From Halopseudomonas nanhaiensis (GTDB lineage: Bacteria > Pseudomonadota > Gammaproteobacteria > Pseudomonadales > Pseudomonadaceae), in assembly GCF_020025155.1 (NCBI RefSeq), contig NZ_CP073751.1, positions 1,488,001-1,552,000 of the forward strand: a stretch of 64,000 nucleotides of DNA. Direction: 5' to 3'. Shown here piece after piece: positions 1-64,000 of the stretch; position 1 is the stretch's first letter; each line of letters opens with the position of its first letter. Under the pieces are notes generated by a model. That model searched no databases, had not been told where the DNA came from, and saw only the letters and a program-made list of their open reading frames with translations. The position numbers and the translations under genes were made by a program.

Positions 1-846
1 CGCGCCGTCGCCGTCATCATCGAGTATTACGGTGGCCAGGCGATGCTCAAGCAGTCGATGCATTATCGCTGGTCGTACCGTGAGCAGCAGGAAGCCTTCC
101 TGCACCACGCATTTGCCAGCGGCTCGGGCGCGGATTTCGCCGACAAGGTGATGGGGCGAATGCAGTCGTACCTGCCCCGGCTGGGGGTCACCGAACAGAG
201 CATTGCTCACATTGAACGTTCCTATGAAACCCTGCTCGATCTTCTGGAAGACCATTTCCAGCACTGGCCGTACCTGCTTGGCGGTCGGCCATGCATCGCG
301 GACTACGGACTGATCGCCTCGATGTTCGCCCACCTCGGGCGCGACCCGGTACCGGCGCAGATCATGAAGACCCGGGCGCCACGAGTCTATCGGTGGGTGG
401 AACGCATGACCGCCCCGGGGCTGGACGTGACCGAATACGCTGGTTGCGCGGCCGAGTTGGTCGCTGGTGACCGGATTCCTCCAAGCCTGGAGCCGGTGTT
501 GCGACACATTGCGGCGGATATCTTTCCCGAACTGACTGACAAGCTGGTGTTCATTGATGCCTGGGTCGACCGCGTGCAGCCGGCTGACGGCGACCCGGTC
601 ACTGACAAACCGCAGCAACGGCAGCTCGGCCTGGTGAAGACCCACTATCACGACGCACCGGTCGAAGTGGGGGTGGAGCCCTATCTGCTGTATGTGTTGC
701 AGCGCGCGGTCGCGCCCGGCCTGGAGACAGGGCAGGTGCAACAGGTGGTGGCGAAGCTCGGGGACTATGGCCTTGGCAAGGCCGTGCCGCTTGGTGGCGA
801 CTACCGCGTAGGACGACAGAACAATATCGAAGTCTGGCAGCGCTGA
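1..846 (+). CDS. Glutathione S-transferase family protein, 5' end cut by window
   Basis: The frame is open from the first base, so the gene begins before the window; 281 residues are visible. The visible part has the all-helical look of a GST C-terminal domain: an AMHYRW-type stretch (here SMHYRWSY) near the start and a PYLLGGRPCIADYGL segment typical of the GST N-capping/hydrophobic staple region, where an aspartate precedes the helix. The N-terminal thioredoxin fold that would bind glutathione is probably outside the window. GST-like proteins of this larger size are common in proteobacteria and their substrates are usually unknown. An internal ATG at 43 exists but is unlikely to be the start because similarity to the family begins upstream of it. 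Confidence 0.75.
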   Translation, partial: RAVAVIIEYYGGQAMLKQSMHYRWSYREQQEAFLHHAFASGSGADFADKVMGRMQSYLPRLGVTEQSIAHIERSYETLLDLLEDHFQHWPYLLGGRPCIADYGLIASMFAHLGRDPVPAQIMKTRAPRVYRWVERMTAPGLDVTEYAGCAAELVAGDRIPPSLEPVLRHIAADIFPELTDKLVFIDAWVDRVQPADGDPVTDKPQQRQLGLVKTHYHDAPVEVGVEPYLLYVLQRAVAPGLETGQVQQVVAKLGDYGLGKAVPLGGDYRVGRQNNIEVWQR

Positions 847-918
847 TCGCCGCGTCCGGCCATGCGAACGACCGTTGTCGTAGCGCACCTTGGTCCGATT
901 GACTCCAGGCTGGCGTCG

Positions 919-942
919 TTGCGGCGAAGACGCCGCTCCCAC
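919..942 (-). repeat. REP-like palindromic element
   Basis: On the minus strand this reads GTGGGAGCGGCGTCTTCGCC followed by GCAA. That resembles the extragenic palindromic repeats scattered through Pseudomonas genomes, which carry a GTGGGAGCGG head and a small GGCG...CGCC foldback. It lies in the 233-bp gap between the GST-like gene and the SDR gene, where I see no gene. Only one copy was noticed in the window, so the assignment rests on resemblance. Confidence 0.4.
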
Positions 943-1079
943 CGATCCGGATTTCGAAGCCGTCCCGGGCGCGCGACTGCGCCTTCGACGGAAGCGTCCC
1001 AATAGCCTCCAATACGCTCGCAGTGGATCGCTGCTACCTTGTCTGGTTAACGCAACCGACTCAACAGGGGAGCCTTCCT

Positions 1080-1742
1080 ATGCAACAGGTAGTCATCACC
1101 GGCGCGAACCGCGGGATAGGTCTGGAACTGGCGCGGCTGTATGCCGGGCAGGGCAAGCGCGTGATCGGCGTCTGCCGCGAGTCTTCTGCCGCGCTCGATC
1201 AGATCGCGGCGCGTGTCATCAGCAGTGTCGACGTCACCCGCGATGAGGACGTGCGCAAGCTGGTCGAGGCGCTGGACGGTGAAAGCATTGATCTGCTGAT
1301 CAACAATGCCGGGCTTCTGCGGGACGAGCGTCTCGGCACTATCGATTTCGACTCGATTCGTCAGCAGATGGAGGTTAACGCCTACGCTCCGTTGCGCGTT
1401 ACAGAAGCATTGCTGCCGCTACTTGGGCAGGGCGCCAAGGTCGCTAACATCACCAGCCGCATGGGCTCGATGGCGGACAACGATTCTGGCGGACGCTATG
1501 GTTATCGTGCGTCGAAAGCTGCGCTCAACGCCTTTGGCAAGTCTCTCGCGATGGACCTGAAGGGGCGCGGCATTGCTGTTGCGTTGCTACACCCCGGCTA
1601 CGTACAGACCCGCATGACCGGCAATACCGGGCAGATGACGCCTGAGGAATCGGCAGCCGGCATTGCGGCACGGATCGATGCGTTGACGCTCGATAACACC
1701 GGCTCCTTCTGGCACAGCAATGGCGAGTTGCTGCCCTGGTAA
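1080..1742 (+). CDS. Short-chain dehydrogenase/reductase (SDR) family oxidoreductase
   Basis: A 220-residue classical SDR. The nucleotide-binding motif TGANRGIG is at the N terminus, the structural NNAG motif is near the middle (LINNAGLL), and the active site is present as a serine in NITSRMGS and YRASK (YxxxK). The start at 1080 is chosen because AGGGGAG lies about seven bases upstream and the Rossmann strand begins three residues later; a longer frame upstream lacks these. The short C terminus resembles the C-factor/CsgA-like SDR group. It presumably reduces or oxidises a small carbonyl/alcohol with NAD(P)(H); the substrate cannot be read from sequence. Confidence 0.85.
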   Translation: MQQVVITGANRGIGLELARLYAGQGKRVIGVCRESSAALDQIAARVISSVDVTRDEDVRKLVEALDGESIDLLINNAGLLRDERLGTIDFDSIRQQMEVNAYAPLRVTEALLPLLGQGAKVANITSRMGSMADNDSGGRYGYRASKAALNAFGKSLAMDLKGRGIAVALLHPGYVQTRMTGNTGQMTPEESAAGIAARIDALTLDNTGSFWHSNGELLPW

Positions 1743-1815
1743 GCGCCCGCAGGCTCGGTGATTCGGCAGGTTTCGGTGTATCGTTGCCGCTCTTACCTTA
1801 CTTATCGGGCGCACC

Positions 1816-2301
1816 ATGCACCGCACTGTCATACAAGCCGATTACCATGACGAGGCGCACGCGCGTGCGATCGTCGAGCTGCTCGACCTTTACGCAATGG
1901 ATCCGATGGGCGGCAGCGAAGCGTTGCCCACTCTGGTCAAGGCCATGTTGGTAGAGCGCCTTGCCGCCTTGCCGCATGCCTTCAGTGTCCTCTGTTTCGT
2001 CGACGGGGCTCCCGCGGGGCTGGTCAACTGCTTCGAGGGGTTCTCGACATTCGAGGCGCAGCCGCTGGTCAATATTCACGACGTCGTGGTTGCAAGGCGG
2101 TACCGCGGGCAGGGGGTGAGCCAGGCAATGCTGTTCGAGGTCGAGCGTATTGCCCGGGAGCGAGGATGCTGCAAGCTGACGCTGGAGGTGCTCGAAGGCA
2201 ACGACGTGGCACAACGCGCTTATCAGAAGATCGGATTTGCCAACTACCAACTGGACCCGGCCATGGGGCGGGCCATGTTCTGGCAGAAGAAACTCAGTTG
2301 A
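1816..2301 (+). CDS. GNAT family N-acetyltransferase
   Basis: A 161-residue single-domain GNAT. The acetyl-CoA pyrophosphate-binding loop (motif A, Q/RxxGxG/A) is visible as RRYRGQGVSQAML, preceded by the strand NIHDVVVA and followed by the helix and strand LTLEVLEGNDVAQRAYQKIGF typical of motif B. It transfers acetyl from acetyl-CoA to an amine, but the substrate is not predictable. It stands 74 bp after the SDR and 25 bp before the MFS gene on the same strand, so it could share a transcript with either. Confidence 0.85.
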   Translation: MHRTVIQADYHDEAHARAIVELLDLYAMDPMGGSEALPTLVKAMLVERLAALPHAFSVLCFVDGAPAGLVNCFEGFSTFEAQPLVNIHDVVVARRYRGQGVSQAMLFEVERIARERGCCKLTLEVLEGNDVAQRAYQKIGFANYQLDPAMGRAMFWQKKLS

Positions 2302-2326
2302 CCAAGCAGGCTAGCCGGGAGCGAGC

Positions 2327-3673
2327 ATGAGCCAGAACCAGTTGGCGCCGAAGCGGGAAATCTTCGGCTGGGCGATGTTCGATTTTGCCAATCAAGGTTA
2401 CACACTGCTGATCATTACGGTGATCTTCGGCGACCTGTTCACCCGGGTGATCGTCGGCGATGCGCCGGACTACCGGCTCGGCAATCTGCTCTGGAGCGTG
2501 GCGCTCGCCGCCAGCTACCTGATGGTGGTGGTAGCGAACCCGGTATGCGGCGCGGTCATGGATTACACGCATAGCCGCAAGCGCTTTCTGTTCGGCAGCT
2601 ATCTGCTTACCGTCATCGCCACAGCGCTGCTGTACTTCGTTGAGCCGGGATGGCACACGGTTGCCGTATTGCTGATCATTCTGTCCAACTTCGCCTACTC
2701 GATCGGGGAGGGCTTTATTGCGAGCTTTCTGCCTGACCTCGGGCCGCGCAAGGCGCTGGGCTGGATCTCCGGCCTTGGCTGGGGTCTGGGCTATATCGGT
2801 GGGCTGGTGGCGGCCGTGTTCGCTCTGCTGTTCCTCGGCGAGGTCTCGGCAGAAAACTACGATACGATCCGTTGGGTCGGGCCCTTCGCCGGTTTCTTCT
2901 TCCTGATCGCTGCGGTCCCGACCTTCCTCTGGCTGAAAGAACGGCATGACTCGCTGCCTGCTGCGTCGAACACTGGACTGATGCGCATCGGCCTGTCTCG
3001 CGTCGCGACGACCTGGCGTGAAATCCATTACTTCCGTGATCTCCGCGCCTTGCTGATATCGGTATTCTTCACCATGTCCGGTGTGTACATCATCATCGCT
3101 TTCTCGTTCATTTACGGCGCCCAGGTGATTGGCTGGGAAGAGGATGTTCGGGTGCTGATGTTCATCATCGTGCAGATCACCGCAGCACTCGGCGCTGTAG
3201 GCTTCGGCTGGCTGCAGAGCCGGCTCGGGGCGAAGACGACCTACCTGATGACGCTCGTTCTTTGGCTCGCAGCGATCCTTGCCATATGGCAGACCCCGGC
3301 GCTGACTCTGGGGATGCAGCGCGCTTTCGGTGTCGATTGGGAAGCGCAGTACGTGTTTCTGATCGCCGGTGTGCTGGCCGGTGCCAGTCTCGGCTCCTCG
3401 CAATCGGCTACCCGTGCTCTGGTTGGTGTCCTGACCCCGCGAGGCAAGGAGGGCGAGTTCTTCGGCCTGTGGGGCATGGCCTCCAAGCTGGCCGCGGTGT
3501 TCGGCATGCTGGGTCTGGGCGCGATCCAGTGGGGGCTGGGTCTGGCCGATGCGATCGTGTTCTGCCTGGTGCTATTCGTGCTGGCGATCGTTACGGTGCT
3601 GCCGGTGAATGAGCAGCGTGGTGCCGATGCGGCCGAGCAGTGGCACGATCCGGCGTCCGGTCAGCCGCTCTGA
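2327..3673 (+). CDS. MFS transporter, UMF1 (Atg22-like) family
   Basis: A 448-residue inner-membrane protein with about 12 hydrophobic segments. The N terminus, KREIFGWAMFDFANQGY, is the hallmark of the UMF1 branch of the major facilitator superfamily (the GWAxYDxANS-type motif of Atg22-like permeases). A conserved central segment (GEGFIASFLPDLGP) and a late SSQSATRALVGVLTP stretch also fit. These transporters are thought to export amino acids or other small solutes in eukaryotic vacuoles; the bacterial substrates are mostly unknown. The stop is followed by a small foldback near 3677-3692 that could act in termination. Confidence 0.85.
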   Translation: MSQNQLAPKREIFGWAMFDFANQGYTLLIITVIFGDLFTRVIVGDAPDYRLGNLLWSVALAASYLMVVVANPVCGAVMDYTHSRKRFLFGSYLLTVIATALLYFVEPGWHTVAVLLIILSNFAYSIGEGFIASFLPDLGPRKALGWISGLGWGLGYIGGLVAAVFALLFLGEVSAENYDTIRWVGPFAGFFFLIAAVPTFLWLKERHDSLPAASNTGLMRIGLSRVATTWREIHYFRDLRALLISVFFTMSGVYIIIAFSFIYGAQVIGWEEDVRVLMFIIVQITAALGAVGFGWLQSRLGAKTTYLMTLVLWLAAILAIWQTPALTLGMQRAFGVDWEAQYVFLIAGVLAGASLGSSQSATRALVGVLTPRGKEGEFFGLWGMASKLAAVFGMLGLGAIQWGLGLADAIVFCLVLFVLAIVTVLPVNEQRGADAAEQWHDPASGQPL

Positions 3674-3755
3674 AACGCGACTGTTCGCGGCTCGCTGTAC
3701 CGTTCGCCTCCCCTGACAGTTGAGTACACTGGCGGACCCGTCTTCAGGTGCCCCT

Positions 3756-4658
3756 ATGAGCCGTCCCATTCCGGAAGCCACAAAAGGTGTGTTGTTCGGC
3801 CTGAGTGCCTACACGCTCTGGGGCTCGTTTCCGCTGTTCTTCGCGCTGTTCCAGGGTGTCCCGGCATTCGAGGTGCTGACCCACCGGATCATCTGGTCCT
3901 GCGTGTTTCTGGCTCTGGTGATCAGTCTTCTGCGCCGCTGGACGCCTGTGTTGACCGCGCTCGGGCAGCCTCGACGGCTGGGCACGGTACTCGGCTGTGC
4001 TGTGCTGATTGCGCTGAACTGGGGCATCTATATCTACGCCGTGGAGACGCGGCACGTGCTCCAGGCGAGTCTCGGTTATTTCCTCACACCGCTGATCAAC
4101 GTGGCGCTGGGCATGCTGGTGCTGCGCGAACGCATGGCGCCGGCACAGGCTGTCGCCGTGCTCCTGGCCGGCCTTGGCATCGTGGTGCAGATCGTCCTGC
4201 TCGGCAGCCTGCCGTGGATCAGCCTGGCGCTGGCGGTGAGCTTTGGTCTCTACGGACTGCTGCGCAAGCAGGTGGAGCTCGATGGTCTGTCCGGCCTTTT
4301 TGTCGAAACGCTGCTTCTGCTGCCGTTGGGGCTGCTGGTGCTGGGAGCAATGCTTGCCATCGATGCGTCGCACTTCACCGTGGAGCCGCGCTTGACCTTT
4401 CTTCTGATGGCGAGCGGGGTTGTGACAGCGATACCGCTGCTGGCGTTTGCCGGTGCCGCACGCAGGCTGCGCCTGGCCACGGTCGGCTTTCTGATGTACA
4501 TCAATCCGACGCTTCAGTTCTTCATTGCACTATGGGTATTCAATGAACCACTGGATCAGGTTCAACTGATCAGCTTCGTGATGATCTGGGCCGCGCTGGT
4601 GCTCTATTCGTGGTCGACATACAGGGTCGCGGCGAAGGACCGGCGAGCGCGGGCCTAG
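3756..4658 (+). CDS. rarD: RarD-type EamA family transporter
   Basis: A 300-residue protein with ten hydrophobic segments and the RarD signature N terminus TKGVLFGLSAYTLWGSFPLFF, followed by EVLTHRIIWS. The second EamA half includes the NPTLQFFIALWVFNEPL segment. RarD proteins belong to the drug/metabolite transporter superfamily and are annotated as chloramphenicol-sensitive proteins, but the physiological substrate is unclear. I start at the ATG at 3756 rather than the TTG at 3720 because the extra twelve residues are not hydrophobic or conserved. Its 3' end overlaps the convergent diguanylate cyclase stop by 4 bp. Confidence 0.85.
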   Translation: MSRPIPEATKGVLFGLSAYTLWGSFPLFFALFQGVPAFEVLTHRIIWSCVFLALVISLLRRWTPVLTALGQPRRLGTVLGCAVLIALNWGIYIYAVETRHVLQASLGYFLTPLINVALGMLVLRERMAPAQAVAVLLAGLGIVVQIVLLGSLPWISLALAVSFGLYGLLRKQVELDGLSGLFVETLLLLPLGLLVLGAMLAIDASHFTVEPRLTFLLMASGVVTAIPLLAFAGAARRLRLATVGFLMYINPTLQFFIALWVFNEPLDQVQLISFVMIWAALVLYSWSTYRVAAKDRRARA

Positions 4659-5821
4659 GCAATTTCGAGCGCCTCGAACCCGGCCAGGCAAACGCGATTG
4701 CGGCCTGCTGCCTTGGCCCGGTACATGGCTTCGTCTGCCCGCGCTATCAGGCCGGAGGGCGAGTCGTTTTCCGCCGGCACGCCGCACCAGACGCCGGCAC
4801 TGATGCTGCACGGCACACGCAGCCCATCGACCGGCGTGGGCGATTCGAGCAAGGTAGTGCGCAAGCGGTTGGCCGCGAGCATGGCGGCCTCGGTATCTAT
4901 CTCCGGGAGAATCAACAGAAATTCCTCGCCGCCGAAGCGTCCGATCGCATCGGACTGGCGCAGCTGCTGCTCAAGCAGTTCGACGCTATGGCGCAGTACC
5001 GCGTCGCCGATCTGGTGCCCGTGCTGGTCATTGATCAGTTTGAAATCGTCAAGGTCGATCAGGACCAGCGCCAGACTCGCGCCGCTGCGACGGCTGCGCT
5101 CTATCTCTCGATCGAGCTGCTCCAGCACCGCCCGGCGATTCCAGATTCCGGTGAGCGGGTCTCGCAGGGCGAACTCCACCAGGCGCGCCTCGATGCGCTC
5201 TTTCGACAGCAGGATCAGACCGAGCGATAACATGATGACCGTCACTGTCCCAATGCTGACCGAGATGGTCTGTTTGATATTGCTCACGTCGTACCGCATG
5301 TCTTCAGCAGTGCCAAACAGAAGCGTCAGCACGCGGATGCCGATCCCCACGAGACTGACGGCGGCACCGGTGATCAGCAACAGGTGCGCACGCCCATCCG
5401 CCAGAGCTCGATGGAGGGCGAACCGGATGATCAGTGCGCACTGCAACATGAGCACGCCCGAAGCAACCAGCATTCGTGGCTCGCGGGTGTCGATCAAGAC
5501 TGCCAGACCGACTGCCATGATCGCCGTCGGACAGAACAGCCAGGCCCAGGGAACGCGGACATCGCTGATCCGGAAGATGCTTGCGCTGTAACTGGCCAGC
5601 GCAGCGGAGAGTAGCGTGTTGCCGACGGCGTAGCTGAGCCAGAGGGGTGTATGGCCGTAGGAGGTAAAGCACATGTAGCCGAGCGCGTGCGACAGAAGTC
5701 CCGCAGCGGCCACCAGCATGCCATCACGCTGAGTGGACCGCCCGACGACAAACAGACAGAACGCCATGATCGCAGCGACCCATGCAACGGAGGCGAAGAT
5801 GCTGGGGGTATGCGCGATCAT
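4655..5821 (-). CDS. Membrane-bound GGDEF diguanylate cyclase
   Basis: A 388-residue protein. The first ~200 residues are six or so hydrophobic segments forming a membrane sensor region; the C-terminal ~170 residues are a GGDEF domain. The catalytic signature is GGEEF (in RFGGEEFLLIL), an active variant, and an RQSD inhibitory site lies five residues upstream, so product inhibition by cyclic di-GMP is expected. The domain start (LRDPLTGIWNRRA) and the metal-site DLDDFKLINDQHGH are intact. It should make c-di-GMP from two GTP and promote sessile behaviour. The start at 5821 is preferred; an upstream ATG at 5869 would add 16 residues without a ribosome site. Confidence 0.9.
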   Translation of the reverse strand: MIAHTPSIFASVAWVAAIMAFCLFVVGRSTQRDGMLVAAAGLLSHALGYMCFTSYGHTPLWLSYAVGNTLLSAALASYSASIFRISDVRVPWAWLFCPTAIMAVGLAVLIDTREPRMLVASGVLMLQCALIIRFALHRALADGRAHLLLITGAAVSLVGIGIRVLTLLFGTAEDMRYDVSNIKQTISVSIGTVTVIMLSLGLILLSKERIEARLVEFALRDPLTGIWNRRAVLEQLDREIERSRRSGASLALVLIDLDDFKLINDQHGHQIGDAVLRHSVELLEQQLRQSDAIGRFGGEEFLLILPEIDTEAAMLAANRLRTTLLESPTPVDGLRVPCSISAGVWCGVPAENDSPSGLIARADEAMYRAKAAGRNRVCLAGFEALEIA

Positions 5822-6044
5822 TGATTGATCGCCACGAAGCGGCGGAGGAAAAGCCTTCCGCGAGGCCATCCGGGGATGGGTGCGAGCGCTGACAGATTCA
5901 CCGTAATTCCTTTACGTCTCGTTGCCGGTCATTGACTGACCGACACCGATGCGGATGACCGCTGGCTAAATCCTGTTTCGATGGCGATGTTGTACTGCGG
6001 CCGTATCATCGCGTCAAGCGCGGGGTTGCACTGCTTTCGTGTCG

Positions 6045-6347
6045 TTAGCGGGCCTGGCGCACCACCGCCAGAGGCACGGTGCGGGCGTCGCGTTGGGCCA
6101 GAAAGCGCGTGCAACTGACCCGGAGGAACGACGCAAAATTCACCACTTCACCGCGATACTCCATGAGCTCATCGTACAGTTTCGTGATCAGCTGATTGGT
6201 AGTCATGCCGTCTACCTCGGCAATGTCGCGCAAAATATCCCAGAACTGGTTTTCCAGGCGCAATGTGGTGACCACGCCGCGTATGCGCAGGGACCGAGAG
6301 CGCGATTCATAGAGAATCGGGTCCGCTTTTACATAGAGCTCGCACAT
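6045..6347 (-). CDS. Ribbon-helix-helix domain protein
   Basis: A 100-residue protein beginning MCELYVKADPILYESRSRSL, then a strand (RGVVTTLRLENQFWDIL) and helices ending NQLITKLYDELMEY. This is the pattern of the ribbon-helix-helix family (RHH_4 type), small dimeric DNA-binding proteins. A GGAGAG sits five bases before the ATG. Its target is unknown. It follows the DJ-1-like gene on the same strand but a strong hairpin separates them, so it probably has its own promoter. Confidence 0.7.
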   Translation of the reverse strand: MCELYVKADPILYESRSRSLRIRGVVTTLRLENQFWDILRDIAEVDGMTTNQLITKLYDELMEYRGEVVNFASFLRVSCTRFLAQRDARTVPLAVVRQAR

Positions 6348-6360
6348 GTCATCTCTCCGT

Positions 6361-6385
6361 TGAAAGCCGCCCGTGTTCGGGCGGC
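6361..6385 (-). terminator. Rho-independent terminator after the DJ-1/PfpI gene
   Basis: GCCGCCCG (6366-6373) and CGGGCGGC (6378-6385) form a perfect 8-bp stem with a 4-base loop. It is followed on the minus strand by a short TTTC tract and lies 8 bp after the stop of the DJ-1/PfpI gene. Confidence 0.65.
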
Positions 6386-6392
6386 AGTGACG

Positions 6393-6974
6393 TCACAGTG
6401 TGATCTTCGCGCCCAGCAGTTTGATGAACGCTGCCAGCCAGGCGGGGTGCGAAGGCCATGCTGGGGCTGTAGCCAGATTACCCTCTACATGCGCCTGGTC
6501 GGCCGGAATATCGATGAAGCTGCCGCCGGCCATGCGTACATCCGGACCGCAGGCAGGGTAGGCGCTGCATTCACGGCCTTCCAGAATACCGGCTGCGGCG
6601 AGCAACTGCGCGCCGTGACAGACCGCTGCGATCGGCTTTCCGGCCCGGTCGAAACTGCGCACGATGTCCAGCACCTGGTCGTTCAGCCGCAGGTACTCGG
6701 GCGCCCGCCCGCCCGGCACCACCAGGCCGACGTACGCGTCTACGTCGACCTTGTCGAAATCGTAGTTGAGTACGAAATTGTGGCCCGGCTTTTCGGTGTA
6801 GGTCTGGTCACCTTCGAAATCGTGGATCGCCGTCCGCACGCTGTCGCCTGCACGCTTGTTCGGACATACGGCGTGTACGGTATAGCCGAGCATGCTCAGC
6901 GCCTGAAACGGCACCATGGTCTCATAGTCTTCGGTAAAGTCGCCGGCCAGCAGCAGAATCTTCTTGTCGGTCAT
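6393..6974 (-). CDS. DJ-1/PfpI family protein
   Basis: A 193-residue protein of the DJ-1/PfpI class I glutamine amidotransferase-like superfamily. The nucleophile elbow AVCHGAQLL carries the conserved cysteine, preceded by the strand [11 protein letters not shown] and an upstream acidic residue in GDFTEDYE that normally hydrogen-bonds the cysteine. Members include deglycase/glyoxalase-like and chaperone-like proteins, so the activity is uncertain. The start at 6974 is chosen because AAGGAG lies nine bases upstream; an in-frame TTG six codons earlier overlaps that ribosome site. Confidence 0.85.
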
Positions 6975-7121
6975 CGCGCATTGCTCCTTCAATTCAGGGA
7001 GAGCAAAGCTTGCCGCGAAATGCGTTGTAGCGGGTAACAGCGGGGTACTACACGGTGAGTGTGCCGATTGGCGCGTCGGAGGACCAGGACGACATGCGCC
7101 GCCCTGGTCTGCCGAGTGTCG

Positions 7122-8522
7122 TCAGAGCCCTGCCGAGCACGCCGGCAGGTTGCTCCGCTCAGGGGTGGTGAAGGCGCAGCCGTAGTTCGGATCGGCTACC
7201 ACCTCGGCGTCGAGGACTTCATCACCGGCTGGCTTGATACCGTTCTGCTCCCAATTGAGCATGTCGGCGAAGGCCTGGACCTGCTCCTGCGCGCTGAAGT
7301 CGCAGTGCGACGGCGCGCGGATCGCACGTTGTACCAGCAGATCATCACTGCCATTCGCTTCGGCGCGCTCGCGGTGGATCTGCATGTGCTTGAATGGCAC
7401 ATACAGGTCGCCGAGGGTGTGGATGCTCACGACCGGTACGTCGAACTCGCCGTTGACCACTGGAATCCAGCGCAGGCCGTCATCACGCATGCCGTTGGCC
7501 GGCGGATGTCCGATGACGCGAAGAATGCTCTTGTTGAACTCGCGTTCCTCCCGATTTTGCCCTTCCTGTCCGTCGACGTTGTAGCGAACGCCCTGATTGC
7601 CAGTGAGCGGCTTGGCCAGGATGCCGTTGATGCGGCCGTCGCCGCCGCCGGTAGACATCACGGTGAACTGCAACAATGACCGGAAACCCTGCGCAAAAAT
7701 CGGTCGCTCGCCACCGCTCAGGTCACGTACGATATTTTCCAGTTTCAGGCCCTGCTCGTTGGGGACGAACGGGAACACGGTCCACAGGTTGGCCTGGATC
7801 TGCGGTAACTTCGTTTGAAAGTCGGTCGCGGGATAACTGGTCGGCCCAAGCCCTGCCAGATGTTGAGCGGCGAAGGTGAAGTTCGCCAGGTATTCGAACT
7901 CGTAGGTATCACCGGTGACGCCACACATGGGCACCGAGCCGGCGTATTGCACCGGGTTGTTCGCGGTGGCAAGGGTCTCGGCCTCAACGGCTGCGGCGGC
8001 TACGTGCCCTCCCATGGAGTGGCCGGTTATGTAGATCTTTCCAGGCTCCTCCTGGCCGGTAATCGAGCTGAAGGCCAGGGCCAGGGCGTTGGTGTCTTCC
8101 ACGCCGGCGCGCACATCATAGTAGTTCCGGCTGTAGCTCGAGGCCGCCCAGGCGTAGCCATTGTCCAGCAGCCATGGCCTCAGCGCCGCTGGCGGGCCAA
8201 CGGTCAGCGCGCTTCCGGTCCCGCGATAGCCGTGGGCATACATGACCAGCATGCCGTTCCAGTTCTGCGGCACCTCGATCTGATAGGAGGCGTTCTGGTG
8301 CACACCCGTGAACCGCTGTGTATCAGGAAATGCTGCCAGGGCTGGCAGAGGCGCTACAACAGGAGTGAAACTCCGCGAGTCCTGCTCACGCACGTCGCCC
8401 CATTGGGACGGGGTAGGGGTCACTGGCTTGCCTTTGGCGTAGGCGGCAGTGGTGCCCGCCGCACCGAACAGCAAAATACTGGCGCAGAGCAGCGCCGAGG
8501 TGGCTTTCTTGTTGTTGTTCAT
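7122..8522 (-). CDS. Secreted alpha/beta hydrolase
   Basis: A 466-residue protein with a Sec signal peptide (basic NNNKK, hydrophobic ALLCASILLFGAAG, then AYA-K). The nucleophile elbow is GHSMGG in YITGHSMGGHV, and a plausible acid (TLGDLYVP) and histidine (APSHCDF) complete a serine-hydrolase triad. An MYAHGY segment may form the oxyanion hole. It is longer than simple esterases and has a roughly 130-residue insert between the elbow and the acid. The substrate is unknown. GGAGAG precedes the ATG at 8522. The DUF1329 gene lies upstream on the same strand, about 290 bp away. Confidence 0.8.
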   Translation of the reverse strand: MNNNKKATSALLCASILLFGAAGTTAAYAKGKPVTPTPSQWGDVREQDSRSFTPVVAPLPALAAFPDTQRFTGVHQNASYQIEVPQNWNGMLVMYAHGYRGTGSALTVGPPAALRPWLLDNGYAWAASSYSRNYYDVRAGVEDTNALALAFSSITGQEEPGKIYITGHSMGGHVAAAAVEAETLATANNPVQYAGSVPMCGVTGDTYEFEYLANFTFAAQHLAGLGPTSYPATDFQTKLPQIQANLWTVFPFVPNEQGLKLENIVRDLSGGERPIFAQGFRSLLQFTVMSTGGGDGRINGILAKPLTGNQGVRYNVDGQEGQNREEREFNKSILRVIGHPPANGMRDDGLRWIPVVNGEFDVPVVSIHTLGDLYVPFKHMQIHRERAEANGSDDLLVQRAIRAPSHCDFSAQEQVQAFADMLNWEQNGIKPAGDEVLDAEVVADPNYGCAFTTPERSNLPACSAGL

Positions 8523-8749
8523 GAACTCTCCAGACTTCTTGTTTTTGTATCGGGTCGGAACTAACTTCGGATCCGGTAGCGCGAGCGCGCTGATAGTCAC
8601 GGCTCGGCCTTGCTGGTATATGCCTGCCTTGTAGTGGCGTCAACGAAGCGGCGTTGCCGTTCGTCGGAACACTTGATCGACGGAATTATGACGGAGTGCG
8701 ACCGCTCTGCGCTGCGGGTTCTAGAGGAGAGGGGCAGTGCCGATACACG

Positions 8750-8767
8750 CTCCCCCATTCGGGGGAG
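8750..8767 (-). terminator. GC-rich hairpin downstream of the DUF1329 gene
   Basis: CTCCCCC and GGGGGAG form a perfect 7-bp stem with an ATTC loop. A second inverted repeat, GCCAGC/GCTGGC, lies between it and the DUF1329 stop (8781-8805). Neither has a clear T tract, so termination is an inference from position. Confidence 0.4.
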
Positions 8768-8812
8768 GAGCGAAAGAAGTGCCAGCCGGGGGGTAAGTGG
8801 CTGGCGGCTGGA

Positions 8813-10150
8813 TCAGTTGCCTTCGCGGCGCAATGCCTGCGGAGAAAAGTCGCGGGGCGACATCTGCGCATTGAAGTTGTACATCGGCTCGTTGTTATCC
8901 AGGCCGTCGACGAAGTAATCGCCGGTCTTCAGGTGGTAGAGCGTTTCCAGCGTGCTGTTGAACATCGGCAGCTCGTAATAGCTGATCGGGTGGCTTTCCT
9001 GGACGCCGATCAGTTCACCGTTCTTGTCTCTCAGGTCCACCGCGACGATCTGCCAGCTGTCCTCGTCGATATAGAAGCGGCGCGCGTGATACGGGTGACC
9101 GTAACCGGTACGCAACGTGGCATCGACCACCCATACGCGGTGCAGCTCATAGCGCAGCAGCTCCGGGTTCAGGTGAGTCGGCGAGACGATGGTCTCGTAC
9201 GGGATTCCCTTCTGGTGCACCGCGTAGCTGTTGTACGGCACGATCATTTCGCGCTTGCCGACCAGCGACCACTCGTAGCGATCCGGGGCCCCGTTATACG
9301 AGTCCACCACGTCCGCGGTTGCCAGGCCGCTGGTGTCCGGCTGCACCGAATCATAGGCCAGCGTCGGCAGGCGGCGAACGCGGCGGTTGTCGGGGCTGTA
9401 ACGCCAGGCCTTGCGCGTGGTCAGGACCTGATCCAGCGGATCCTGGACCACCAGCGCGGTGCCGGCGAGCTTGGCCGGGGCCGTGACGACATACTTGTAA
9501 TACAGCAGCGTGTTGTCGAGGTTGTCCAGCGTGGTGCCTTCACGGTTGTAGACATAGTAAAGGTGCCGGTCGCGGCGAATCAGGCTGGTCTTGCCGTTGA
9601 CCACCACTGCCTGGTTATTGATGAAATGGTTCTGGTCACCCTTGTAGTGCAGGATGTGATTCCAGATGACTTCCATACCGTCCTGCGGGATGGGGAAGGG
9701 GATCCCGGCTGCCGCCCCGCGGATGCCATTGCCGTTGGCAATCAGTTCGGCATTGACGGCGTTCTCCCGGGTAGCGTCATAGATGCGCTGCGGAGCAGCC
9801 GCACTGCGGCGCGTGGGGAACACTTGCAGGAAATAATCCGGATGTCGCACCAGCAGATCACCCAGACCCTCCGGCAACTGTGCGCCATGCTCCTCCAGGT
9901 TACTGGCATCGATGCGATAGAGCGCAGCATCGGACGCATACGGATCAGGGTGATGCATCCCTTCGCGATAGGACGCCGGCGGTTGGACGCCGCCTGTCCA
10001 GGCAGGAATGGTCCCGGCCTGGTTACCCGCCGCTTCCGCTCCGAGGGGCGTCAGATCGCGACCCAGCCGGTCGGCCTGAGTGGCATCGACCTTGGCCTGA
10101 GCCTGACCAACGAACGCAGCCAGCAGTGCAATTGCAAACTTCCTGTACAT
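8813..10150 (-). CDS. DUF1329 family periplasmic protein
   Basis: A 445-residue protein with a short signal peptide (FAIALLAAFVGQAQA-K). The mature N terminus, ADRLGRDLTPLGAEAAGNQAG followed by GTIPAWTGG, is the recognisable start of the DUF1329 family; later blocks (VVNGKTSLIRRDRHLYYVYN, ELHRVWVVDATLR, HPYHARRFYIDEDSWQI) match the family pattern. DUF1329 proteins are thought to have a LolA-like fold and to act in envelope lipid handling. They are usually next to a DUF1302 partner and RND transporter in Pseudomonas; no such partner is present here. Confidence 0.85.
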   Translation of the reverse strand: MYRKFAIALLAAFVGQAQAKVDATQADRLGRDLTPLGAEAAGNQAGTIPAWTGGVQPPASYREGMHHPDPYASDAALYRIDASNLEEHGAQLPEGLGDLLVRHPDYFLQVFPTRRSAAAPQRIYDATRENAVNAELIANGNGIRGAAAGIPFPIPQDGMEVIWNHILHYKGDQNHFINNQAVVVNGKTSLIRRDRHLYYVYNREGTTLDNLDNTLLYYKYVVTAPAKLAGTALVVQDPLDQVLTTRKAWRYSPDNRRVRRLPTLAYDSVQPDTSGLATADVVDSYNGAPDRYEWSLVGKREMIVPYNSYAVHQKGIPYETIVSPTHLNPELLRYELHRVWVVDATLRTGYGHPYHARRFYIDEDSWQIVAVDLRDKNGELIGVQESHPISYYELPMFNSTLETLYHLKTGDYFVDGLDNNEPMYNFNAQMSPRDFSPQALRREGN

Positions 10151-10524
10151 GTTTCACTCCATGCAGCGCAGGCGCGGGGTAGCCGCAGCCCGTGGCTGAT
10201 TCGGTTAGGTAGGGGAGAGATCGGCGGGATGCCTGGTTATTTTTTGGCGATTGTAACCACGAATCAGGAGCGCAAGCGTAGCGGCTACAAAAAGACACGA
10301 AACTTTCGGTCGTACCTGTGAAGCAGCGCCGAAATATCGCTGCTGGCGCGTGATGGCGCGGCTTTCGGGCGACTGTTTGTCGACAGTAGAGCCTGCTCTG
10401 CGCCAACCCCGTCACATTTCCGGCACATCAGATGTGCCCGCCAGGGGTAATGTTCCTATGCTTCGCGACATGGAAACGTCTGCCGCGCAACGTGGCGGGT
10501 CTTGGCAAGAACAGGGTTACGGAC
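10151..10524. other. Divergent intergenic region
   Basis: 374 bp between the divergent DUF1329 and receiver-protein genes; no credible coding frame. It must contain both promoters. The one distinct structure is the inverted repeat GGCACAT-CAG-ATGTGCC at 10422-10438, about 90 bp upstream of the receiver gene, which could be a regulator site. A T-rich run near 10240 has no associated stem. Confidence 0.5.
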
Positions 10525-11874
10525 ATGAGTTCTAAACGGGTTCTGATCGTCGACGATTCGCGCTCCGCTCGTCACGTCTTGAAACGCCAGTTGGTTCAGT
10601 ACGGCATCACCGTGGATGAGGTGGAATCTGCCGAAGACGGATTGCAGTATCTGCTGTACAACAAGCCGCACGCCATTTTCATGGATCACATGATGCCAGG
10701 CATGGATGGCCTGCAGGCAGTGCGCATCATCAAGGGCAATCCCGCCACCGGGCTGATTCCCATCATGATGTACACCTCCAAGGACGGCGGGGAGGTCTAC
10801 GTCGGTCAGGCCCGTGCATTGGGTGCGGTCGGCGTACTACCCAAGGAAATCAAGTCGGTCGATCTCGAGGCGGTTCTGCACTCGCTTCATCTTCTGGACG
10901 ATAGTCCCTTCGAGCACCCGCCGGTCGACGACCATCTGGATGAGATCATCTCTACCCCCCCACCGAAGAATTCCGGCAAGCCTGTAGCCGCCGGCCTGGA
11001 AGCAGCGCCGGGCCCGGCGCAGTTGTCCGAGCGCGAGCTCGAATCGCTCGCGCGGGACGCTGCCGACGATGCCATGGTTCGCTTGTTGCGCCCTCATCTC
11101 GATGCCCATGCGCGTCGCCTGCAGGCAAGCTTCAAGGCCGAGCTGAGGAGCCTGGTCGAGAACATGCCCGCGCCGGCAGTTGAGACTCCCAGGTCGCGGT
11201 GGCCAGCGGCGGCGGCGGGGCTGGTGCTCGGGGTGCTGCTGGTCGGCGGCGCTTCGAAGATGTTCAACGATGCTGCTGCGCCCGAGTCCGCACTCGCTCC
11301 GGTCAGCCTTGGTTCGTCGGTTGCTGCAGCACCGCCTGCCGGGCTTTCGCTGGCGTCGATGCAGCTGAATGCAGCAGCCGAGCCCCAGCGCGACGAGTCG
11401 TTGCTCCGGGCGCTGGAATGGGCCATCAACCGCGACGGCCGATTTGCACAGGGCGCCACACCGTTCGATGATTCACGGCTGCGCTTCATCGAGGAGCTGG
11501 CGGCGCGGCTTCAGGCCGGCGGGTTCGAGGGCGTCATGCATCTAACGGCCCATGCCGGCAGTTTCTGCATGGTGCCGGACGATGACGGAACCATGCGTAT
11601 GGCGGCAGACGATGTGCCGGTCACCGAGTGCCAGGATTTCGGGCTTGAGGCCGAGCGGCTGCAACGTACCGGTGAACTGGAGTCGGTGGCCTTCGCCTCT
11701 CTGGCCAATCGAAAGCCGCTGTTTGACGGCACCAGGCTGCGCATGGTGGTGGAAGCCGCAGCGGAGCCCGAACCCCGGATGGCCTATCCGCCTATCGACG
11801 AGCAAACGCTCGCCGGCGACTGGAATGCCATTGCCGCGCAGAACCAGCGCATCGAGGTCAGGCTGGTCCGCTGA
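10525..11874 (+). CDS. Receiver domain protein anchored in the membrane with a C-terminal extracytoplasmic domain
   Basis: 449 residues. Residues 1-122 are a CheY-like receiver: acidic pair D10-D11, phosphoacceptor D54 (AIFMDHMMPGMDG), T84/S85 and K107. A low-complexity linker and a helical stretch (about 165-212) follow, then one hydrophobic segment at about 227-243 (AAAAGLVLGVLLVGG). The remaining ~200 residues should lie in the periplasm and include a conserved-looking alpha/beta block from FIEELAARLQAGG to the C terminus with two cysteines (SFCMV, TECQD). That block vaguely resembles an OmpA-like fold. I start at 10525, where the receiver begins. A phosphorylatable receiver directly tethered to the membrane is unusual; the output is unknown. 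Confidence 0.75.
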   Translation: MSSKRVLIVDDSRSARHVLKRQLVQYGITVDEVESAEDGLQYLLYNKPHAIFMDHMMPGMDGLQAVRIIKGNPATGLIPIMMYTSKDGGEVYVGQARALGAVGVLPKEIKSVDLEAVLHSLHLLDDSPFEHPPVDDHLDEIISTPPPKNSGKPVAAGLEAAPGPAQLSERELESLARDAADDAMVRLLRPHLDAHARRLQASFKAELRSLVENMPAPAVETPRSRWPAAAAGLVLGVLLVGGASKMFNDAAAPESALAPVSLGSSVAAAPPAGLSLASMQLNAAAEPQRDESLLRALEWAINRDGRFAQGATPFDDSRLRFIEELAARLQAGGFEGVMHLTAHAGSFCMVPDDDGTMRMAADDVPVTECQDFGLEAERLQRTGELESVAFASLANRKPLFDGTRLRMVVEAAAEPEPRMAYPPIDEQTLAGDWNAIAAQNQRIEVRLVR

Positions 11875-11925
11875 TTACCCGCGGCTCGTTTGAGCCGCCA
11901 TGAGCCTGCCGGGCGTGGCGCTCCG

Positions 11926-13044
11926 TCAGCCTGGTACGGGCGCGTTTTCTTCCATCAAGCCTTTCTCCTTGGCTGATTTCCAGAAGTCGGCCGGCACGCT
12001 CGCTGACATGGACGCCACATTCTCTCGGACCTGCTCGGGCGTACTGGCGCCGTGCAGCACCGAACTGACCACCGACGGCGCGTTGCAGAACTGCAGGGCG
12101 GCGGTGCGCAGGTCCACCTCATGGTCCCTGGCCAGCTGACGGTAGCGATCGCGCTTCTGGCGCATCTCGTCAGGTACGTCGCGGCTGTAGTTGTAGTAGT
12201 CACTGCCTGCCAGATAACCCGAATTCAACGGCGCACCGAGCACAAATGTCACGTCGCGCTGCTCTGCCAGCGGAAAGAGATTGTTCAGCGCGTCAGCGTG
12301 CTTGAGCAGTGAGTATTGAGTGGCGAGCAGGATGACGTCCGGGTCCGATTCCTCGATCGCACGGCGGGCCGGAGGCAGCTCATTGACGCCCATTCCCCAG
12401 CCCTTGATCAAGCCCTCATCGCGCATCTTGCTCAGCTCGGGCATGGCGCCTTCGACCGCCACCTTGAAATGGTCGGTCCACTCATCACCCATGTCTTCGT
12501 TGTCCGGTGACAGGTCGTGGATGAATACCATGTCCAGGCTGGGCACGCCCATGCGCTGGAGGCTGTCTTCGATGGACCGGCGCGTAGCCTCTGCGCTGTA
12601 GTCGTACTTGTAGTTGAAGCGGTTGGTGCCCTGCCAGTTCTTGTGCGAGTAACCCGGATCTGGGTAGAGCAGGCGGCCGGTCTTTGACGAAAGCAGATAG
12701 CTATCCGGCTCGCGCGGGGAGAGGAGCATGGCATGACGCCGTTCGCTCAGCCCCAGGCCGTACCACGGTGAGGTGTCGTAGTAGCGGATGCCTTCATCCC
12801 AGGCAGTCTGCAACAACTCGAGCGCGCGCTCTTCCGACATCTCCCGGCGCATATCGCCCAGGCCCACGGCACCGCCCAGCCCGACCCGGTGTGGTGGACT
12901 ATAGCGAGGCGCGTCTCCCGAGTTCATCGGCAATGCGCCGGGGGATTGAGTGGATGCCGAAGCCTGGGCGCGAGCCAGCGCCGGCGCGAGTGCCAGGCCG
13001 GCGCCGGCGATGGCTACATTGGAAAGGAAGGTGCGGCGTTGCAT
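11926..13044 (-). CDS. Tat-exported aldo/keto reductase family oxidoreductase
   Basis: 372 residues. The N terminus MQRRTFLSNVAIAGAGLALA is a twin-arginine (Tat) signal peptide, so the enzyme is probably exported folded with its cofactor. The body is an AKR barrel: the catalytic aspartate and tyrosine are in YYDTSPWYGLGLSE, the lysine in LLSSKTGRL and the histidine in DMVFIHDLS. The LGLSERRHAML pattern resembles D-threo-aldose 1-dehydrogenase (fucose dehydrogenase)-like members. Periplasmic AKRs raise the question of cofactor supply. The substrate is unknown. Confidence 0.85.
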   Translation of the reverse strand: MQRRTFLSNVAIAGAGLALAPALARAQASASTQSPGALPMNSGDAPRYSPPHRVGLGGAVGLGDMRREMSEERALELLQTAWDEGIRYYDTSPWYGLGLSERRHAMLLSPREPDSYLLSSKTGRLLYPDPGYSHKNWQGTNRFNYKYDYSAEATRRSIEDSLQRMGVPSLDMVFIHDLSPDNEDMGDEWTDHFKVAVEGAMPELSKMRDEGLIKGWGMGVNELPPARRAIEESDPDVILLATQYSLLKHADALNNLFPLAEQRDVTFVLGAPLNSGYLAGSDYYNYSRDVPDEMRQKRDRYRQLARDHEVDLRTAALQFCNAPSVVSSVLHGASTPEQVRENVASMSASVPADFWKSAKEKGLMEENAPVPG

Positions 13045-13189
13045 GGTGCCTCCGGGAATGGACGGGTAGCGGGTGCTTCACAGGGTGTAGACGGGCAAGG
13101 CCGTATGCGGTTCCGCGGAACGAAGAGGCGGCGGCGTGCGAACGAAGCGCCGGAGCAGATCGGGTAAAAGTCGGCTACCCTTGATGCCC

Positions 13190-13930
13190 ATGACCGAGTC
13201 CTCACTGATCCGCTTCGGCCTGCTTCTGATTGGCGACGAGATACTCAACGGGCGAAAGTCCGACGCACATCTGCCGGCCATGATTCCGCGCTTCGCCCAG
13301 CGAGGGCTGGAGCTGTCCTGGGTGCGCATGGTTACCGACGATGCGGGCCTGATCACTCAGACGCTGAAGCAGACGTTCGACAGCGGCGACATCGTTTTCA
13401 GCTTTGGTGGTATCGGGGCGACGCCGGATGATCTGACGCGCCAGTGCGCTGCTGCCGCCCTCGGCGTCGCTCTCGAACTGCACCCGGAAGCCGACACCGA
13501 GATACGCGCGCAAGTGGGTGATCGACTCAATGCCCACCACCTGCGCATGGGCGAGTTTCCTGTCGGGAGCTCCGTCATCCCCAACCCGATCAATCGCATC
13601 CCCGGTTTTTCGATCAACCGGCACCACTTCGTGCCGGGGTTCCCGGACATGGCCTGGCCGATGGTCGAGTGGGTGCTTGATCATGACTATGTGCATCTGC
13701 AGGCGCCCGGACGCCAGGTCAGCCAGACGCTGCATCTGACTGATACCAGTGAGGGGCCGCTGATCCCCATGATGGAAACCCTGCTCCAGGAGTTTCCCGA
13801 TCTGCGGCTCGCCTGTCTGCCCAATGCGGAGCACCGGCGGGAAGTGGAACTGACCCTCAAGGGCGCACCCGAACAGGTGGTAGCAGGCATGAACCGGATG
13901 CGCGAGCTGCTGCGGGCGCTGCCCCCCTGA
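13190..13930 (+). CDS. CinA-like molybdopterin-binding domain protein
   Basis: 246 residues carrying the MoaB/MogA-like fold used by the N-terminal half of CinA. Visible motifs are LLLIGDEILNGRKSD at the start and the SFGGIGATPDDLTRQ loop. The C-terminal nicotinamide-nucleotide amidase domain of full-length CinA is absent, as is usual for this standalone group in Pseudomonas. Function is uncertain; related domains bind molybdopterin or act on ADP-ribose. The ATG at 13184 is an alternative start two codons earlier. It is divergent from the Tat-exported reductase. Confidence 0.8.
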   Translation: MTESSLIRFGLLLIGDEILNGRKSDAHLPAMIPRFAQRGLELSWVRMVTDDAGLITQTLKQTFDSGDIVFSFGGIGATPDDLTRQCAAAALGVALELHPEADTEIRAQVGDRLNAHHLRMGEFPVGSSVIPNPINRIPGFSINRHHFVPGFPDMAWPMVEWVLDHDYVHLQAPGRQVSQTLHLTDTSEGPLIPMMETLLQEFPDLRLACLPNAEHRREVELTLKGAPEQVVAGMNRMRELLRALPP

Positions 13931-14010
13931 GCACGGCCGAGGCGCTCGTCCTGCTGAACTAACGAGGCGACCCCAGGGTCCCTCAGATAACCGCCTGACA
14001 TCGAGAACCC

Positions 14011-14625
14011 ATGACCATGGCTATCCCGCGTTATCGATTTCCCATCGGCCTGATGGCCGTACTGTTCCTTGCCACGCTGTTGTCCGGATGCGGCATCAAC
14101 AACATTCCGCGCTACGACGAGCAGGTCAAATCGGCCTGGGCGCAGGTAGAAAACCAGTATCAGCGCAGGGCTGATCTGATCCCCAATCTGGTGGAAACGG
14201 TACAAGGCTTTGCTCGCCAGGAGCGCGAAACGCTGCGCGAGGTGACCGAAGCGCGATCCCGTGCCACATCGATCCAGATCAGCGCCGACGATCTGGATGA
14301 TCCGGAGAAGATGCGCCAGTTCGAGCAGGCGCAGGCGCAGCTGACCGGCGCACTGAGTCGGCTGATGGCCGTGTCGGAGCGCTATCCCGAGCTGCGTTCC
14401 AATGAGAACTTTCTCGCACTGCAGTCTCAGCTCGAAGGCACCGAGAACCGTATTGCGGTGGCCCGGCGGGATTATGTAACGGCAGTGGAACGGTTCAATA
14501 CCGAGATTCGGACCTTCCCCGGCCGCATCTGGCACAGCATTCTTTACAGCGACTTGCCGATGCGCGAGAACTTTGAAGCTACGGCAGAGAATGCCGAGCA
14601 GGCGCCGCGGGTCGAGTTCGAATGA
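14011..14625 (+). CDS. lemA: LemA family lipoprotein
   Basis: 204 residues. A signal peptide ends in LLSGC, a lipobox. The mature part begins with the LemA signature IPRYDEQVKSAWAQVENQYQ followed by RRADLIPNLVETVQGFA, and the family's long helical bundle continues to LRSNENFLALQSQLEGTENR. LemA proteins are helical envelope proteins of unclear function. The stop overlaps the start of the next gene by 4 bp (ATGA), so the pair is translationally coupled. LemA next to TPM-domain proteins is a very common bacterial arrangement. Confidence 0.9.
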   Translation: MTMAIPRYRFPIGLMAVLFLATLLSGCGINNIPRYDEQVKSAWAQVENQYQRRADLIPNLVETVQGFARQERETLREVTEARSRATSIQISADDLDDPEKMRQFEQAQAQLTGALSRLMAVSERYPELRSNENFLALQSQLEGTENRIAVARRDYVTAVERFNTEIRTFPGRIWHSILYSDLPMRENFEATAENAEQAPRVEFE

Positions 14626-15383
14626 GGCTTGGCAGCCTTCTGACCCTCGTATTGCTTCTCTGGGCAAGCGGCCTGGCTGCACAGCAGGCTGACGGGGAGG
14701 CAGGACTCCCGGCGCTGACCGGCAGGGTGGTAGATCAGGCCGAGTTGCTCGACACCCAGGCCGAGGCTCAGCTCACCCAGATGCTCGCGGCGCACGAACA
14801 GGCGACCAGCGAGCAGGTTGTAGTCGTTACGTTGCCGGATCTGCAGGGGCGCAGCATCGAGGACTATGGCGTTGAACTCGGGCGCGCCTGGGGTATAGGA
14901 CAGGAAGGCGAGGACAATGGTGCGTTGCTGATCGTCGCTCGCGATGACCGCCGCGTAAGGATTGAAGTCGGTTATGGCCTGGAAGGGCGCCTGACTGACG
15001 CCCAGTCCTCGATCATCATCAATCGTATCGTGTTGCCTGCGTTCCGCGAGGGCGAGTTCGAGCGTGGCATTGTCGAAGGTGCGCAGGCAATGGTCACGGT
15101 CCTCGGAGGCAACCCTTTGCGGGCTCCGGCGCAGCCGCAGCGTGGGCAACGGCCTGAGCAACCCCCGGTCGGCATCTTCATACTGCTGCTGTTCATAGTC
15201 CTTGGCATGCTGGGCGGCGGCCGGGGTGGTCGCGGCGGGCGGCGGGGCCGCTTCGGCAATGCGTTGCTTGCCGGTGCGTTGCTGGGCGGGATGGGCCGCG
15301 GCGGCGGAGGCCTTGGTGGTGGGGGCGGATTCGGCGGAGGCGGCGGTGGTTTTGGTGGCGGCGGTGCTTCCGGTGGCTGGTAA
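14622..15383 (+). CDS. TPM domain protein, YgcG-like
   Basis: 253 residues: a signal peptide, a TPM domain (about 25-165; LTGRVVDQAELLD, then EQVVVVTLPDLQG, DNGALLIVARDDRRVRIEVGYGLEG), one transmembrane helix (IFILLLFIVLGML) and a glycine-rich tail ending in GGGGFGGGGASGGW. This is the classical YgcG/TPM_phosphatase layout. TPM stands for TLP18.3, Psb32 and MOLO-1; members have been linked to photosystem repair in plants, but the bacterial role is not settled. It is coupled to lemA upstream and followed 18 bp later by a second TPM gene. Confidence 0.88.
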   Translation: MRLGSLLTLVLLLWASGLAAQQADGEAGLPALTGRVVDQAELLDTQAEAQLTQMLAAHEQATSEQVVVVTLPDLQGRSIEDYGVELGRAWGIGQEGEDNGALLIVARDDRRVRIEVGYGLEGRLTDAQSSIIINRIVLPAFREGEFERGIVEGAQAMVTVLGGNPLRAPAQPQRGQRPEQPPVGIFILLLFIVLGMLGGGRGGRGGRRGRFGNALLAGALLGGMGRGGGGLGGGGGFGGGGGGFGGGGASGGW

Positions 15384-15401
15384 TTCAAGGGACGACTCAA
15401 G

Positions 15402-16016
15402 ATGACGCTTTTGACAGAAGCAGAGCAGCGGCAGGTGGCCGAGGCGATTGACCGCATCGAGCAGGACACCGATGCGGAGATGGTCACGGTACTGGCCGAG
15501 CAGGCAGACGACTACCGGTACATCCCGCTACTGTGGGCGAGCCTGCTCGCGCTGATCGTACCGGGGGCGCTGCTGTTCATTCCCGGGCTTGTGGGCGCCG
15601 GCTATCTGCTGCTAGTGCAGTGGGTGACCTTCGTCGTGCTGGCGCTGCTGTTCAGGGTGCCCAGGATCGGCACCAACCTCATACCCCGTTCGGTTCGACA
15701 CTGGCGTGCCTCCAATCTGGCGCGGCGCCAGTTCATCGAGCTGGATCTGCACCATACCGACGGCGCAACCGGGATGCTGATCTTCGTCTCGGAAGCCGAG
15801 CGTTATGTGGAAATCATGGTCGACCGCGGCATCGCAAGTCGGATCGACAACAGCGTGTGGGAAGCAATTGTCGAGCGCTTCACCACGCAGGTGAGGCGGG
15901 GCGACGTGCTGCAGGGATTCCTCGATTGCATCGAGTCCTGTGGCGCAGAGCTCAAGGCCCATGTGCCGGCTTCGCATCAGCGAAACGAACTGCCCAACCG
16001 GTTGGTCCTCATCTGA
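15402..16016 (+). CDS. TPM domain membrane protein
   Basis: 204 residues. Short N-terminal acidic helix (EAEQRQVAEAIDRIEQDTDAE), two adjacent transmembrane helices (about 45-90), then the second part of a TPM-like domain (GATGMLIFVSEAERYVEIMVDRGIASRI, FTTQVRRGDVLQGFLDCIESCG). Third gene of the lemA operon. The membrane segments interrupt the domain, as in other short TPM companions of LemA. It probably forms a membrane complex with the two upstream products. Confidence 0.8.
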   Translation: MTLLTEAEQRQVAEAIDRIEQDTDAEMVTVLAEQADDYRYIPLLWASLLALIVPGALLFIPGLVGAGYLLLVQWVTFVVLALLFRVPRIGTNLIPRSVRHWRASNLARRQFIELDLHHTDGATGMLIFVSEAERYVEIMVDRGIASRIDNSVWEAIVERFTTQVRRGDVLQGFLDCIESCGAELKAHVPASHQRNELPNRLVLI

Positions 16017-16065
16017 CTTGTCAGCCGAAAGGCGACTTGATGCAGGTCAACATCGTTTACCCGTC

Positions 16066-16092
16066 TAAAGAGTATGGTCAATCCGCCGATAC
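16066..16092 (+). promoter_or_regulatory. FliA (sigma-28) promoter for the chemoreceptor gene
   Basis: TAAA at 16066-16069, a 15-base spacer, then GCCGATAC at 16085-16092. This matches the motility sigma factor consensus TAAA-N15-GCCGATAA at all but the last base. It lies about 80 bp upstream of the methyl-accepting chemotaxis gene and reads toward it. Confidence 0.8.
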
Positions 16093-16170
16093 TGGAGATG
16101 GTGGCAAGAAAAAAGGACTTTACCCAACAGGGTTCCAGCGTTCCCGAGAGACTCACCGCTGGAGTTGACC

Positions 16171-17817
16171 ATGTTCAAGCTGTTCCGCAATCTAGGTTTT
16201 CGTTGGAAGCTGACCCTGCCGCTGGGCCTGCTGGTGGCCCTTTTCTGCGCATTGGGCGGTGTCTCGTTCATCGCAGTGAACGACCTTGCCTCCAGGCTAC
16301 AACTCTTCTCCTCCGAGCTCTTGCCACAGGCTACCAATCTGCTGGAAGCCGACCGTGACCTGTATCAGGCGCTGGTGGCCGAGCGTACCCTGGTTCAACT
16401 CGCCGGTGCGGGCGACCATCCCGAGCTTGAAGCTGATCACCGCGACAACATGCAGCAGGCGTATGACCGCGTAGCGGTGTTCGCTGAAAAGACCGATTCT
16501 GCCCAGGCCAAGGCTCTCGCAGAGCGATTCAATCAGGCTTTCATGGCCTGGAAAACTGAAAGTCGGCAAGTGGTCTCGCTCGCACGCAGCTCCACGTCTG
16601 CAGACGTGGAACGGGCGCGCGAGCTGAGCTTCGGCGTTTCGTATGAGCGCTTCAGTGCTGCACGTGCGCTCATCGACCAGATGACCCAGCAGGTTGACGG
16701 CCAGTCTGCCGCTGAAGTGACTGCAGCAGAGGCAGCCGTGGTCAGGGATACCGGTATCTTCACAACGGTGGCGCTGGTCGGGCTGCTGGTCTGTGCGCTG
16801 CTGATCGCTTTTCTTCCAGGTCTTATTCTCAAACCGCTGCACGCCATCCTTGCGCGGCTGCGGGATATAGCAGACGGAGAGGGCGACCTCACCCGACGCG
16901 TTAAAGTTACCTCCACGGATGAAATCGGTCAGCTGGGGGTGAGCGTCAATACCTTCCTTGAACAGTTGCAGGCGTTGATTCAGCAGGTGTCTGATTCAAC
17001 TCTGCAGGTGGCCGCGGCGTCGCAGCAGTTGAGCATCATCGCCGTGACTCAGCAGCAGCTGGTCAGCGAGCAGTACCTGGCGATCGATCAGGTCAGTACC
17101 GCTGCGACCGAAATGAGCGCTGCCATCCACGAGGTATCCGGCAATGCGCATTCCACTGCGGATGCGGCGCGGGAAGCCGACAGTCAGGGCGCCAACGCGT
17201 CGGAACTGGTGGGGCAGACGATGGGAGCACTCCGCAAGCTTGCCAGCGATGTAGACGAGGCCGCCGGTGTAATCAACAGCCTGGAGCAGGACAGCAATCA
17301 GATCGGTGGAGTTCTCAGCGTCATTCAGGCCATTGCCGAGCAAACCAATCTACTGGCGTTGAACGCCGCCATCGAGGCAGCGCGCGCGGGTGAACAGGGC
17401 CGCGGCTTTGCTGTGGTGGCCGATGAGGTGCGCGCGCTAGCCGGCCGCACCCAGGCGTCTACCCAGGACATTCAGAAGATGATCGCAAGCCTGCAGGCTG
17501 GCAGCGCCAGGGCGGTCAGCGTCATGCAGCGCAGCGCAGCAGTGGCGGCGCAAAGCGTGGACCAGGCCGCCGGTGCCGAGCGTGCGCTGAGCGATACGGC
17601 CGGGTCGGTAGTGCGAATCAACGACATGGCAGCGCAGATTGCGTCTGCCTGTGAAGAGCAGAGCCAGACCACCGAAGAGATTGCCCGAAACATCAGCGGC
17701 ATTCGCGATCTGTCGAATCAGGCCGCGCAGAGCTCCGAAGAAAGTCGCGGCGCGAGCGAGTCGCTGGCGCGTCTGGCGGCCGGCTTGCAGCAGCAGGTCG
17801 GCCGTTTCAGGACCTGA
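16171..17817 (+). CDS. Methyl-accepting chemotaxis protein
   Basis: 548 residues. A transmembrane helix at about 13-35, a periplasmic four-helix-bundle-type sensor region (about 36-190), a second transmembrane helix ([22 protein letters not shown]), a HAMP domain ([25 protein letters not shown]) and the cytoplasmic signalling domain with the strongly conserved tip [20 protein letters not shown]. It reports an unidentified ligand to CheA/CheW. The start at 16171 has GGAG seven bases upstream; a TTG at 16165 is less likely. The upstream FliA promoter links it to the flagellar regulon. Confidence 0.92.
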
Positions 17818-17827
17818 TCGCGAAGCA

Positions 17828-18778
17828 CTATTGAGCAGCGCGGACCCGACTGTGGACATCGCGAATGAAATCGGTGGTCAGCTGCGGCTGGGTGACCGGC
17901 AGCATATGCCCGCCGTCAACCAGCTGCAGTTGCGCCTGTGACACGGCATCCTTGAGCGCCTGTCCCTGCTCGCTGGGGTCGAGAATACGGTCCTGACGAC
18001 CATACAGAATCGAGATCGGCAGCTGCAGGTCGGCGTAGCGCTGCTGCATCAAGGGCAGCACATCTTCCAGCGCCCCGAGATCACGTGAAGAGGCGATGAA
18101 CTGACTGGGACGCAGGCCCAGAAAGCCTCCGCCGCGTACACCGAAGTCGTCCGGTACCGATTCGGGGCCGAAGACGAGATCCATTACCTTGTCGCGATTG
18201 AGAATGGTCAGCGGCGTAGCAACTGTCCAGGCGATCAACCTGCGCAGCCAGCCCTGGCGTATGGTCATCCCGGCGAAAGCTTTCGGGACGTCCTGTGGGG
18301 TATGCGTCAAGGGTGCGATCAGTGCCAGACCGGAGACCTCGCTGGGGTGGCGCAGCGCAGTGGCAAGCGCAACGGCGCCGCCGAGCGAATGCCCGACCAG
18401 CAACGGCCGGTCCAGTTTCAACACCTGTATCAGCCCTGCCATGACGTCCGCCTGCACGTCGAGCCCAGCCGAGGACCTTCGATGGCGAGTGGAGTACCCG
18501 CTGCCGGGACGGTCTACCGCTACGACACGGTAATCCTTGGCTAGCTCGCCCAGTACCTGATAATTGAAGTTGCGCGCGACGCCGCCCAATCCATGGATGA
18601 GCAGAATCGCCGGGCCTCGCCCCGCCTCGATGATGTGCAGGCGCGAGCCCATCACTTCGACAAAGCGACCTTCAGGAGGTAGGCCCGCTTCCACTCGCTT
18701 GGCGGTAAAGGCAGTGAACAGCCAGAGCCCGGCCAGGACCAGGAGCATGATCGCGCCCAGCCCGATGAGGATATTCAT
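17828..18778 (-). CDS. Alpha/beta-fold hydrolase, third gene of the monooxygenase operon
   Basis: 316 residues. An N-terminal hydrophobic helix (ILIGLGAIMLLVLAGLWLF) anchors it to the membrane or acts as a signal. The fold is a typical esterase/lipase: HGLGG oxyanion-hole loop, nucleophile elbow GHSLGG, and acid and histidine in YGRQDRILDP and VDGGHMLPV. It is 22 bp downstream of the SDR gene in the same operon. Following a Baeyer-Villiger-type enzyme, it would be well placed to hydrolyse the ester or lactone product; that role is inferred from context. Confidence 0.85.
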   Translation of the reverse strand: MNILIGLGAIMLLVLAGLWLFTAFTAKRVEAGLPPEGRFVEVMGSRLHIIEAGRGPAILLIHGLGGVARNFNYQVLGELAKDYRVVAVDRPGSGYSTRHRRSSAGLDVQADVMAGLIQVLKLDRPLLVGHSLGGAVALATALRHPSEVSGLALIAPLTHTPQDVPKAFAGMTIRQGWLRRLIAWTVATPLTILNRDKVMDLVFGPESVPDDFGVRGGGFLGLRPSQFIASSRDLGALEDVLPLMQQRYADLQLPISILYGRQDRILDPSEQGQALKDAVSQAQLQLVDGGHMLPVTQPQLTTDFIRDVHSRVRAAQ

Positions 18779-18800
18779 GGGATGCGTCCTTTACTGGCGG

Positions 18801-19634
18801 TTAGGGCTGGTTGCTAGGTGCAGCCGGTGACTTGGCAAGCGCCGGGAACAGCCGCCAGTAATGGACCGGCATCAGGCGCTCAAGCCAGGAAAGAATCCGC
18901 GCATCATTCCCGACCAGGACCCTGGCACGGTCGCGTTCGATGCCCGCTATGATGATCTGTGCTGCCCGTTGGGGCGGCATGCGCAGCAGCTTTTGTGCCT
19001 GTGCCCGGCTTCGCTCGATGTCGTCTGGCGAAACGTCCGCGGAGACGCGCGCACTGGTGGCGATGGATGTGGCAACGCCACCGGGATGCACCACCGTCAC
19101 GCCAACGTTGCTGCCTTCGAGTTCCAGGCGCAAGGCATTGGAAAAGCCGCGCACGGCGAATTTACTCGCACAGTACGCCGTCTGGCCTGCTGGTGTGATC
19201 AGCCCGAACAGGCTCGACACGTTGACGATGCGCGCAGCAGGCCGCTCCTGCAGGAAGGGGAGGAAGCCGCGCGTCATGCGTACGACGGCTTCGAAATTGA
19301 TCGCCATCAGCCAATCGAAATCCTCCTCCGACACCTGATGAAAGTGCCCACCCAGCGCGACGCCAGCGTTGTTGATGAGCAGATCGACCTGACCGTGAGC
19401 GGCCAGAACCGAAGCCGGTAGTGCTGCGACCTGCTCGCGGCTGGCGACGTCCAGCACATGTTCGCTGACCCGGGCGCCCTCGGCTTTGGCCAGTCGTGCG
19501 GTTTCGGCCAGGCCTTCCTCGGCGATGTCGGCCAGGGCCAGATGGCAGCCGCGGCGCGCGAGTTCCAGCGCCAGCGCACGTCCTATGCCGCTGCCTGCGC
19601 CAGTCAGAACAGCGACGCAATCGTTGATTTTCAT
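18801..19634 (-). CDS. SDR family NAD(P)-dependent oxidoreductase, second gene of the monooxygenase operon
   Basis: 277 residues of a classical SDR: TGAGSGIGRALALELA for cofactor binding, LINNAGVALGG, the catalytic serine in NVSSLFGL and YCASK (YxxxK). The C-terminal extension (RVLVGNDARILSWLERLMPVHYWRLFP) is typical of SDRs that travel with flavin monooxygenases and suggests membrane association. It starts 13 bp after the monooxygenase stop. It could make the ketone substrate of the monooxygenase from an alcohol or process the released alcohol. Confidence 0.88.
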   Translation of the reverse strand: MKINDCVAVLTGAGSGIGRALALELARRGCHLALADIAEEGLAETARLAKAEGARVSEHVLDVASREQVAALPASVLAAHGQVDLLINNAGVALGGHFHQVSEEDFDWLMAINFEAVVRMTRGFLPFLQERPAARIVNVSSLFGLITPAGQTAYCASKFAVRGFSNALRLELEGSNVGVTVVHPGGVATSIATSARVSADVSPDDIERSRAQAQKLLRMPPQRAAQIIIAGIERDRARVLVGNDARILSWLERLMPVHYWRLFPALAKSPAAPSNQP

Positions 19635-19647
19635 GGCGATTTCCCTG

Positions 19648-21123
19648 TTATTGGAACTGCATTACGCCGTCATCAACACGGCCGTACTGAATGGTGAGCT
19701 TGTCCTGCATGTAGTTCTGGTAGACCTGCCAGGGTCTGCGATCCCCCTGGCGTGGCAGCAAATCGGCTGACCGCTGCACGTAACCGGAGGTGAAGTTGAG
19801 GAACGGCATGTCGGCCACCTGCGAGTCTCGTCTGGGGGTAGCGATCCTGAAACCTTTCCGGTCCATGTAACGCAGCAGACGGCAGGTGTAATTGGCGGTT
19901 AGTTCGGCCTTGAGTGTCCAGCTGGAATTGGTGTAGCCGAAGGTCAGGATGAAGTTCGGGATGTCGCTGAGCATCATCCCCTTGTAGGCCATCCTTTCGC
20001 CGGGTTTGACGGCGTCGCCGTCCACGGTCACCTGCACGTCACCGAGCGCATTGAGTTTCAGGCCGGTGGCTGTGATGATGATGTCGGCCTGCAGCTCCTC
20101 TCCCGAAACGAGCCTGATCCCGGTGTCGGTGAAGGATTCGATGGTATCAGTGACAACCGAGGCGCGGCCGCTTCGCAGGTCGTGAAACAGATCGCCATCG
20201 GGCACGGCGCAGATGCGCTGGTCCCATGGCTTGTAGGTGGGGGTGAAGTGCTTCATGTCGACCGCCGGCCCCACCTGCATCTGTACCATCTGCAGTAGTC
20301 GCTGCTTGAACAAATCAGGTTTGGTACGCGCAATGCGGTAGAAGAAACTCCCCACCAGGACATTTTTCCAGCGAGTCGCCGCATGCGCCGCCGGCATGGG
20401 GAGCCACTTCTGCAGATGTTTCGCGATCCCGTCATGCAACGGACGCGACACCACGTAACTCGGTGACCTTTGCAGCATGGTGACGTGCGCTGCGGTCTTG
20501 GCCATGGCCGGGACCAGAGTGACCGCGGTGGCGCCGCTGCCGATCACGACGACGCGCTTGCCGGCGTAATCGAGGTGTTCGGGCCAGAACTGGGGGTGGA
20601 TGATCTGTCCCTTGAACGCCTTTTCATTGGGGAAGTCCGGGCGGTAACCCTCGTCATAGCTGTAATAGCCTGCGCATACTGAAAGCAGACGGGCCTTGAA
20701 CACCTTTTGCTGAACCGGCGCTCCGTCGGTACTGACCTCTGCGGTAACGGTCCAGCAGGCTTCCTCTGTAGACCAGGCAGCGGACCTGACCTTGTGACCA
20801 TAGCGAATGTTCTGCACAACGCCGCCTTCTTCGGCGGTTTCCTCTATATAGCGTCGAATGTCCGCGCCATCGGCGATGGCCTTGCGGTTGTGCCAGGGCT
20901 TGAAGCTGTAACTCAGCGTGTACATGTCCGAGTCGGAGCGGATGCCGGGATAGCGGAACAGGTCCCAGGTGCCGCCGATGGCATGGCGCGCCTCAAGAAT
21001 GGTGTAGCGTTTGTCGGGGCATTGTTCAGCCAGTGCTCGCGCCGCGCCGATCCCGGACAGACCGGCGCCGATTATCAGTACATCCAGGGGCATGGGCTGG
21101 AATTGATTTTGTTGTGTGCTCAT
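19648..21123 (-). CDS. Flavin-containing (Baeyer-Villiger-type) monooxygenase
   Basis: 491 residues. The FAD-binding Rossmann motif is GAGLSG at residues 19-24, the NADPH-binding motif VIGSGATA is near 194-200, and between them is the complete Baeyer-Villiger fingerprint FxGxxxHxxxWP at 170-181 (F170, G172, H176, W180, P181). The size and sequence style resemble the EthA group, which oxidises ketones and thioethers. First gene of an operon with an SDR and a hydrolase, divergent from a TetR regulator. The start at 21123 is chosen over one ten codons upstream, which would lie inside the promoter region. Substrate unknown. Confidence 0.92.
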   Translation of the reverse strand: MSTQQNQFQPMPLDVLIIGAGLSGIGAARALAEQCPDKRYTILEARHAIGGTWDLFRYPGIRSDSDMYTLSYSFKPWHNRKAIADGADIRRYIEETAEEGGVVQNIRYGHKVRSAAWSTEEACWTVTAEVSTDGAPVQQKVFKARLLSVCAGYYSYDEGYRPDFPNEKAFKGQIIHPQFWPEHLDYAGKRVVVIGSGATAVTLVPAMAKTAAHVTMLQRSPSYVVSRPLHDGIAKHLQKWLPMPAAHAATRWKNVLVGSFFYRIARTKPDLFKQRLLQMVQMQVGPAVDMKHFTPTYKPWDQRICAVPDGDLFHDLRSGRASVVTDTIESFTDTGIRLVSGEELQADIIITATGLKLNALGDVQVTVDGDAVKPGERMAYKGMMLSDIPNFILTFGYTNSSWTLKAELTANYTCRLLRYMDRKGFRIATPRRDSQVADMPFLNFTSGYVQRSADLLPRQGDRRPWQVYQNYMQDKLTIQYGRVDDGVMQFQ

Positions 21124-21146
21124 GATGTTTATCCGCGATGGCAGTG

Positions 21147-21166
21147 GTGACAATCTAGATTGTCAC
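21147..21166. promoter_or_regulatory. Perfect 20-bp palindromic operator
   Basis: GTGACAATCT/AGATTGTCAC is a perfect inverted repeat between the monooxygenase operon and the divergent TetR gene. It covers the -10 element (TAGATT, minus strand, 21152-21157) of the operon promoter described in the next entry. It is the obvious binding site for the adjacent TetR protein. A partial half-site, CATTGTCA, occurs again near 21184-21191. Confidence 0.85.
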
Positions 21167-21180
21167 TTACAATTTGGCAA
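21152..21180 (-). promoter_or_regulatory. Sigma-70 promoter for the monooxygenase operon
   Basis: On the minus strand, TTGCCA (21175-21180), a 17-base spacer and TAGATT (21152-21157) make a good sigma-70 promoter. The palindromic operator overlaps its -10, so a bound repressor would block transcription. Confidence 0.65.
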
Positions 21181-21815
21181 TGCCCATTGTCAGAAATCCA
21201 CCGATGCCCACTTCCAGCACTGTCCAGCGACGCTACCGTGGAGCGGCCGCCATTGAACGCAAGGCGCAGCGTCGTCAGCAGCTGATAGATGCTGCGATCG
21301 AAGTCTACGGACGCAACGGTTATCGGCACTCCGGCGTCAAGCAGGTCTGTGAGGCCGCAGGCCTCACCCAGCGCTACTTTTACGAGTCATTTGCCCATAG
21401 TGACGAGCTGCTGATTGCCTGCTACGAGCAGGCCGCCTCACAGCTGCGCGAGAATATAACCACCGCTGCCGAAGCCGTGGGCGACGACCGCAGGGAGCGG
21501 GGCAGGGCCATGCTGTTGGCATACTTCCGGGCGCTGAAGGCGCAGCCGCTGATAGCCAATCTGCTGCTGGTCGAGATCCGAGGTATCAGTCCGGACGTCG
21601 ATCACGCCATTATGCGCGAGTTGCAGGAAGTAAGCCGTAACATCACCCGTGTCGTCGCGCGGCCCGATCATCAGCCTGATGAGCTACTGCGCGCCGGCAT
21701 CATGGGCGGCGTCATCCATATAGCCCTGCACTGGATGAGCACCGGCTACCGCCAGTTGCCCGAAGACGTCGCAGAAACCGCCTTCAAGCTCGGTGGTGCG
21801 ATCCTCGCTGAATAG
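21180..21815 (+). CDS. TetR family transcriptional regulator
   Basis: About 211 residues. The N-terminal DNA-binding domain is clear: RRQQLIDAAIEVYGRNGYRHSGVKQVCEAAGLTQRYFYESFAHSDELL, a canonical TetR helix-turn-helix ending in the YFY...F pattern. The C-terminal domain would bind the inducer. It faces the monooxygenase operon across a perfect palindrome and very likely represses that operon and itself, much as EthR controls EthA in mycobacteria. The start may instead be the ATG at 21204; neither has a strong ribosome site, and the one at 21180 lies very close to the operator. Confidence 0.88.
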   Translation: MPIVRNPPMPTSSTVQRRYRGAAAIERKAQRRQQLIDAAIEVYGRNGYRHSGVKQVCEAAGLTQRYFYESFAHSDELLIACYEQAASQLRENITTAAEAVGDDRRERGRAMLLAYFRALKAQPLIANLLLVEIRGISPDVDHAIMRELQEVSRNITRVVARPDHQPDELLRAGIMGGVIHIALHWMSTGYRQLPEDVAETAFKLGGAILAE

Positions 21816-21908
21816 CAGGCTAAAGTTAACCCAAGCGTCACTGTTGCGTCATTTGCCCTAGCCAATATCGAGCGCGCTGCATCCACTCAACTGAAAAAGG
21901 AGTCTGGT

Positions 21909-23219
21909 ATGAAGTTACGCACGATGGCGACCATGGCGTTGACCGCCGGCACGCTGCTGCTTGGCAGCCCGTTGGCGCTGGCAAAGAACTGGCATGATCA
22001 GGACGATCGGTCCGAGCGTCTGGAGCACCTGCGCGCGAAGATGGAAGAGTTGCGCCACAAGCAACGCGGCAAGAAAATTGCCGTGGATCTGGGGCCTCGC
22101 CCGCTCTGGCTTGTCGACGATATGGATGAGGGCCCATTGAAGACGCGTTTGCAGGCGTGCGGCAGCCAGCATGCGCGGCGCACCGATTTTTCCATAGGCC
22201 ATCGCGGCGCCCCGTTGCAGTTTCCCGAGCATACGCTTGAATCGTACGTCGCTGCCGCACGCATGGGCGCCGGGATTCTGGAATGCGACGTCGCCTTCAC
22301 CAAGGACCGTCAACTGGTCTGCCGTCATGCTCAGAATGACCTTCATACCACGACCAATATCGTCGCCGTACCCGAGCTGAACGCCAAGTGCACTCAGCCG
22401 TTCGTACCGGCGGACCCGGAAAACGGTATTCCCGCTCAAGCCGAGTGCCGTACCAGCGACATCACCCTCGCGGAATTCAAGACGTTGCAGGGCAAGATGG
22501 ATGCGTTCGACCCGATGGCCACCACGCCTGAAGCCTATCTCGGCGGGACCGCCGATTGGCGCACGGATCTCTATTCGGCTCGCGGTACCTTGCTCAGCCA
22601 CAGGGAAAGTATCGAGTTGTTCCAGGCGCTGGGGGTCAAGTTCACGCCTGAGCTGAAGACGCCTGTGGTGCCCATGCCGTATGAGGGCGATTACAGCCAG
22701 GAAGATTACGCCCGGCAGATGATCGAGGAATACGTGGACGCCGGCGTGGCGCCGCACAAGGTCTGGCCGCAATCGTTCCGCCTTGACGATGTGTTGTACT
22801 GGATCAACGAGACGCCCGAGTTCGGCCTTCAGGCGGTGTTCCTTGACGAATCGGCCATCACGCCCGAAACAAGCTCGCTCGCCTACATGGATGATCTGAG
22901 AGCGCAAGGGGTACGGGTGCTTGCGCCGGCCATCTGGAAGATGCTGACGCTCAATGGGAGAGGGGATATCGTCCCGTCGGAATACGCCGAAAACGCGCGT
23001 AACGCCGGACTCGATCTGATCGCCTGGTCGATGGAGCGCAGCGGTCCGCTTGCAAATGGTGGTGGCTGGTACTACCAGACGGTCAACGAAGCAATCGACA
23101 ACGATGGCGACATGCTGACTGTCATTGACGTGCTGGCGCGTGATGTTGGGGTTATCGGCATCTTTTCCGATTGGCCGGCCACTACGACCTTCTATGCGAA
23201 CTGCATGGGGCTGAAGTGA
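21909..23219 (+). CDS. Secreted glycerophosphodiester phosphodiesterase
   Basis: 436 residues with a signal peptide ending ALA-K. The GDPD catalytic barrel is marked by [20 protein letters not shown] (general acid histidine and metal ligands), [17 protein letters not shown] and later acidic strands (KFTPELKTP). It resembles periplasmic GlpQ-type enzymes, which release glycerol-3-phosphate from glycerophosphodiesters. A charged linker of about 60 residues separates the signal from the catalytic domain. AAGGAG lies nine bases before the ATG. Confidence 0.88.
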
Positions 23220-23225
23220 AATGAA

Positions 23226-23251
23226 TAGCCGGGGCTAGGCGGCCCCGGCTA
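23226..23251. terminator. Bidirectional hairpin between convergent genes
   Basis: TAGCCGGGGC and GCCCCGGCTA form a perfect 10-bp stem with a 6-base loop, 7 bp after the phosphodiesterase stop and 20 bp from the yebG stop. There is no T tract, but the position between convergent genes suits a shared terminator. Confidence 0.55.
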
Positions 23252-23270
23252 CTGCAGCATTCCAGCCGCG

Positions 23271-23537
23271 TCATTCTGATTGGTCGGGCGATTGCGCAAG
23301 AGACTCCAGCGCATCCGGACTGCTCTTGAATGCCTTGGCGAACACCTCCCGATGCCGGGCCATATAAATGCTCACCTCTTCCGCATGTCGCTCGCTAAGC
23401 CCCGGTACGCCGGCCTGCAGCGTCGCAGCCAGGGTTTCGGCCAGCTCAAGCATCTTGTCGTGACGATCGGCTTCGGCTTTGTCCATGAACAGTTGCTCCG
23501 GGTCTCTGCTGCTTCGGTATACGATTTCTACGGCCAC
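23271..23537 (-). CDS. yebG: YebG family SOS-induced protein
   Basis: 88 residues. The N terminus, MAVEIVYRSSRDPEQLFMDK, and the following ADRHDKMLELAETLA closely follow the E. coli YebG pattern (MAVEIKY...KKEADAYDKMLDTAD). YebG is a small DNA-damage-induced protein of unknown mechanism. Translation starts at a GTG (23537), with GAGGTG just upstream. A consensus LexA box 72 bp before the start confirms the identity through regulation. Confidence 0.85.
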   Translation of the reverse strand: MAVEIVYRSSRDPEQLFMDKAEADRHDKMLELAETLAATLQAGVPGLSERHAEEVSIYMARHREVFAKAFKSSPDALESLAQSPDQSE

Positions 23538-23608
23538 GTCGGCACCTCAAGCTGAATGAATCACCTGGCGGACTGTGCTGTGCCGCCGAATGCAATGGCG
23601 CGATAATA

Positions 23609-23624
23609 CTGTATATGCATACAG
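23609..23624 (-). promoter_or_regulatory. LexA (SOS) box upstream of yebG
   Basis: CTGTATATGCATACAG matches the LexA consensus CTG-N10-CAG, with the preferred AT-rich alternating core and flanking TA on the left. It sits upstream of yebG, which is SOS-regulated in other bacteria. Confidence 0.88.
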
Positions 23625-23642
23625 ATATCGAGCCGTAGCCGC

Positions 23643-23671
23643 AAAAAAGGGCAGCGTGGCTGCCCTTTTTT
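23643..23671 (-). terminator. Strong Rho-independent terminator of the GH5 gene
   Basis: AAAAAAGGGCAGC-GTG-GCTGCCCTTTTTT: a perfect stem flanked by A and T runs, so it can terminate in either direction. It lies 22 bp past the GH5 stop and insulates the yebG promoter from it. Confidence 0.92.
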
Positions 23672-23693
23672 CATATCGTCCGCTGTGCGAGGG

Positions 23694-24734
23694 TCAAGCC
23701 TTGGGACCGAAGTCCGAGCAGTTGCCCTTGCCGACGTACTTCTTGAGTACTTTCCACTGCGGCTTTTCCTTGCCCTTCTTCGGTTCCATCGACAGGAAGT
23801 GATTGCCCCATGCCGGGCCGCCAGCGAAGTAGGTGACCGGAATACAATGCTTCTGCAGGTGCTTGAGCGTGTTGTCCATGGCCTTCAACCAGCGGGCATC
23901 ATGCGGCGGAACTCCAATTTCGCCGATGTGGCCGCGCTTGCCGTTTTTCTTCAGCCAGTTGATGAAGGGCGTAACACGCTTGACACCGACGTTCATGTCG
24001 AAGTTTTTACCGGGAGACTCGACATAACGGCCACTGGCGTCCTTGTCCAGGTAAACGTGTGCAGAAAACACGATGTTGTCGGACGGATCTTTCAATGCAA
24101 GCAACTTGTCAGCGTACTTGGGCCAGCGAGCCGCGCTGGAGTAAGAAGCGCCTTCGACGAAGATGATGTTCTCGCGGTCAAACTTGCGCACACCGTTAAT
24201 GCCAGCCTGGGCTGCCTTGGGCCAGTACTTGTCGGCAAGACCGTAGGGTTCGTTCATGATGTCGTAACCGTACAGGGCAGAGTGCTTGCCCCAACGCTTG
24301 GCCATCCGCTCCAGAAGGTTCTGGTAGGCGCCCAGGGGAACTTGCTTCGTGCCAACAACCTGCTTGCGATAACGACCGTAGTTGTGCACGTCGAGAATGA
24401 CGTCGATGTCATTCAATGCAGCGTTAGTCATCAACTTGTCGATCTGAGCGGCATAGAAGGGGTCGAACTCGCCACGCAGTTTAGGCTGCAGACGTTCCCA
24501 CTTGATCGGGAACCGAATGGTCTTGATTCCGCGCTCTGCCCAATACTGGAGATAGGTATTCTTTGGAAAAAAGTAATGCTTGTTGAGTTGGCCCGGCAAC
24601 ACGCCGCCGGTGAACTCGGCGCCGGCTACGTTCATGCCGACTAGATCAACTTTGGCGTGTGCAACACCAGTAGTTACGAACAAGCCAAGTGCAATAGGTG
24701 CGAGCCATTTTCCGACTACTTTCTGGAATGTCAT
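23694..24734 (-). CDS. Secreted glycoside hydrolase family 5 (endoglucanase-like)
   Basis: 346 residues with a signal peptide (APIALGLFVTTGVAHA-K). The GH5 barrel shows the family motifs: IRFPIKWERLQP on strand 2, DVHNYGRY on strand 3, the acid/base E162 in MNEPYG and the nucleophile E272 in GEIGVP. Family members are mostly endo-beta-1,4-glucanases; the exact glycan is uncertain. The protein is unusually lysine-rich for this genome and the DNA is less GC-rich than its neighbours, which suggests recent transfer. It has its own terminator and no polysaccharide genes next to it. No cellulose-binding module is present. Confidence 0.88.
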   Translation of the reverse strand: MTFQKVVGKWLAPIALGLFVTTGVAHAKVDLVGMNVAGAEFTGGVLPGQLNKHYFFPKNTYLQYWAERGIKTIRFPIKWERLQPKLRGEFDPFYAAQIDKLMTNAALNDIDVILDVHNYGRYRKQVVGTKQVPLGAYQNLLERMAKRWGKHSALYGYDIMNEPYGLADKYWPKAAQAGINGVRKFDRENIIFVEGASYSSAARWPKYADKLLALKDPSDNIVFSAHVYLDKDASGRYVESPGKNFDMNVGVKRVTPFINWLKKNGKRGHIGEIGVPPHDARWLKAMDNTLKHLQKHCIPVTYFAGGPAWGNHFLSMEPKKGKEKPQWKVLKKYVGKGNCSDFGPKA

Positions 24735-25318
24735 GCTAGCGATTTCTCCGCTTTGATATTTTTCTTATGCCACTACGAAGCCGTGGCCAAGCGCACCTAT
24801 GTGCGGGGACCCGGGATCGAACTTAAGGGTTTGTTGTTTTCGAAGTTTAGGGAAAGTTGCCTTTCGGTTTGCTGCGAGAACGTGGGCATCCTACCCCAGG
24901 GTTTTAACTTGAAAAAGCGGAAATTCAGCAGTGAACAGTGAGAACAGCAAGCGAAGCGGCAATATTAATATGATGTCTATAGGGCATCATAAAAGCTGCG
25001 CCGTAGGACCGGCGTCAAAAAGAAACCGCGCTATTTCACAAGCGAAGCATGGTGGCACCCTCGTGATGCAATTTTGTGAAGTGCGTCACGCCGATACGAA
25101 GTAGAGCGATACGAGGGGCGTTTATGCCGACGAACGGTATAAAGAAAGTTCCGTTGCTACCGACGAGCGGTATCGAAATGTGTCGTTCTTGTAATATATG
25201 CGAAGCCAATGGGGGGGTGCGCGCTTGAGAAGCGCGTGCTTCACGACGGAGGTCGCCGGACCATCGATGAATCGGCCCGAGGCGCTACGCACCGGCCCCG
25301 ATGGGCGCGAGCACACGT
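24735..25318. other. Low-GC non-coding region with repeated dyads
   Basis: 584 bp without a credible gene, noticeably more AT-rich than the surroundings. It contains an ATGATG/CATCAT foldback at 24970-24990, a direct repeat of CGATACGA at 25092 and 25107, two dyads of the form TRCCG-N5-CGGTA at 25125-25139 and 25158-25172, and a GC-rich hairpin (CGCGCTT-GAG-AAGCGCG, 25220-25236). The GH5 promoter must lie here. Together with the GH5 gene the segment looks like a small acquired island. Confidence 0.5.
25125..25172. repeat. Pair of near-identical dyads (possible operator sites)
   Basis: TGCCG-ACGAA-CGGTA at 25125-25139 and TACCG-ACGAG-CGGTA at 25158-25172. The two copies are 33 bp apart centre to centre, close to three helical turns, so proteins on both would face the same side. 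The regulator is unknown. Confidence 0.4.
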
Positions 25319-25648
25319 TCAGCCCGAGCGGTGTGAGAGGTTGCTGGGGCCGCGCCGCTGTTCATAGTTCGTCTCGTATGTACCGCCGACAGCGACGCAG
25401 TGAGCCGCCCACGCAGAATCCCTGGCTGAGTTGAAATACTGCTGGGGTCCGGTCCGGATCGCGTTTTCCGCCTCGTCCTGAGTTTCGAACCGTACTGGTA
25501 CATGAAATCCTGCCGAGGGCAGATTGGCCATCGACACCATCTGGATCCCGGGGCCGTCTGCGACGCTCCAGCCGCCATCGCTGAGCTGCACCGCGAAGAG
25601 TCCACGCTCTATGGGGACGGCCTGGATGTAATCATTGCGAAGTGGCAT
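25319..25648 (-). CDS. Small hypothetical protein
   Basis: 109 residues; I do not recognise the family. The first ~70 residues read like a real globular protein (alternating strands VPIERGLFAVQLSDGGWSVAD and an acidic helix TQDEAENAIR). The C terminus is polar and contains no known motif, signal peptide or membrane segment. The start ATG at 25648 has only a weak GAGAG upstream. The overlapping frames on both strands look less protein-like. It is divergent from the LuxR-type regulator, about 350 bp away, and could be a target of it. Confidence 0.5.
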   Translation of the reverse strand: MPLRNDYIQAVPIERGLFAVQLSDGGWSVADGPGIQMVSMANLPSAGFHVPVRFETQDEAENAIRTGPQQYFNSARDSAWAAHCVAVGGTYETNYEQRRGPSNLSHRSG

Positions 25649-26002
25649 GGGAGACTCTCGCTATCTTGAGGGGCTTGAAGTCGAGACACCGAGTGGCTCG
25701 CTCTGTTCCCACGTGGCTGTGCCAGTTGGCGTATCCAGACCAGCCCGCACCGACCGACGGTGCAAAGCTCGCCTGGGCGACTACCCTGACAAGACAGTGT
25801 GCGTCGCGCGCACCGCAGGCGCGAACCAGTGTGGCCCCGCTGCATCCGATTCGACACTTGCCGGCTCGCACCGCGTTCTTGAATGCACGCTTGCTTGAGT
25901 ACTGGCTAAATGGTATTTCACGGTATGACGCTTGGATGGCCGAACGTGACGAGGGCGATCGGCTGTTTTCACCACTGAGGATCAGGGGGGAGAGCTCCGA
26001 AT
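25649..26002. other. Intergenic region upstream of the LuxR-type gene
   Basis: 354 bp with no gene I can support; the long plus-strand frame through it continues as an out-of-frame shadow of the regulator gene. A possible promoter for the regulator is TTGCTT (25891-25896), 17 bases, TATTTC (25914-25919). GGGGAG lies shortly before the start at 26003. Confidence 0.4.
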
Positions 26003-27115
26003 ATGGTACGAAGCGAAGAACAATGGCTGGAAGTTGTCGATTGCTTCGGCGATGCGGCGGTTACCGGCTGTGGCTGGTATTACGCGCTCGAGCGTCTCGC
26101 TCAAGCCACAGGTTCGGAGTATGGCCAGCTGATCGGGCTCGGCGCCGAGCCAGCGGTTCCGTTCAATGTGTGGACGGTCGATCCGATCATTCCAAAGGAA
26201 TTCGAAGAACTCGGATATGGCGACCCGGACCTCAACCCCCGGGTGCGCGCTGGCACCGGCATTCCCGAGCTGGCGGTCCGCGCCGAAGTCGACTTCATCA
26301 CTCCCGAACAGGCCAGGCATCATCCGCATTACAAGTGGGCCAGGCATCACGGTATCGGTTACATCTGCCTGACCCCATTGATAGCAAGGCCTGACATGTT
26401 GATCGGTATCTCGGTTTGCCGACGGCAGGAAACCGGCCACATCACCTCAGCCCAGCGAAACGTGTTCGCCTCGCTTGCCGCACATGCCCGTGCTGCGGTA
26501 CGCACACAGCTGTTGCTCGAAGGCGACGCGGGAGGGCTTCTGGTTGGCGCCATGGAGGCGATGTCGCTCACAGCCTTCGCCTGCAATGCCGCCGGACATG
26601 TGATCGCCATGACGCCGTCTGCGGAACGTCTGGTCCTGTCCGGGCACTACCTGAAGCTTCGCAAGCAGGTGCTTTCTACCGAACTGGACAAGGATAACTC
26701 TCCATTAACTGATGCGGTTCTGGCCGCCGCAGGCGGACTGTCGCGCCCGGGAGCGCCGCTGCTGCGCAGTCTCTTCGTGCACTCTGCTTCCGCTGCCGGC
26801 CCGCTGATCGTCGACATCGTCTCGCTGCCGCAGAAAGCCTTCACCTTCGGCTTCAGGCCGCAAGTACTGGTCATTGTGCGGGGGTTGAATCACGGCGATA
26901 AGCAACTGGTCGGGGCACTGCGGGCCGGCTTCAAGTTGACGGCTGCGGAGGCGGAAGTGGCGTTGCAACTCGCCGATGGACAGGGTCCTCAGACGATCGC
27001 AGAAGAGAGGGGAGTGTCGATCAACACGGTGCGAACTCAGGTGCGCAATATCTATGACAAGCTGGGAGTCAGCCGGCAAGGGGAGCTGGCAGCCAGGCTA
27101 AGGCCCTTGCGCTGA
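26003..27115 (+). CDS. LuxR-type helix-turn-helix transcriptional regulator
   Basis: 370 residues. The C-terminal 65 residues are a clear LuxR/NarL-type DNA-binding domain (LTAAEAEVALQLADGQGPQTIAEERGVSINTVRTQVRNIYDKLGV). The N-terminal ~300 residues form an uncharacterised sensor region with a GAF/PAS-like feel (SEYGQLIGLGAE; later FACNAAGHVIAMTPSAERL) but lack the residues that mark an acyl-homoserine-lactone pocket, so it is not an obvious quorum-sensing receptor. It is divergent from the small hypothetical gene at 25319-25648. Ligand and targets are unknown. Confidence 0.85.
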   Translation: MVRSEEQWLEVVDCFGDAAVTGCGWYYALERLAQATGSEYGQLIGLGAEPAVPFNVWTVDPIIPKEFEELGYGDPDLNPRVRAGTGIPELAVRAEVDFITPEQARHHPHYKWARHHGIGYICLTPLIARPDMLIGISVCRRQETGHITSAQRNVFASLAAHARAAVRTQLLLEGDAGGLLVGAMEAMSLTAFACNAAGHVIAMTPSAERLVLSGHYLKLRKQVLSTELDKDNSPLTDAVLAAAGGLSRPGAPLLRSLFVHSASAAGPLIVDIVSLPQKAFTFGFRPQVLVIVRGLNHGDKQLVGALRAGFKLTAAEAEVALQLADGQGPQTIAEERGVSINTVRTQVRNIYDKLGVSRQGELAARLRPLR

Positions 27116-27129
27116 AGGGCCCCAGTCGG

Positions 27130-27150
27130 AGGGCGGCGACAGGCCGCCCT
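27130..27150 (+). terminator. Terminator after the LuxR-type gene
   Basis: AGGGCGGC and GCCGCCCT form a perfect 8-bp stem with a GACAG loop, followed by TTG. It lies between the convergent LuxR-type gene and the small secreted protein gene and may serve both. Confidence 0.6.
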
Positions 27151-27161
27151 TTGCAACCGGG

Positions 27162-27491
27162 TTACTGGTTCTCTTCGGATTCCGAATCGTCACCTTCACC
27201 CACTGGTTTTTCGTTCGGATAGGTCTTTTTATACGGGCTGGTATGGGTGTCGCGCGCCGCTTCTGGGTCGGAGTCTTTGGTGTCCATACCAGGGTTGTTC
27301 ATTGAATCTCCGCCGCCGCTGCCCATGTTGCCGGTCGTACCAGAGGCCGAGCCCTGGCCGGTGCTTTGGGTGGTGCTATTGGTCTGGCCTCCGGCACTGC
27401 CTGCGGAAGAATCGCTTTCCGCCATAGCCGGTGCTGCGATGCCAAGTGAGGCGAATGTCAGTGCAGCTGTAAGCATTTTCAAGGTCTGCAT
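27162..27491 (-). CDS. Small exported low-complexity protein
   Basis: 109 residues: a signal peptide (MLTAALTFASLGIAAPAMA-E) and a mature region of about 85 residues made almost entirely of Ser, Gly, Thr, Asn, Gln and acidic residues, with no cysteine or predicted fold. The start is at 27491, where AAGGAG lies seven bases upstream, although the frame is open further. Probably an intrinsically disordered periplasmic protein, perhaps stress-related. I do not recognise a family. Confidence 0.7.
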   Translation of the reverse strand: MQTLKMLTAALTFASLGIAAPAMAESDSSAGSAGGQTNSTTQSTGQGSASGTTGNMGSGGGDSMNNPGMDTKDSDPEAARDTHTSPYKKTYPNEKPVGEGDDSESEENQ

Positions 27492-27769
27492 AGTGCTTCT
27501 CCTTTGTTGCCTAGGCTCGTGCGGCATTCGGGCTACTTCGGCGAGCCTCGTTCTGGACAGGGCTGCAAGCGCCCCGATGTGGTGTAGCGAACGCCCGGCC
27601 GCAAATCGGGTGTACACCCCGATAGACAGGCAGGGCAGCGGTCCGTTCACTCAAGGTTTCCTGCTATGGGCCAGCCGAGGTTGATCAGGCAACCCTCCGG
27701 CCCTCCATGGCAGTTCGAACGGCGCGGCAGGTTTTCGAGCATCGGCCAGGACGTCCGCGACTAGGCTGT

Positions 27770-28384
27770 CTAGCTTTCGGGGTCGCCGGGATATTGCGAG
27801 CCCTTGAGCAGTTGCGCCAGGTGCAGGCAGTTTCTCGCCATGGCCGCGGTGGTCTGGACGACTTTTTCCGGTGTCGTCTCGAGTTCCTTGTAGTCCGTCC
27901 CGTGCATGGCTTCGCCAACCCAGTACGTACAGCTGTTGGCAGGAATGGTGAAACCACAATCATTGAGCCCCTGGAATAGCTCAGCGCACACGTGATGCGC
28001 GCCATCCTCGTTGCCCACAACGGCCACGCCGGCGACGCGCCCGTACGATATCATCCGGCCCTGATCATCCATCTCCCCAAGAAAGGCATTCAGCCGTTCA
28101 AGGACCCGCTGGCAGATGCTCGATTGATGGCCCAGCCAGATCGGTGTACCCAGAATGAGTATGTCTGCAGCGAGCACCCGGGCGCGGATGGCGGGCCAAT
28201 CGTCGCCGTCACCCTCGTCAGAGGTGACACCGGGCTTGATGTTGTGATCGGCGGCGCGGACCATCTCACCCTTGACGCCCAGCTTTTCCAGTTCCCCCAG
28301 GCTCTGGCGCAGCAGAAGCTCGCAGGACGAGGATGAAGGGGACTGCTTCAAGGTGCAGTTTATTGCCAGTGCGGTGATCGACAT
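27770..28384 (-). CDS. Flavodoxin-like NADPH-dependent FMN reductase family protein
   Basis: 204 residues with the flavodoxin-like fold of NAD(P)H:FMN/quinone reductases: the phosphate-binding loop LAINCTLKQSPSSSSCELLL, the strand-loop ILILGTPIWLGHQSS that contacts the isoalloxazine ring, and VAGVAVVGNEDGAHHV. It likely uses FMN to reduce quinones, azo compounds or flavins in the cytoplasm. It has no clear operon partner; an ion-channel gene begins divergently 165 bp away. Confidence 0.85.
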   Translation of the reverse strand: MSITALAINCTLKQSPSSSSCELLLRQSLGELEKLGVKGEMVRAADHNIKPGVTSDEGDGDDWPAIRARVLAADILILGTPIWLGHQSSICQRVLERLNAFLGEMDDQGRMISYGRVAGVAVVGNEDGAHHVCAELFQGLNDCGFTIPANSCTYWVGEAMHGTDYKELETTPEKVVQTTAAMARNCLHLAQLLKGSQYPGDPES

Positions 28385-28549
28385 GTCGGCTCCGAATGCG
28401 TGTGAGTTGCAACATTTTGGTCTGCCGTCAGTCGATCTCGTTCCGCTGTCTGGACAGACGGCGAGCCGCGATTGGTCGATGGGGCACCGGCAGCGAACGT
28501 CCGGACATCAGCATGGTCCCAAGCGGGGAATGCCTAATGAATCAGCCCG

Positions 28550-29536
28550 ATGACAATATTGCTCACACTTCTCTCGGTAATCCTCGCGGTGGTCGTGCTT
28601 TGGGACCAGTTCGTCACGGTGTTCAGCACCAGCGGAGCCGGGCCGCTGACGCGGTCCGGCATGCGACTTGTGTGGAGGGGGCTGCTGGCGATCCATCGGC
28701 GTCGGCGCATGCACCGCGTGCTCGCGTTTGTGGGGCCCTGTCTGCTGCTGATCAGTATCGTGCTCTGGTATCTGTTGTTCGGATTCGCCGTATTTCTCGC
28801 CTTTGCTGCGCACACCGGCTCGGTCATCGATGGAACCACCGATGCGCCGGCGACCAACCTCGAAACGCTCTATTTCGTCAACACGACCATATCGAGCCTT
28901 GGATACGGCGATTGGGTGCCCTCCGGCTTCCCCTGGACCTTCGTTGGGACCCTCGCCACGTTGGCGGCGACCATCGTGCTGACTGTTTCGCTGTCATACG
29001 TGCTGTCGGTGATTTCCGCTGCGATCCAGCGGCGGGCATTGGCCAGCGGCATATTCGCCATGGGCACCAGCGTCTCGGAAGTGATCGACAATGCCAGACT
29101 CGATGACCCGCAGGCTTCGCTGAAGAACTACCTGCTCAGCCTCTCGTCGACCATAGACAGCGTCGCGCTACAACACCTCGCTTATCCCGTATTGAAGTAC
29201 TTCCATTCTTCCCGCGTCGATCTCTCCCCGGCCAGAGCAGTGCTGCTTCTTTCCGACACCCTGTTCGTACTGAACGTGAGCGGCCGGGAGGTCCCGCCAG
29301 GCGTCGTACGTGTGGTGCGCAGCAGCATCGACAATTTCGCCAGATACTCCCGCGCCGAGACCGGATCCTCACAGGGCCTGGCGGCGGAGTCGTTCCCCGA
29401 CTTTCTGAAACAACTGACCGCGAAAGAAGGGGTGCCGGCAGACGTCGTGACTGCAGAGTTCGAGTCCTATGTCGATCTGCGCTCCCGCCTGGTAGCGCTG
29501 ACCGCGGAGGATGGCTGGCTGCAGGAAACGCTATAG
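28550..29536 (+). CDS. Ion channel family protein (two-helix potassium-channel type pore)
   Basis: 328 residues. Four hydrophobic segments in the first 160 residues, with a pore helix and selectivity filter TTISSLGYGDWVPSG (GYGD, the potassium-channel signature). After the pore there is a cytoplasmic region of about 150 residues with no recognised RCK or cyclic-nucleotide domain. It may be a potassium channel, with gating through the unknown C-terminal region. It starts after the reductase gene on the opposite strand and reads toward the GST gene. Confidence 0.82.
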   Translation: MTILLTLLSVILAVVVLWDQFVTVFSTSGAGPLTRSGMRLVWRGLLAIHRRRRMHRVLAFVGPCLLLISIVLWYLLFGFAVFLAFAAHTGSVIDGTTDAPATNLETLYFVNTTISSLGYGDWVPSGFPWTFVGTLATLAATIVLTVSLSYVLSVISAAIQRRALASGIFAMGTSVSEVIDNARLDDPQASLKNYLLSLSSTIDSVALQHLAYPVLKYFHSSRVDLSPARAVLLLSDTLFVLNVSGREVPPGVVRVVRSSIDNFARYSRAETGSSQGLAAESFPDFLKQLTAKEGVPADVVTAEFESYVDLRSRLVALTAEDGWLQETL

Positions 29537-29638
29537 CGCACGGGTGCGCCAGGGCTGCTGTTGAGGAAGGCGTATTGGCATGTTGAAAAACGCCGCTTTT
29601 GTGGCAGGATCAGTCATTCGCTGATCAAGGAAGCGCAC

Positions 29639-30325
29639 ATGGCGGCTCGACTCTATATTGCCAACAAGAATTACTCGTCCTGGTCGTTGCGGCCCTGGTT
29701 GCTGATGCGGGAGCTGGATATCCCCTTCGTGGAACAGCTGATGCCTTTCAAGCCCGGAGCCAGTGATCATGGCTTCAGCACGTTCTCGCCCAACGGCAAG
29801 GTCCCCTGTCTGGCTGATGGCGACTGTGTCGTGTGGGATTCGTTGGCAATTACCGAGTATCTGGCCGAGTCGTATCCGCAAGTCTGGCCAGAGGATCGCG
29901 AGGCGCGCGCCTGGGCCCGCAGCGCGACTGCCGAAATGCACTCGGGTTTCGCTGAAATGCGCGCTGTCTGCACGATGAATTGTGGCATCCGCGTCAGGCT
30001 GCATCACGTGACAGAGCGACTCGAAGGTGAATTGAATCGGCTGGAAAGCCTGTGGTGCGACGGCCTGCAACGGTTCGGGGGCGAGTTTCTTGCCGGCCCG
30101 GCCTTTACCGCGGTGGATGCGTTCTTCGCTCCGGTGGTCTTTCGCTTGCAGACCTATGGGCTCGAGCTGGCGGCCGCGCCTGCCAACGCCTACGCCCGGC
30201 GTATGCTCGAGCTCAAGGGCATGCGCGAGTGGTATGAGGCGGCCTTGAAGGAAAGCTGGCGGGAACCCCTGCACGAGGACGAGGCGCGGGACGCCGGCCA
30301 ATGGCTGGAAGACCTGCGTTACTGA
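29639..30325 (+). CDS. Glutathione S-transferase family protein
   Basis: 228 residues. N-terminal thioredoxin-like domain with ANKNYSSWSLRPWLLMRELDIPF (the SxWS active-site region of the zeta/maiA-like GSTs), the glutathione-binding loop GKVPCLADGD and VVWDSLAITEYLAE (DS motif contacting the gamma-glutamyl group). The C-terminal helical domain ends before a 7-bp convergent overlap with the next gene. AAGGAAG precedes the ATG at 29639; an upstream frame extension lacks a ribosome site. Confidence 0.88.
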   Translation: MAARLYIANKNYSSWSLRPWLLMRELDIPFVEQLMPFKPGASDHGFSTFSPNGKVPCLADGDCVVWDSLAITEYLAESYPQVWPEDREARAWARSATAEMHSGFAEMRAVCTMNCGIRVRLHHVTERLEGELNRLESLWCDGLQRFGGEFLAGPAFTAVDAFFAPVVFRLQTYGLELAAAPANAYARRMLELKGMREWYEAALKESWREPLHEDEARDAGQWLEDLRY

Positions 30326-31443
30326 TAGTCGGTAAATTCTACGCGGTTACGCCCGTTGGCCTTGGCCAGGTAGAGCGCCTCATCGGCGCGGCGAATCAAC
30401 TCGGCCGGGGTCACCGTGGCGGCAGGGCTCGCTACACTGATGACTCCAAGGCTGATAGTCACCTGCTGATCGCTGCCGGGAATATGAGGCAGACTCAGAT
30501 CCTGCACCGCCGTGCGCAGCGCTTCGGCTACCTGCAGCGCGCCGATGCGATCGGTATTGGGTAGCACGACCGCAAATTCCTCTCCACCATACCGCGCCAC
30601 CAGGTCCCCCTGGCGACACACGGTATCGCGCAGCGCGTCGGCAATACGCTGCAGACAGGCATCGCCCGCCGGATGGCCAAGCTGATCATTGTAGGGTTTG
30701 AAATGGTCCACATCGCACATGATCAGCGAGAGCGGCTGGAAACGTCTCTGCAGCCGCTGACAGGCGCGGTCGAGAAAGTCGTCAAGGCGGCGTCGGTTGG
30801 CCAGAGAGGTGAGGGTGTCCGTGCTGCTCAGCTCTTCGAGGACGCGGTTGTTGCGCGTCATTTCACTTTCGGCCAGGTCGATCTCGCGGTGAAACAGATA
30901 GGAAAACACGGCCGACAGTGTCAGTACTCCGAACACGCTCGATATGTACATCAGCTGTAACTGTTGAGGCGACAGCGCGAGCAGTGCGCGCTCGGGCGTC
31001 AGATAGAACTGGCAGAAGCAGAACAGCACGCCAACCCCGAGCGGCAGCAGGATGAAGCGCGAAGCGCGCATCCGCTCATGAACCAGTGCGAGGAAGCCGG
31101 CCACCGCGAAGTAGAACAGGTGTCCACCGGCCGCCGAACTGAGGAACACCGTCGCCAGCAGCGCATGACTGCACCCCGCACCGATCAACAGGTTGCGCGC
31201 CGAGGTGTGGCTGCCGCGGTGATTCAGAAACAGCACCACCAGATAGACCAGCATGAAAAACAGGTTGACCAGAAATACGCCGAGATAGGACGCGAGGCCA
31301 TCCACGAAATAAAACAGCTGGTACGGCAGCACCATCGCGAAGCCGAAGATCGCCACCTGATTGGTCAGCGCTATCTTTCTTCGCAGTCGCGACGTTCTGC
31401 CCTGCGTCCCTGCCGACCAGAGCCAAGCGAGATTGTTTACCAC
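30319..31443 (-). CDS. Membrane-bound GGDEF diguanylate cyclase
   Basis: 374 residues. Six or so transmembrane helices over the first 200 residues, then a GGDEF domain: LTSLANRRRLDDFL, DVDHFKPYNDQLGH, and the active signature GGEEF in RYGGEEFAVVLP. An RQGD inhibitory site lies five residues upstream, so it should be product-inhibited. It has the same layout as the cyclase at 4655-5821 but diverges strongly in its membrane part. It is preceded by an unrelated terminator on the same strand and probably has its own promoter. Confidence 0.9.
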   Translation of the reverse strand: MVNNLAWLWSAGTQGRTSRLRRKIALTNQVAIFGFAMVLPYQLFYFVDGLASYLGVFLVNLFFMLVYLVVLFLNHRGSHTSARNLLIGAGCSHALLATVFLSSAAGGHLFYFAVAGFLALVHERMRASRFILLPLGVGVLFCFCQFYLTPERALLALSPQQLQLMYISSVFGVLTLSAVFSYLFHREIDLAESEMTRNNRVLEELSSTDTLTSLANRRRLDDFLDRACQRLQRRFQPLSLIMCDVDHFKPYNDQLGHPAGDACLQRIADALRDTVCRQGDLVARYGGEEFAVVLPNTDRIGALQVAEALRTAVQDLSLPHIPGSDQQVTISLGVISVASPAATVTPAELIRRADEALYLAKANGRNRVEFTDYQ

Positions 31444-31558
31444 TGACTGTCCTCATTACTACAAACGATGAGCACGTATCTGATCGGCATCCGTGCGATT
31501 TGGTTCAATGGGTATCGATATGCCAGCATATTGTTTTCAGCACGGCAATGCCAACAGT

Positions 31559-31582
31559 AAAAGCCCCTTCGAGAGCCGGGGC
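31559..31582 (-). terminator. Terminator after the hydrolase gene
   Basis: On the minus strand GCCCC (31578-31582) pairs with GGGGC (31563-31567), with extra pairing inside, and TTTTAC follows. It lies 8 bp past the hydrolase stop. Confidence 0.7.
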
Positions 31583-31589
31583 CGCCTAC

Positions 31590-32333
31590 CTACTTGGCCG
31601 TGCGCACGCCTATCACCATTTCGCTGATCCAGTTGGTCAGTAAATACGTATAGGCCTTCTGATCGCGCTCCTGACTCAACCCGTGGTCGGCGCCATCGAT
31701 GATGCGATGGGTGAGTGAGTGAGCCTGAACGAAGGCTGATCGGTAGTTCATGAGGGTGGCGTGCGGAACATGTTCGTCGAATTCCGACTCGACCAGCAGC
31801 ACATCGCCGCGGAACGCTGCGCAGGCGGCCAATGCACGGTTGGCATCGGGCGTCAGCGGTTGCTCGCGAAATTGCAACAGACGCGGTTTATCGAGCGACA
31901 GCTTGGGCGTGTGCCACTGTTCGTCCCAATACATGGCCGGGACGCGCAGGGCGAGCCAGCACACCGTGCGCAGTTGAGTGAGAATGGCTGCGAGGTAGCC
32001 CCCATAACTGGTCCCGATCACCGCGATGCACGCGGGGTCAACCGCCGGGTGGCTGGCAAGCTGATCGTAGGCGGCGAGAATATCCGCCAGATTCTGCTCG
32101 CGGGTCACCGTTTTCTTCTGGCCGCTGGTGCGCTCGTGCCCGCGCAGGTCGAATGTCAGGCACACGCAACCGAGGCCGGTAATACCCTGCGCCCGCTCCA
32201 GATCGCGTTGTTGACTGCCGCCCCAGCCGTGAACGAACAGTACGCCTGGCAGCTTCTGCTGCGGTTCCATGAAGGTGGCGGCAATATGTTCGCCGTCTAC
32301 CAGGAGATCGAAGGGAGCCTTAACGGCGCTCAT
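31590..32333 (-). CDS. Alpha/beta hydrolase (dienelactone-hydrolase-like)
   Basis: 247 residues, cytoplasmic. VLFVHGWGGSQ gives the oxyanion-hole region and GTSYGG the nucleophile elbow (serine), with a likely acid in VESEFDEHVPH and a histidine in DGADHGLS. This is the S9/dienelactone hydrolase-like group. Its start overlaps the end of the DUF3182 gene by 14 bp, so the two are co-translated and probably work together. Confidence 0.82.
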   Translation of the reverse strand: MSAVKAPFDLLVDGEHIAATFMEPQQKLPGVLFVHGWGGSQQRDLERAQGITGLGCVCLTFDLRGHERTSGQKKTVTREQNLADILAAYDQLASHPAVDPACIAVIGTSYGGYLAAILTQLRTVCWLALRVPAMYWDEQWHTPKLSLDKPRLLQFREQPLTPDANRALAACAAFRGDVLLVESEFDEHVPHATLMNYRSAFVQAHSLTHRIIDGADHGLSQERDQKAYTYLLTNWISEMVIGVRTAK

Positions 32334-33426
32334 GGGCCTGAGTCCTTATGTACTTGGTGATGAATCCGTTCTCTCCATCATCTCCACTGTAGACGACGCT
32401 AGCGCCGGCTGGCGCAGCGTGCCCGGTACCGTAGCGCTCGATCGTCGAGGCTTCGACGTAGCGCAGCGCGGGGTCGTCTGCGAAGGCCGCCAGCGCCGCG
32501 ACTTCAGCGCCACTGGCGCCGCCTATACGCCATGATTGCTCGAGTACGCCGGAAACCCGCACGCCGTGGGGATCCAGTCCGGACGCCACGTCGTAGTTGC
32601 GTCGGGACAGGATGAGCCCCGGCAGGGCCTGCAGTGCGGCGGATTCGTACTGGCGAGCCTGAACGATGGCATGTCGAAACGGTTTCGCGGCGTCCGCCTC
32701 GATCAGCGCATCGTAGTCGCCGCGGACGATGTACAGGTCTGATCCGCCGTATACCATCTGACCTGTCGCGTACGGCGTCAGGTTTTGCGTGCCGCAGTAG
32801 CTGGCGACGATACCCCCGGCACGGACCTGTCCGACGCTGTAGGTCTCTACGTCGCTGAGGTTGCGCTCCACTACCAGCCCCCAGGTATTGAGCTCGTGCT
32901 CATCTGCCTGACTCAGCGCGGCTTCGAGTTCGCTTTCATCGCGGATCACTGCCTGCCCTCGGCCGGCCTTGGCACGCACGGGCTTGAGTCGAATGGGCCC
33001 ACTGGCAAGCATTTCTCTTGCGGCCATGCGCGCATCGGCCAGGCAAAAGGCGCTGTAGCCGGGCAGCACCGAGTCGCCCGCCAGCTCATGCAAGGCGTCG
33101 GACCACCCCGGCGGCCTGGTAGCAGGTGCAGCGATCAGCGGGTGGAATATCGCCTTGCCGGACATGTACGGCACCGAAACCACGCCACCGAACAGATCCG
33201 TTTCACTGTGTATGCCCAGTGCGGATGCGTCCGACAGACTGTTGAGCGTATCGGAAGGAATATAGTAGGGGCGCTCCGCCTGGCTCAGCTTATGGATCGA
33301 CTTGAACGGGATGCCCATCATTCGGGCCAGGGTGTTCCCAATGGCTTCGTGGCAGCTCAGTTCGTGCTGCGGGACGGTCTCGCTGGCTGGCAGCAGTACA
33401 ACGCAGGTTGGTGCTCGATCTGACAT
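32320..33426 (-). CDS. DUF3182 family protein
   Basis: 368 residues. The sequence MPFKSIHKLSQAERPYYIPSDTL-like N terminus (here GIPFKSIHKLSQ), GVVSVPYMSGKAIFHPL and the lysine-rich strand IRLKPVRAKAGRGQAVI match what I know of DUF3182. The last motif and the acidic strand WGLVVERNLSD look like an ATP-grasp arrangement, which would make it a carboxylate-amine/thiol ligase; that is an inference. GGAG lies five bases before the ATG at 33426. It is translationally coupled to the downstream hydrolase. Confidence 0.8.
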   Translation of the reverse strand: MSDRAPTCVVLLPASETVPQHELSCHEAIGNTLARMMGIPFKSIHKLSQAERPYYIPSDTLNSLSDASALGIHSETDLFGGVVSVPYMSGKAIFHPLIAAPATRPPGWSDALHELAGDSVLPGYSAFCLADARMAAREMLASGPIRLKPVRAKAGRGQAVIRDESELEAALSQADEHELNTWGLVVERNLSDVETYSVGQVRAGGIVASYCGTQNLTPYATGQMVYGGSDLYIVRGDYDALIEADAAKPFRHAIVQARQYESAALQALPGLILSRRNYDVASGLDPHGVRVSGVLEQSWRIGGASGAEVAALAAFADDPALRYVEASTIERYGTGHAAPAGASVVYSGDDGENGFITKYIRTQAHERR

Positions 33427-33620
33427 GAGATCTCCGACAGGACGGACGCGCATGCGCCGTCTCGGTGAATTCGATCGCTGGAGTCTACGGCGGCGGGCCG
33501 CCCGTCGCGGCTATGGGGGCGAGCAGCGCAACCAGTACTCAGCGGCTGGCATGTCCCTGTGACTCCGATTGATCGTCTGTGTTCGCTGGCATCCGGCATC
33601 CGACCGCCAGGGATACGCAC

Positions 33621-35927
33621 TCAGAACTGCGGAAGGGGCTTGCGAGTACGCGGCGACTGAGTCACGGCGAAGGAGGACACCTGCCACCAGCCAGGCAGCA
33701 GGCTTCGGACCTGTGCTTGGCTGAAGCGATCATCGAGCAACATCACCATTCCCCGGTCCGAGGTGGTACGTATGACCCGGCCAGCGGCCTGGACCACCTT
33801 CTGCAAACCAGGATACAGGTAAGCATAGTCGTAGCCGTTGCCGAACATCGTCTGCATGCGGGCCCGGACTTCCTCGTTCACCGCATTGACCTGCGGTAGC
33901 CCGAGCGTAGCGATGAACGCACCGATCAGCCGCGCGCCGGGCAGGTCGATGCCTTCACCGAAAGCGCCACCCAGGACCGCAAAGCCGATCCCCTGCGAGG
34001 TGTCGGTGAAGCGGTCGAGAAACGCCTGACGCTCGGCTTCGCTCATGTTGCGCGACTGCTCCCAGACCGGCACATCAGGATGATGGATACGCACATGATC
34101 GATGACCTGCTGCAGGTAGGCGTAGCTGCTGAAGAACGCCAGATAGTTACCGGGCATGAAGCGATACCGCGCCGCCAGCACGCTGCCGATCGCATCCAGG
34201 CTCCCGCCGCGGTGCTGGTAGCGAGTGGAGACGTTGCGCGCGATGCTGACGTCCAGCTGCTCGGCGGAAAACGGGGACTCCACCTCCAGCCAGCGTGTGT
34301 CGGACGGCAGGCCTAGCAGGTCCCTGTAGTAGCGGGAAGGACTCAATGTGGCGGAGAACAGAGTGACACTGTGGGCATGGGCGAAACGCGTCGCCAGATA
34401 CGGCGCAGGTACGATGTTGCGCAGACACAACGTCGACAGCGTACGCTGGCCGGGACGTGCATGCCGCGTGATGTCGAACAGTGAATGATCGCCGTACGTC
34501 TCGGCCAGCCGGGTGAACAGCATGGCGTCGAGATAGAAGCGCAGCAGGTCAGCATCGTTGCCGGTCGGCTGGTCGGTAAGATGATCGGTGATGGCGCTGA
34601 CTGCTTTCTGCAGGCTGAGAATGAACAGATCGGCAATCGCCGGATAGATCTGGTAATCGACCTGCTGTTCCTTGTGCAGCTGATTCCAGTGGCGGTTGAC
34701 CCTGTCCAGCGACGATTTGAGTGGAGCCGGCGCAACCTTGCGCAACGCGTTGAAACGTCCCTGATCGAGCTCGGCGGAGTACATGCCGCGCCCGCGATCG
34801 ACCAGATTGTGCGCCTCGTCCACCAGCAGGGTCACCCGCCATTCGTTCATCACCGTCAGCCCGAACAGCAGGGCGGTCATGTCGAAGTAGTAATTGTAGT
34901 CGCAGACCACCACATCGACCCACCGGCACAGCTCCTGGCTCAGATAATAGGGACACACCTGGTGCCTGATAGCCACCTCGCGCACCTGCTGCTGGGTCAA
35001 CCAGTTGCTGGCGAGCGCCTCATTGCGTGCGGCGGGCAGCCGGTCATAGAACCCGGTTGCAAGTGGGCATGATTCACCGTGGCAGGCGCGGTCGGGATAT
35101 TCGCAGGCCTTGTCCCGGGCGACATGCTCCAGCACCCTCAGCGGCATGTGTTCCTCCTGATCACGCAGCGCCGCGAGCGCATCAAGCGCCAGACGCCGGC
35201 CTGGTGTCTTGGCTGTCAGAAAGAACAGGCGATCGAGATTCTGCCCGGGGAAGGCCTTCAACTGTGGGAACAGCGTAGCAAGTGTCTTGCCGATTCCGGT
35301 GGTTGCCTGGGTCATCAAGGCATCGCCATCGCGTGCAGCACGATACACCGCCTCGGCCAGTTGGCGCTGGCCCTTGCGGAAGCTGGGGAAGGGAAACTGC
35401 AGACGCTCAAGGCTCTGATTGCGCGCCTGACGGTGTGCATCCTCCTGGCGTGCCCAGGCGACGAACCGCGAGCACTGCAGCTCGAAGAACGTGCGCAGCG
35501 TGGCGGCGTCGAAACGTTCGCGAAAGACGGTTTCCTTCTGCGAGATCACATTGAAGTAAACGACGGCGAGCTCGATGTCGTCGAGGCTCTGTTCAGCGCA
35601 GAGCAGATGGCCGTAAACCTTGGCCTGCGCCCAGTGCAACAGACGGTGATTCTGGGGGATCCGCGCGACGTCCCCACGGTGCGTCTTGATCTCCTCCAGC
35701 CGATTGGCCTGCTCGTCGTATCCGTCGGCGCGTCCGGTGACCAGCAAACCCGGGTATTCGCCGGCCAGCGCGACCTCGCTGAGATAACCCGCGCCACGGC
35801 GCAGTACCACTGTCTTGTGCCCGGCTATGCCTTCCTGCGCGGTGGGAGCCGGGGTGAAGCGCAGGTCCAGGTCACCTTCCTTGGCCGTGAACTCGCAGAG
35901 TGCGCGCACTGCGATGCGGTAGTTCAT
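33621..35927 (-). CDS. XPD/DinG-like helicase with N-terminal PD-(D/E)XK nuclease domain
   Basis: 768 residues. The N-terminal ~190 residues contain GRADGYDEQANRLEEIKTH, a D...ExK nuclease core. From about 190 it is a superfamily 2 helicase of the Rad3/XPD branch: Walker A ATTGIGKTLATL, four cysteines in the iron-sulfur position (KACEYPDRACHGESC and a later VCPYY), the DEAH box LVDEAHNLVDRGR and motif VI QAAGRVIRTTSDRG. It should unwind DNA 5' to 3' and cut it. It overlaps the upstream FAN1-type gene by 4 bp, so the two are translationally coupled. Confidence 0.88.
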   Translation of the reverse strand: MNYRIAVRALCEFTAKEGDLDLRFTPAPTAQEGIAGHKTVVLRRGAGYLSEVALAGEYPGLLVTGRADGYDEQANRLEEIKTHRGDVARIPQNHRLLHWAQAKVYGHLLCAEQSLDDIELAVVYFNVISQKETVFRERFDAATLRTFFELQCSRFVAWARQEDAHRQARNQSLERLQFPFPSFRKGQRQLAEAVYRAARDGDALMTQATTGIGKTLATLFPQLKAFPGQNLDRLFFLTAKTPGRRLALDALAALRDQEEHMPLRVLEHVARDKACEYPDRACHGESCPLATGFYDRLPAARNEALASNWLTQQQVREVAIRHQVCPYYLSQELCRWVDVVVCDYNYYFDMTALLFGLTVMNEWRVTLLVDEAHNLVDRGRGMYSAELDQGRFNALRKVAPAPLKSSLDRVNRHWNQLHKEQQVDYQIYPAIADLFILSLQKAVSAITDHLTDQPTGNDADLLRFYLDAMLFTRLAETYGDHSLFDITRHARPGQRTLSTLCLRNIVPAPYLATRFAHAHSVTLFSATLSPSRYYRDLLGLPSDTRWLEVESPFSAEQLDVSIARNVSTRYQHRGGSLDAIGSVLAARYRFMPGNYLAFFSSYAYLQQVIDHVRIHHPDVPVWEQSRNMSEAERQAFLDRFTDTSQGIGFAVLGGAFGEGIDLPGARLIGAFIATLGLPQVNAVNEEVRARMQTMFGNGYDYAYLYPGLQKVVQAAGRVIRTTSDRGMVMLLDDRFSQAQVRSLLPGWWQVSSFAVTQSPRTRKPLPQF

Positions 35928-37570
35928 GCGTCCGCCCAGCGTACGTGACAGACATCCACGGGTATGTCATGCAGTGCGCAGAAAGCCAGCCAGCGACGCT
36001 GGTTGTCCTGTAGTCGATCTCCCGGGCCCTTGACCTCGATCATCCTGAACCGCCGCTCGGCCGGCCAGAACTGGATGAGGTCAGGCATGCCGGTCCGGTT
36101 TGCCCTGATGTCGTCCAGTAGCCGCTCGAAACAGGCCTTCAGCTGATGGGCCGGCAGGCAGTGCAGAGCGAGTTCAAGCAAGTCCTCGTTCAGCGCGCCC
36201 CAGAAGACGAAGGGCGACTGCAGCCCGTGTTTGTCCACGTAGGCCTGGCGAATGGTCGCCGCATGGGTGCCGTCATCGAGCTGGGCGAAGCGCTCGGCTA
36301 GCAATGTCTCGCGGCGACGGCGGAAATCGCTGTCGTGCAGGTCTGCCGGTGCCCCCTGGAATGGGTGAAAGAAAGCGCCCGGAAGCGGTGCAAAGATGGC
36401 GTCCCAGAACAGCAGACCGAAAAGACTGTTGATCAACGTGTTCTCCACGTAATACACCGGGGCGTCAGGCTGCAGCAGATGCTCGCGAACGGCATATTCC
36501 ACCGAGCCGGCGTCGGGCCGTGGGAGGGTCAGCTCGAGTAGCCCATGCGGTGCTGCAGCGCTGCGCGCGGGCCGTGGTTTGCCCAGCTTGCCAGCCAGTC
36601 GAGCCTGTGCTCGGGTCATCAATTGCCGCTCGGTATCACTTTCCGGCGCCTGCAAGGCGATTTGCACGAGGCCCCAGGCTTCATCGAACCGCTGCAGTTT
36701 CTCGAGCACCCGTACATGACGCTGCCGTGCCCCGGGATAGCTGCTGGCTCGGTAGAGATCGATCGCGTCCTCCAGTCCGCCGCAGCGCTCCAGATGCTGA
36801 CCCATGCGCAGGAGCAGCTTGGCATGGCGCAGGCGCAAATGACGGTTGTTTGTGGTGAACGAGCCCAGGCGCCCGATGACCGCGCTGACGTCTTCGCCAT
36901 TGTCGAACGCCTCGCGACAGCGAAACAGATGCAGGTAATCCTCGACATCGCGCCGGCAAGTGAAGCCGCGCGAGGCGGTGCTGAAGGGCACCTGTTCGTA
37001 CCGAAACACGCCCAGATCGGCAAGCACGAATTCGGACCAATCCTGGTTGAGGTTGCCGAAGAACAGCAGTCTGAGGCGATCACAACAGTCCCCGACGGTC
37101 AACGTGAGTACGGTCTCGTCGAGCGCTGGACACCAGCTCGACAGCGACTGGAGATGAAGACAGGCGGACTGGAGGCGGGCGACCAGCTCGCCTTTCGCGA
37201 TACCGCGATGCGGCACATGCTCAGCGAAATGTGCGAGCAGCTCGTCCCGGCGCAGCAGCGCGCAAATGTCGTTGATGCTCAGGGGATGAACGTCATCCAA
37301 CCAGCCAATGCCCAGCAGTGGTTTCACCGCGGCTCGCAGGTCACCGATCTCCGGGTAGCTCAGCCGCGAGACCCTGAAGTGCGGCCCCTTGCGCATGACC
37401 AGACGCACCAGTAGCGCCTGGCTCGCCGGGGGCAAGCCACTGAACGCTTCGATGAAGGCAGCTTCGTCCTCGGCCAACAGGTCGGCATAGCGCACGGCTA
37501 CCCAGTCCACGGCGGTGCGGAAATTGCGCAGATAATAGTCGGCGGGAAGGTCGGGAAGCTGCATGATCAT
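35924..37570 (-). CDS. FAN1-type VRR-NUC nuclease
   Basis: 548 residues, close to the ~560 of the structurally characterised P. aeruginosa FAN1. The C-terminal VRR-NUC domain carries the catalytic PD...ExK core in GMPDLIQFWPAERRFRMIEVKG followed by DRLQDNQRRWLAFC. The N-terminal part is helical (SAP-like and TPR-like regions). FAN1 enzymes cut 5' flaps and unhook DNA interstrand crosslinks. Coupling to the nuclease-helicase downstream suggests a two-protein crosslink-repair unit. The start could also be the ATG two codons later. Confidence 0.9.
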   Translation of the reverse strand: MIMQLPDLPADYYLRNFRTAVDWVAVRYADLLAEDEAAFIEAFSGLPPASQALLVRLVMRKGPHFRVSRLSYPEIGDLRAAVKPLLGIGWLDDVHPLSINDICALLRRDELLAHFAEHVPHRGIAKGELVARLQSACLHLQSLSSWCPALDETVLTLTVGDCCDRLRLLFFGNLNQDWSEFVLADLGVFRYEQVPFSTASRGFTCRRDVEDYLHLFRCREAFDNGEDVSAVIGRLGSFTTNNRHLRLRHAKLLLRMGQHLERCGGLEDAIDLYRASSYPGARQRHVRVLEKLQRFDEAWGLVQIALQAPESDTERQLMTRAQARLAGKLGKPRPARSAAAPHGLLELTLPRPDAGSVEYAVREHLLQPDAPVYYVENTLINSLFGLLFWDAIFAPLPGAFFHPFQGAPADLHDSDFRRRRETLLAERFAQLDDGTHAATIRQAYVDKHGLQSPFVFWGALNEDLLELALHCLPAHQLKACFERLLDDIRANRTGMPDLIQFWPAERRFRMIEVKGPGDRLQDNQRRWLAFCALHDIPVDVCHVRWADA

Positions 37571-37741
37571 CTTGCTGGTTGGTTATCCAGTATTCTGCTT
37601 CGCCAGACGGACGGGGACAAGCCAGTCAGGATGCAGTCCGTCGGACCAGGGCATCCCGAGCGGCGCACCTTGAGTCCCCGACGCCTATGGCGCCGCTGGC
37701 CGCAGTGGTAATATCGGCCCCTCGCGCATATGCGTACCGTC

Positions 37742-38386
37742 ATGGACATCATCTTGGCTCTGGAAACCTGGCTGGCATTTCTGCTGGCGTGCTGGATCAT
37801 CAGTCTTTCGCCCGGGGCAGGCGCGATTGCCTCCATGGCGAGCGGGCTCAATTACGGCTTCGCCCGGGGCTATTGGACTGCCATCGGGTTGCAGCTGGGG
37901 CTGCTCGCGCAGATCGGTATTGTTGCGGCCGGCGTGGGAGCGGTGCTGGCGACTTCAGCTCTCGCCTTCAGTCTGATCAAGTGGTTCGGGGTGGTGTATC
38001 TGCTGTATCTGGCCTATCGCCAATGGCAGGCGCCTGTCGGGAAGCTGGAGCCGAGCGAGCAGAATGTCATGGGTGGCCGTCCATTTCAGCTGGTGCTGCG
38101 GGGGCTGGTCATCAACGCCAGCAACCCCAAGGCCGTGGTCTTCATGCTTGCGGTGCTTCCGCAATTTCTCGATATCAGTCAGCCGTTACTGCCCCAGTAT
38201 GGGCTCATGGCGTTGACCATGGTCGCTGTCGACCTGATTGTCATGGCCGGTTATACCGGTCTCGCCGCCAGGGTGCTGCGAGTGCTGCGTTCTCAGCGGC
38301 AGCAGCAGATGGTCAACCGCAGCTTTGCCGGATTGTTCGCAGGTGCTGCGGGACTGCTGGCGCTGGTCAAGCGCGCCACCGTCTGA
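37742..38386 (+). CDS. LysE family amino-acid exporter
   Basis: 214 residues with six hydrophobic segments. The N terminus LLACWIISLSPGAGAIASMASGLNYGFARG is the LysE/RhtB signature (SPGP/GA region), and the middle has LLYLAYRQW and NPKAVVFMLAVLPQF. It should export amino acids or similar metabolites across the inner membrane. The ATG at 37742 is preferred over 37730 by alignment of the first hydrophobic helix; there is no strong ribosome site at either. Divergent from the FAN1 gene. Confidence 0.87.
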   Translation: MDIILALETWLAFLLACWIISLSPGAGAIASMASGLNYGFARGYWTAIGLQLGLLAQIGIVAAGVGAVLATSALAFSLIKWFGVVYLLYLAYRQWQAPVGKLEPSEQNVMGGRPFQLVLRGLVINASNPKAVVFMLAVLPQFLDISQPLLPQYGLMALTMVAVDLIVMAGYTGLAARVLRVLRSQRQQQMVNRSFAGLFAGAAGLLALVKRATV

Positions 38387-38399
38387 CCCACCGCCTGAC

Positions 38400-39842
38400 T
38401 CAGCAGACCATGTGTTGCTGTCGTCCATGGTCGGCATCGAAATAGTCGATACGCGCCTGCTTGAGCGTCAGGTCTACCGTCAGCAGGCAGTGATGCTCGT
38501 CGTGTCGCCATCCCATCGCTACGCTGGAATCGTCCGAGTAATGCAGCTCGAAGTGTCCGTTGAAGGCGGGATAGCTTGAGCGAAAGCGCATCAGCGTCAG
38601 TAGCCTTCGAACCACAGGCGCGTCCATCGCCTGTTCTGCTTCCTTGACGCTGTAGTAATGCCGGTTGATATCACGCAGTTCGCCAGTGGCGTCCATCAGC
38701 AGTTCATCGTTGCAACCGGCCAACAATCCAACGTAATAGACCTGCGGGATTCCCGGCGTGAAGAACTGTAACGCCCGGGCGGCGATGTAGCTGTCGTCGT
38801 TCTGCATCAATGCATCGTAAAAAGTGCAGGTCAGTTGGTAGATGGCACCGACGCTGTCTCGACGGCCTGCGGTGCGACGTAATATGGGATCCGCGCTGCG
38901 TGCATCGAGATTGTCTATGAGCCGCCTGATCTTGTCCTCCGGCAGGACGCCCTCGACATCCGGGATGCAGATGCCGTCATGCGTATCGAGCACCGTGATC
39001 GCATTGCGGGGGCACATGCGCAGCCAGTGTCTGAGATAGCGACTGTCACCTTCGAGCAGCGTATAGAGCATCAAGGGAGGCAGTGCGAACGCGTACGGGT
39101 GCATGTTCCGTTGGCTGATGGCGTATTGGAAGCTGGGATGATCATGCACTTCCGGCAGGCACTCGGCACCATAGCGGGCTGCAGTCTCGTTGATCCAGTC
39201 GAGAATCTGATAGACATCCGGCTCGACCAGAAAGCAGCTGGTGCCGATGCGTTTGGTGGTATAGCCGAACGCGTCAAGCCTGAGCAGCTTCACCCCCTTG
39301 GCGGTGAGAAAGGCAATGTACTGCTCCATCAACTGGAAAGTCTGCGAAGACCGGTAGTTCAGGTCGATCTGGCGCTCGGTGAAGGTACACCACACCCGGC
39401 CGGTTGAGCCGTCGGCAAATTCCACCGGGCGAAAAGGCTCCTTTTCCTTGCGTATATGTATCTTCTGCAGATCGTCCTGGGTGATCTCGCCCATCGCATC
39501 GACGTCCACGAACAGATCTGCGTAACGGCTGTTGCTTCCGTGCCGGAGATAGTCCCGGAACTCCTCGGACGCATCCGATATGTGGTTGACGGTGAGGTCC
39601 GCGCAGAGGTCGTAGCGCGCGGCCAGTCGTTCGACATCCTCCCAGGTACCGTAACGCGGGTCGACCTGCCTGTGCGTCAGAGGTGAAAAACCGCCGTCAG
39701 CGTTGGACGGGTAAAACGGCAGCAGGTGGACGCCTGATATCGCATCGTCGACGTGATTTTCCAGAAAGCGTGCCAGGTCATTGATGTTCGACCCTATCCG
39801 GTTCGGATAACAGATGAGTTGTACGGCGTTGCGCAGGGCCAC
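38400..39842 (-). CDS. GH13 sugar phosphorylase (sucrose phosphorylase / glucosylglycerol phosphorylase type)
   Basis: 480 residues, the usual size for GH13_18. N terminus NAVQLICYPNRIGSNINDL and the loop HLLPFYPSNADGGFSP are typical of sucrose phosphorylases. The catalytic residues are the nucleophile D190 (LLRLDAFGY), acid/base E231 (ECLPEVHDH) and the transition-state stabiliser D286 (VLDTHDG). The enzyme moves glucose from a glucoside to phosphate, giving alpha-glucose 1-phosphate. Relatives use sucrose, glucosylglycerol or glucosylglycerate, and sequence alone does not decide. No sugar transporter or regulator is adjacent. Confidence 0.85.
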   Translation of the reverse strand: MALRNAVQLICYPNRIGSNINDLARFLENHVDDAISGVHLLPFYPSNADGGFSPLTHRQVDPRYGTWEDVERLAARYDLCADLTVNHISDASEEFRDYLRHGSNSRYADLFVDVDAMGEITQDDLQKIHIRKEKEPFRPVEFADGSTGRVWCTFTERQIDLNYRSSQTFQLMEQYIAFLTAKGVKLLRLDAFGYTTKRIGTSCFLVEPDVYQILDWINETAARYGAECLPEVHDHPSFQYAISQRNMHPYAFALPPLMLYTLLEGDSRYLRHWLRMCPRNAITVLDTHDGICIPDVEGVLPEDKIRRLIDNLDARSADPILRRTAGRRDSVGAIYQLTCTFYDALMQNDDSYIAARALQFFTPGIPQVYYVGLLAGCNDELLMDATGELRDINRHYYSVKEAEQAMDAPVVRRLLTLMRFRSSYPAFNGHFELHYSDDSSVAMGWRHDEHHCLLTVDLTLKQARIDYFDADHGRQQHMVC

Positions 39843-40056
39843 AGTGATCTCCTTGCCAAGCTCGACGAGTTTCGTACGTTAAGGGTTACGAGCGTCCAGC
39901 GAATGAATGATTCCGCGCGCGCCGCACATCCGCGCACGGCACTTTTTGTATCGTGTGTTTTCAGAATCGATGAGCCAGCGAGGCGATACGTGTCGCTGGG
40001 GCAGCGGATTACCGACACGATCGGTTTCGCAGCGGACGGAAATCGAGGAGGAATAC

Positions 40057-41103
40057 GTGAGCCTGAAAGCGATCTGTTGGGCTTCTCTACTGGTGCTGAC
40101 CGCAGGCTGCGGCGGTGGAGGTGGCGGAGGATCTGATGCTCCTCCGCCCGAAGAGCCGAACGAGGTAGTCGACCCGGAACCAACCCCGGGACCCGAGCCC
40201 GAACCGGAGCCAGATCCAGAGCCCGAACGGGATCCAGACACTGGCGGCGGTGGAGGATCAGCGGACCCCGACCCGGACACCGGAAATGGCTCGGGAGATG
40301 ACGACTCCAGTCCGCTTCCGACGTACGCATCTCAAGGATGCGGCGCTGTACCGATCTCGGCAGGGCCCAGGCAGATCACAGTGAACGGGACGCAGCGGGA
40401 ATACGAACTGCAAATCCCCAGCGGCTACGATGCCGACAACCCCTATCCTGTGGTATTCGGTTTTCATGGCCGGGGACGAGAGGGAGAGTTTCAAAACGCG
40501 TCCTACGGCAACCTGCAATCCACCATGGGTGACAACGCCATCCTGGTGTTCCCCAATGGTCTGATCATCGAAAACCAGACAGCCACCGGAGAGAAGATCG
40601 CCAACAATACCGGTGAGAGCTGGCAGACCACCGGGGACGAAGATCTTCAATTCTTCGACGCGATGCTGACCGAACTGAGCCAGGGCTTGTGTGTGCACGA
40701 GGAGCGCGTATTCGCCACCGGTTTCAGCATGGGCGGCTATTTCAGCGCGCGGCTGGGCTGTGAGCGCGGCGACGTGCTCCGCGCCTTTGCCGCCGCTGGC
40801 GCGGGCCCGCCGGAGGCGAGTATCAACAGTTGCCTCGGGCCTGCGGGCGCGTGGTTGGCCCACGATCCGGAGGACGTGTACATCGATTACACCGCGGGCG
40901 GCATTGCGCTTCGGGAGTACTGGAAGGACTCCAATATGTGTGGTGATGTCGAAGCGTCGGTTGGTAGCAACGGGTGCGTGGAATACACCTGCGGCGGGGA
41001 GAGAACACGCTGGTGTGAATACAGTGAGGGGGCTCCGAACCATCATCGGTGGCCGAGTTTCGCTCCCACCGAGGTCTGGAATTTCTTCCAGACCTTCAAC
41101 TGA
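40057..41103 (+). CDS. Lipoprotein esterase, polyhydroxybutyrate depolymerase/feruloyl esterase (LpqC) type
   Basis: 348 residues starting at a GTG (40057) with GAGGAGG upstream. A short signal peptide ends in LTAGC, a lipobox. A low-complexity spacer follows: glycines, then an acidic Pro-Glu/Asp-Pro array, then more Gly and Asp, reaching about residue 90. The catalytic domain has the family start RQITVNGTQREYELQIPSGYD, oxyanion-hole GFHGRG, nucleophile elbow GFSMGG and a histidine in APNHHRWP. Several cysteines suggest disulfides. It likely displays an esterase on the outer membrane; the polyester or aryl-ester substrate is unknown. Confidence 0.85.
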   Translation: MSLKAICWASLLVLTAGCGGGGGGGSDAPPPEEPNEVVDPEPTPGPEPEPEPDPEPERDPDTGGGGGSADPDPDTGNGSGDDDSSPLPTYASQGCGAVPISAGPRQITVNGTQREYELQIPSGYDADNPYPVVFGFHGRGREGEFQNASYGNLQSTMGDNAILVFPNGLIIENQTATGEKIANNTGESWQTTGDEDLQFFDAMLTELSQGLCVHEERVFATGFSMGGYFSARLGCERGDVLRAFAAAGAGPPEASINSCLGPAGAWLAHDPEDVYIDYTAGGIALREYWKDSNMCGDVEASVGSNGCVEYTCGGERTRWCEYSEGAPNHHRWPSFAPTEVWNFFQTFN

Positions 41104-41208
41104 TGAAGGCGCTCCGATCGGGTCTGCGTGGTCCGGTCGGGCTGTGTCCCGGCTTGTGGTACCCTTGCGCGCCGACACAGCCTGACAACGCAATTCGGAT
41201 CAAACTCA

Positions 41209-42645
41209 ATGACTTCCAGCAAAGTATGGACCCACAAGGGTACGTTTCTCCTCGCCGCGGTCGGCTCTGCCGTCGGTCTCGGCAACCTCTGGCGCTTCCC
41301 TTATCTGACCGGTGAAAATGGCGGCGGCGCGTTCATTCTCGTTTACGCCCTGACCATCGCCATGGTCGGTATTCCGATCCTGATAGCCGAGACGCTGATT
41401 GGCCGCAACAGCCGCCGCAGTCCGATCATGGGCATGGCGCATCTGGCCCGAACGCACAAGGCCAGTGGAGCGTGGCGGGCAATCGGCTGGATGGGCGCAG
41501 CCGCTGCGTTCATCATTCTCAGCTTCTATTCGGTGATCGCCGGCTGGGCCGTGCATTATACGGGGCTGATGTTCTCCGGGGCGCTGGCCGGCGCCGATAC
41601 TGCAACCATCAGCGGCTCGTTCGATTCGCTGCTTGCCTCGCCCGGCCTGCTCCTCACTTATCACACCGTGTTCATACTGGTGTCCGGGCTGATCGTGGGC
41701 ATGGGCATTCACAAGGGCATCGAGGGTGGTCTGCGCTTCATGATGCCGGCGCTGTTTCTGATCCTGGTGATCGTGCTCGGCTATGGTCTGCTGGTCGGCG
41801 ATGCCGCTGCGGCGTTCAGCTTTCTGTTCACATTCAATCTGGCGGACTTGAGTCTCGAGGGTTGGCTGCAGGCGATGGGACAATCCTTCTTCACGCTGAG
41901 CCTGGGCATGGGCGCAATCATGGCTTACGGCGCCTACATGTCCAGCGAAGCGTCACTGACGCGCACCGCGTTCTGGATTGCAGCAGTCGATACGCTGATC
42001 GCGCTCATGGCCGGGTTGGCGATCTTCGCACTGGTTTTCGGTAGCGGACTGGAGGCAGGGCAGGGGCCGGGACTGATGTTCGTCACCTTGCCGATCGCTT
42101 TCGCCGGGCTGCCGGGCGGATCGATTCTCGGCGGCATCTTCTTCGTACTGGTGATCGGTGCCGCACTGACCTCCGCCATTTCACTGATCGAGCCGATAGC
42201 CGCCTGGCTGGTCGAGCGGTTCGCCATGGGTCGCCCGGCTGCCGTCGCGTTGATGGTGGTGCTGTGCTGGGCACTCGGTGTCGTCACGGTGTTCAGCTTC
42301 AACAGCTGGTCCGAAGGTACCATCACCCATGAGCTGTTCGGCAAGTCGCCGTTCGACGTTCTCGAGTTCATCACCAACATACTCATGCCGCTGGGTGGAC
42401 TGCTGATTGCGCTGTTTGCTGGCTGGATACTCAGCCGTGAGGAAGTGCTGCGCGAGATGAATACCTCGGCAGGCTGGTTCGGGCTGTGGCAGTTCCTCGT
42501 GCGCTTTGTGGCACCCACCGCAGTCGCCTTCGTGTTTCTGCGGACTATCCCCCAGGTCGAAGGCTACTGGATCCCCGCGGTGGGGGCGGTCCTGATCATA
42601 GGCGGCTTTACCCTCGCGCGGACCGTCGCGGCTCGACGCTCCTGA
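41209..42645 (+). CDS. Neurotransmitter:sodium symporter (NSS) family transporter
   Basis: 478 residues with about 11 or 12 hydrophobic segments. The first helix carries the NSS signature TFLLAAVGSAVGLGNLWRFPYL followed by NGGGAFILVY, the sodium- and substrate-binding region of LeuT-type transporters. It should import an amino acid or related amine with sodium. The start is the ATG at 41209, where the conserved N terminus begins. Its 3' end overlaps the convergent ankyrin gene by 38 bp. Confidence 0.9.
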   Translation: MTSSKVWTHKGTFLLAAVGSAVGLGNLWRFPYLTGENGGGAFILVYALTIAMVGIPILIAETLIGRNSRRSPIMGMAHLARTHKASGAWRAIGWMGAAAAFIILSFYSVIAGWAVHYTGLMFSGALAGADTATISGSFDSLLASPGLLLTYHTVFILVSGLIVGMGIHKGIEGGLRFMMPALFLILVIVLGYGLLVGDAAAAFSFLFTFNLADLSLEGWLQAMGQSFFTLSLGMGAIMAYGAYMSSEASLTRTAFWIAAVDTLIALMAGLAIFALVFGSGLEAGQGPGLMFVTLPIAFAGLPGGSILGGIFFVLVIGAALTSAISLIEPIAAWLVERFAMGRPAAVALMVVLCWALGVVTVFSFNSWSEGTITHELFGKSPFDVLEFITNILMPLGGLLIALFAGWILSREEVLREMNTSAGWFGLWQFLVRFVAPTAVAFVFLRTIPQVEGYWIPAVGAVLIIGGFTLARTVAARRS

Positions 42646-43132
42646 GGTACGCGGCGGCGTCTGCAGCGCCCATCGCCTGGGCAAGCTGCAGCGCCGTCTT
42701 GCCCTCGCTGTCACGCAGCTGCGGATCAGCGCCGGCCTCGAGTAACCTGAGCAGCAGGTCGGTGCGGTTGAACATCGCCGCAAACATCAGTGCTGTCTTG
42801 CCGCCAGGCGGCAGCTGATCCACCGGCGCACCGTGCTCGAGCAGCAGCTCCACGACTGCATGATCGCCCTTGAACACCGCTCCGGCGAGCGGTGTCTGCG
42901 CACGGTCGTTGGCAAGGGAAGGATCGCCGCCATGTTTGAGCAGCAAACGCGTTGTCTCTACCCGACCGTGGTAGCTGGCGAGCATCAGCAGACTGTCACC
43001 GGTGGAGGTAAGCAGATTGGCCGGGAGCCCGGCGTCCAGCAGCGTGGCCAGTTCGGCAGAGTCCCCGTTGCGGCAGTGATTGAACACCTTGTGGGCAAAG
43101 GCGAGGGTATCGTCGTCTAGCATCGTCGGCAT
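42608..43132 (-). CDS. Ankyrin repeat protein
   Basis: 174 residues consisting of four to five ankyrin repeats (for example DSLLMLASYHGRVETTRLLLKHGGDPS and KTALMFAAMFNRTDLLLRLLEAGADPQ). No signal peptide is apparent from the 43132 start, where AGAGGAAC precedes the ATG. In Pseudomonas similar small ankyrin proteins accompany catalase genes (AnkB), but no catalase is here. It is probably a protein-protein interaction module. Confidence 0.85.
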   Translation of the reverse strand: MPTMLDDDTLAFAHKVFNHCRNGDSAELATLLDAGLPANLLTSTGDSLLMLASYHGRVETTRLLLKHGGDPSLANDRAQTPLAGAVFKGDHAVVELLLEHGAPVDQLPPGGKTALMFAAMFNRTDLLLRLLEAGADPQLRDSEGKTALQLAQAMGAADAAAYLRSVEPRRSARG

Positions 43133-43320
43133 GGAATGGTTCCTCTTGGCTTCGGTCACAAGACTGGCACCGTATCGGCAGAAGGCAAAATAGATTTCCC
43201 CAATGCGGTCGATCGGCGCAGGGAGCGCAACAGTGTGTTGCCGCCATGTCGGCACGCTTTCTGTCATCATGTGCTGCTCCGGCGAAACATTGTAGCCTGC
43301 TAGCCCGCTCCTGGTGGTTC

Positions 43321-44499
43321 ATGACTCTACGACTGCTGCTCATCCTGGGTGGCCTCAGCGCATTCGGTCCATTGGCGATCGACCTCTATTTGCCCGCATT
43401 CCCGGCGATGGCTGCCTCCTTCGGCACCGACAGTGAACATATACAGCTCAGTCTGTCGGCCTATTTCATCGGTCTGGCATCCGGTCAGCTGTTCTACGGC
43501 CCCATTGCCGATCGCTTCGGTCGACGCAAGCCGCTGTTGTTCGGCATCGTTCTGTTCTTCCTGGCTTCGGTAGCCTGTGCCCTGGCTCCGTCGCTCGAAT
43601 GGCTGCTGGCAGCACGCTTTGCACAGGCACTGGGAGGCTGTGCCGGGATCGTGGTCAACCGGGCGGTCGTGCGCGACCTGTGCACGCCGATCGAAGCGGC
43701 CAAGGCCTTTTCACAGCTGATGCTGGTGATGGGCGTGGCGCCGATCCTGGCACCGCTCGGTGGCGGAGCGCTGCTGGCGCTCGGCGGCTGGCCGCTGATC
43801 TTCATTTTCCTGGCGGCATTTTCGGGTATCTACATTTTCGCCGTGTATTTCGGGCTGCCGGAGACGATTCCGCAGGGTGTGCCCCGGGCCGCCCTGTCCA
43901 GCGCTCTGGGTCGCTACGGCGGGCTGCTACGCGAGCGCGTGTTCATGTACCACGCACTCACTGGCGGTATCGCCATGGCCGGCATGTTTGCGTACATAGC
44001 GGGCTCGCCCTTTGTCTTCATCGAGTTGTACGGCATTCCGGCGGAGCATTTCGGCTGGTTCTTTGGCGCGAATGCGGCGGGCTTCATCCTGTTCGCCCAG
44101 TTCAATAGCCGGTTGCTGCGTCGCCGCTCGCCCGTGAAGGTGCTCAAGCTCACCGCGCTGATTTACATGGTGTGTACCCTGACGCTGCTGCTCGTCGCGT
44201 TGAGCAATCCGTCGACACTATGGGCGATGATGCCGCCGCTGTTCGGCAGCGTAGCGGTGATCGCGCTGGTGCTTCCCAATTCTTCGGCCAGTGCCATGGC
44301 CGGGCATGGTCATCAGGCGGGCGTGGCATCCGCGCTGATGGGAACAATGCAGTTCGTGATCGCCGGTATTACCTCGGCCTTGGTTGGCGTGCTGCACAAC
44401 GGCACTGCAGTGCCGATGGCCGGAGTCATGGCCACCTGCGGAGTGCTTGTGGTCATCATGGCGCGGCAGGCCCGGCGAGCCAGCGCCGCCCAAGTCTGA
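43321..44499 (+). CDS. Bcr/CflA family multidrug efflux MFS transporter
   Basis: 392 residues, 12 hydrophobic segments. The N-terminal SAFGPLAIDLYLPAFPAMAASF and the GPIADRFGRRKPLL loop (MFS motif A) are diagnostic of the Bcr/CflA drug:proton antiporters, which export compounds such as bicyclomycin, chloramphenicol or sulfonamides. The start is placed at 43321, where the first helix begins. The 3' end overlaps the convergent selB gene by 44 bp. Confidence 0.87.
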   Translation: MTLRLLLILGGLSAFGPLAIDLYLPAFPAMAASFGTDSEHIQLSLSAYFIGLASGQLFYGPIADRFGRRKPLLFGIVLFFLASVACALAPSLEWLLAARFAQALGGCAGIVVNRAVVRDLCTPIEAAKAFSQLMLVMGVAPILAPLGGGALLALGGWPLIFIFLAAFSGIYIFAVYFGLPETIPQGVPRAALSSALGRYGGLLRERVFMYHALTGGIAMAGMFAYIAGSPFVFIELYGIPAEHFGWFFGANAAGFILFAQFNSRLLRRRSPVKVLKLTALIYMVCTLTLLLVALSNPSTLWAMMPPLFGSVAVIALVLPNSSASAMAGHGHQAGVASALMGTMQFVIAGITSALVGVLHNGTAVPMAGVMATCGVLVVIMARQARRASAAQV

Positions 44500-46348
44500 G
44501 CCGGGTCAGGCCACTGCGATCGAAATACTCCAGCACCGCAATGCTGTGGTTGCGGCCGATCCGTGTCAGATCACGAAACTCCGCCGCGCTGAAGCCGCCA
44601 TCGGCGCTGCGGCTCGCGAGCTCCCGGGCAGATTGGTAGAGCTGGTCTGCCGAATCCGGCAGCAGATAGCGGTTGCGTCCGACAAACACCAGCCAGCCCA
44701 GCGCACTCAACTCATCCAGCGCCGTCTGCAAGCTGTCACGCTCGAGCTCAAGGGTATCAAGCAGCTCACCGATGACCGGCGGGCGCGGAGCACAGTGGTG
44801 GAACAGCGGCAGCATCCTGCCGAACATGTCCGCAGAGTCTGGACTCGGTTGTGGCTGATGACCGGGTCGATGCAGGCACGGTCCGCTCTGCACGATGCAG
44901 TGCTGATCCAGCACCTGGCGAACCGCGTGTGAGAGTAATGCGCTGGGCAGGCTGATTCCCAGGCGTCTGGCCAACGCGGGGAAGCTCGGCCCGCGCATCT
45001 GCGGATACTCGCCATGGAATGCATCGACGCTATCGAGCAAGCGATCCACGCAACGACCCAGCTGCGACCGTGCGCAGACCCAGCTTCCACGGCGATACAG
45101 CTGACCGTCCTCGACCAGCGGCGCAATCGTCGCTTCCATGGCCTGACTGCTGACGTGTCGCGAGCGCCGCACCCAGTCGAGGTCCAGCCCATCTTCCGAT
45201 ACCGCCAGCAAGGCTTGGAGGCAACGCAGAAGATTGACCTCATCCAGTGCGTGCAGAATGCGCAGGCGTGCGGGGGATTGTCGCCCGCGTCCGGGGGCGG
45301 TCGGATCGACCACGACGCCGCTTGCGACCAGTCGATGGGTAGTGGCATTACGGACGATGAAACGATCGCCGTGTCGGCAGGCCAACGGCTCGGCAAGAAT
45401 CCATTGCGCGTAGCCTTTTCCATCGTCGGTTTCGATGCCGCGCAGGGGAACGTGGCGGGCCGTTACGGTATTCCCCGCGAGATGCAGCTGCAGGTCTCCC
45501 CGCGTCGAGTGGCTGGTCAGCCGATCCATTCGTGCGTCCAGACGCCGGGTCTCCAGCCAGGCGTGCTCATCGAGCAACTGAGCGCCGCGTTCACAGCCCT
45601 GCTCGGGCAAATCCCCGGCCAGATCCAGCGCCCCGCGTTCGCCAGCCATCAATCGCTGCACCGGCCGACCGTGGCGCTGAACCGCGCGGATACGCACGAC
45701 TGCGCCGCCGGGCGTGAGCCTCAGCGACTGTCCGGGCGTGACGCAGCCCTGATATAGCGTTCCGGTTACCACATGGGCTGCGCCAGGACGGTGGAAATGC
45801 CGGTCGATCCAGAAACGTGACAACAGCTCCGTGTGCGGGGGCGGACAGTGCGCAGCCAGGGCGCTTAGTATCTGGCGCAGGCGATCGATTCCAAGCCCGG
45901 TCAAGCTGTCGACTTCGACGGTCTGCACCGAGGGGATGCCGGCCTCCGCGAGCCGCTGGCGCACATCCTGCGCCAGCGCTTCGCGCTGCTCGAGCGTCGC
46001 GCGGAACACCTTGGTCAGCACGACGACCACGCGGTCGATGGCCAGCAGGTGTATCAGCTCGATGTGCTCAAGCGTCTGCGGCATCGCGCCTTCGTCGGCC
46101 GCGACGACGAGCATCACCGCGTCCACGGCACCCACGCCGGCCATCATGGTGCGCATGAAACGCTCATGTCCCGGCACGTCGACGATATCGACTTCGGTGC
46201 CGTCAGCGGTTTGCAGCCAGGCGAAGCCCAGCTCGATGCTCAGGCCACGCCGGCGTTCCTCTTCGGTGCGATCGGTGTCCTGCCCGGTCAGCGCGCGGAC
46301 CAGCGACGTTTTACCGTGGTCGACGTGGCCGGCCGTGGCGACGATCAC
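44456..46348 (-). CDS. selB: Selenocysteine-specific translation elongation factor SelB
   Basis: 630 residues. The GTPase domain has ATAGHVDHGKTSLVRALTG (P loop), DRTEEERRRGLSIELGFAW (switch I), DVPGHERFMRTMMAG (G3) and VLTK (G4 region). The GLSIELGFAW signature separates SelB from EF-Tu. The C-terminal third is the tandem winged-helix region that binds the SECIS RNA hairpin. It starts at a GTG whose GTGA overlaps the selA stop by 4 bp, so selA and selB are translationally coupled. It delivers Sec-tRNA to in-frame UGA codons, one of which lies in the UGSC gene just upstream. Confidence 0.93.
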   Translation of the reverse strand: MIVATAGHVDHGKTSLVRALTGQDTDRTEEERRRGLSIELGFAWLQTADGTEVDIVDVPGHERFMRTMMAGVGAVDAVMLVVAADEGAMPQTLEHIELIHLLAIDRVVVVLTKVFRATLEQREALAQDVRQRLAEAGIPSVQTVEVDSLTGLGIDRLRQILSALAAHCPPPHTELLSRFWIDRHFHRPGAAHVVTGTLYQGCVTPGQSLRLTPGGAVVRIRAVQRHGRPVQRLMAGERGALDLAGDLPEQGCERGAQLLDEHAWLETRRLDARMDRLTSHSTRGDLQLHLAGNTVTARHVPLRGIETDDGKGYAQWILAEPLACRHGDRFIVRNATTHRLVASGVVVDPTAPGRGRQSPARLRILHALDEVNLLRCLQALLAVSEDGLDLDWVRRSRHVSSQAMEATIAPLVEDGQLYRRGSWVCARSQLGRCVDRLLDSVDAFHGEYPQMRGPSFPALARRLGISLPSALLSHAVRQVLDQHCIVQSGPCLHRPGHQPQPSPDSADMFGRMLPLFHHCAPRPPVIGELLDTLELERDSLQTALDELSALGWLVFVGRNRYLLPDSADQLYQSARELASRSADGGFSAAEFRDLTRIGRNHSIAVLEYFDRSGLTRLRLGRRWLAGPAAP

Positions 46349-47733
46349 CGTTCGGCCCGCAGTTGCTTGCAGAAGGTGGCTTCGTCCTCCAGACAACGGC
46401 AGTCGAGAATCACCGACGCGTCCTGCACCCGTCCGATGACCGGCACCGGGAGCGCGCGTAACCGTGCAGCCAGTGCGGTGAGCCGACTGCCCGAGCCCTT
46501 GCTCGGGCCCACAGGGCGTACGATCAGCGCCTGACTATGCAGATGCTCGATGGGCAACGCGCCGCTGCCGATCTGCCCCATGACTGGCTCGCTGGAGACG
46601 CTATAGTCGCTGCCGGCCCAGGTGGCGACGATATCGAGCAGACGTGCGCATTGCGCGGCGACATCGGTCTGCGAGCGGCTCAATGCCCGCAGGCTGGGCA
46701 GCCGCTCAGCGAGGCGATCCGGATCGGCATACAGGCGCAACACAGCTTCGAGCGCGGCAATCGTCAACTTGTCACAACGCAGCGCTCGCTTGAGCGGGTT
46801 CTTCTTTAGTCGATCGATGAGGTCGCGGCGTCCAATGATGATGCCGCACTGGGGCCCGCCCAACAGCTTGTCGCCGCTGAACGAAACCAGGTCGACGCCG
46901 TTGCCGAGGCTGGCCATCGGCGTCGGTTCCGCCGGGAGGCCCCAGCGACTCAGATCCACCAGGCTGCCGCTCCCCAGATCGACCGCATAGGGTATGCCGT
47001 GCTCCTGTGCCAGGTGCGCAAGTCGCTGTTCCGGCACACTGGCGGTGAAACCGACGACCTTGTAGTTGCTGGTGTGGACGGTCATCAGTATGCCTGTGCG
47101 CTGTCCTATCGCATCGGCATAATCGGCCAGGTGGGTGCGGTTGGTGGTACCTACCTCACGCAACCTGCACTGGGCTCGCTGCATGACGTCCGGCATGCGG
47201 AAGGCGCCGCCGATTTCCACCAGCTCACCGCGGGAAACGGGTACTTCCTTGCCCTTGGCCAGGGTGTTCAACATCAACAGCACGGCGGCTGCGTTGTTGT
47301 TGACCACGGTGGCTGCTTCGGCGCCGGTGAGCCTGCACAACCAGCTCTCCAGATGCGCATCCCTATCGCCTCGCCGGCCGGTATGCAGATCAAACTCCAG
47401 ATTGCTCGCGCCGCGGGCAACGGCCGCCATGGCCTCGATGGCCTCTTCCGGCAGCGGCGCGCGACCGAGATTGGTGTGCAGCACGGTGCCGGTCAGGTTG
47501 AAGACCTGGCGCAGCGAGGGAGATAAAACAGCCGTCAGGCGCGCCTGTACCGACTCGCAGAATGCGTCAGCGTCGAAAGCCACTGCTTCGGCACGCAGGT
47601 GCGACAGCTGTTCGGCGACGATCTCCTTGAGCAGCGTCTTCCCGTGCTGAACGGAGAACGCGCTGATGACCGGCCAGCGCAGCAGCTGATCGACCGAGGG
47701 TAGGGTTCGGCGGGGGTCGGTTATGTGTTCCAT
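46345..47733 (-). CDS. selA: L-seryl-tRNA(Sec) selenium transferase SelA
   Basis: 462 residues, the usual length. It is a PLP enzyme of the fold-type I class: N-terminal domain, the NNNAAAVLLMLN and RGELVEIGGAFRMPDV segments, and the lysine that binds PLP in SFSGDKLLGGPQCG. It converts Ser-tRNA(Sec) to Sec-tRNA(Sec) using selenophosphate. It lies 180 bp downstream of the UGSC selenoprotein gene on the same strand. A foldback in that gap could attenuate or process the transcript. Confidence 0.94.
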   Translation of the reverse strand: MEHITDPRRTLPSVDQLLRWPVISAFSVQHGKTLLKEIVAEQLSHLRAEAVAFDADAFCESVQARLTAVLSPSLRQVFNLTGTVLHTNLGRAPLPEEAIEAMAAVARGASNLEFDLHTGRRGDRDAHLESWLCRLTGAEAATVVNNNAAAVLLMLNTLAKGKEVPVSRGELVEIGGAFRMPDVMQRAQCRLREVGTTNRTHLADYADAIGQRTGILMTVHTSNYKVVGFTASVPEQRLAHLAQEHGIPYAVDLGSGSLVDLSRWGLPAEPTPMASLGNGVDLVSFSGDKLLGGPQCGIIIGRRDLIDRLKKNPLKRALRCDKLTIAALEAVLRLYADPDRLAERLPSLRALSRSQTDVAAQCARLLDIVATWAGSDYSVSSEPVMGQIGSGALPIEHLHSQALIVRPVGPSKGSGSRLTALAARLRALPVPVIGRVQDASVILDCRCLEDEATFCKQLRAER

Positions 47734-47855
47734 ATGCGTCTGATCGTCGCTTTAGCTATTTGATGAAACGCATGGCCTGGGATGTGCGGTCGGGCAGGGG
47801 CAGGGCGGACCGTCCGATGCAAGGGATGGCATCGGTGAGCTACACGGATGTACTC

Positions 47856-47894
47856 GTGCGTGTCCGCTCTGCTCCTGGTCGAGCGGACACGCGC
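47856..47894. other. Long GC-rich hairpin between the selenoprotein gene and selA
   Basis: CGTGTCCGCT (47859-47868) and AGCGGACACG (47882-47891) pair perfectly over 10 bp around a 13-base loop, and pairing extends about three more base pairs outward. There is no T tract on either strand. It lies just past the UGSC stop and could be an attenuator, processing site or leaky terminator before selA. A second small foldback (GATGC/GCATC) lies at about 47815-47835. Confidence 0.55.
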
Positions 47895-47913
47895 GGATAC
47901 AGCAGATTGCCAG

Positions 47914-48444
47914 TCACGTGGGTTGTCTGGTCAGCGCCTCCACAATGTCGGCAAACGCCTGATCAGCCAGCGCGCGCAACTCGTCGTCGGTACGGTCCTG
48001 AATCGGATGCGGTACGAATACCATGTCCGGACTCATGCCCAGTGCCTTGCTCTGCAGCGCCGCTGCCTCGACAAACTCGCTCGAAGCAATGCCGACGCCC
48101 GGGATGCTACGGCCTTCGAGGTCGCCTATATCATGCATACAGCACGACGTACAGGAACCTCAGTCAGCCAATCCTTCTACCAGAACGTCACATTCACTGG
48201 CTATGCGTTGCTTGAGTTCGGTCGGAGCGATCCGGGCGAACGTCGGCTTGCGATAACGCTTCACTTCGATGCCGCGCTCTGCGAGCAGGGCGTCCAGGCG
48301 ATTGAGAAACACATCGCCGCGAGACTTGGAGATGTCCAGCAATCCAACGGTCAATCCATCCAGGCTGGCCGGCCTGGCACTCAGGCTGCGGCCAGCCGGG
48401 GACGATTCGGCGGTTGGGTCGAGCAGTGTGGTCGGCGAATTCAT
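47914..48444 (-). CDS. UGSC family selenoprotein (in-frame TGA read as selenocysteine)
   Basis: Two frames that look like separate ORFs are one gene interrupted by TGA at 48160-48162. Reading through gives 176 residues, with U95 in EGLAD-U-GSC followed by TSCC and then MHDIGDLEGRSIPGVGIASS. The UGSC motif and the surrounding sequence identify the UGSC selenoprotein family first noticed in marine metagenomes. The N-terminal half is an alpha/beta region (LTVGLLDISKSRGDVFL). The start overlaps the upstream stop as ATGA, with AAGGAGG seven bases before it inside the last codons of that gene. A SECIS-like hairpin follows the TGA. Catalytic role is unknown; a redox function is likely. Confidence 0.88.
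48130..48148 (-). promoter_or_regulatory. Candidate bacterial SECIS hairpin
   Basis: Starting 12 bases after the TGA, GTCGTGC pairs with GCATGAT (7 bp, two G-U pairs) around the 5-base loop TGTAT. The second loop base is a guanine and the loop begins 18 bases past the TGA. Bacterial SECIS elements require a small loop with G in its first two bases about 16-37 bases from the UGA; both conditions are met. The extent of pairing was judged by eye. Confidence 0.65.
48160..48162 (-). other. In-frame TGA predicted to encode selenocysteine
   Basis: Minus-strand codons around it read Gly-Leu-Ala-Asp-TGA-Gly-Ser-Cys-Thr-Ser-Cys-Cys. The frame continues uninterrupted for 81 more codons with conserved-looking sequence. 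A SECIS-like hairpin follows and selA and selB lie downstream on the same strand. Confidence 0.85.
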
Positions 48445-49895
48445 GCCGTTACCTCCTTGCTTACCGGGGTGGAGCCGGTCGGACCGGAAGCGGCCCAGCC
48501 AGCGATGACGGCGGAGAACAGACCGGCCGGGCCACCGGCCCGTACGATCAGCAACCCGCCGGGTCGAAACTTGGGAATTGCGGCATCGGCGAAATTCGCC
48601 GGCATGCCTTCGGCAATGCCGCCTGCGCCAACGATCAGATCCTTGCCGGGCATGACCATCAGCTTGTCCAGTTCCTGGCGCAGCCGCGCCTTGCTCCAGC
48701 CCGCTTCGATGAACACTCTGGCGTGTTCCGGCGAGACCACCAGCATCGCATCGCCGTGCATGGCCAGTTTGTAATGGTCAACCGCGCGTAGTGAGAGGGC
48801 AAAGCTCCTGGCGAGCGATTCCGGGGTGCGTGACTTTTGATCGAGAATGCCCTGAACCCCTTCGGCAGCGAACAGGGTTACCACCGATTGCTCGCTGGTG
48901 AAGCCACGCTCCACTGCCAGGGAATCCCACTCACTGTCTTCGGACTCGGCAAAGCAGAAGGTGTATTTGCCTGGCGTGCCCAGGGTGGCGCGATCGATTT
49001 CGCCCGGCCGACCACCGCCGACGTTACGCACCACCAACTGCAGCGCGCGACCGATACTCGCATTGGCCCGGTTGCCCTGGCCGAGGGCATTGACGCCTGA
49101 GTTCATGCCGATCTGGCGCGCGGCAGGGCCGTTCACCAGGACCAGCGGCCCCGCGAACATGGTGGTGCAGAGCAGGCCGTGCATGCCGAACTCATCGATC
49201 AGTGCGGCCTCCACTGCAGCCAGCACGACGGGCATGTATTCCGGTTTGCAGCCGGCCATGACGGCGTTTATCGCGACCTTCTCCACGGTACAGGGCACCA
49301 GGTCCGGCGGCATCAGTCCGAGGACGTCATCAGGCTTGCGTGTGGTGCCCTGGAGCATGCGGTAGACGCGTTCGGGAGTGGGCGGGACGACCGGCAGCCC
49401 GTCACTCCAGCCGCGATCGAAACACGCCTCGATGGGATCCTCGCTGTCGCCGATTTCGACTTCGCGCGAGGCGAACCGCACTGCACCGAAACGAATTGCC
49501 AGCCGATCAGCTACCCCCGGGTCCTGGGTTTTCGACCCGCAACCGGGGCGCGAAGCCGGTAACGCTGCGCCCAGATTCTGGCAGCCGCTGATGCGCTCCC
49601 AGTCTTCGCGAAACCAGCCGTAGGTACGCTCGGTCTCGCTGCCGTTGTCCCGGCGAATGAGCGTAGGGACTATTTCGCAGTCCAGTTGCCAGGACCACGC
49701 CAGATCATGATCGTCGATCTGAGTGGCGTCGCCGGCGTTGAAATCGGCGATGTCCTGGGCCACCACCGTTACCGGAACTCCGGCTGCGGATAGCTCGGAC
49801 AGCACCGGCTCGATCAGGGCGCACGTCGGACAGGCGCGTTTGACGATGACGATCAGGCCGTCGGGAAGCGTGGGCAATGCGTGATTGTTTGTCAT
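48441..49895 (-). CDS. Thioredoxin-like domain fused to a large domain of unknown function (UGSC partner)
   Basis: 484 residues. About 1-110 is thioredoxin-like: LIVIVKRACPTCALIEPVL has a CPTC redox motif at the end of the first strand, and EIVPTLIRR carries the conserved cis-proline. The remaining ~350 residues are a domain I associate with UGSC neighbourhoods: GWSDGLPVVPPTPERVYRML, VAINAVMAGCKPEYMPVVLA, VNGPAARQIGMNSGVNALG. The conserved cysteine in MAGCKPEY is a candidate partner for redox exchange. It has no signal peptide, so is cytoplasmic. Its last codons contain the ribosome site of the selenoprotein gene. The ATG at 49895 has AAGGG directly adjacent, an awkward spacing, so the true start is not certain. 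Confidence 0.72.
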   Translation of the reverse strand: MTNNHALPTLPDGLIVIVKRACPTCALIEPVLSELSAAGVPVTVVAQDIADFNAGDATQIDDHDLAWSWQLDCEIVPTLIRRDNGSETERTYGWFREDWERISGCQNLGAALPASRPGCGSKTQDPGVADRLAIRFGAVRFASREVEIGDSEDPIEACFDRGWSDGLPVVPPTPERVYRMLQGTTRKPDDVLGLMPPDLVPCTVEKVAINAVMAGCKPEYMPVVLAAVEAALIDEFGMHGLLCTTMFAGPLVLVNGPAARQIGMNSGVNALGQGNRANASIGRALQLVVRNVGGGRPGEIDRATLGTPGKYTFCFAESEDSEWDSLAVERGFTSEQSVVTLFAAEGVQGILDQKSRTPESLARSFALSLRAVDHYKLAMHGDAMLVVSPEHARVFIEAGWSKARLRQELDKLMVMPGKDLIVGAGGIAEGMPANFADAAIPKFRPGGLLIVRAGGPAGLFSAVIAGWAASGPTGSTPVSKEVTA

Positions 49896-49982
49896 CCCTT
49901 GTTTTTAGCAGGTTACGTACGGTAGGCAAGTACTATCAGTCGGGCTGATGTGTGCCGCCTTTTGTCGCAAATCGAGACACCG

Positions 49983-51449
49983 TTACCACGCCGCGGATAA
50001 CCCCGGCTGATGCTGGCCGGATTGACGCGCTACCGGGGCGCGGGTCAGGCCTGACTGGTTCAACAGGGCAGACAGGCGCACGTCGGCGCCCAGCACATAG
50101 CGCAGGCGTCCGTCCTGACCGAACACCGGCGCGGATAGCGTGAAGCAGAAGGTGTCCGTGGCCGTCGAGCGGTAGACCGGACTGATGAACGGCTTGAGGC
50201 TGTCCCGCACGCTCCTGAACCAGGGCCGCGTGGCCCAGTTTCTTCCGCGCACGCTCTCTCTTGGCACGCCTGCCAGGTCATCGGCAAAGATATTGTCACT
50301 GACCTGAGTCCCATCGGCTGCGACCAGATACATCAGCTCGAGGCGATGATCGCGGCCCATGTACCGCTGCATAGCCTGTTCGGCCTGGGCGATGCCTTCA
50401 AGCAGAGCGGGTTCTGCTGCGAATTGCTCGACGCGGTCGCGAATCTGCTGATGCACCGTGAGCTGAAAATGGCCAAGGCCATCGAGCAGGTGATCGCCTT
50501 CGCTGCGCACGGCTGCGCTGTGCTGACTGACCTGAACGGCCTTGCGCAGTAGCTGGTGGGCTACGCCGGAGACGTTCTGCACATCTTCACTCACCGAGCG
50601 AACCGCTGCGCCAATCTGTTCGGTGCCGCTGGCCATACTCGACATGCGCTGATCGAGCTGTTCCATGCCCTGCACCGCATCGGCCAGACGCTGATCGACC
50701 CGCAGGATGCCGTCACGCCCCTCGGCTATGGAGCGATGCATGCTCTCGCCAGCCTCGTTCAGCCGCTGCATGCCGCCCCGAAAGCCCTCGATGATGGCGC
50801 TGACCCGGTCTGTCGCCTCGGTTGTGTTCCCGGCCAATCGCCGCACTTCCTCTGCTACCACGGCGAATCCACGGCCCTGCTCACCTGCACGAGCGGCCTC
50901 GATGGCAGCGTTCAATGCGAGCAGATTGGTCTGCTGTGAAATGGTCGCAATCATGCCGATGACTTGAGTGACTTCTTCGATCTGCTTGCCGAGCCGTTGA
51001 ATTTCCGTGGCGAGAGAGCCTTCCGCGCCCTGAATGGTTTCGACCTGGCAGAGCACCAGGCGACTATCCGCCTCGCACTGCTTCAGCTTGTGAGTGACTT
51101 CACCGGTCAGCAGTGCAATGGCAGAAGCGCCAGGCACCAGTTCGGATTCGAGGGTGGTGCTGACTTCTTCGATGGCGCTGGCGATCATCTCCGATGACTG
51201 TGACAGCTGCTCGCCGTTGCGCTCCGTCTCACCGGCGATTGAAGCCAGCTGGGGGGCGTGAGCGGCTATACCGACAGCCGCCTCCAGGCTGCTGGCGATG
51301 CGACTGTGGAGCGTGTCCACAAACTCGGGCAGCGAGGTCAACGCGCCTTGCTGCGCGGGAATCGCTACGCTGAGGTCGAGATTGGTAAATAGCCGCTGGC
51401 AGGCAGCCGCGTCGGTCGTTGAAAGGCGTAAAAGGTTGAAAAAGCCCAT
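49983..51449 (-). CDS. Cytoplasmic methyl-accepting chemotaxis protein with C-terminal Cache-like domain
   Basis: 488 residues with no transmembrane segment. The signalling hairpin is in the first half, with the tip [20 protein letters not shown] and methylation helices on both sides. Residues from about 345 to 470 form a Cache/PDC-like sensor: [63 protein letters not shown]. Cache domains normally sit at the N terminus outside the cell, so a C-terminal cytoplasmic one is unusual. A good RpoN promoter lies upstream. Confidence 0.85.
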
Positions 51450-51487
51450 GAGGTGTCCTTGCGCGATGGGAACGTCAGGAACCTCTA

Positions 51488-51503
51488 AGCAAGGATGGTG
51501 CCA
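51488..51503 (-). promoter_or_regulatory. RpoN (sigma-54) promoter for the soluble chemoreceptor
   Basis: The minus strand reads TGGCACCATCCTTGCT. This has the GG and GC dinucleotides at the required spacing and matches TGGCAC-N5-TTGCT. It lies about 40 bp upstream of the chemoreceptor start. Confidence 0.8.
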
Positions 51504-51609
51504 TCAGGATGCTGCGGGACTGCTGGCATTGCGCGGGGCATGATGCCCTGCAACGGGGCGAAAGCCGGTCAGGTGCGCGAGAATGATACGGGGATGGTAA
51601 GAAACGAAG

Positions 51610-51633
51610 GTGAGCGGCCGCCAGGCCGCTCAC
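51610..51633 (-). terminator. Terminator of the fabA-fabB operon
   Basis: GTGAGCGGCC and GGCCGCTCAC form a perfect 10-bp stem with a GCCA loop, starting 8 bp past the fabB stop; a T-rich stretch (CTTCGTTTCTT) follows on the minus strand. Confidence 0.8.
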
Positions 51634-51640
51634 CTGGCCG

Positions 51641-52858
51641 TCAGGCGCCGGTCCAGCGCTTCATGATCAACGTGGCATTGGTGCCGCCAAAGCCGAAGCT
51701 ATTGGACATGACCACATCGACTGCCTGGTCCAGCCGCTCTCGGAGGATCGGCAGGTCACCGGCGTTTTCGTCCAGCTCCTCGATGTTGGCCGAAGCGGCG
51801 AGGAAGTTGTCACGCATCATGAGCAGGCAGTAGATCGCTTCCTGGACACCAGCTGCGCCGAGCGAGTGACCGGAGAGGCTCTTGGTCGAGCTGATCTTCG
51901 GTGCCTTGTCGCCGAACACTTCCCGGATCGCCTTGAGCTCCGCGACATCGCCGACCGGCGTGGAAGTGCCGTGGGTGTTGAGGTACTCGATAGCGTCGTC
52001 AACCGTTGCCAAGGCCTGCTGCATGCAGCGGACGGCGCCTTCGCCGCTGGGAGCGACCATGTCGTGACCGTCCGACGTTGCGCCGTAGCCGATGACTTCT
52101 GCGTAGATCTTCGCACCACGCGCCAGGGCATGCTCGAGTTCCTCGACCACGACCATCCCGCCGCCGCCGGCAATGACGAAACCGTCGCGCTTGGCGTCGT
52201 AGGCACGCGACGCCTTCTCGGGCGTTTCGTTATAGCTGGTGGACAACGCACCCATGGCATCGAACAGCATCGACTGCGACCAGTGTTCTTCTTCGCCGCC
52301 GCCGGCAAAGACGATGTCCTGCTTGCCGAGCTGGATCAGCTCAGCGGCATGACCGATGCAGTGTGCGCTGGTGGCGCAGGCCGAAGAGATCGAATAGTTC
52401 ACGCCCTTGATCTTGAAGGGGGTCGCCAGGCAGGCAGACACCGTACTGCCCATGGTGCGGGGAACGCGATACGGCCCGATTTTCTTCACGCCTTTCTCGC
52501 GCAGGATATCCACCGACTCCATCTGGTTCAGGGTCGAGGCGCCGCCGCTGCCGGCGACCAGGCCGGTGCGCACGTGACTGATCTGCTCCGGGCTGAGGCC
52601 GGCATCGGCTACGGCCTGCTGCATGGACAGGTAAGCGAAGGCGGCGGCATCACCCATGAAGCGCTTGAGCTTGCGGTCGATCGCGGCATCAAGGTCGATC
52701 TTCACACTGCCGGATACCTGGCTGCGCAGGCCCATCTCGGCGTATTCGGGGTTGAAGGTTATGCCCGGCTTGCCTGCCTTGAGGCTGGCTGCCACGCTGT
52801 CCAGATCCTGGCCGAGGCAGGAAACGATGCCCATGCCGGTAATCACGACGCGACGCAT
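51641..52858 (-). CDS. fabB: 3-oxoacyl-[acyl-carrier-protein] synthase I
   Basis: 405 residues. The active-site cysteine is in [16 protein letters not shown], and the two histidines are in [14 protein letters not shown] and [12 protein letters not shown], giving the Cys-His-His set of KAS I/II. The [11 protein letters not shown] end is typical. With FabA it extends the cis-3-decenoyl intermediate into unsaturated fatty acids. It starts 10 bp after fabA in a two-gene operon, and GAGGAC precedes its ATG. Confidence 0.95.
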
Positions 52859-52868
52859 AATAGTGTCC

Positions 52869-53384
52869 TCAGAAGCTGTCTGTTGAAGTGAACAGACCTA
52901 CCCGCAGCCCTTCAGCGGTGTAGATCTCGCGGCCGTCCACGGCCATGCTGCCATCGGCAATGCCGAGGGTCAGCGAGCGATTGATGGTGCGCTTGATATG
53001 GATGGTGTAGGTGACCTTTTTAGCAGTCGGGAGCACCTGGCCGAAGAACTTGACCTCTCCTGATCCGAGTGCGCGACCACGCCCTTCATAGCCGAGCCAG
53101 CCAAGGTGGAAACCCACCAGCTGCCACATGGCATCCAGACCGAGGCAGCCCGGCATGACCGGATCGCCTTCGAAATGACAGGCAAAAAACCAGAGGTCAG
53201 GATGGATATCCAGTTCGGCGACAATCTCGCCCTTGCCGAAGCGCCCGCCGGTGTCGCTGATATGCGTGATGCGATCGATCATCAGCATGTTGGGGGCGGG
53301 CAACTGCGCGTTACCGGGACCGAACAACTCGCCGCGGCTGCACTTGAGCAGCTCTTCCCGGTTGTACGCGTTCTGTCTAGACAT
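52869..53384 (-). CDS. fabA: 3-hydroxydecanoyl-ACP dehydratase/isomerase
   Basis: 171 residues, the usual FabA size. The active-site histidine is in [24 protein letters not shown] and the aspartate in GLDAMWQ, both conserved. It dehydrates 3-hydroxydecanoyl-ACP and isomerises the product to the cis-3 form, the branch point to unsaturated fatty acids. The start at 53384 has AGGAG upstream; an in-frame extension of 32 residues is not conserved. First gene of the fabA-fabB operon. Confidence 0.95.
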
Positions 53385-53580
53385 TAAAAGCTCCTGCTGA
53401 ACCCCGACTGGGCGGGATGCTGTTGTTCTGCTGGGACGGTATTGATTCACCCGCCGGCGTAAGCTCAGACTGCCTGGCATCGGTGAAAGTCACACCCGGT
53501 CAAACCAGGCGAAGAGGATACCCGCAAGCCAGCCCAGAACAAAGTGTCTTCGAACCAGGCCGGCGGGGCGCTGATGCAGG

Positions 53581-55149
53581 TCAATCCAGCTCGCCGAACT
53601 CCGCCTGGAACTGGTCGCGCAGCTCGCGCTTGAGCACCTTGCCGATGGCACTGCGCGGAAGCTCATCGGCAATGATCAGTCTGTTCAGCCTCTGCGTCTT
53701 GCCAACGCGCTGGTTGAACCAGTCGAGTATGTCCCCGGCAGCGATGGTGACGCCCGGTTTCAATACAGCATAGCCCACTGGCGTTTCGCCCCAACTGCGC
53801 GACTGAACGCCGATCACGGTTACTTCCAGAAGATCCGGGTGCTTGCGTAACTCGGCCTCCAGGTCACTGGGGTAAATATTGAAGCCGCCGCTGATGATCA
53901 TGTCCTTGCGACGGTCCATCAGCGTGAGAAAGCCGTCCTCGTCGAATCGGCCAACATCGCCCGTGCGGATGAAGCGCTTGCCTTCGCTGTCGTACCACTC
54001 CGCTTCGCGGGTCTTCTCGGGCTTGTTCAGGTAGCCGGTCATCATCGCCGGGGAATGGCCGACGACTTCGCCGATTTCGCCATGCGCCAGTTCGTTGCCG
54101 TCTTCGTCGATTACCCGCATATCATGATTTTCCAGCGGTTTGCCGACGGTGCCCAGCTTGTCCGGAAACTGATGCGCCGCGAGCATGCAGGAACCGCCGC
54201 CCTCGGTCATGCCGTAGAATTCGATCAGCCCGCCCGGCCAGCGGGCCAGAATGTCCGCCTTGAGCTCGGCATGGAAGGGCGCACTGGTGCTGAACTTCAT
54301 CACGAAACTGGACAGGTCGTAGTTTCCGAAGTCCTCCCGGGACATGATGCGCTGGTACTGCACCGGCACCAGCATGGTATGCGTGACGCGGTGCTCGGCG
54401 GCCAGCTTCAGATACTTCGCTGCATCGAACTTGGCCATCAGCACTACTGTTCCGCCGAGGCCCAGCGTGGGCAGGAAGGACACCAGCGTCGTGTTGGAAT
54501 ACAGGGGCGTGGAAATAAGCGTGACGCAGTCCGGACCGTAGCCGAACACGATGCCGCGCTGAATGTGCGACCAGCGCATGCCATGCGATTGAACGATACC
54601 CTTCGGTTCGCCGGTGGTGCCCGAGGAGTAGATCACGTTGAAGGACTGCTCAGGCTGAATATCCACTGGCGTCGGCGATCCTTCGCCCAGCCATTGGTTG
54701 AATCCGCGCTCGGCGTTGCTCTCATCCAGCGAATACAGCTCAATGGCGATGCGCTCCTTGACACCCTCCAGAGCCTGATCGCTCGCCTGGTCGACGAAGA
54801 ACAGCTTCGCCGCCGAATCCTTGAGCATGGTGAGCAGGCTTTCCGGGGTCGAGGAGGGGGCCAGTGGCGCGACGATTACCCCTGCGCGCAGTGCGCCCAG
54901 GAACAGCACCGCATAGGGAATGGAGTTGGCCGAGCAGATGGCCACCGACTCGCCGGGCTGCACACCGTCACGCTGAAGCGCTGCGGCGACCTGATCGACC
55001 AGCCTGTCGAGCTCGCGGTAGTTGATGACGCGTCCGTCCTGGACGAGAGCAGGGTGATCAGCACGCTCTCGGGCGTGCAGACCGATCAGTGACGGCAAGG
55101 TGGTAAACGGTGTGTCGAGGGTGATCGCGGGGGTGACGCTGGCGTTCAT
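53581..55149 (-). CDS. AMP-dependent acyl-CoA synthetase/ligase
   Basis: 522 residues of the ANL superfamily. The phosphate-binding loop is VIYSSGTTGEPKGIVQSH, the adenine-binding motif is EFYGMTEGG, followed by RTGDVGRFDEDGFLTLMDRRKDMIISGGFNIYP and the C-terminal lysine in PRSAIGKVLKRELR. It activates a carboxylic acid to its CoA thioester; the substrate is likely a fatty or aryl acid. The start at 55149 fits the family better than an extension 15 codons upstream. Confidence 0.88.
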   Translation of the reverse strand: MNASVTPAITLDTPFTTLPSLIGLHARERADHPALVQDGRVINYRELDRLVDQVAAALQRDGVQPGESVAICSANSIPYAVLFLGALRAGVIVAPLAPSSTPESLLTMLKDSAAKLFFVDQASDQALEGVKERIAIELYSLDESNAERGFNQWLGEGSPTPVDIQPEQSFNVIYSSGTTGEPKGIVQSHGMRWSHIQRGIVFGYGPDCVTLISTPLYSNTTLVSFLPTLGLGGTVVLMAKFDAAKYLKLAAEHRVTHTMLVPVQYQRIMSREDFGNYDLSSFVMKFSTSAPFHAELKADILARWPGGLIEFYGMTEGGGSCMLAAHQFPDKLGTVGKPLENHDMRVIDEDGNELAHGEIGEVVGHSPAMMTGYLNKPEKTREAEWYDSEGKRFIRTGDVGRFDEDGFLTLMDRRKDMIISGGFNIYPSDLEAELRKHPDLLEVTVIGVQSRSWGETPVGYAVLKPGVTIAAGDILDWFNQRVGKTQRLNRLIIADELPRSAIGKVLKRELRDQFQAEFGELD

Positions 55150-55260
55150 TGTTGTTGGCCCTGTACGGATGGGAATGGCCGCTAGTGTCGCCATTTGCTG
55201 CGGCGGAATCCATGCCGGACTGCCGCCGACGAGGCGCAGAATAGTGCCTGATCAGTCTGG

Positions 55261-57186
55261 TCAATGATCGACCGCTGCGTCACCTACCCACCTGTTCAGC
55301 GTCTGTTGCAATGACTGGCGCGCCAACGGCTTGCCCAGAAACGCCTGCATTCCGGCATCCAGGCAGCGACTGCGATCGCCCTCGGTGGCGCTCGCGCTCA
55401 GTGCGATGCATGGAATCAGCGGCTGGTTGTGTTCCTGAGCGAATCGGCGATAGGTGGTGTACACGCTCAAGCCGTCGCAATCCGGCAACTGCAGGTCCAT
55501 GAGGATGGCGGCAAAGGGCTGCGAAGACGCCAGATGCTCCAGAGCTTCATCGCCTGTCTCGGCGACGATGACTTCGTGTGACAGGCTCCGCAGCATGCCT
55601 TCGATGACCATGCGGTTGACCGGGTTGTCCTCTACCAGCAGCACCGGGTCACGGGACCCAGTCGGTGCTTTCTGTACCGGGATCGGCGGTTCCTCCACCT
55701 GCTCGGAGATCTGCAGCGGAATACTCAGCGTGAAGCAGGAGCCTTTGCCTTCCAGACTGGTTGCGTGCAGGTCACCGCCCATTCTCCGGGCAAAGGTTCG
55801 TGCGATGGACAGCCCCAGTCCGGTCCCGCCGAATCGGCGAGACGTGCTGCTGTCGCCCTGGCGGAACGCCTCGAACATGGTTTCCAGGTGATCGCTGGCT
55901 ATGCCGATCCCGGTGTCGTACACCTGGCAATGCAGCCATACGCGGCCGGGGCCGTCCTCATCCCAGTTCGCCCGCACGCCGATCTCCCCGGTCTCGGTGA
56001 ATTTCAGCGCGTTGCCAAGCAGGTTGACCAGTATCTGACGGATGCGTGTCGGGTCTCCGACCACGCGGCTCAGCTCGGTCGGCCCGTGAAGGTCGGTATG
56101 CAGTTTCAGCTGCTTTTGCGTGGCCGGGTGCTCGAATGCAGCGACAGTCTGGCGGATGAGATCCGGCAGGTCGAATGTCAGCTCTTCGAGTTCGACAGCG
56201 CCGTTTTCAATCCGCGAGAAATCGAGGATGTCGTTGATGACCTTGAGCAGATGGTGCGTCGAGTCACCGGCGATCTGCACGTATTCTGTCTGCTCGCCGT
56301 TGAGCTCGGTGGTCTCCAGCAGCTGCAACATGCCCATGACCCCGTTCATCGGCGTACGCAGCTCATGGCTCATCATGGCGAGAAACTCGGACTTCGCCCG
56401 GTTGGCCTGCTCGGCGTCTTCGCGCGCCGAGACCAGTTGCGCGATGCTGCGCTGCTGGTTGGTCCGGGCCTGTTCGAGGTTTTGCGCCAGAGCGTTGATG
56501 TTGCCCATTAGCTGGCCGATCTCGTAACGGTCCTGAACAGGGAGCCGTGTATCCAGTTGTCCGCCCTGCAGCGCCTTTACGGCCTTGCTCATCTGCTCCA
56601 TCGGCCGGGCCAGCGCCCGTGCAAGGCGTATTGCCAGGGCCAGAGAGGCTAGTAAAACGATGAGAGCCAGCAGCAGGGTATCCACCAGGATGTCCGCCTG
56701 GCGGGCCAGGAACGCGCGCTTGCTGAGGTGTACCTGAACCTGACCGAGGTAGCGCGGCTGCAGCGCGGGCAAGTCACTGTCAGGCATGTCGAGCAGGTAC
56801 AGCTCGTTATCCAGCGCGACCCGCTGACGGTTGATATCGGCGGTGAACACGTGCAGTTCCTGCGCCTTGATCGGTTCCGGTCGGCTGAGGCTGGCCAGCC
56901 GCGTGCCACGTGCGTCGTATACTTCCGCCCGTTGCACATGGGGCAGCTCCAGAGCCGCCTGCAGCAGCGCGCCAAGATTCGCCGTATTGCCGCTGATCAC
57001 ACTGTATTCGGCAGCGGGCGCAAGCTGGCTGGCAATCAGTTCGCCGGTGTCGCGTAGCTCACGGTCGACATCTTCCATCCGCGTGACCGTGAACCAGACC
57101 ACCGCGAGCAGTGCGAACAGAAGCGCCGGCACCACGGCAATGACAATCAACCGCCCCTTGATCGTGCCCCGTTGCAGAAGGTTCAT
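55261..57186 (-). CDS. Hybrid sensor histidine kinase/response regulator with CHASE8-like sensor (PA1611-like)
   Basis: 641 residues. Transmembrane helix at about 12-30, periplasmic CHASE8-like domain ([23 protein letters not shown]...[11 protein letters not shown]), second helix, HAMP ([27 protein letters not shown]), HisKA with the phospho-histidine in [12 protein letters not shown], HATPase ([26 protein letters not shown]) and a C-terminal receiver with the aspartate in [14 protein letters not shown]. There is no Hpt domain, so a separate phosphotransfer protein is expected. By order and architecture it corresponds to P. aeruginosa PA1611, which works in the RetS/GacS network. It overlaps the upstream gene by 4 bp. 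Confidence 0.9.
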
Positions 57187-58106
57187 GGCTGGGTCTCCTG
57201 CGCTCTGATCTGCTCCGCCAATTGCTCGTCCTCGGCTATCGGCAGACCCAGCGACCTGGCCACCTGCTGATTGCTCAACACTGAGAAGTCCCGCGGGTAG
57301 CTAACGGCTGCGGGCTGCCATTGCTGATCGATCAAGCGATCCACCGCATCGGCCATCTGCGCAGGGCTGCTGAACGTGGTGCTCAGGCTGCCTGCGGCAA
57401 TGAACGGGGCCGAAGGCCCTATCAGTACCTTGTTGCGCGCGTAGCTGGTCAGCAGGATGGTCTTGAGGTTGTCGGCGTTGTAGATCGCCGGATCGTCGGG
57501 CGCAACCAGTACGTCACTGGCGTCGAGGACATACGCAACGCGTTTGGCCAGATCCCCCGCGTCAGCTACCTCGCCGGAGACCACCTCGAGGTTCTGCGCG
57601 TCGGCCGCCTTGCTCCAGCCGTCCATCCTCGGCGCAGCTTGCGGGCTGTACAGCAGCCCGACCTTACCCAGCCGCGGCAGCAGCAGACGCGCCAGGGCGA
57701 GCTGTCGCTCGGGTTTGGGGGAGGCGAGCAGTGCCTGAACGCTATCCGGAAGCGGTTGCTCGATCGCCGAGAGGGAGCTGGGCGTGACGTAAGTGGCGAC
57801 CGTTGGGGCACCCGCTGGAAGAGCCACACGCCAGGCCAGGCTGCGCTGGCCCATGGTCACGAGGAAATCCGCCGAAGGGGCCGTGACCTGGTCCGGCTGC
57901 AGCAGCGACACCACAACGCGATCGTCAGGACGGCGCTGCCGCAAGGCCTCTACAAACTCTCGAGTTAGCGCCGTTTCGCCGGGCAGCACCACAGCGATGT
58001 CCGCAGCCAGGCCGCTGCTGCTCGCCAGGCACAGCAGGGCCGCCGCGATCAGACGAAGGGCGGGCACGGCCACTGACCTGATCCAAACCGATAATGCATG
58101 TGACAT
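57183..58106 (-). CDS. ABC-type substrate-binding-like periplasmic protein
   Basis: 307 residues with a signal peptide ([19 protein letters not shown]). The fold pattern ([55 protein letters not shown]) matches the ABC_sub_bind/uncharacterised periplasmic component family. No ABC permease or ATPase is nearby. Instead it sits between a TonB receptor and a hybrid kinase in one operon, overlapping the kinase start by 4 bp, so it probably delivers or senses a ligand for the kinase. Confidence 0.78.
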
Positions 58107-58130
58107 CCTTGTCCTTGCGGCCGGGTTACG

Positions 58131-60317
58131 TTAGAAGCTCAGCTCCGCGCTGAGGTAGTACTGGTCACGGCTTTCGTAGAGATTTTCCGGCCAGGTCAAT
58201 CCTTCGTCGTCGAGGCGATACTGCATCGTCGCAGCCAGCTCCAGGCTGCTGGAGGTTCCGATGGCGAAACGCTTGGCCAGTCGCCCGTCGAGCCGCTCGA
58301 AGCGGCGCTCGTTGAGCCGGTCAGCTCCATAATAGATGAGGCTGCTGTTGATTGCCGCCGGCCACTGACGCAGCCAGGCAACCGAGCCGCTGTTCCTCGC
58401 CGTGAGCCGCTGGTCGAGTCGGTTGCTGGCGGTGAAGTCGACATAGGCGTACGTCAGGCGCAGGCGGTCCTGCCGGGTCGCGCTCCAGTCGATCTGCGTC
58501 TCCGCGCCCGAGAAGCGCGCCGAAGACTCGTTGGTCGGCTGGAAGTTGACGATCTGCAGCGGCTCGCTGATCAGGTTGTCGATGTCTTCGTAGAATCCGC
58601 GGACATCGATCGACAGCCCGAGTCTGTGAAAGTGACCGTTATAGCCCACTTCGCTGGAGCGGATGCGTTCCTGATCAAGCCCGCCCGGTGCTTCGGCGAT
58701 GGCGTAGTACTCGGTATCCGTGACGGCGGGACCACTCAGGTTGTTCGGCGTGTACGTCCAGCGGGCATTGTTCTCGTACATGTCCGGCGAGCGCACCGCT
58801 TCGGAGTAGACCAGGCGCAAAGCGTGGGTCGGGCGGATGAAGTACTGCGCAGCCAGGCGCGGCGAGAATGACGAGCCGCTCAGCCGGTCCTGCTCGGCCA
58901 TGGCGCCGAAATGCAGCATCCATCGCTCGAACGGGCGGTACTCCAGATGCCCGAACAGCTGGCCTATGTGATTTTCCACCTTGCCGCCGAACAACGTCTG
59001 GGATTTGGCCTGGTCGTACCGTAGATTGCCGCCGACGACGCCGCGCAGGTTGTCGGCCATCTGCCAGGTGTTCTGCAGTTCTGCCTCGTAGCGGGTTTCA
59101 CGCAGGTTTTCGTTTATATCCCAGCACGATGGCGGGCCACTGCGCGCCGCGGCGTGCTGGGCGACGACGCTTTCAACCAGTGGCAGCAGCTCTGGCGGCA
59201 GTCCGTCTTCGTTTACCAGATAAGCGCGGTAGAACTCGGGGTCGCCCCACAGGCCCCGGTCGCGCAGGATGTAGTTGATCCGCCGGGGGTACACGTTGCC
59301 CGCTTCGTACAGGGCTCGCAGCTCCGGCGAGAACACCACCGGCGAATCGCAGGCGCGCCATTCGCTGAGCCGCTCGACGTGTTGCGCGTAGGTCTTCAGC
59401 TCGATGCTGTGTGTAGGGGAGAGCTCGTTCTTCCAGCGCAGCTGGGCGAAGTAGTCGCGCGCGGTGACATCGGAGACGTCATCGTGAGCGTCCACCAATC
59501 GATCATAAAGAAAGTCGTCGTCGGTCGGGCGGGCCAGAACGGTGTAGTCGTTGTCGACCTGATTGCTGCCCTCCTTGGCGCCCACCTGCCAGTGCAGGCT
59601 TTGTGTGGCGTCGAGCTGGGTAGTCCCGAACAGATTGACCGCGTTGAGCCGCCGGCTGTCACGGAAGTCTTCACCGTCATCGTCGAAGTCGAACCCGGTG
59701 TCTTCCTTGGCGAACAGGCTCAGGCGGGCATGGGTGTTGCCCACTGCGCCGCCATGGCTTGCGTACAGATCGCGTACGCCGCGATTCCCGTCGGTGATCT
59801 TGAGTCGGGTTCCCTGACGCAATTCCGGGCGCGTCGAAATGATGTTGATCACCCCCATCAGGGCATTGGCGCCGTAAGCGGCAGTGTTTGGCCCACGAAA
59901 CACTTCTATGCGCTCGATGTCTTCGATCGCCAGGGGGATATCGGTCCAGTCGACCGTGGCGAGTCCGGGCCGGTACACCGATCTGCCGTCGACCAGCACC
60001 TGCAGGCGGCGGGCTTCAGTGGTATTGAGACCGTGGTAGTTGACGTTGCTGCGGTGCCCGGAATTGTAGCCAATCATCATGCCGGGCACGAGGCGCATGA
60101 GCTCTGGCACATCCCGCGCGCCGCTGGCACGAATGAGATCGCGATCGAGCACGGTCATGCTCCCCGGTACCTCGGCCGGAGCCTGTTTGAGGCGCGTCGC
60201 GCTGAGAACGGTCGGCAGCTCCATGCCTGTCAGTTCCGGCTCGTCCATGGCTGCCGCCGGTACACCTATCCCCATGAAAACAAAAGAAATAACAAAACCG
60301 CGTTGAAGCTTGTACAT
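58131..60317 (-). CDS. TonB-dependent outer-membrane receptor
   Basis: 728 residues with a signal peptide. The plug domain has MELPTVLSATRLKQAPAEVPGSMTVLDRDLI, followed by LQVLVDGRSVYRPGL and IEVFRGPNTAAYGANALMGVINIISTRP, the classic TonB receptor plug pattern. The barrel ends in YYLSAELSF with a terminal phenylalanine. The ligand is unknown; there is no N-terminal signalling domain, so it is a plain transporter rather than a sigma/anti-sigma transducer. First gene of the operon with the periplasmic protein and kinase. The start at 60317 lacks a clear ribosome site. Confidence 0.9.
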   Translation of the reverse strand: MYKLQRGFVISFVFMGIGVPAAAMDEPELTGMELPTVLSATRLKQAPAEVPGSMTVLDRDLIRASGARDVPELMRLVPGMMIGYNSGHRSNVNYHGLNTTEARRLQVLVDGRSVYRPGLATVDWTDIPLAIEDIERIEVFRGPNTAAYGANALMGVINIISTRPELRQGTRLKITDGNRGVRDLYASHGGAVGNTHARLSLFAKEDTGFDFDDDGEDFRDSRRLNAVNLFGTTQLDATQSLHWQVGAKEGSNQVDNDYTVLARPTDDDFLYDRLVDAHDDVSDVTARDYFAQLRWKNELSPTHSIELKTYAQHVERLSEWRACDSPVVFSPELRALYEAGNVYPRRINYILRDRGLWGDPEFYRAYLVNEDGLPPELLPLVESVVAQHAAARSGPPSCWDINENLRETRYEAELQNTWQMADNLRGVVGGNLRYDQAKSQTLFGGKVENHIGQLFGHLEYRPFERWMLHFGAMAEQDRLSGSSFSPRLAAQYFIRPTHALRLVYSEAVRSPDMYENNARWTYTPNNLSGPAVTDTEYYAIAEAPGGLDQERIRSSEVGYNGHFHRLGLSIDVRGFYEDIDNLISEPLQIVNFQPTNESSARFSGAETQIDWSATRQDRLRLTYAYVDFTASNRLDQRLTARNSGSVAWLRQWPAAINSSLIYYGADRLNERRFERLDGRLAKRFAIGTSSSLELAATMQYRLDDEGLTWPENLYESRDQYYLSAELSF

Positions 60318-60450
60318 TTTTAGTTTGCAACCTAGCACTGGCATTATGCGGCCATATTACCCAGCGCTATCCGTTTTGCCAGTGCTTGTGTCGCAGCGAA
60401 GCTGAGGGATGCTTATACTGGCCGCATCTGGAACGACCAAGGAACTGTGC

Positions 60451-61497
60451 ATGAGCGAGCAAAAGCAAGCTGTCTGCGTGTTGGGAGGCGGCAGCTTCGG
60501 CACGACACTGGCGCATTTGATGGCGACGAACGGTATCCCGGTGACGCTGTGGTTGCGGGACGAAACGGTCGCCAGGCAGATGGATGAGGAGCGGGAGAAT
60601 CGTCGTTATCTGCCCGGTTTCAAGCTCGACCCACGCCTGCAGATCACCACGGACATGCAGGCTGCGCTGGGCTCGGCGGAGATCATCTTTCTGGCAATAC
60701 CCAGCGGAGCGTTTCGCACCGTGTTGCAGCAGATCGGTTCCTCTTTATCCGGCAAGGCAGTAGTCAGCACCACAAAGGGTATCGAGCAGCCTGCCTTCCT
60801 GATGATGAGCGAGATTGTCGAGCAGGAGGCGCCCCAGGCTCGGGTAGCCGTTCTGTCGGGTCCGAATCTGGCGAAGGAAATGGCGGCGGGCGCGCTGACG
60901 GCTACCGTAGTGGCCAGTGCCGACGAACCGCTCTGTCGCGAAGTGCAGGCGGTACTGGGCAGCAGGACACTGCGGGTGTATGCCAGCCAGGATCGATACG
61001 GTGTGGAACTGGGGGGCGCTCTGAAGAACGTCTACGCGATCATTTCCGGTATGGCTGCTGCCATGGGGGTCGGCGAGAACACGAAAAGCATGCTGATCAC
61101 CCGCGCCCTGGCGGAAATGACCCGCTTTGCGGTGCACATGGGCGCCAACCCGATGACTTTCCTGGGGCTGGCCGGCGTCGGTGATCTGATCGTGACCTGC
61201 ATGTCGCCGATGTCACGCAACTATCAGGTCGGCCATGCGCTGGGTAAAGGGCAGACGCTCGAGGAAAGCGTGGCTCAGCTGGGGCAGGTCGCCGAGGGCG
61301 TCAACACGCTGCGGGTCCTCAAGCAGAAATCAGAGGAAGAGGGCGTATACATGCCGCTGGTCACGGGTCTGCACGCGATCATTTTCGAGCAGCGCACGCT
61401 GGAGGAGGTCATCGGCCGGCTGATGTCGGGTGAGCAGAGAGATGACGTCGAGTTCGCCGCCTTCTCGCAGCTCGGCCGCCGGGAGGTGAGCCAGTGA
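60451..61497 (+). CDS. gpsA: NAD(P)H-dependent glycerol-3-phosphate dehydrogenase
   Basis: 348 residues. N-terminal cofactor motif [16 protein letters not shown], then [24 protein letters not shown] and the catalytic lysine region [20 protein letters not shown], all standard for GpsA. It reduces dihydroxyacetone phosphate to sn-glycerol 3-phosphate for phospholipid synthesis. The start at 60451 begins the conserved domain. A TATACT -10-like hexamer lies at 60413. It overlaps the following DUF4389 gene by 4 bp. Confidence 0.95.
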
Positions 61498-61841
61498 GCG
61501 CGTTCGCGAGGAACGTGACATCTCCGGACTTCTGGCTGCGGCTGGTGTACACCGCGCTGTTCGGTCTCGCCTGGCAGGTCACCGAGCTGCTGCTTCTGGC
61601 AATCGCCCTGCTACAGCTCGGATTTCTTCTGTTTACTGGAGCGGCGCACCCGCGGCTGTGCGGATTCGGCAGCAGCCTGTCGCAGTACGCCCGGCAGATC
61701 GGTCGCTACGTCAGCCAGATTACCGACCAGAAGCCGTGGCCGTTTATTGAATGGCCGGCAGCTGAAGCAACCTCAGTCGCGGCTCAGGCCGATAAGCCCG
61801 CAGCCGAGCCCGGCCGTGCCGACGGACCGCCTCAGCCATGA
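61494..61841 (+). CDS. DUF4389 family membrane protein
   Basis: 115 residues with two hydrophobic helices ([28 protein letters not shown]...FLLFTGA) and the family end [20 protein letters not shown] (here [15 protein letters not shown]). The charged C terminus is cytoplasmic. Function is unknown. It overlaps gpsA and sixA by 4 bp each, so all three are translationally coupled; this arrangement is conserved in Pseudomonas. Confidence 0.88.
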
Positions 61842-62308
61842 GAATCTGGATATTGCGCCACGGGCAGGCGGAGCCTAGCGCGACCACCGATGCCGAGCGT
61901 TCCCTCACCGACACTGGCCGGGACGAAGTGGCGCGCATGGCCAGCCTGTTGCGCGAGCAGCCTCTCGACGCCGTGCTCGCCAGTCCCTACCGCCGTGCGC
62001 AGCAGACCGCTGAAATCGTCTGCGCGCATATCGGCTTCGCCCGAGGAATCGCCACGGTGCCCTGGCTGACGCCCGACGACGAGCCATCGCAGTGTCTTGG
62101 ATTTCTTGCCGAGCGGACCGAGGGCAACCTTTTGCTGGTAAGTCATCAACCGCTCGTCAGCCAGCTGGTAAGCCTACTGGTCGAGGGGCATCGACGGGGT
62201 CACTATCCAATGCCTACGGCTGGCCTTGTTTGTCTGGACACGGATTTCATCGCGGCGGGTCTGAGTCACCTGCGGTGTATGAGCAATCCGGCCGAGGTCG
62301 GCCGCTGA
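61838..62308 (+). CDS. sixA: Phosphohistidine phosphatase SixA
   Basis: 156 residues with the histidine-phosphatase signature RHGQAEP at the N terminus (nucleophile histidine) and a second histidine in LLVSHQPLV. SixA removes phosphate from histidine phosphotransfer proteins and phosphotransferase components. Its link to gpsA and DUF4389 is conserved and may relate to metabolic or two-component control. Confidence 0.92.
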   Translation: MRIWILRHGQAEPSATTDAERSLTDTGRDEVARMASLLREQPLDAVLASPYRRAQQTAEIVCAHIGFARGIATVPWLTPDDEPSQCLGFLAERTEGNLLLVSHQPLVSQLVSLLVEGHRRGHYPMPTAGLVCLDTDFIAAGLSHLRCMSNPAEVGR

Positions 62309-62419
62309 GCGCCTTCGCCTGTGGCTGGACGCGCGGACTGCAGGTACGATAGCGCATCACCCAAACAGGTGAGCTTTCGCTCGGCCTGACTAACAACAAT
62401 AAGATCAAAGAGGTTATGC

Positions 62420-64000
62420 ATGGCAGAGAAGGCCAGGCCGACGGTGTCGTCGGCGCTCGAGGCGTTTTATCAGCGCGAACGTGCGCACCCCGAGAAAGTC
62501 TATCTGGTCCAACCGCTTGCTGATGGGTCTGCGGTGTCGTACACCTGGGCCGCCGTCGGCGATCAGGCGCGACGGATGTCCGCCTACCTGCGCAGTCTCG
62601 ATCTTCCTGTCGGAAGCCACATCGGTCTGTTGTCGCGCAACTGCGCGCACTGGATCATCGCAGATCTGGCAATCTGGATGGCCGGGCATGTTTCGGTACC
62701 GGTCGATCCGACGCTGACTGCCGATTCAGTGCGTCAGGTTCTGGAGCACGCAGATTGCCGTGTCATATTCGTGGGCAAGCTGGATAACTGGCAGACGCTG
62801 CGAGCGGGATTGCCCGAAGCGCTGCCATGGGTCGCCCTGCCACTGGCCCCGGAGGACCCGCACCTGCTGCCCTGGCAGAGTCTGGTCGATGCCAGCGAGC
62901 CGTCGGCCGACGACCATGCGGTGGACCCGCAGAGTGTGGCAACGATCATCTACACCTCCGGTACGTCGGGGGTCCCGAAGGGTGTCATGCTCAGCTTCGC
63001 CAGCATGTACTACGCCGCCAACAATGGACTGCGACTGTTTACCATCACCGAAGACGACCGACTGCTGTCCTACCTGCCGCTGAGCAATGTTGCTGAACGC
63101 CAGTTTGTCGAAATTGCTTCGCTGCTGTCCGGTCAGACCATCTATTTCGTCCATAGCGCGCAGACGTTCGTCGAGGACAATCGGCGCGCTCGACCTACGG
63201 TATTTTTTGGCGTACCGAGGATCTGGCTGAAACTGCAGCAGAGTGTCTTGCAGCGGGTCCCGGGCGCGCTGCTCAAGGCGGCGGTCGGCATCCCTCTGGT
63301 CGGCACCGCACTGGCCCGGCAGGTGCTGGAGAGGCTCGGCTTCGACCAGATCCGCTATGCGGTGAGCGGTGCCGCACCGATCGATGATCAGCTGCTGCTC
63401 TGGTATCACAGCCTCGGTCTGAGCCTGGTGGAAATCTACGGCATGACGGAAAACGCCGGCTATTCCCATCTTGGCCGACCCAAACGCTTCAAGAGTGGCT
63501 GGATCGGGCTGCCCAATCCGGGCGTGGAGTGTCGCCTGTCAGCAGACGGCGAGTTGCTGGTACGCAGTCCGGCGAACATGCTCGGTTACTACAAGGACCC
63601 GGCGCGGACTGCCGAAGCGCTCGACGAGGACGGGTTTCTCCACACCGGTGACTGCGGTGAAATCGACAACGAAGGGTTTCTGCGTATCACCGGGCGCCGC
63701 AAGGACATTTTCAAGACCAGCAAGGGCCGTTATGTTGCCCCGGGTCCGATCGAAAAGCGTCTGCTCGCCCATCCGTATATCGAGCAGGCGTGTGTGGTGG
63801 GAACGCACCTGCCGCAACCCATCGCGCTTGTCAGACTGGAAGAGCAGACCACCGCCGGGATCAATCCCGTGCGGGTGGAGGAGACGTTGTCAGCAGCGCT
63901 CCTGAAGCTCAACGCCGAACTCAATCGGCAGGAGCAACTGGCCTGCCTTGTCGTCATTGCCGATGCGTGGACAGTCGAGGATGGATTCCTCACGCCCACC
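62420..64000 (+). CDS. AMP-binding long-chain acyl-CoA synthetase-like protein, 3' end cut by window
   Basis: 527 residues visible, open to the window edge. The phosphate loop is TIIYTSGTSGVPKGVMLS and the adenine motif is VEIYGMTENAG; DRLLSYLPLSNVAERQFVE and FKTSKGRYVAPGPIEKRL are typical of the long-chain (FadD15/ACSL-like) branch. AGAGG lies shortly before the ATG at 62420. It would activate fatty acids to acyl-CoA. It follows sixA by about 110 bp on the same strand. Confidence 0.88.
   Translation, partial: MAEKARPTVSSALEAFYQRERAHPEKVYLVQPLADGSAVSYTWAAVGDQARRMSAYLRSLDLPVGSHIGLLSRNCAHWIIADLAIWMAGHVSVPVDPTLTADSVRQVLEHADCRVIFVGKLDNWQTLRAGLPEALPWVALPLAPEDPHLLPWQSLVDASEPSADDHAVDPQSVATIIYTSGTSGVPKGVMLSFASMYYAANNGLRLFTITEDDRLLSYLPLSNVAERQFVEIASLLSGQTIYFVHSAQTFVEDNRRARPTVFFGVPRIWLKLQQSVLQRVPGALLKAAVGIPLVGTALARQVLERLGFDQIRYAVSGAAPIDDQLLLWYHSLGLSLVEIYGMTENAGYSHLGRPKRFKSGWIGLPNPGVECRLSADGELLVRSPANMLGYYKDPARTAEALDEDGFLHTGDCGEIDNEGFLRITGRRKDIFKTSKGRYVAPGPIEKRLLAHPYIEQACVVGTHLPQPIALVRLEEQTTAGINPVRVEETLSAALLKLNAELNRQEQLACLVVIADAWTVEDGFLTPT

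Follow-up and report, generated by a model that had tools for sequence, protein, structure and literature searches.

A predicted UGSC-family selenoprotein gene in an apparent operon with selA, selB and a recurrent partner gene in Halopseudomonas nanhaiensis

The UGSC gene and its known relatives

The UGSC family of selenoproteins had been named by 2008, when an ocean survey counted 255 selenocysteine (Sec) and 21 Cys forms and found the family to be more abundant in non-marine samples (PMC2398784). This, together with the many genome records in which our scan of named genomes places the family, runs counter to the original prediction for this locus, which had it occurring mainly in marine metagenomes. 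A large survey that sampled oceans and other waters assigned 8.2% of its 4324 selenoprotein genes to UGSC (PMC9402790), and Geodermatophilaceae members use UAG for Sec (PMC5330540). The family appears in later reviews, one of which, from 2026, still places it among families with largely uncharacterised functions (PMC13188914). Our literature search found no paper dealing with both Halopseudomonas and selenoproteins. Two further groups of systems come close through their motifs: the thioredoxin-fold UxxC selenoproteins (Trx-like, Prx-like, DsbA-like), which have the UxxC redox motif in common with UGSC, and PrdB of D-proline reductase and GrdB of glycine reductase (PF07355), whose UGxC motif aligns in register with that of UGSC.

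The gene considered here lies in a genome of one contig (3.65 Mb, 100% complete), in a window, that is the whole stretch of 64,000 nucleotides analysed, at C1:1488001-1552000; coordinates without a contig or locus name are those of the window. On the minus strand at 47914-48444, translation with TGA as Sec yields 176 residues and a terminal TGA stop (47914-47916), and translation with table 11 splits the same frame into ORFs of 94 (48160-48444) and 74 (47914-48138) amino acids. The internal TGA at 48160-48162 (-) would encode Sec95, the first residue of the motif U95-G-S-C98-T-S-C101-C102 (48139-48162 (-)), and translation agrees with the predicted ADUGSCTSCC and with cysteines 98, 101 and 102. 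The read-through protein passes the curated cut-offs of both family profiles, with 152.7 bits against NF041046 of NCBIfam (cut-off 125) and 149.2 bits against PF24696, the Pfam UGSC family (cut-off 25), whilst the half-frames searched singly match the N- and C-terminal portions of both profiles, respectively. The original prediction of one gene of the UGSC family, continuous across the TGA, is thus upheld. Taken with the conserved TGA, the Cys forms, the SECIS-like hairpin and the selA, selB, selC and selD genes of the same genome, these profile matches mean that the gene is, by sequence tests, a UGSC-family selenoprotein gene; it belongs to an already known family and is not a new kind. Its named near relatives, like those of the partner gene discussed below, include Halopseudomonas.

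In an alignment of 39 rows (32 of 80 named loci, the window and six proteins), G96, S97, C98, T99 and C101 are invariant, and residue 102 is Cys or Ser. Considering that it is Cys in 62 of the 80 loci and Ser in 18, a three-thiol centre is not a family-wide feature.

An apparent operon, its partner gene and its distribution

Four genes follow one another on the same strand in the order partner-UGSC-selA-selB, an arrangement which has the appearance of an operon. The partner (48441-49895 (-), 484 amino acids) has an N-terminal thioredoxin-like domain (49581-49862 (-)) with a CPTC motif at C22/C25, and a C-terminal domain without a known family. On the other side of UGSC lie selA, for L-seryl-tRNA(Sec) selenium transferase (46345-47733 (-); TIGR00474, 574.7 bits, cut-off 267.9), and selB, for the selenocysteine-specific elongation factor (44456-46348 (-); TIGR00475, 283 bits, cut-off 242.25). 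The likely start of selB is the GTG at 46346-46348; the mechanical ORF begins 48 nt earlier, at TTG 46396, and its TIGR00475 match runs from residue 17. The stop of the partner overlaps the start of UGSC by 4 nt (ATGA), selA and selB probably overlap likewise (GTGA, 46345-46348), and two such overlaps in one putative operon would suggest that translation is coupled twice. In 44300-50200, neither promoter-like sites (1, against a mean of 0.8) nor terminator-like sites (4, against a mean of 2.7, sd 1.6) stand clearly above shuffles. The genome holds all four sel genes, with selC at C1:2381239-2381329 (77.1 bits, cut-off 47) and selD at C1:1557565-1558479. Directly after selD, some 6.5 kb past the right end of the window, comes an ORF (L010:2481-3644, on C1) that resembles the tRNA 2-selenouridine synthase SelU/MnmH; selenophosphate may therefore also serve tRNA modification. 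Another ORF (49983-51449 (-)), which resembles a methyl-accepting chemoreceptor, closely precedes the partner and is read in the same direction.

The partner stands directly upstream of UGSC in 77 of the 80 named loci, and was absent from the locus DNA examined at two (L092 and L100); we hold it very probable that the two proteins function as a pair. The C-terminal part is conserved over some 340 residues, and our partner alignment comprises 24 of the 77 partner loci and the window. The window's own partner has no NCBIfam match at E<=1 and a best Pfam match of 0.24, and its assignment to the thioredoxins by sequence is weak. Comparison of the partner model by Foldseek put class I fumarases in the top rows (best E 8.2e-4, TM about 0.2, rmsd mostly about 16), a candidate which we dropped after profile comparison of the C-terminal part with 24 fumarases (L121-L144; P 0.41). 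In one genome the partner gene is split over two overlapping matches (G034:C1:740457-741880), possibly by a frameshift or an assembly error; the UGSC and selA matches there are complete.

Apart from the partner, the UGSC halves, SelA and SelB, no pathway can be read from the neighbouring ORF clusters of the 80 loci, the widest of which are antisense ORFs over the UGSC gene (36 loci), followed by a cluster of 421-aa ORFs and one resembling short-chain dehydrogenases by eye, each in 17 loci and on both strands. Within the locus DNA examined, selA occurs in 26 of the 80 loci and selB in 29, a few of the latter matches being weak enough to be other GTPases. At two loci from Acetobacteraceae MAGs, a selB match lies just downstream of UGSC on the opposite strand (L082:3494-4488 and L083:8001-10549), a linkage unlike that seen in the window.

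Across 96 genomes, PF24696 was found in 28: our own, 26 of 36 others in the genus, and one of 59 from elsewhere. Counting our own, 27 of the 37 genomes of the genus carry both UGSC and a full-length selA, nine carry neither, and in one (G019, 79% complete) the sole match is an incomplete selA that falls short of the cut-off. By coordinates, 22 of the 26 relatives in the genus that carry UGSC have selA beside it; in a further one (G010) UGSC sits at a contig edge and adjacency is not seen. In the other three (G015, G020 and G023) the two genes are well separated or sit on different contigs, so members of the genus vary in this linkage. UGSC is missing from all 23 other genomes of the family, yet 12 of them carry selA, and in those 12 Sec presumably serves other proteins. 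In our own genome, no internal stop was seen in five molybdopterin-oxidoreductase matches, 11 AhpC/TSA-type matches or selD, and within that scan UGSC may be the only selenoprotein. If it is, strains lacking selA or selB should behave like a strain lacking UGSC. With its complete genome, a genus with named cultured strains, an apparent selA-selB operon and a near-constant partner, the locus offers a simple test system, to which same-genus relatives lacking both UGSC and selA add value.

Predicted fold and a candidate two-protein reductase

The model of the UGSC protein, built from 39 sequences, has a pLDDT of 89.7 and a pTM of 0.84, and its predicted strands (32-37, 60-65, 87-93, 116-121 and 140-144) alternate with helices to give five beta-alpha units. 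Sec95 would lie where the third strand gives way to the third helix, at the start of the latter, and the structure matches of the model are generic flavodoxin-like domains. In a thioredoxin fold, strands and helices come in a set succession and the redox motif falls at the first helix, a plan from which the predicted UGSC model departs. The fold is therefore predicted not to be thioredoxin-like, contrary to what was suggested for the family in 2008 (PMC2398784).

How might such a protein and its neighbour work together? Our overall reading, to which we give a probability of roughly 0.65, is that the UGSC selenoprotein and its partner form a two-protein selenium-dependent reductase, encoded in the apparent partner-UGSC-selA-selB operon. 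We base this on the UxxC motif at the start of a helix, on the near-constant partner with its thioredoxin domain in an overlapping frame, and on the invariance of C98 and C101 across the 39 rows. Most likely, the two proteins would be made together and assemble into a selenol/thiol reductase, in which Sec95, at the start of the helix that follows the third strand, would attack or reduce the substrate, and Cys98 would resolve it as a selenenylsulfide, in the manner of UxxC motifs. The thioredoxin domain of the partner could then re-reduce UGSC through C22-P-T-C25, supplying the electrons, a recharging step to which we give even odds, whilst the C-terminal domain of the partner may supply a substrate or cofactor site. 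More speculatively, and in our view improbably, aerobic bacteria could use this two-component selenium-dependent reductase to cleave a specific small molecule by a mechanism like that of proline or glycine reductase, with an unrelated partner, and Halopseudomonas could have kept its Sec machinery for this enzyme alone.

A plainer role would be that of a generic UxxC antioxidant, peroxidase-like or disulfide-reductase-like, with no specific small substrate and with the partner as electron donor only. The UxxC motif and the thioredoxin-like domain of the partner would suit such a role, and earlier literature groups the family with the thiol redox proteins (PMC2398784, PMC13188914). However, the modelled fold does not appear thioredoxin-like, and the conserved C-terminal part of the partner exceeds what an electron donor would need; we consider this role unlikely, if still a serious contender.

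It is also conceivable that UGSC is distantly related to PrdB and GrdB, or equals them in function, its Sec reductively cleaving a C-N or C-X bond of a substrate held by the partner. Unmasked, the similarity seems persuasive, with 98 of 120 proteins at E<0.01; yet once the four motif residues are masked, none of 116 remains at that threshold (four proteins without the searched motif being left out), and hhalign gives a probability of 9%. Moreover, none of seven UGSC proteins matched PF07355 at E<=10 (within HMMER's filters), and 13 PrdB proteins (our PrdB alignment holds 13 of 120 listed PrdB proteins) score better with Asparaginase (best 0.0007, four members) than with UGSC (best 0.0057, two members). 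As for the partner, no PrdA-type family figures among its Pfam matches: PF09338, the pyruvoyl-type partner subunit PrdA/GrdE, does not come up at E<=10 for any of the 25 partner proteins searched. PF07355 has no match in our own genome either. We therefore do not put forward PrdB homology as a result: close to the motif the two profiles stay in register, but nothing is left after masking. Judging by sequence, the resemblance depends on the UGxC motif and may be convergent, common ancestry is unproven, and PrdB- or GrdB-like catalysis is doubtful. As a separate observation, open frames of 312-326 aa without an internal stop turn up in five genomes (L112-L116) out of 299 from the phylum; they match PF07355 (GrdB) weakly, in the C-terminal part of the profile.

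Decoding of the internal TGA

Each of the 28 genomes with a PF24696 match has exactly one internal stop in the gene, always TGA. The wider scan of named genomes returned at least 595 stretches, at least 579 of them encoding relatives, of which the best 80 were kept (L032-L111). Among 100 fetched loci (L012-L111, some being the same contig fetched twice), all but L019 fit the pattern D-codon-GSCT-x-C, and the codon is TGA in 99 of these 99. Database proteins look different: among the best 120 of 307 homologues, 107 end one residue before the Sec codon, seven cross the site (three with Trp, two with Arg and two, P0005 and P0006, with Cys), and six do neither. Since the DNA runs on in frame in the loci examined, we read the 107 endings as truncation by gene callers. 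Such truncation had been foreseen in the original prediction. The check proposed with it, alignment of homologues across the TGA with Sec or Cys, is borne out by the TGA loci and the two Cys proteins, beside the three Trp and two Arg proteins.

In bacterial selenoprotein genes, a hairpin with a G in its apical loop follows shortly 3' of the UGA. A figure legend in PMC1088965 mentions the loop guanosine. Directly 3' of the TGA, at 48120-48159 (-), we find a SECIS-like hairpin whose apical stem of seven pairs (48142-48148 with 48130-48136, or +12 to +18 with +24 to +30) is capped by a loop of five bases, UGUAU, with G at +20. This G is present in all 65 distinct hairpin sequences drawn from the 99 loci and the window; stem pairs 2 to 7 are retained in 62 to 65 of them and the outermost pair in 54. 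Two pairs are compensated at third codon positions, G-C to A-T at +12/+30 and C-G to T-A at +18/+24. The observed 441 of 455 paired cells and 52 of 65 complete stems compare with maxima of 437 and 48 in 1000 synonymous-codon shuffles, in neither case corrected for kinship of the sequences. The energy signal of the single sequence is modest, with a z-score of -2.6 for the hairpin segment in this gene, third lowest of 146 windows, and Rfam (at gathering scores) and ARAGORN gave no matches within the window. With the hairpin immediately 3' of the codon as guide, SelB and Sec-tRNA(Sec) would thus insert Sec at 48160-48162, an event we regard as nearly certain from the sequence comparisons.

Could the TGA instead be read as Trp, or be suppressed in some general way? 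The three Trp proteins among the best 120 of 307 would fit, but W is what any code with TGA reassigned would print, and for that reason the Trp rows probably stem from the translation used; besides, TGA is the ordinary stop of the UGSC gene, the partner and selA, and the genome has selA, selB, selC and selD, all of which makes this reading very improbable. That the codon acts as a genuine stop, or arose as a nonsense mutation since fixed, leaving two fragments or a pseudogene, as the 107 recorded endings might imply, has next to no chance, given that both sides are conserved and in register in the loci examined, that pairing persists at synonymous sites 3' of the codon, and that Cys forms cross the site.

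Comparison with known systems

Set beside PrdB and GrdB, then, UGSC differs in having no PF07355 match, in a likeness that is lost on masking the motif, in its length (176 residues against 241 in PrdB), and in a partner without a PrdA-type Pfam match. From the thioredoxin-fold UxxC selenoproteins, it would differ in its predicted fold, where beta-alpha units alternate five times and Sec follows the third strand. It is the UGSC family itself (NF041046/PF24696; PMC2398784) that provides the closest comparison: the profile match is full-length, the Sec codon stands in the UGSC motif, a SECIS-like hairpin follows, Cys forms exist, and we found no essential difference. What we describe here from context is the selA-selB-linked operon and the thioredoxin-domain partner. 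Together with the co-segregation of UGSC and selA in one genus and the fold prediction, these add a testable framework to a known family.
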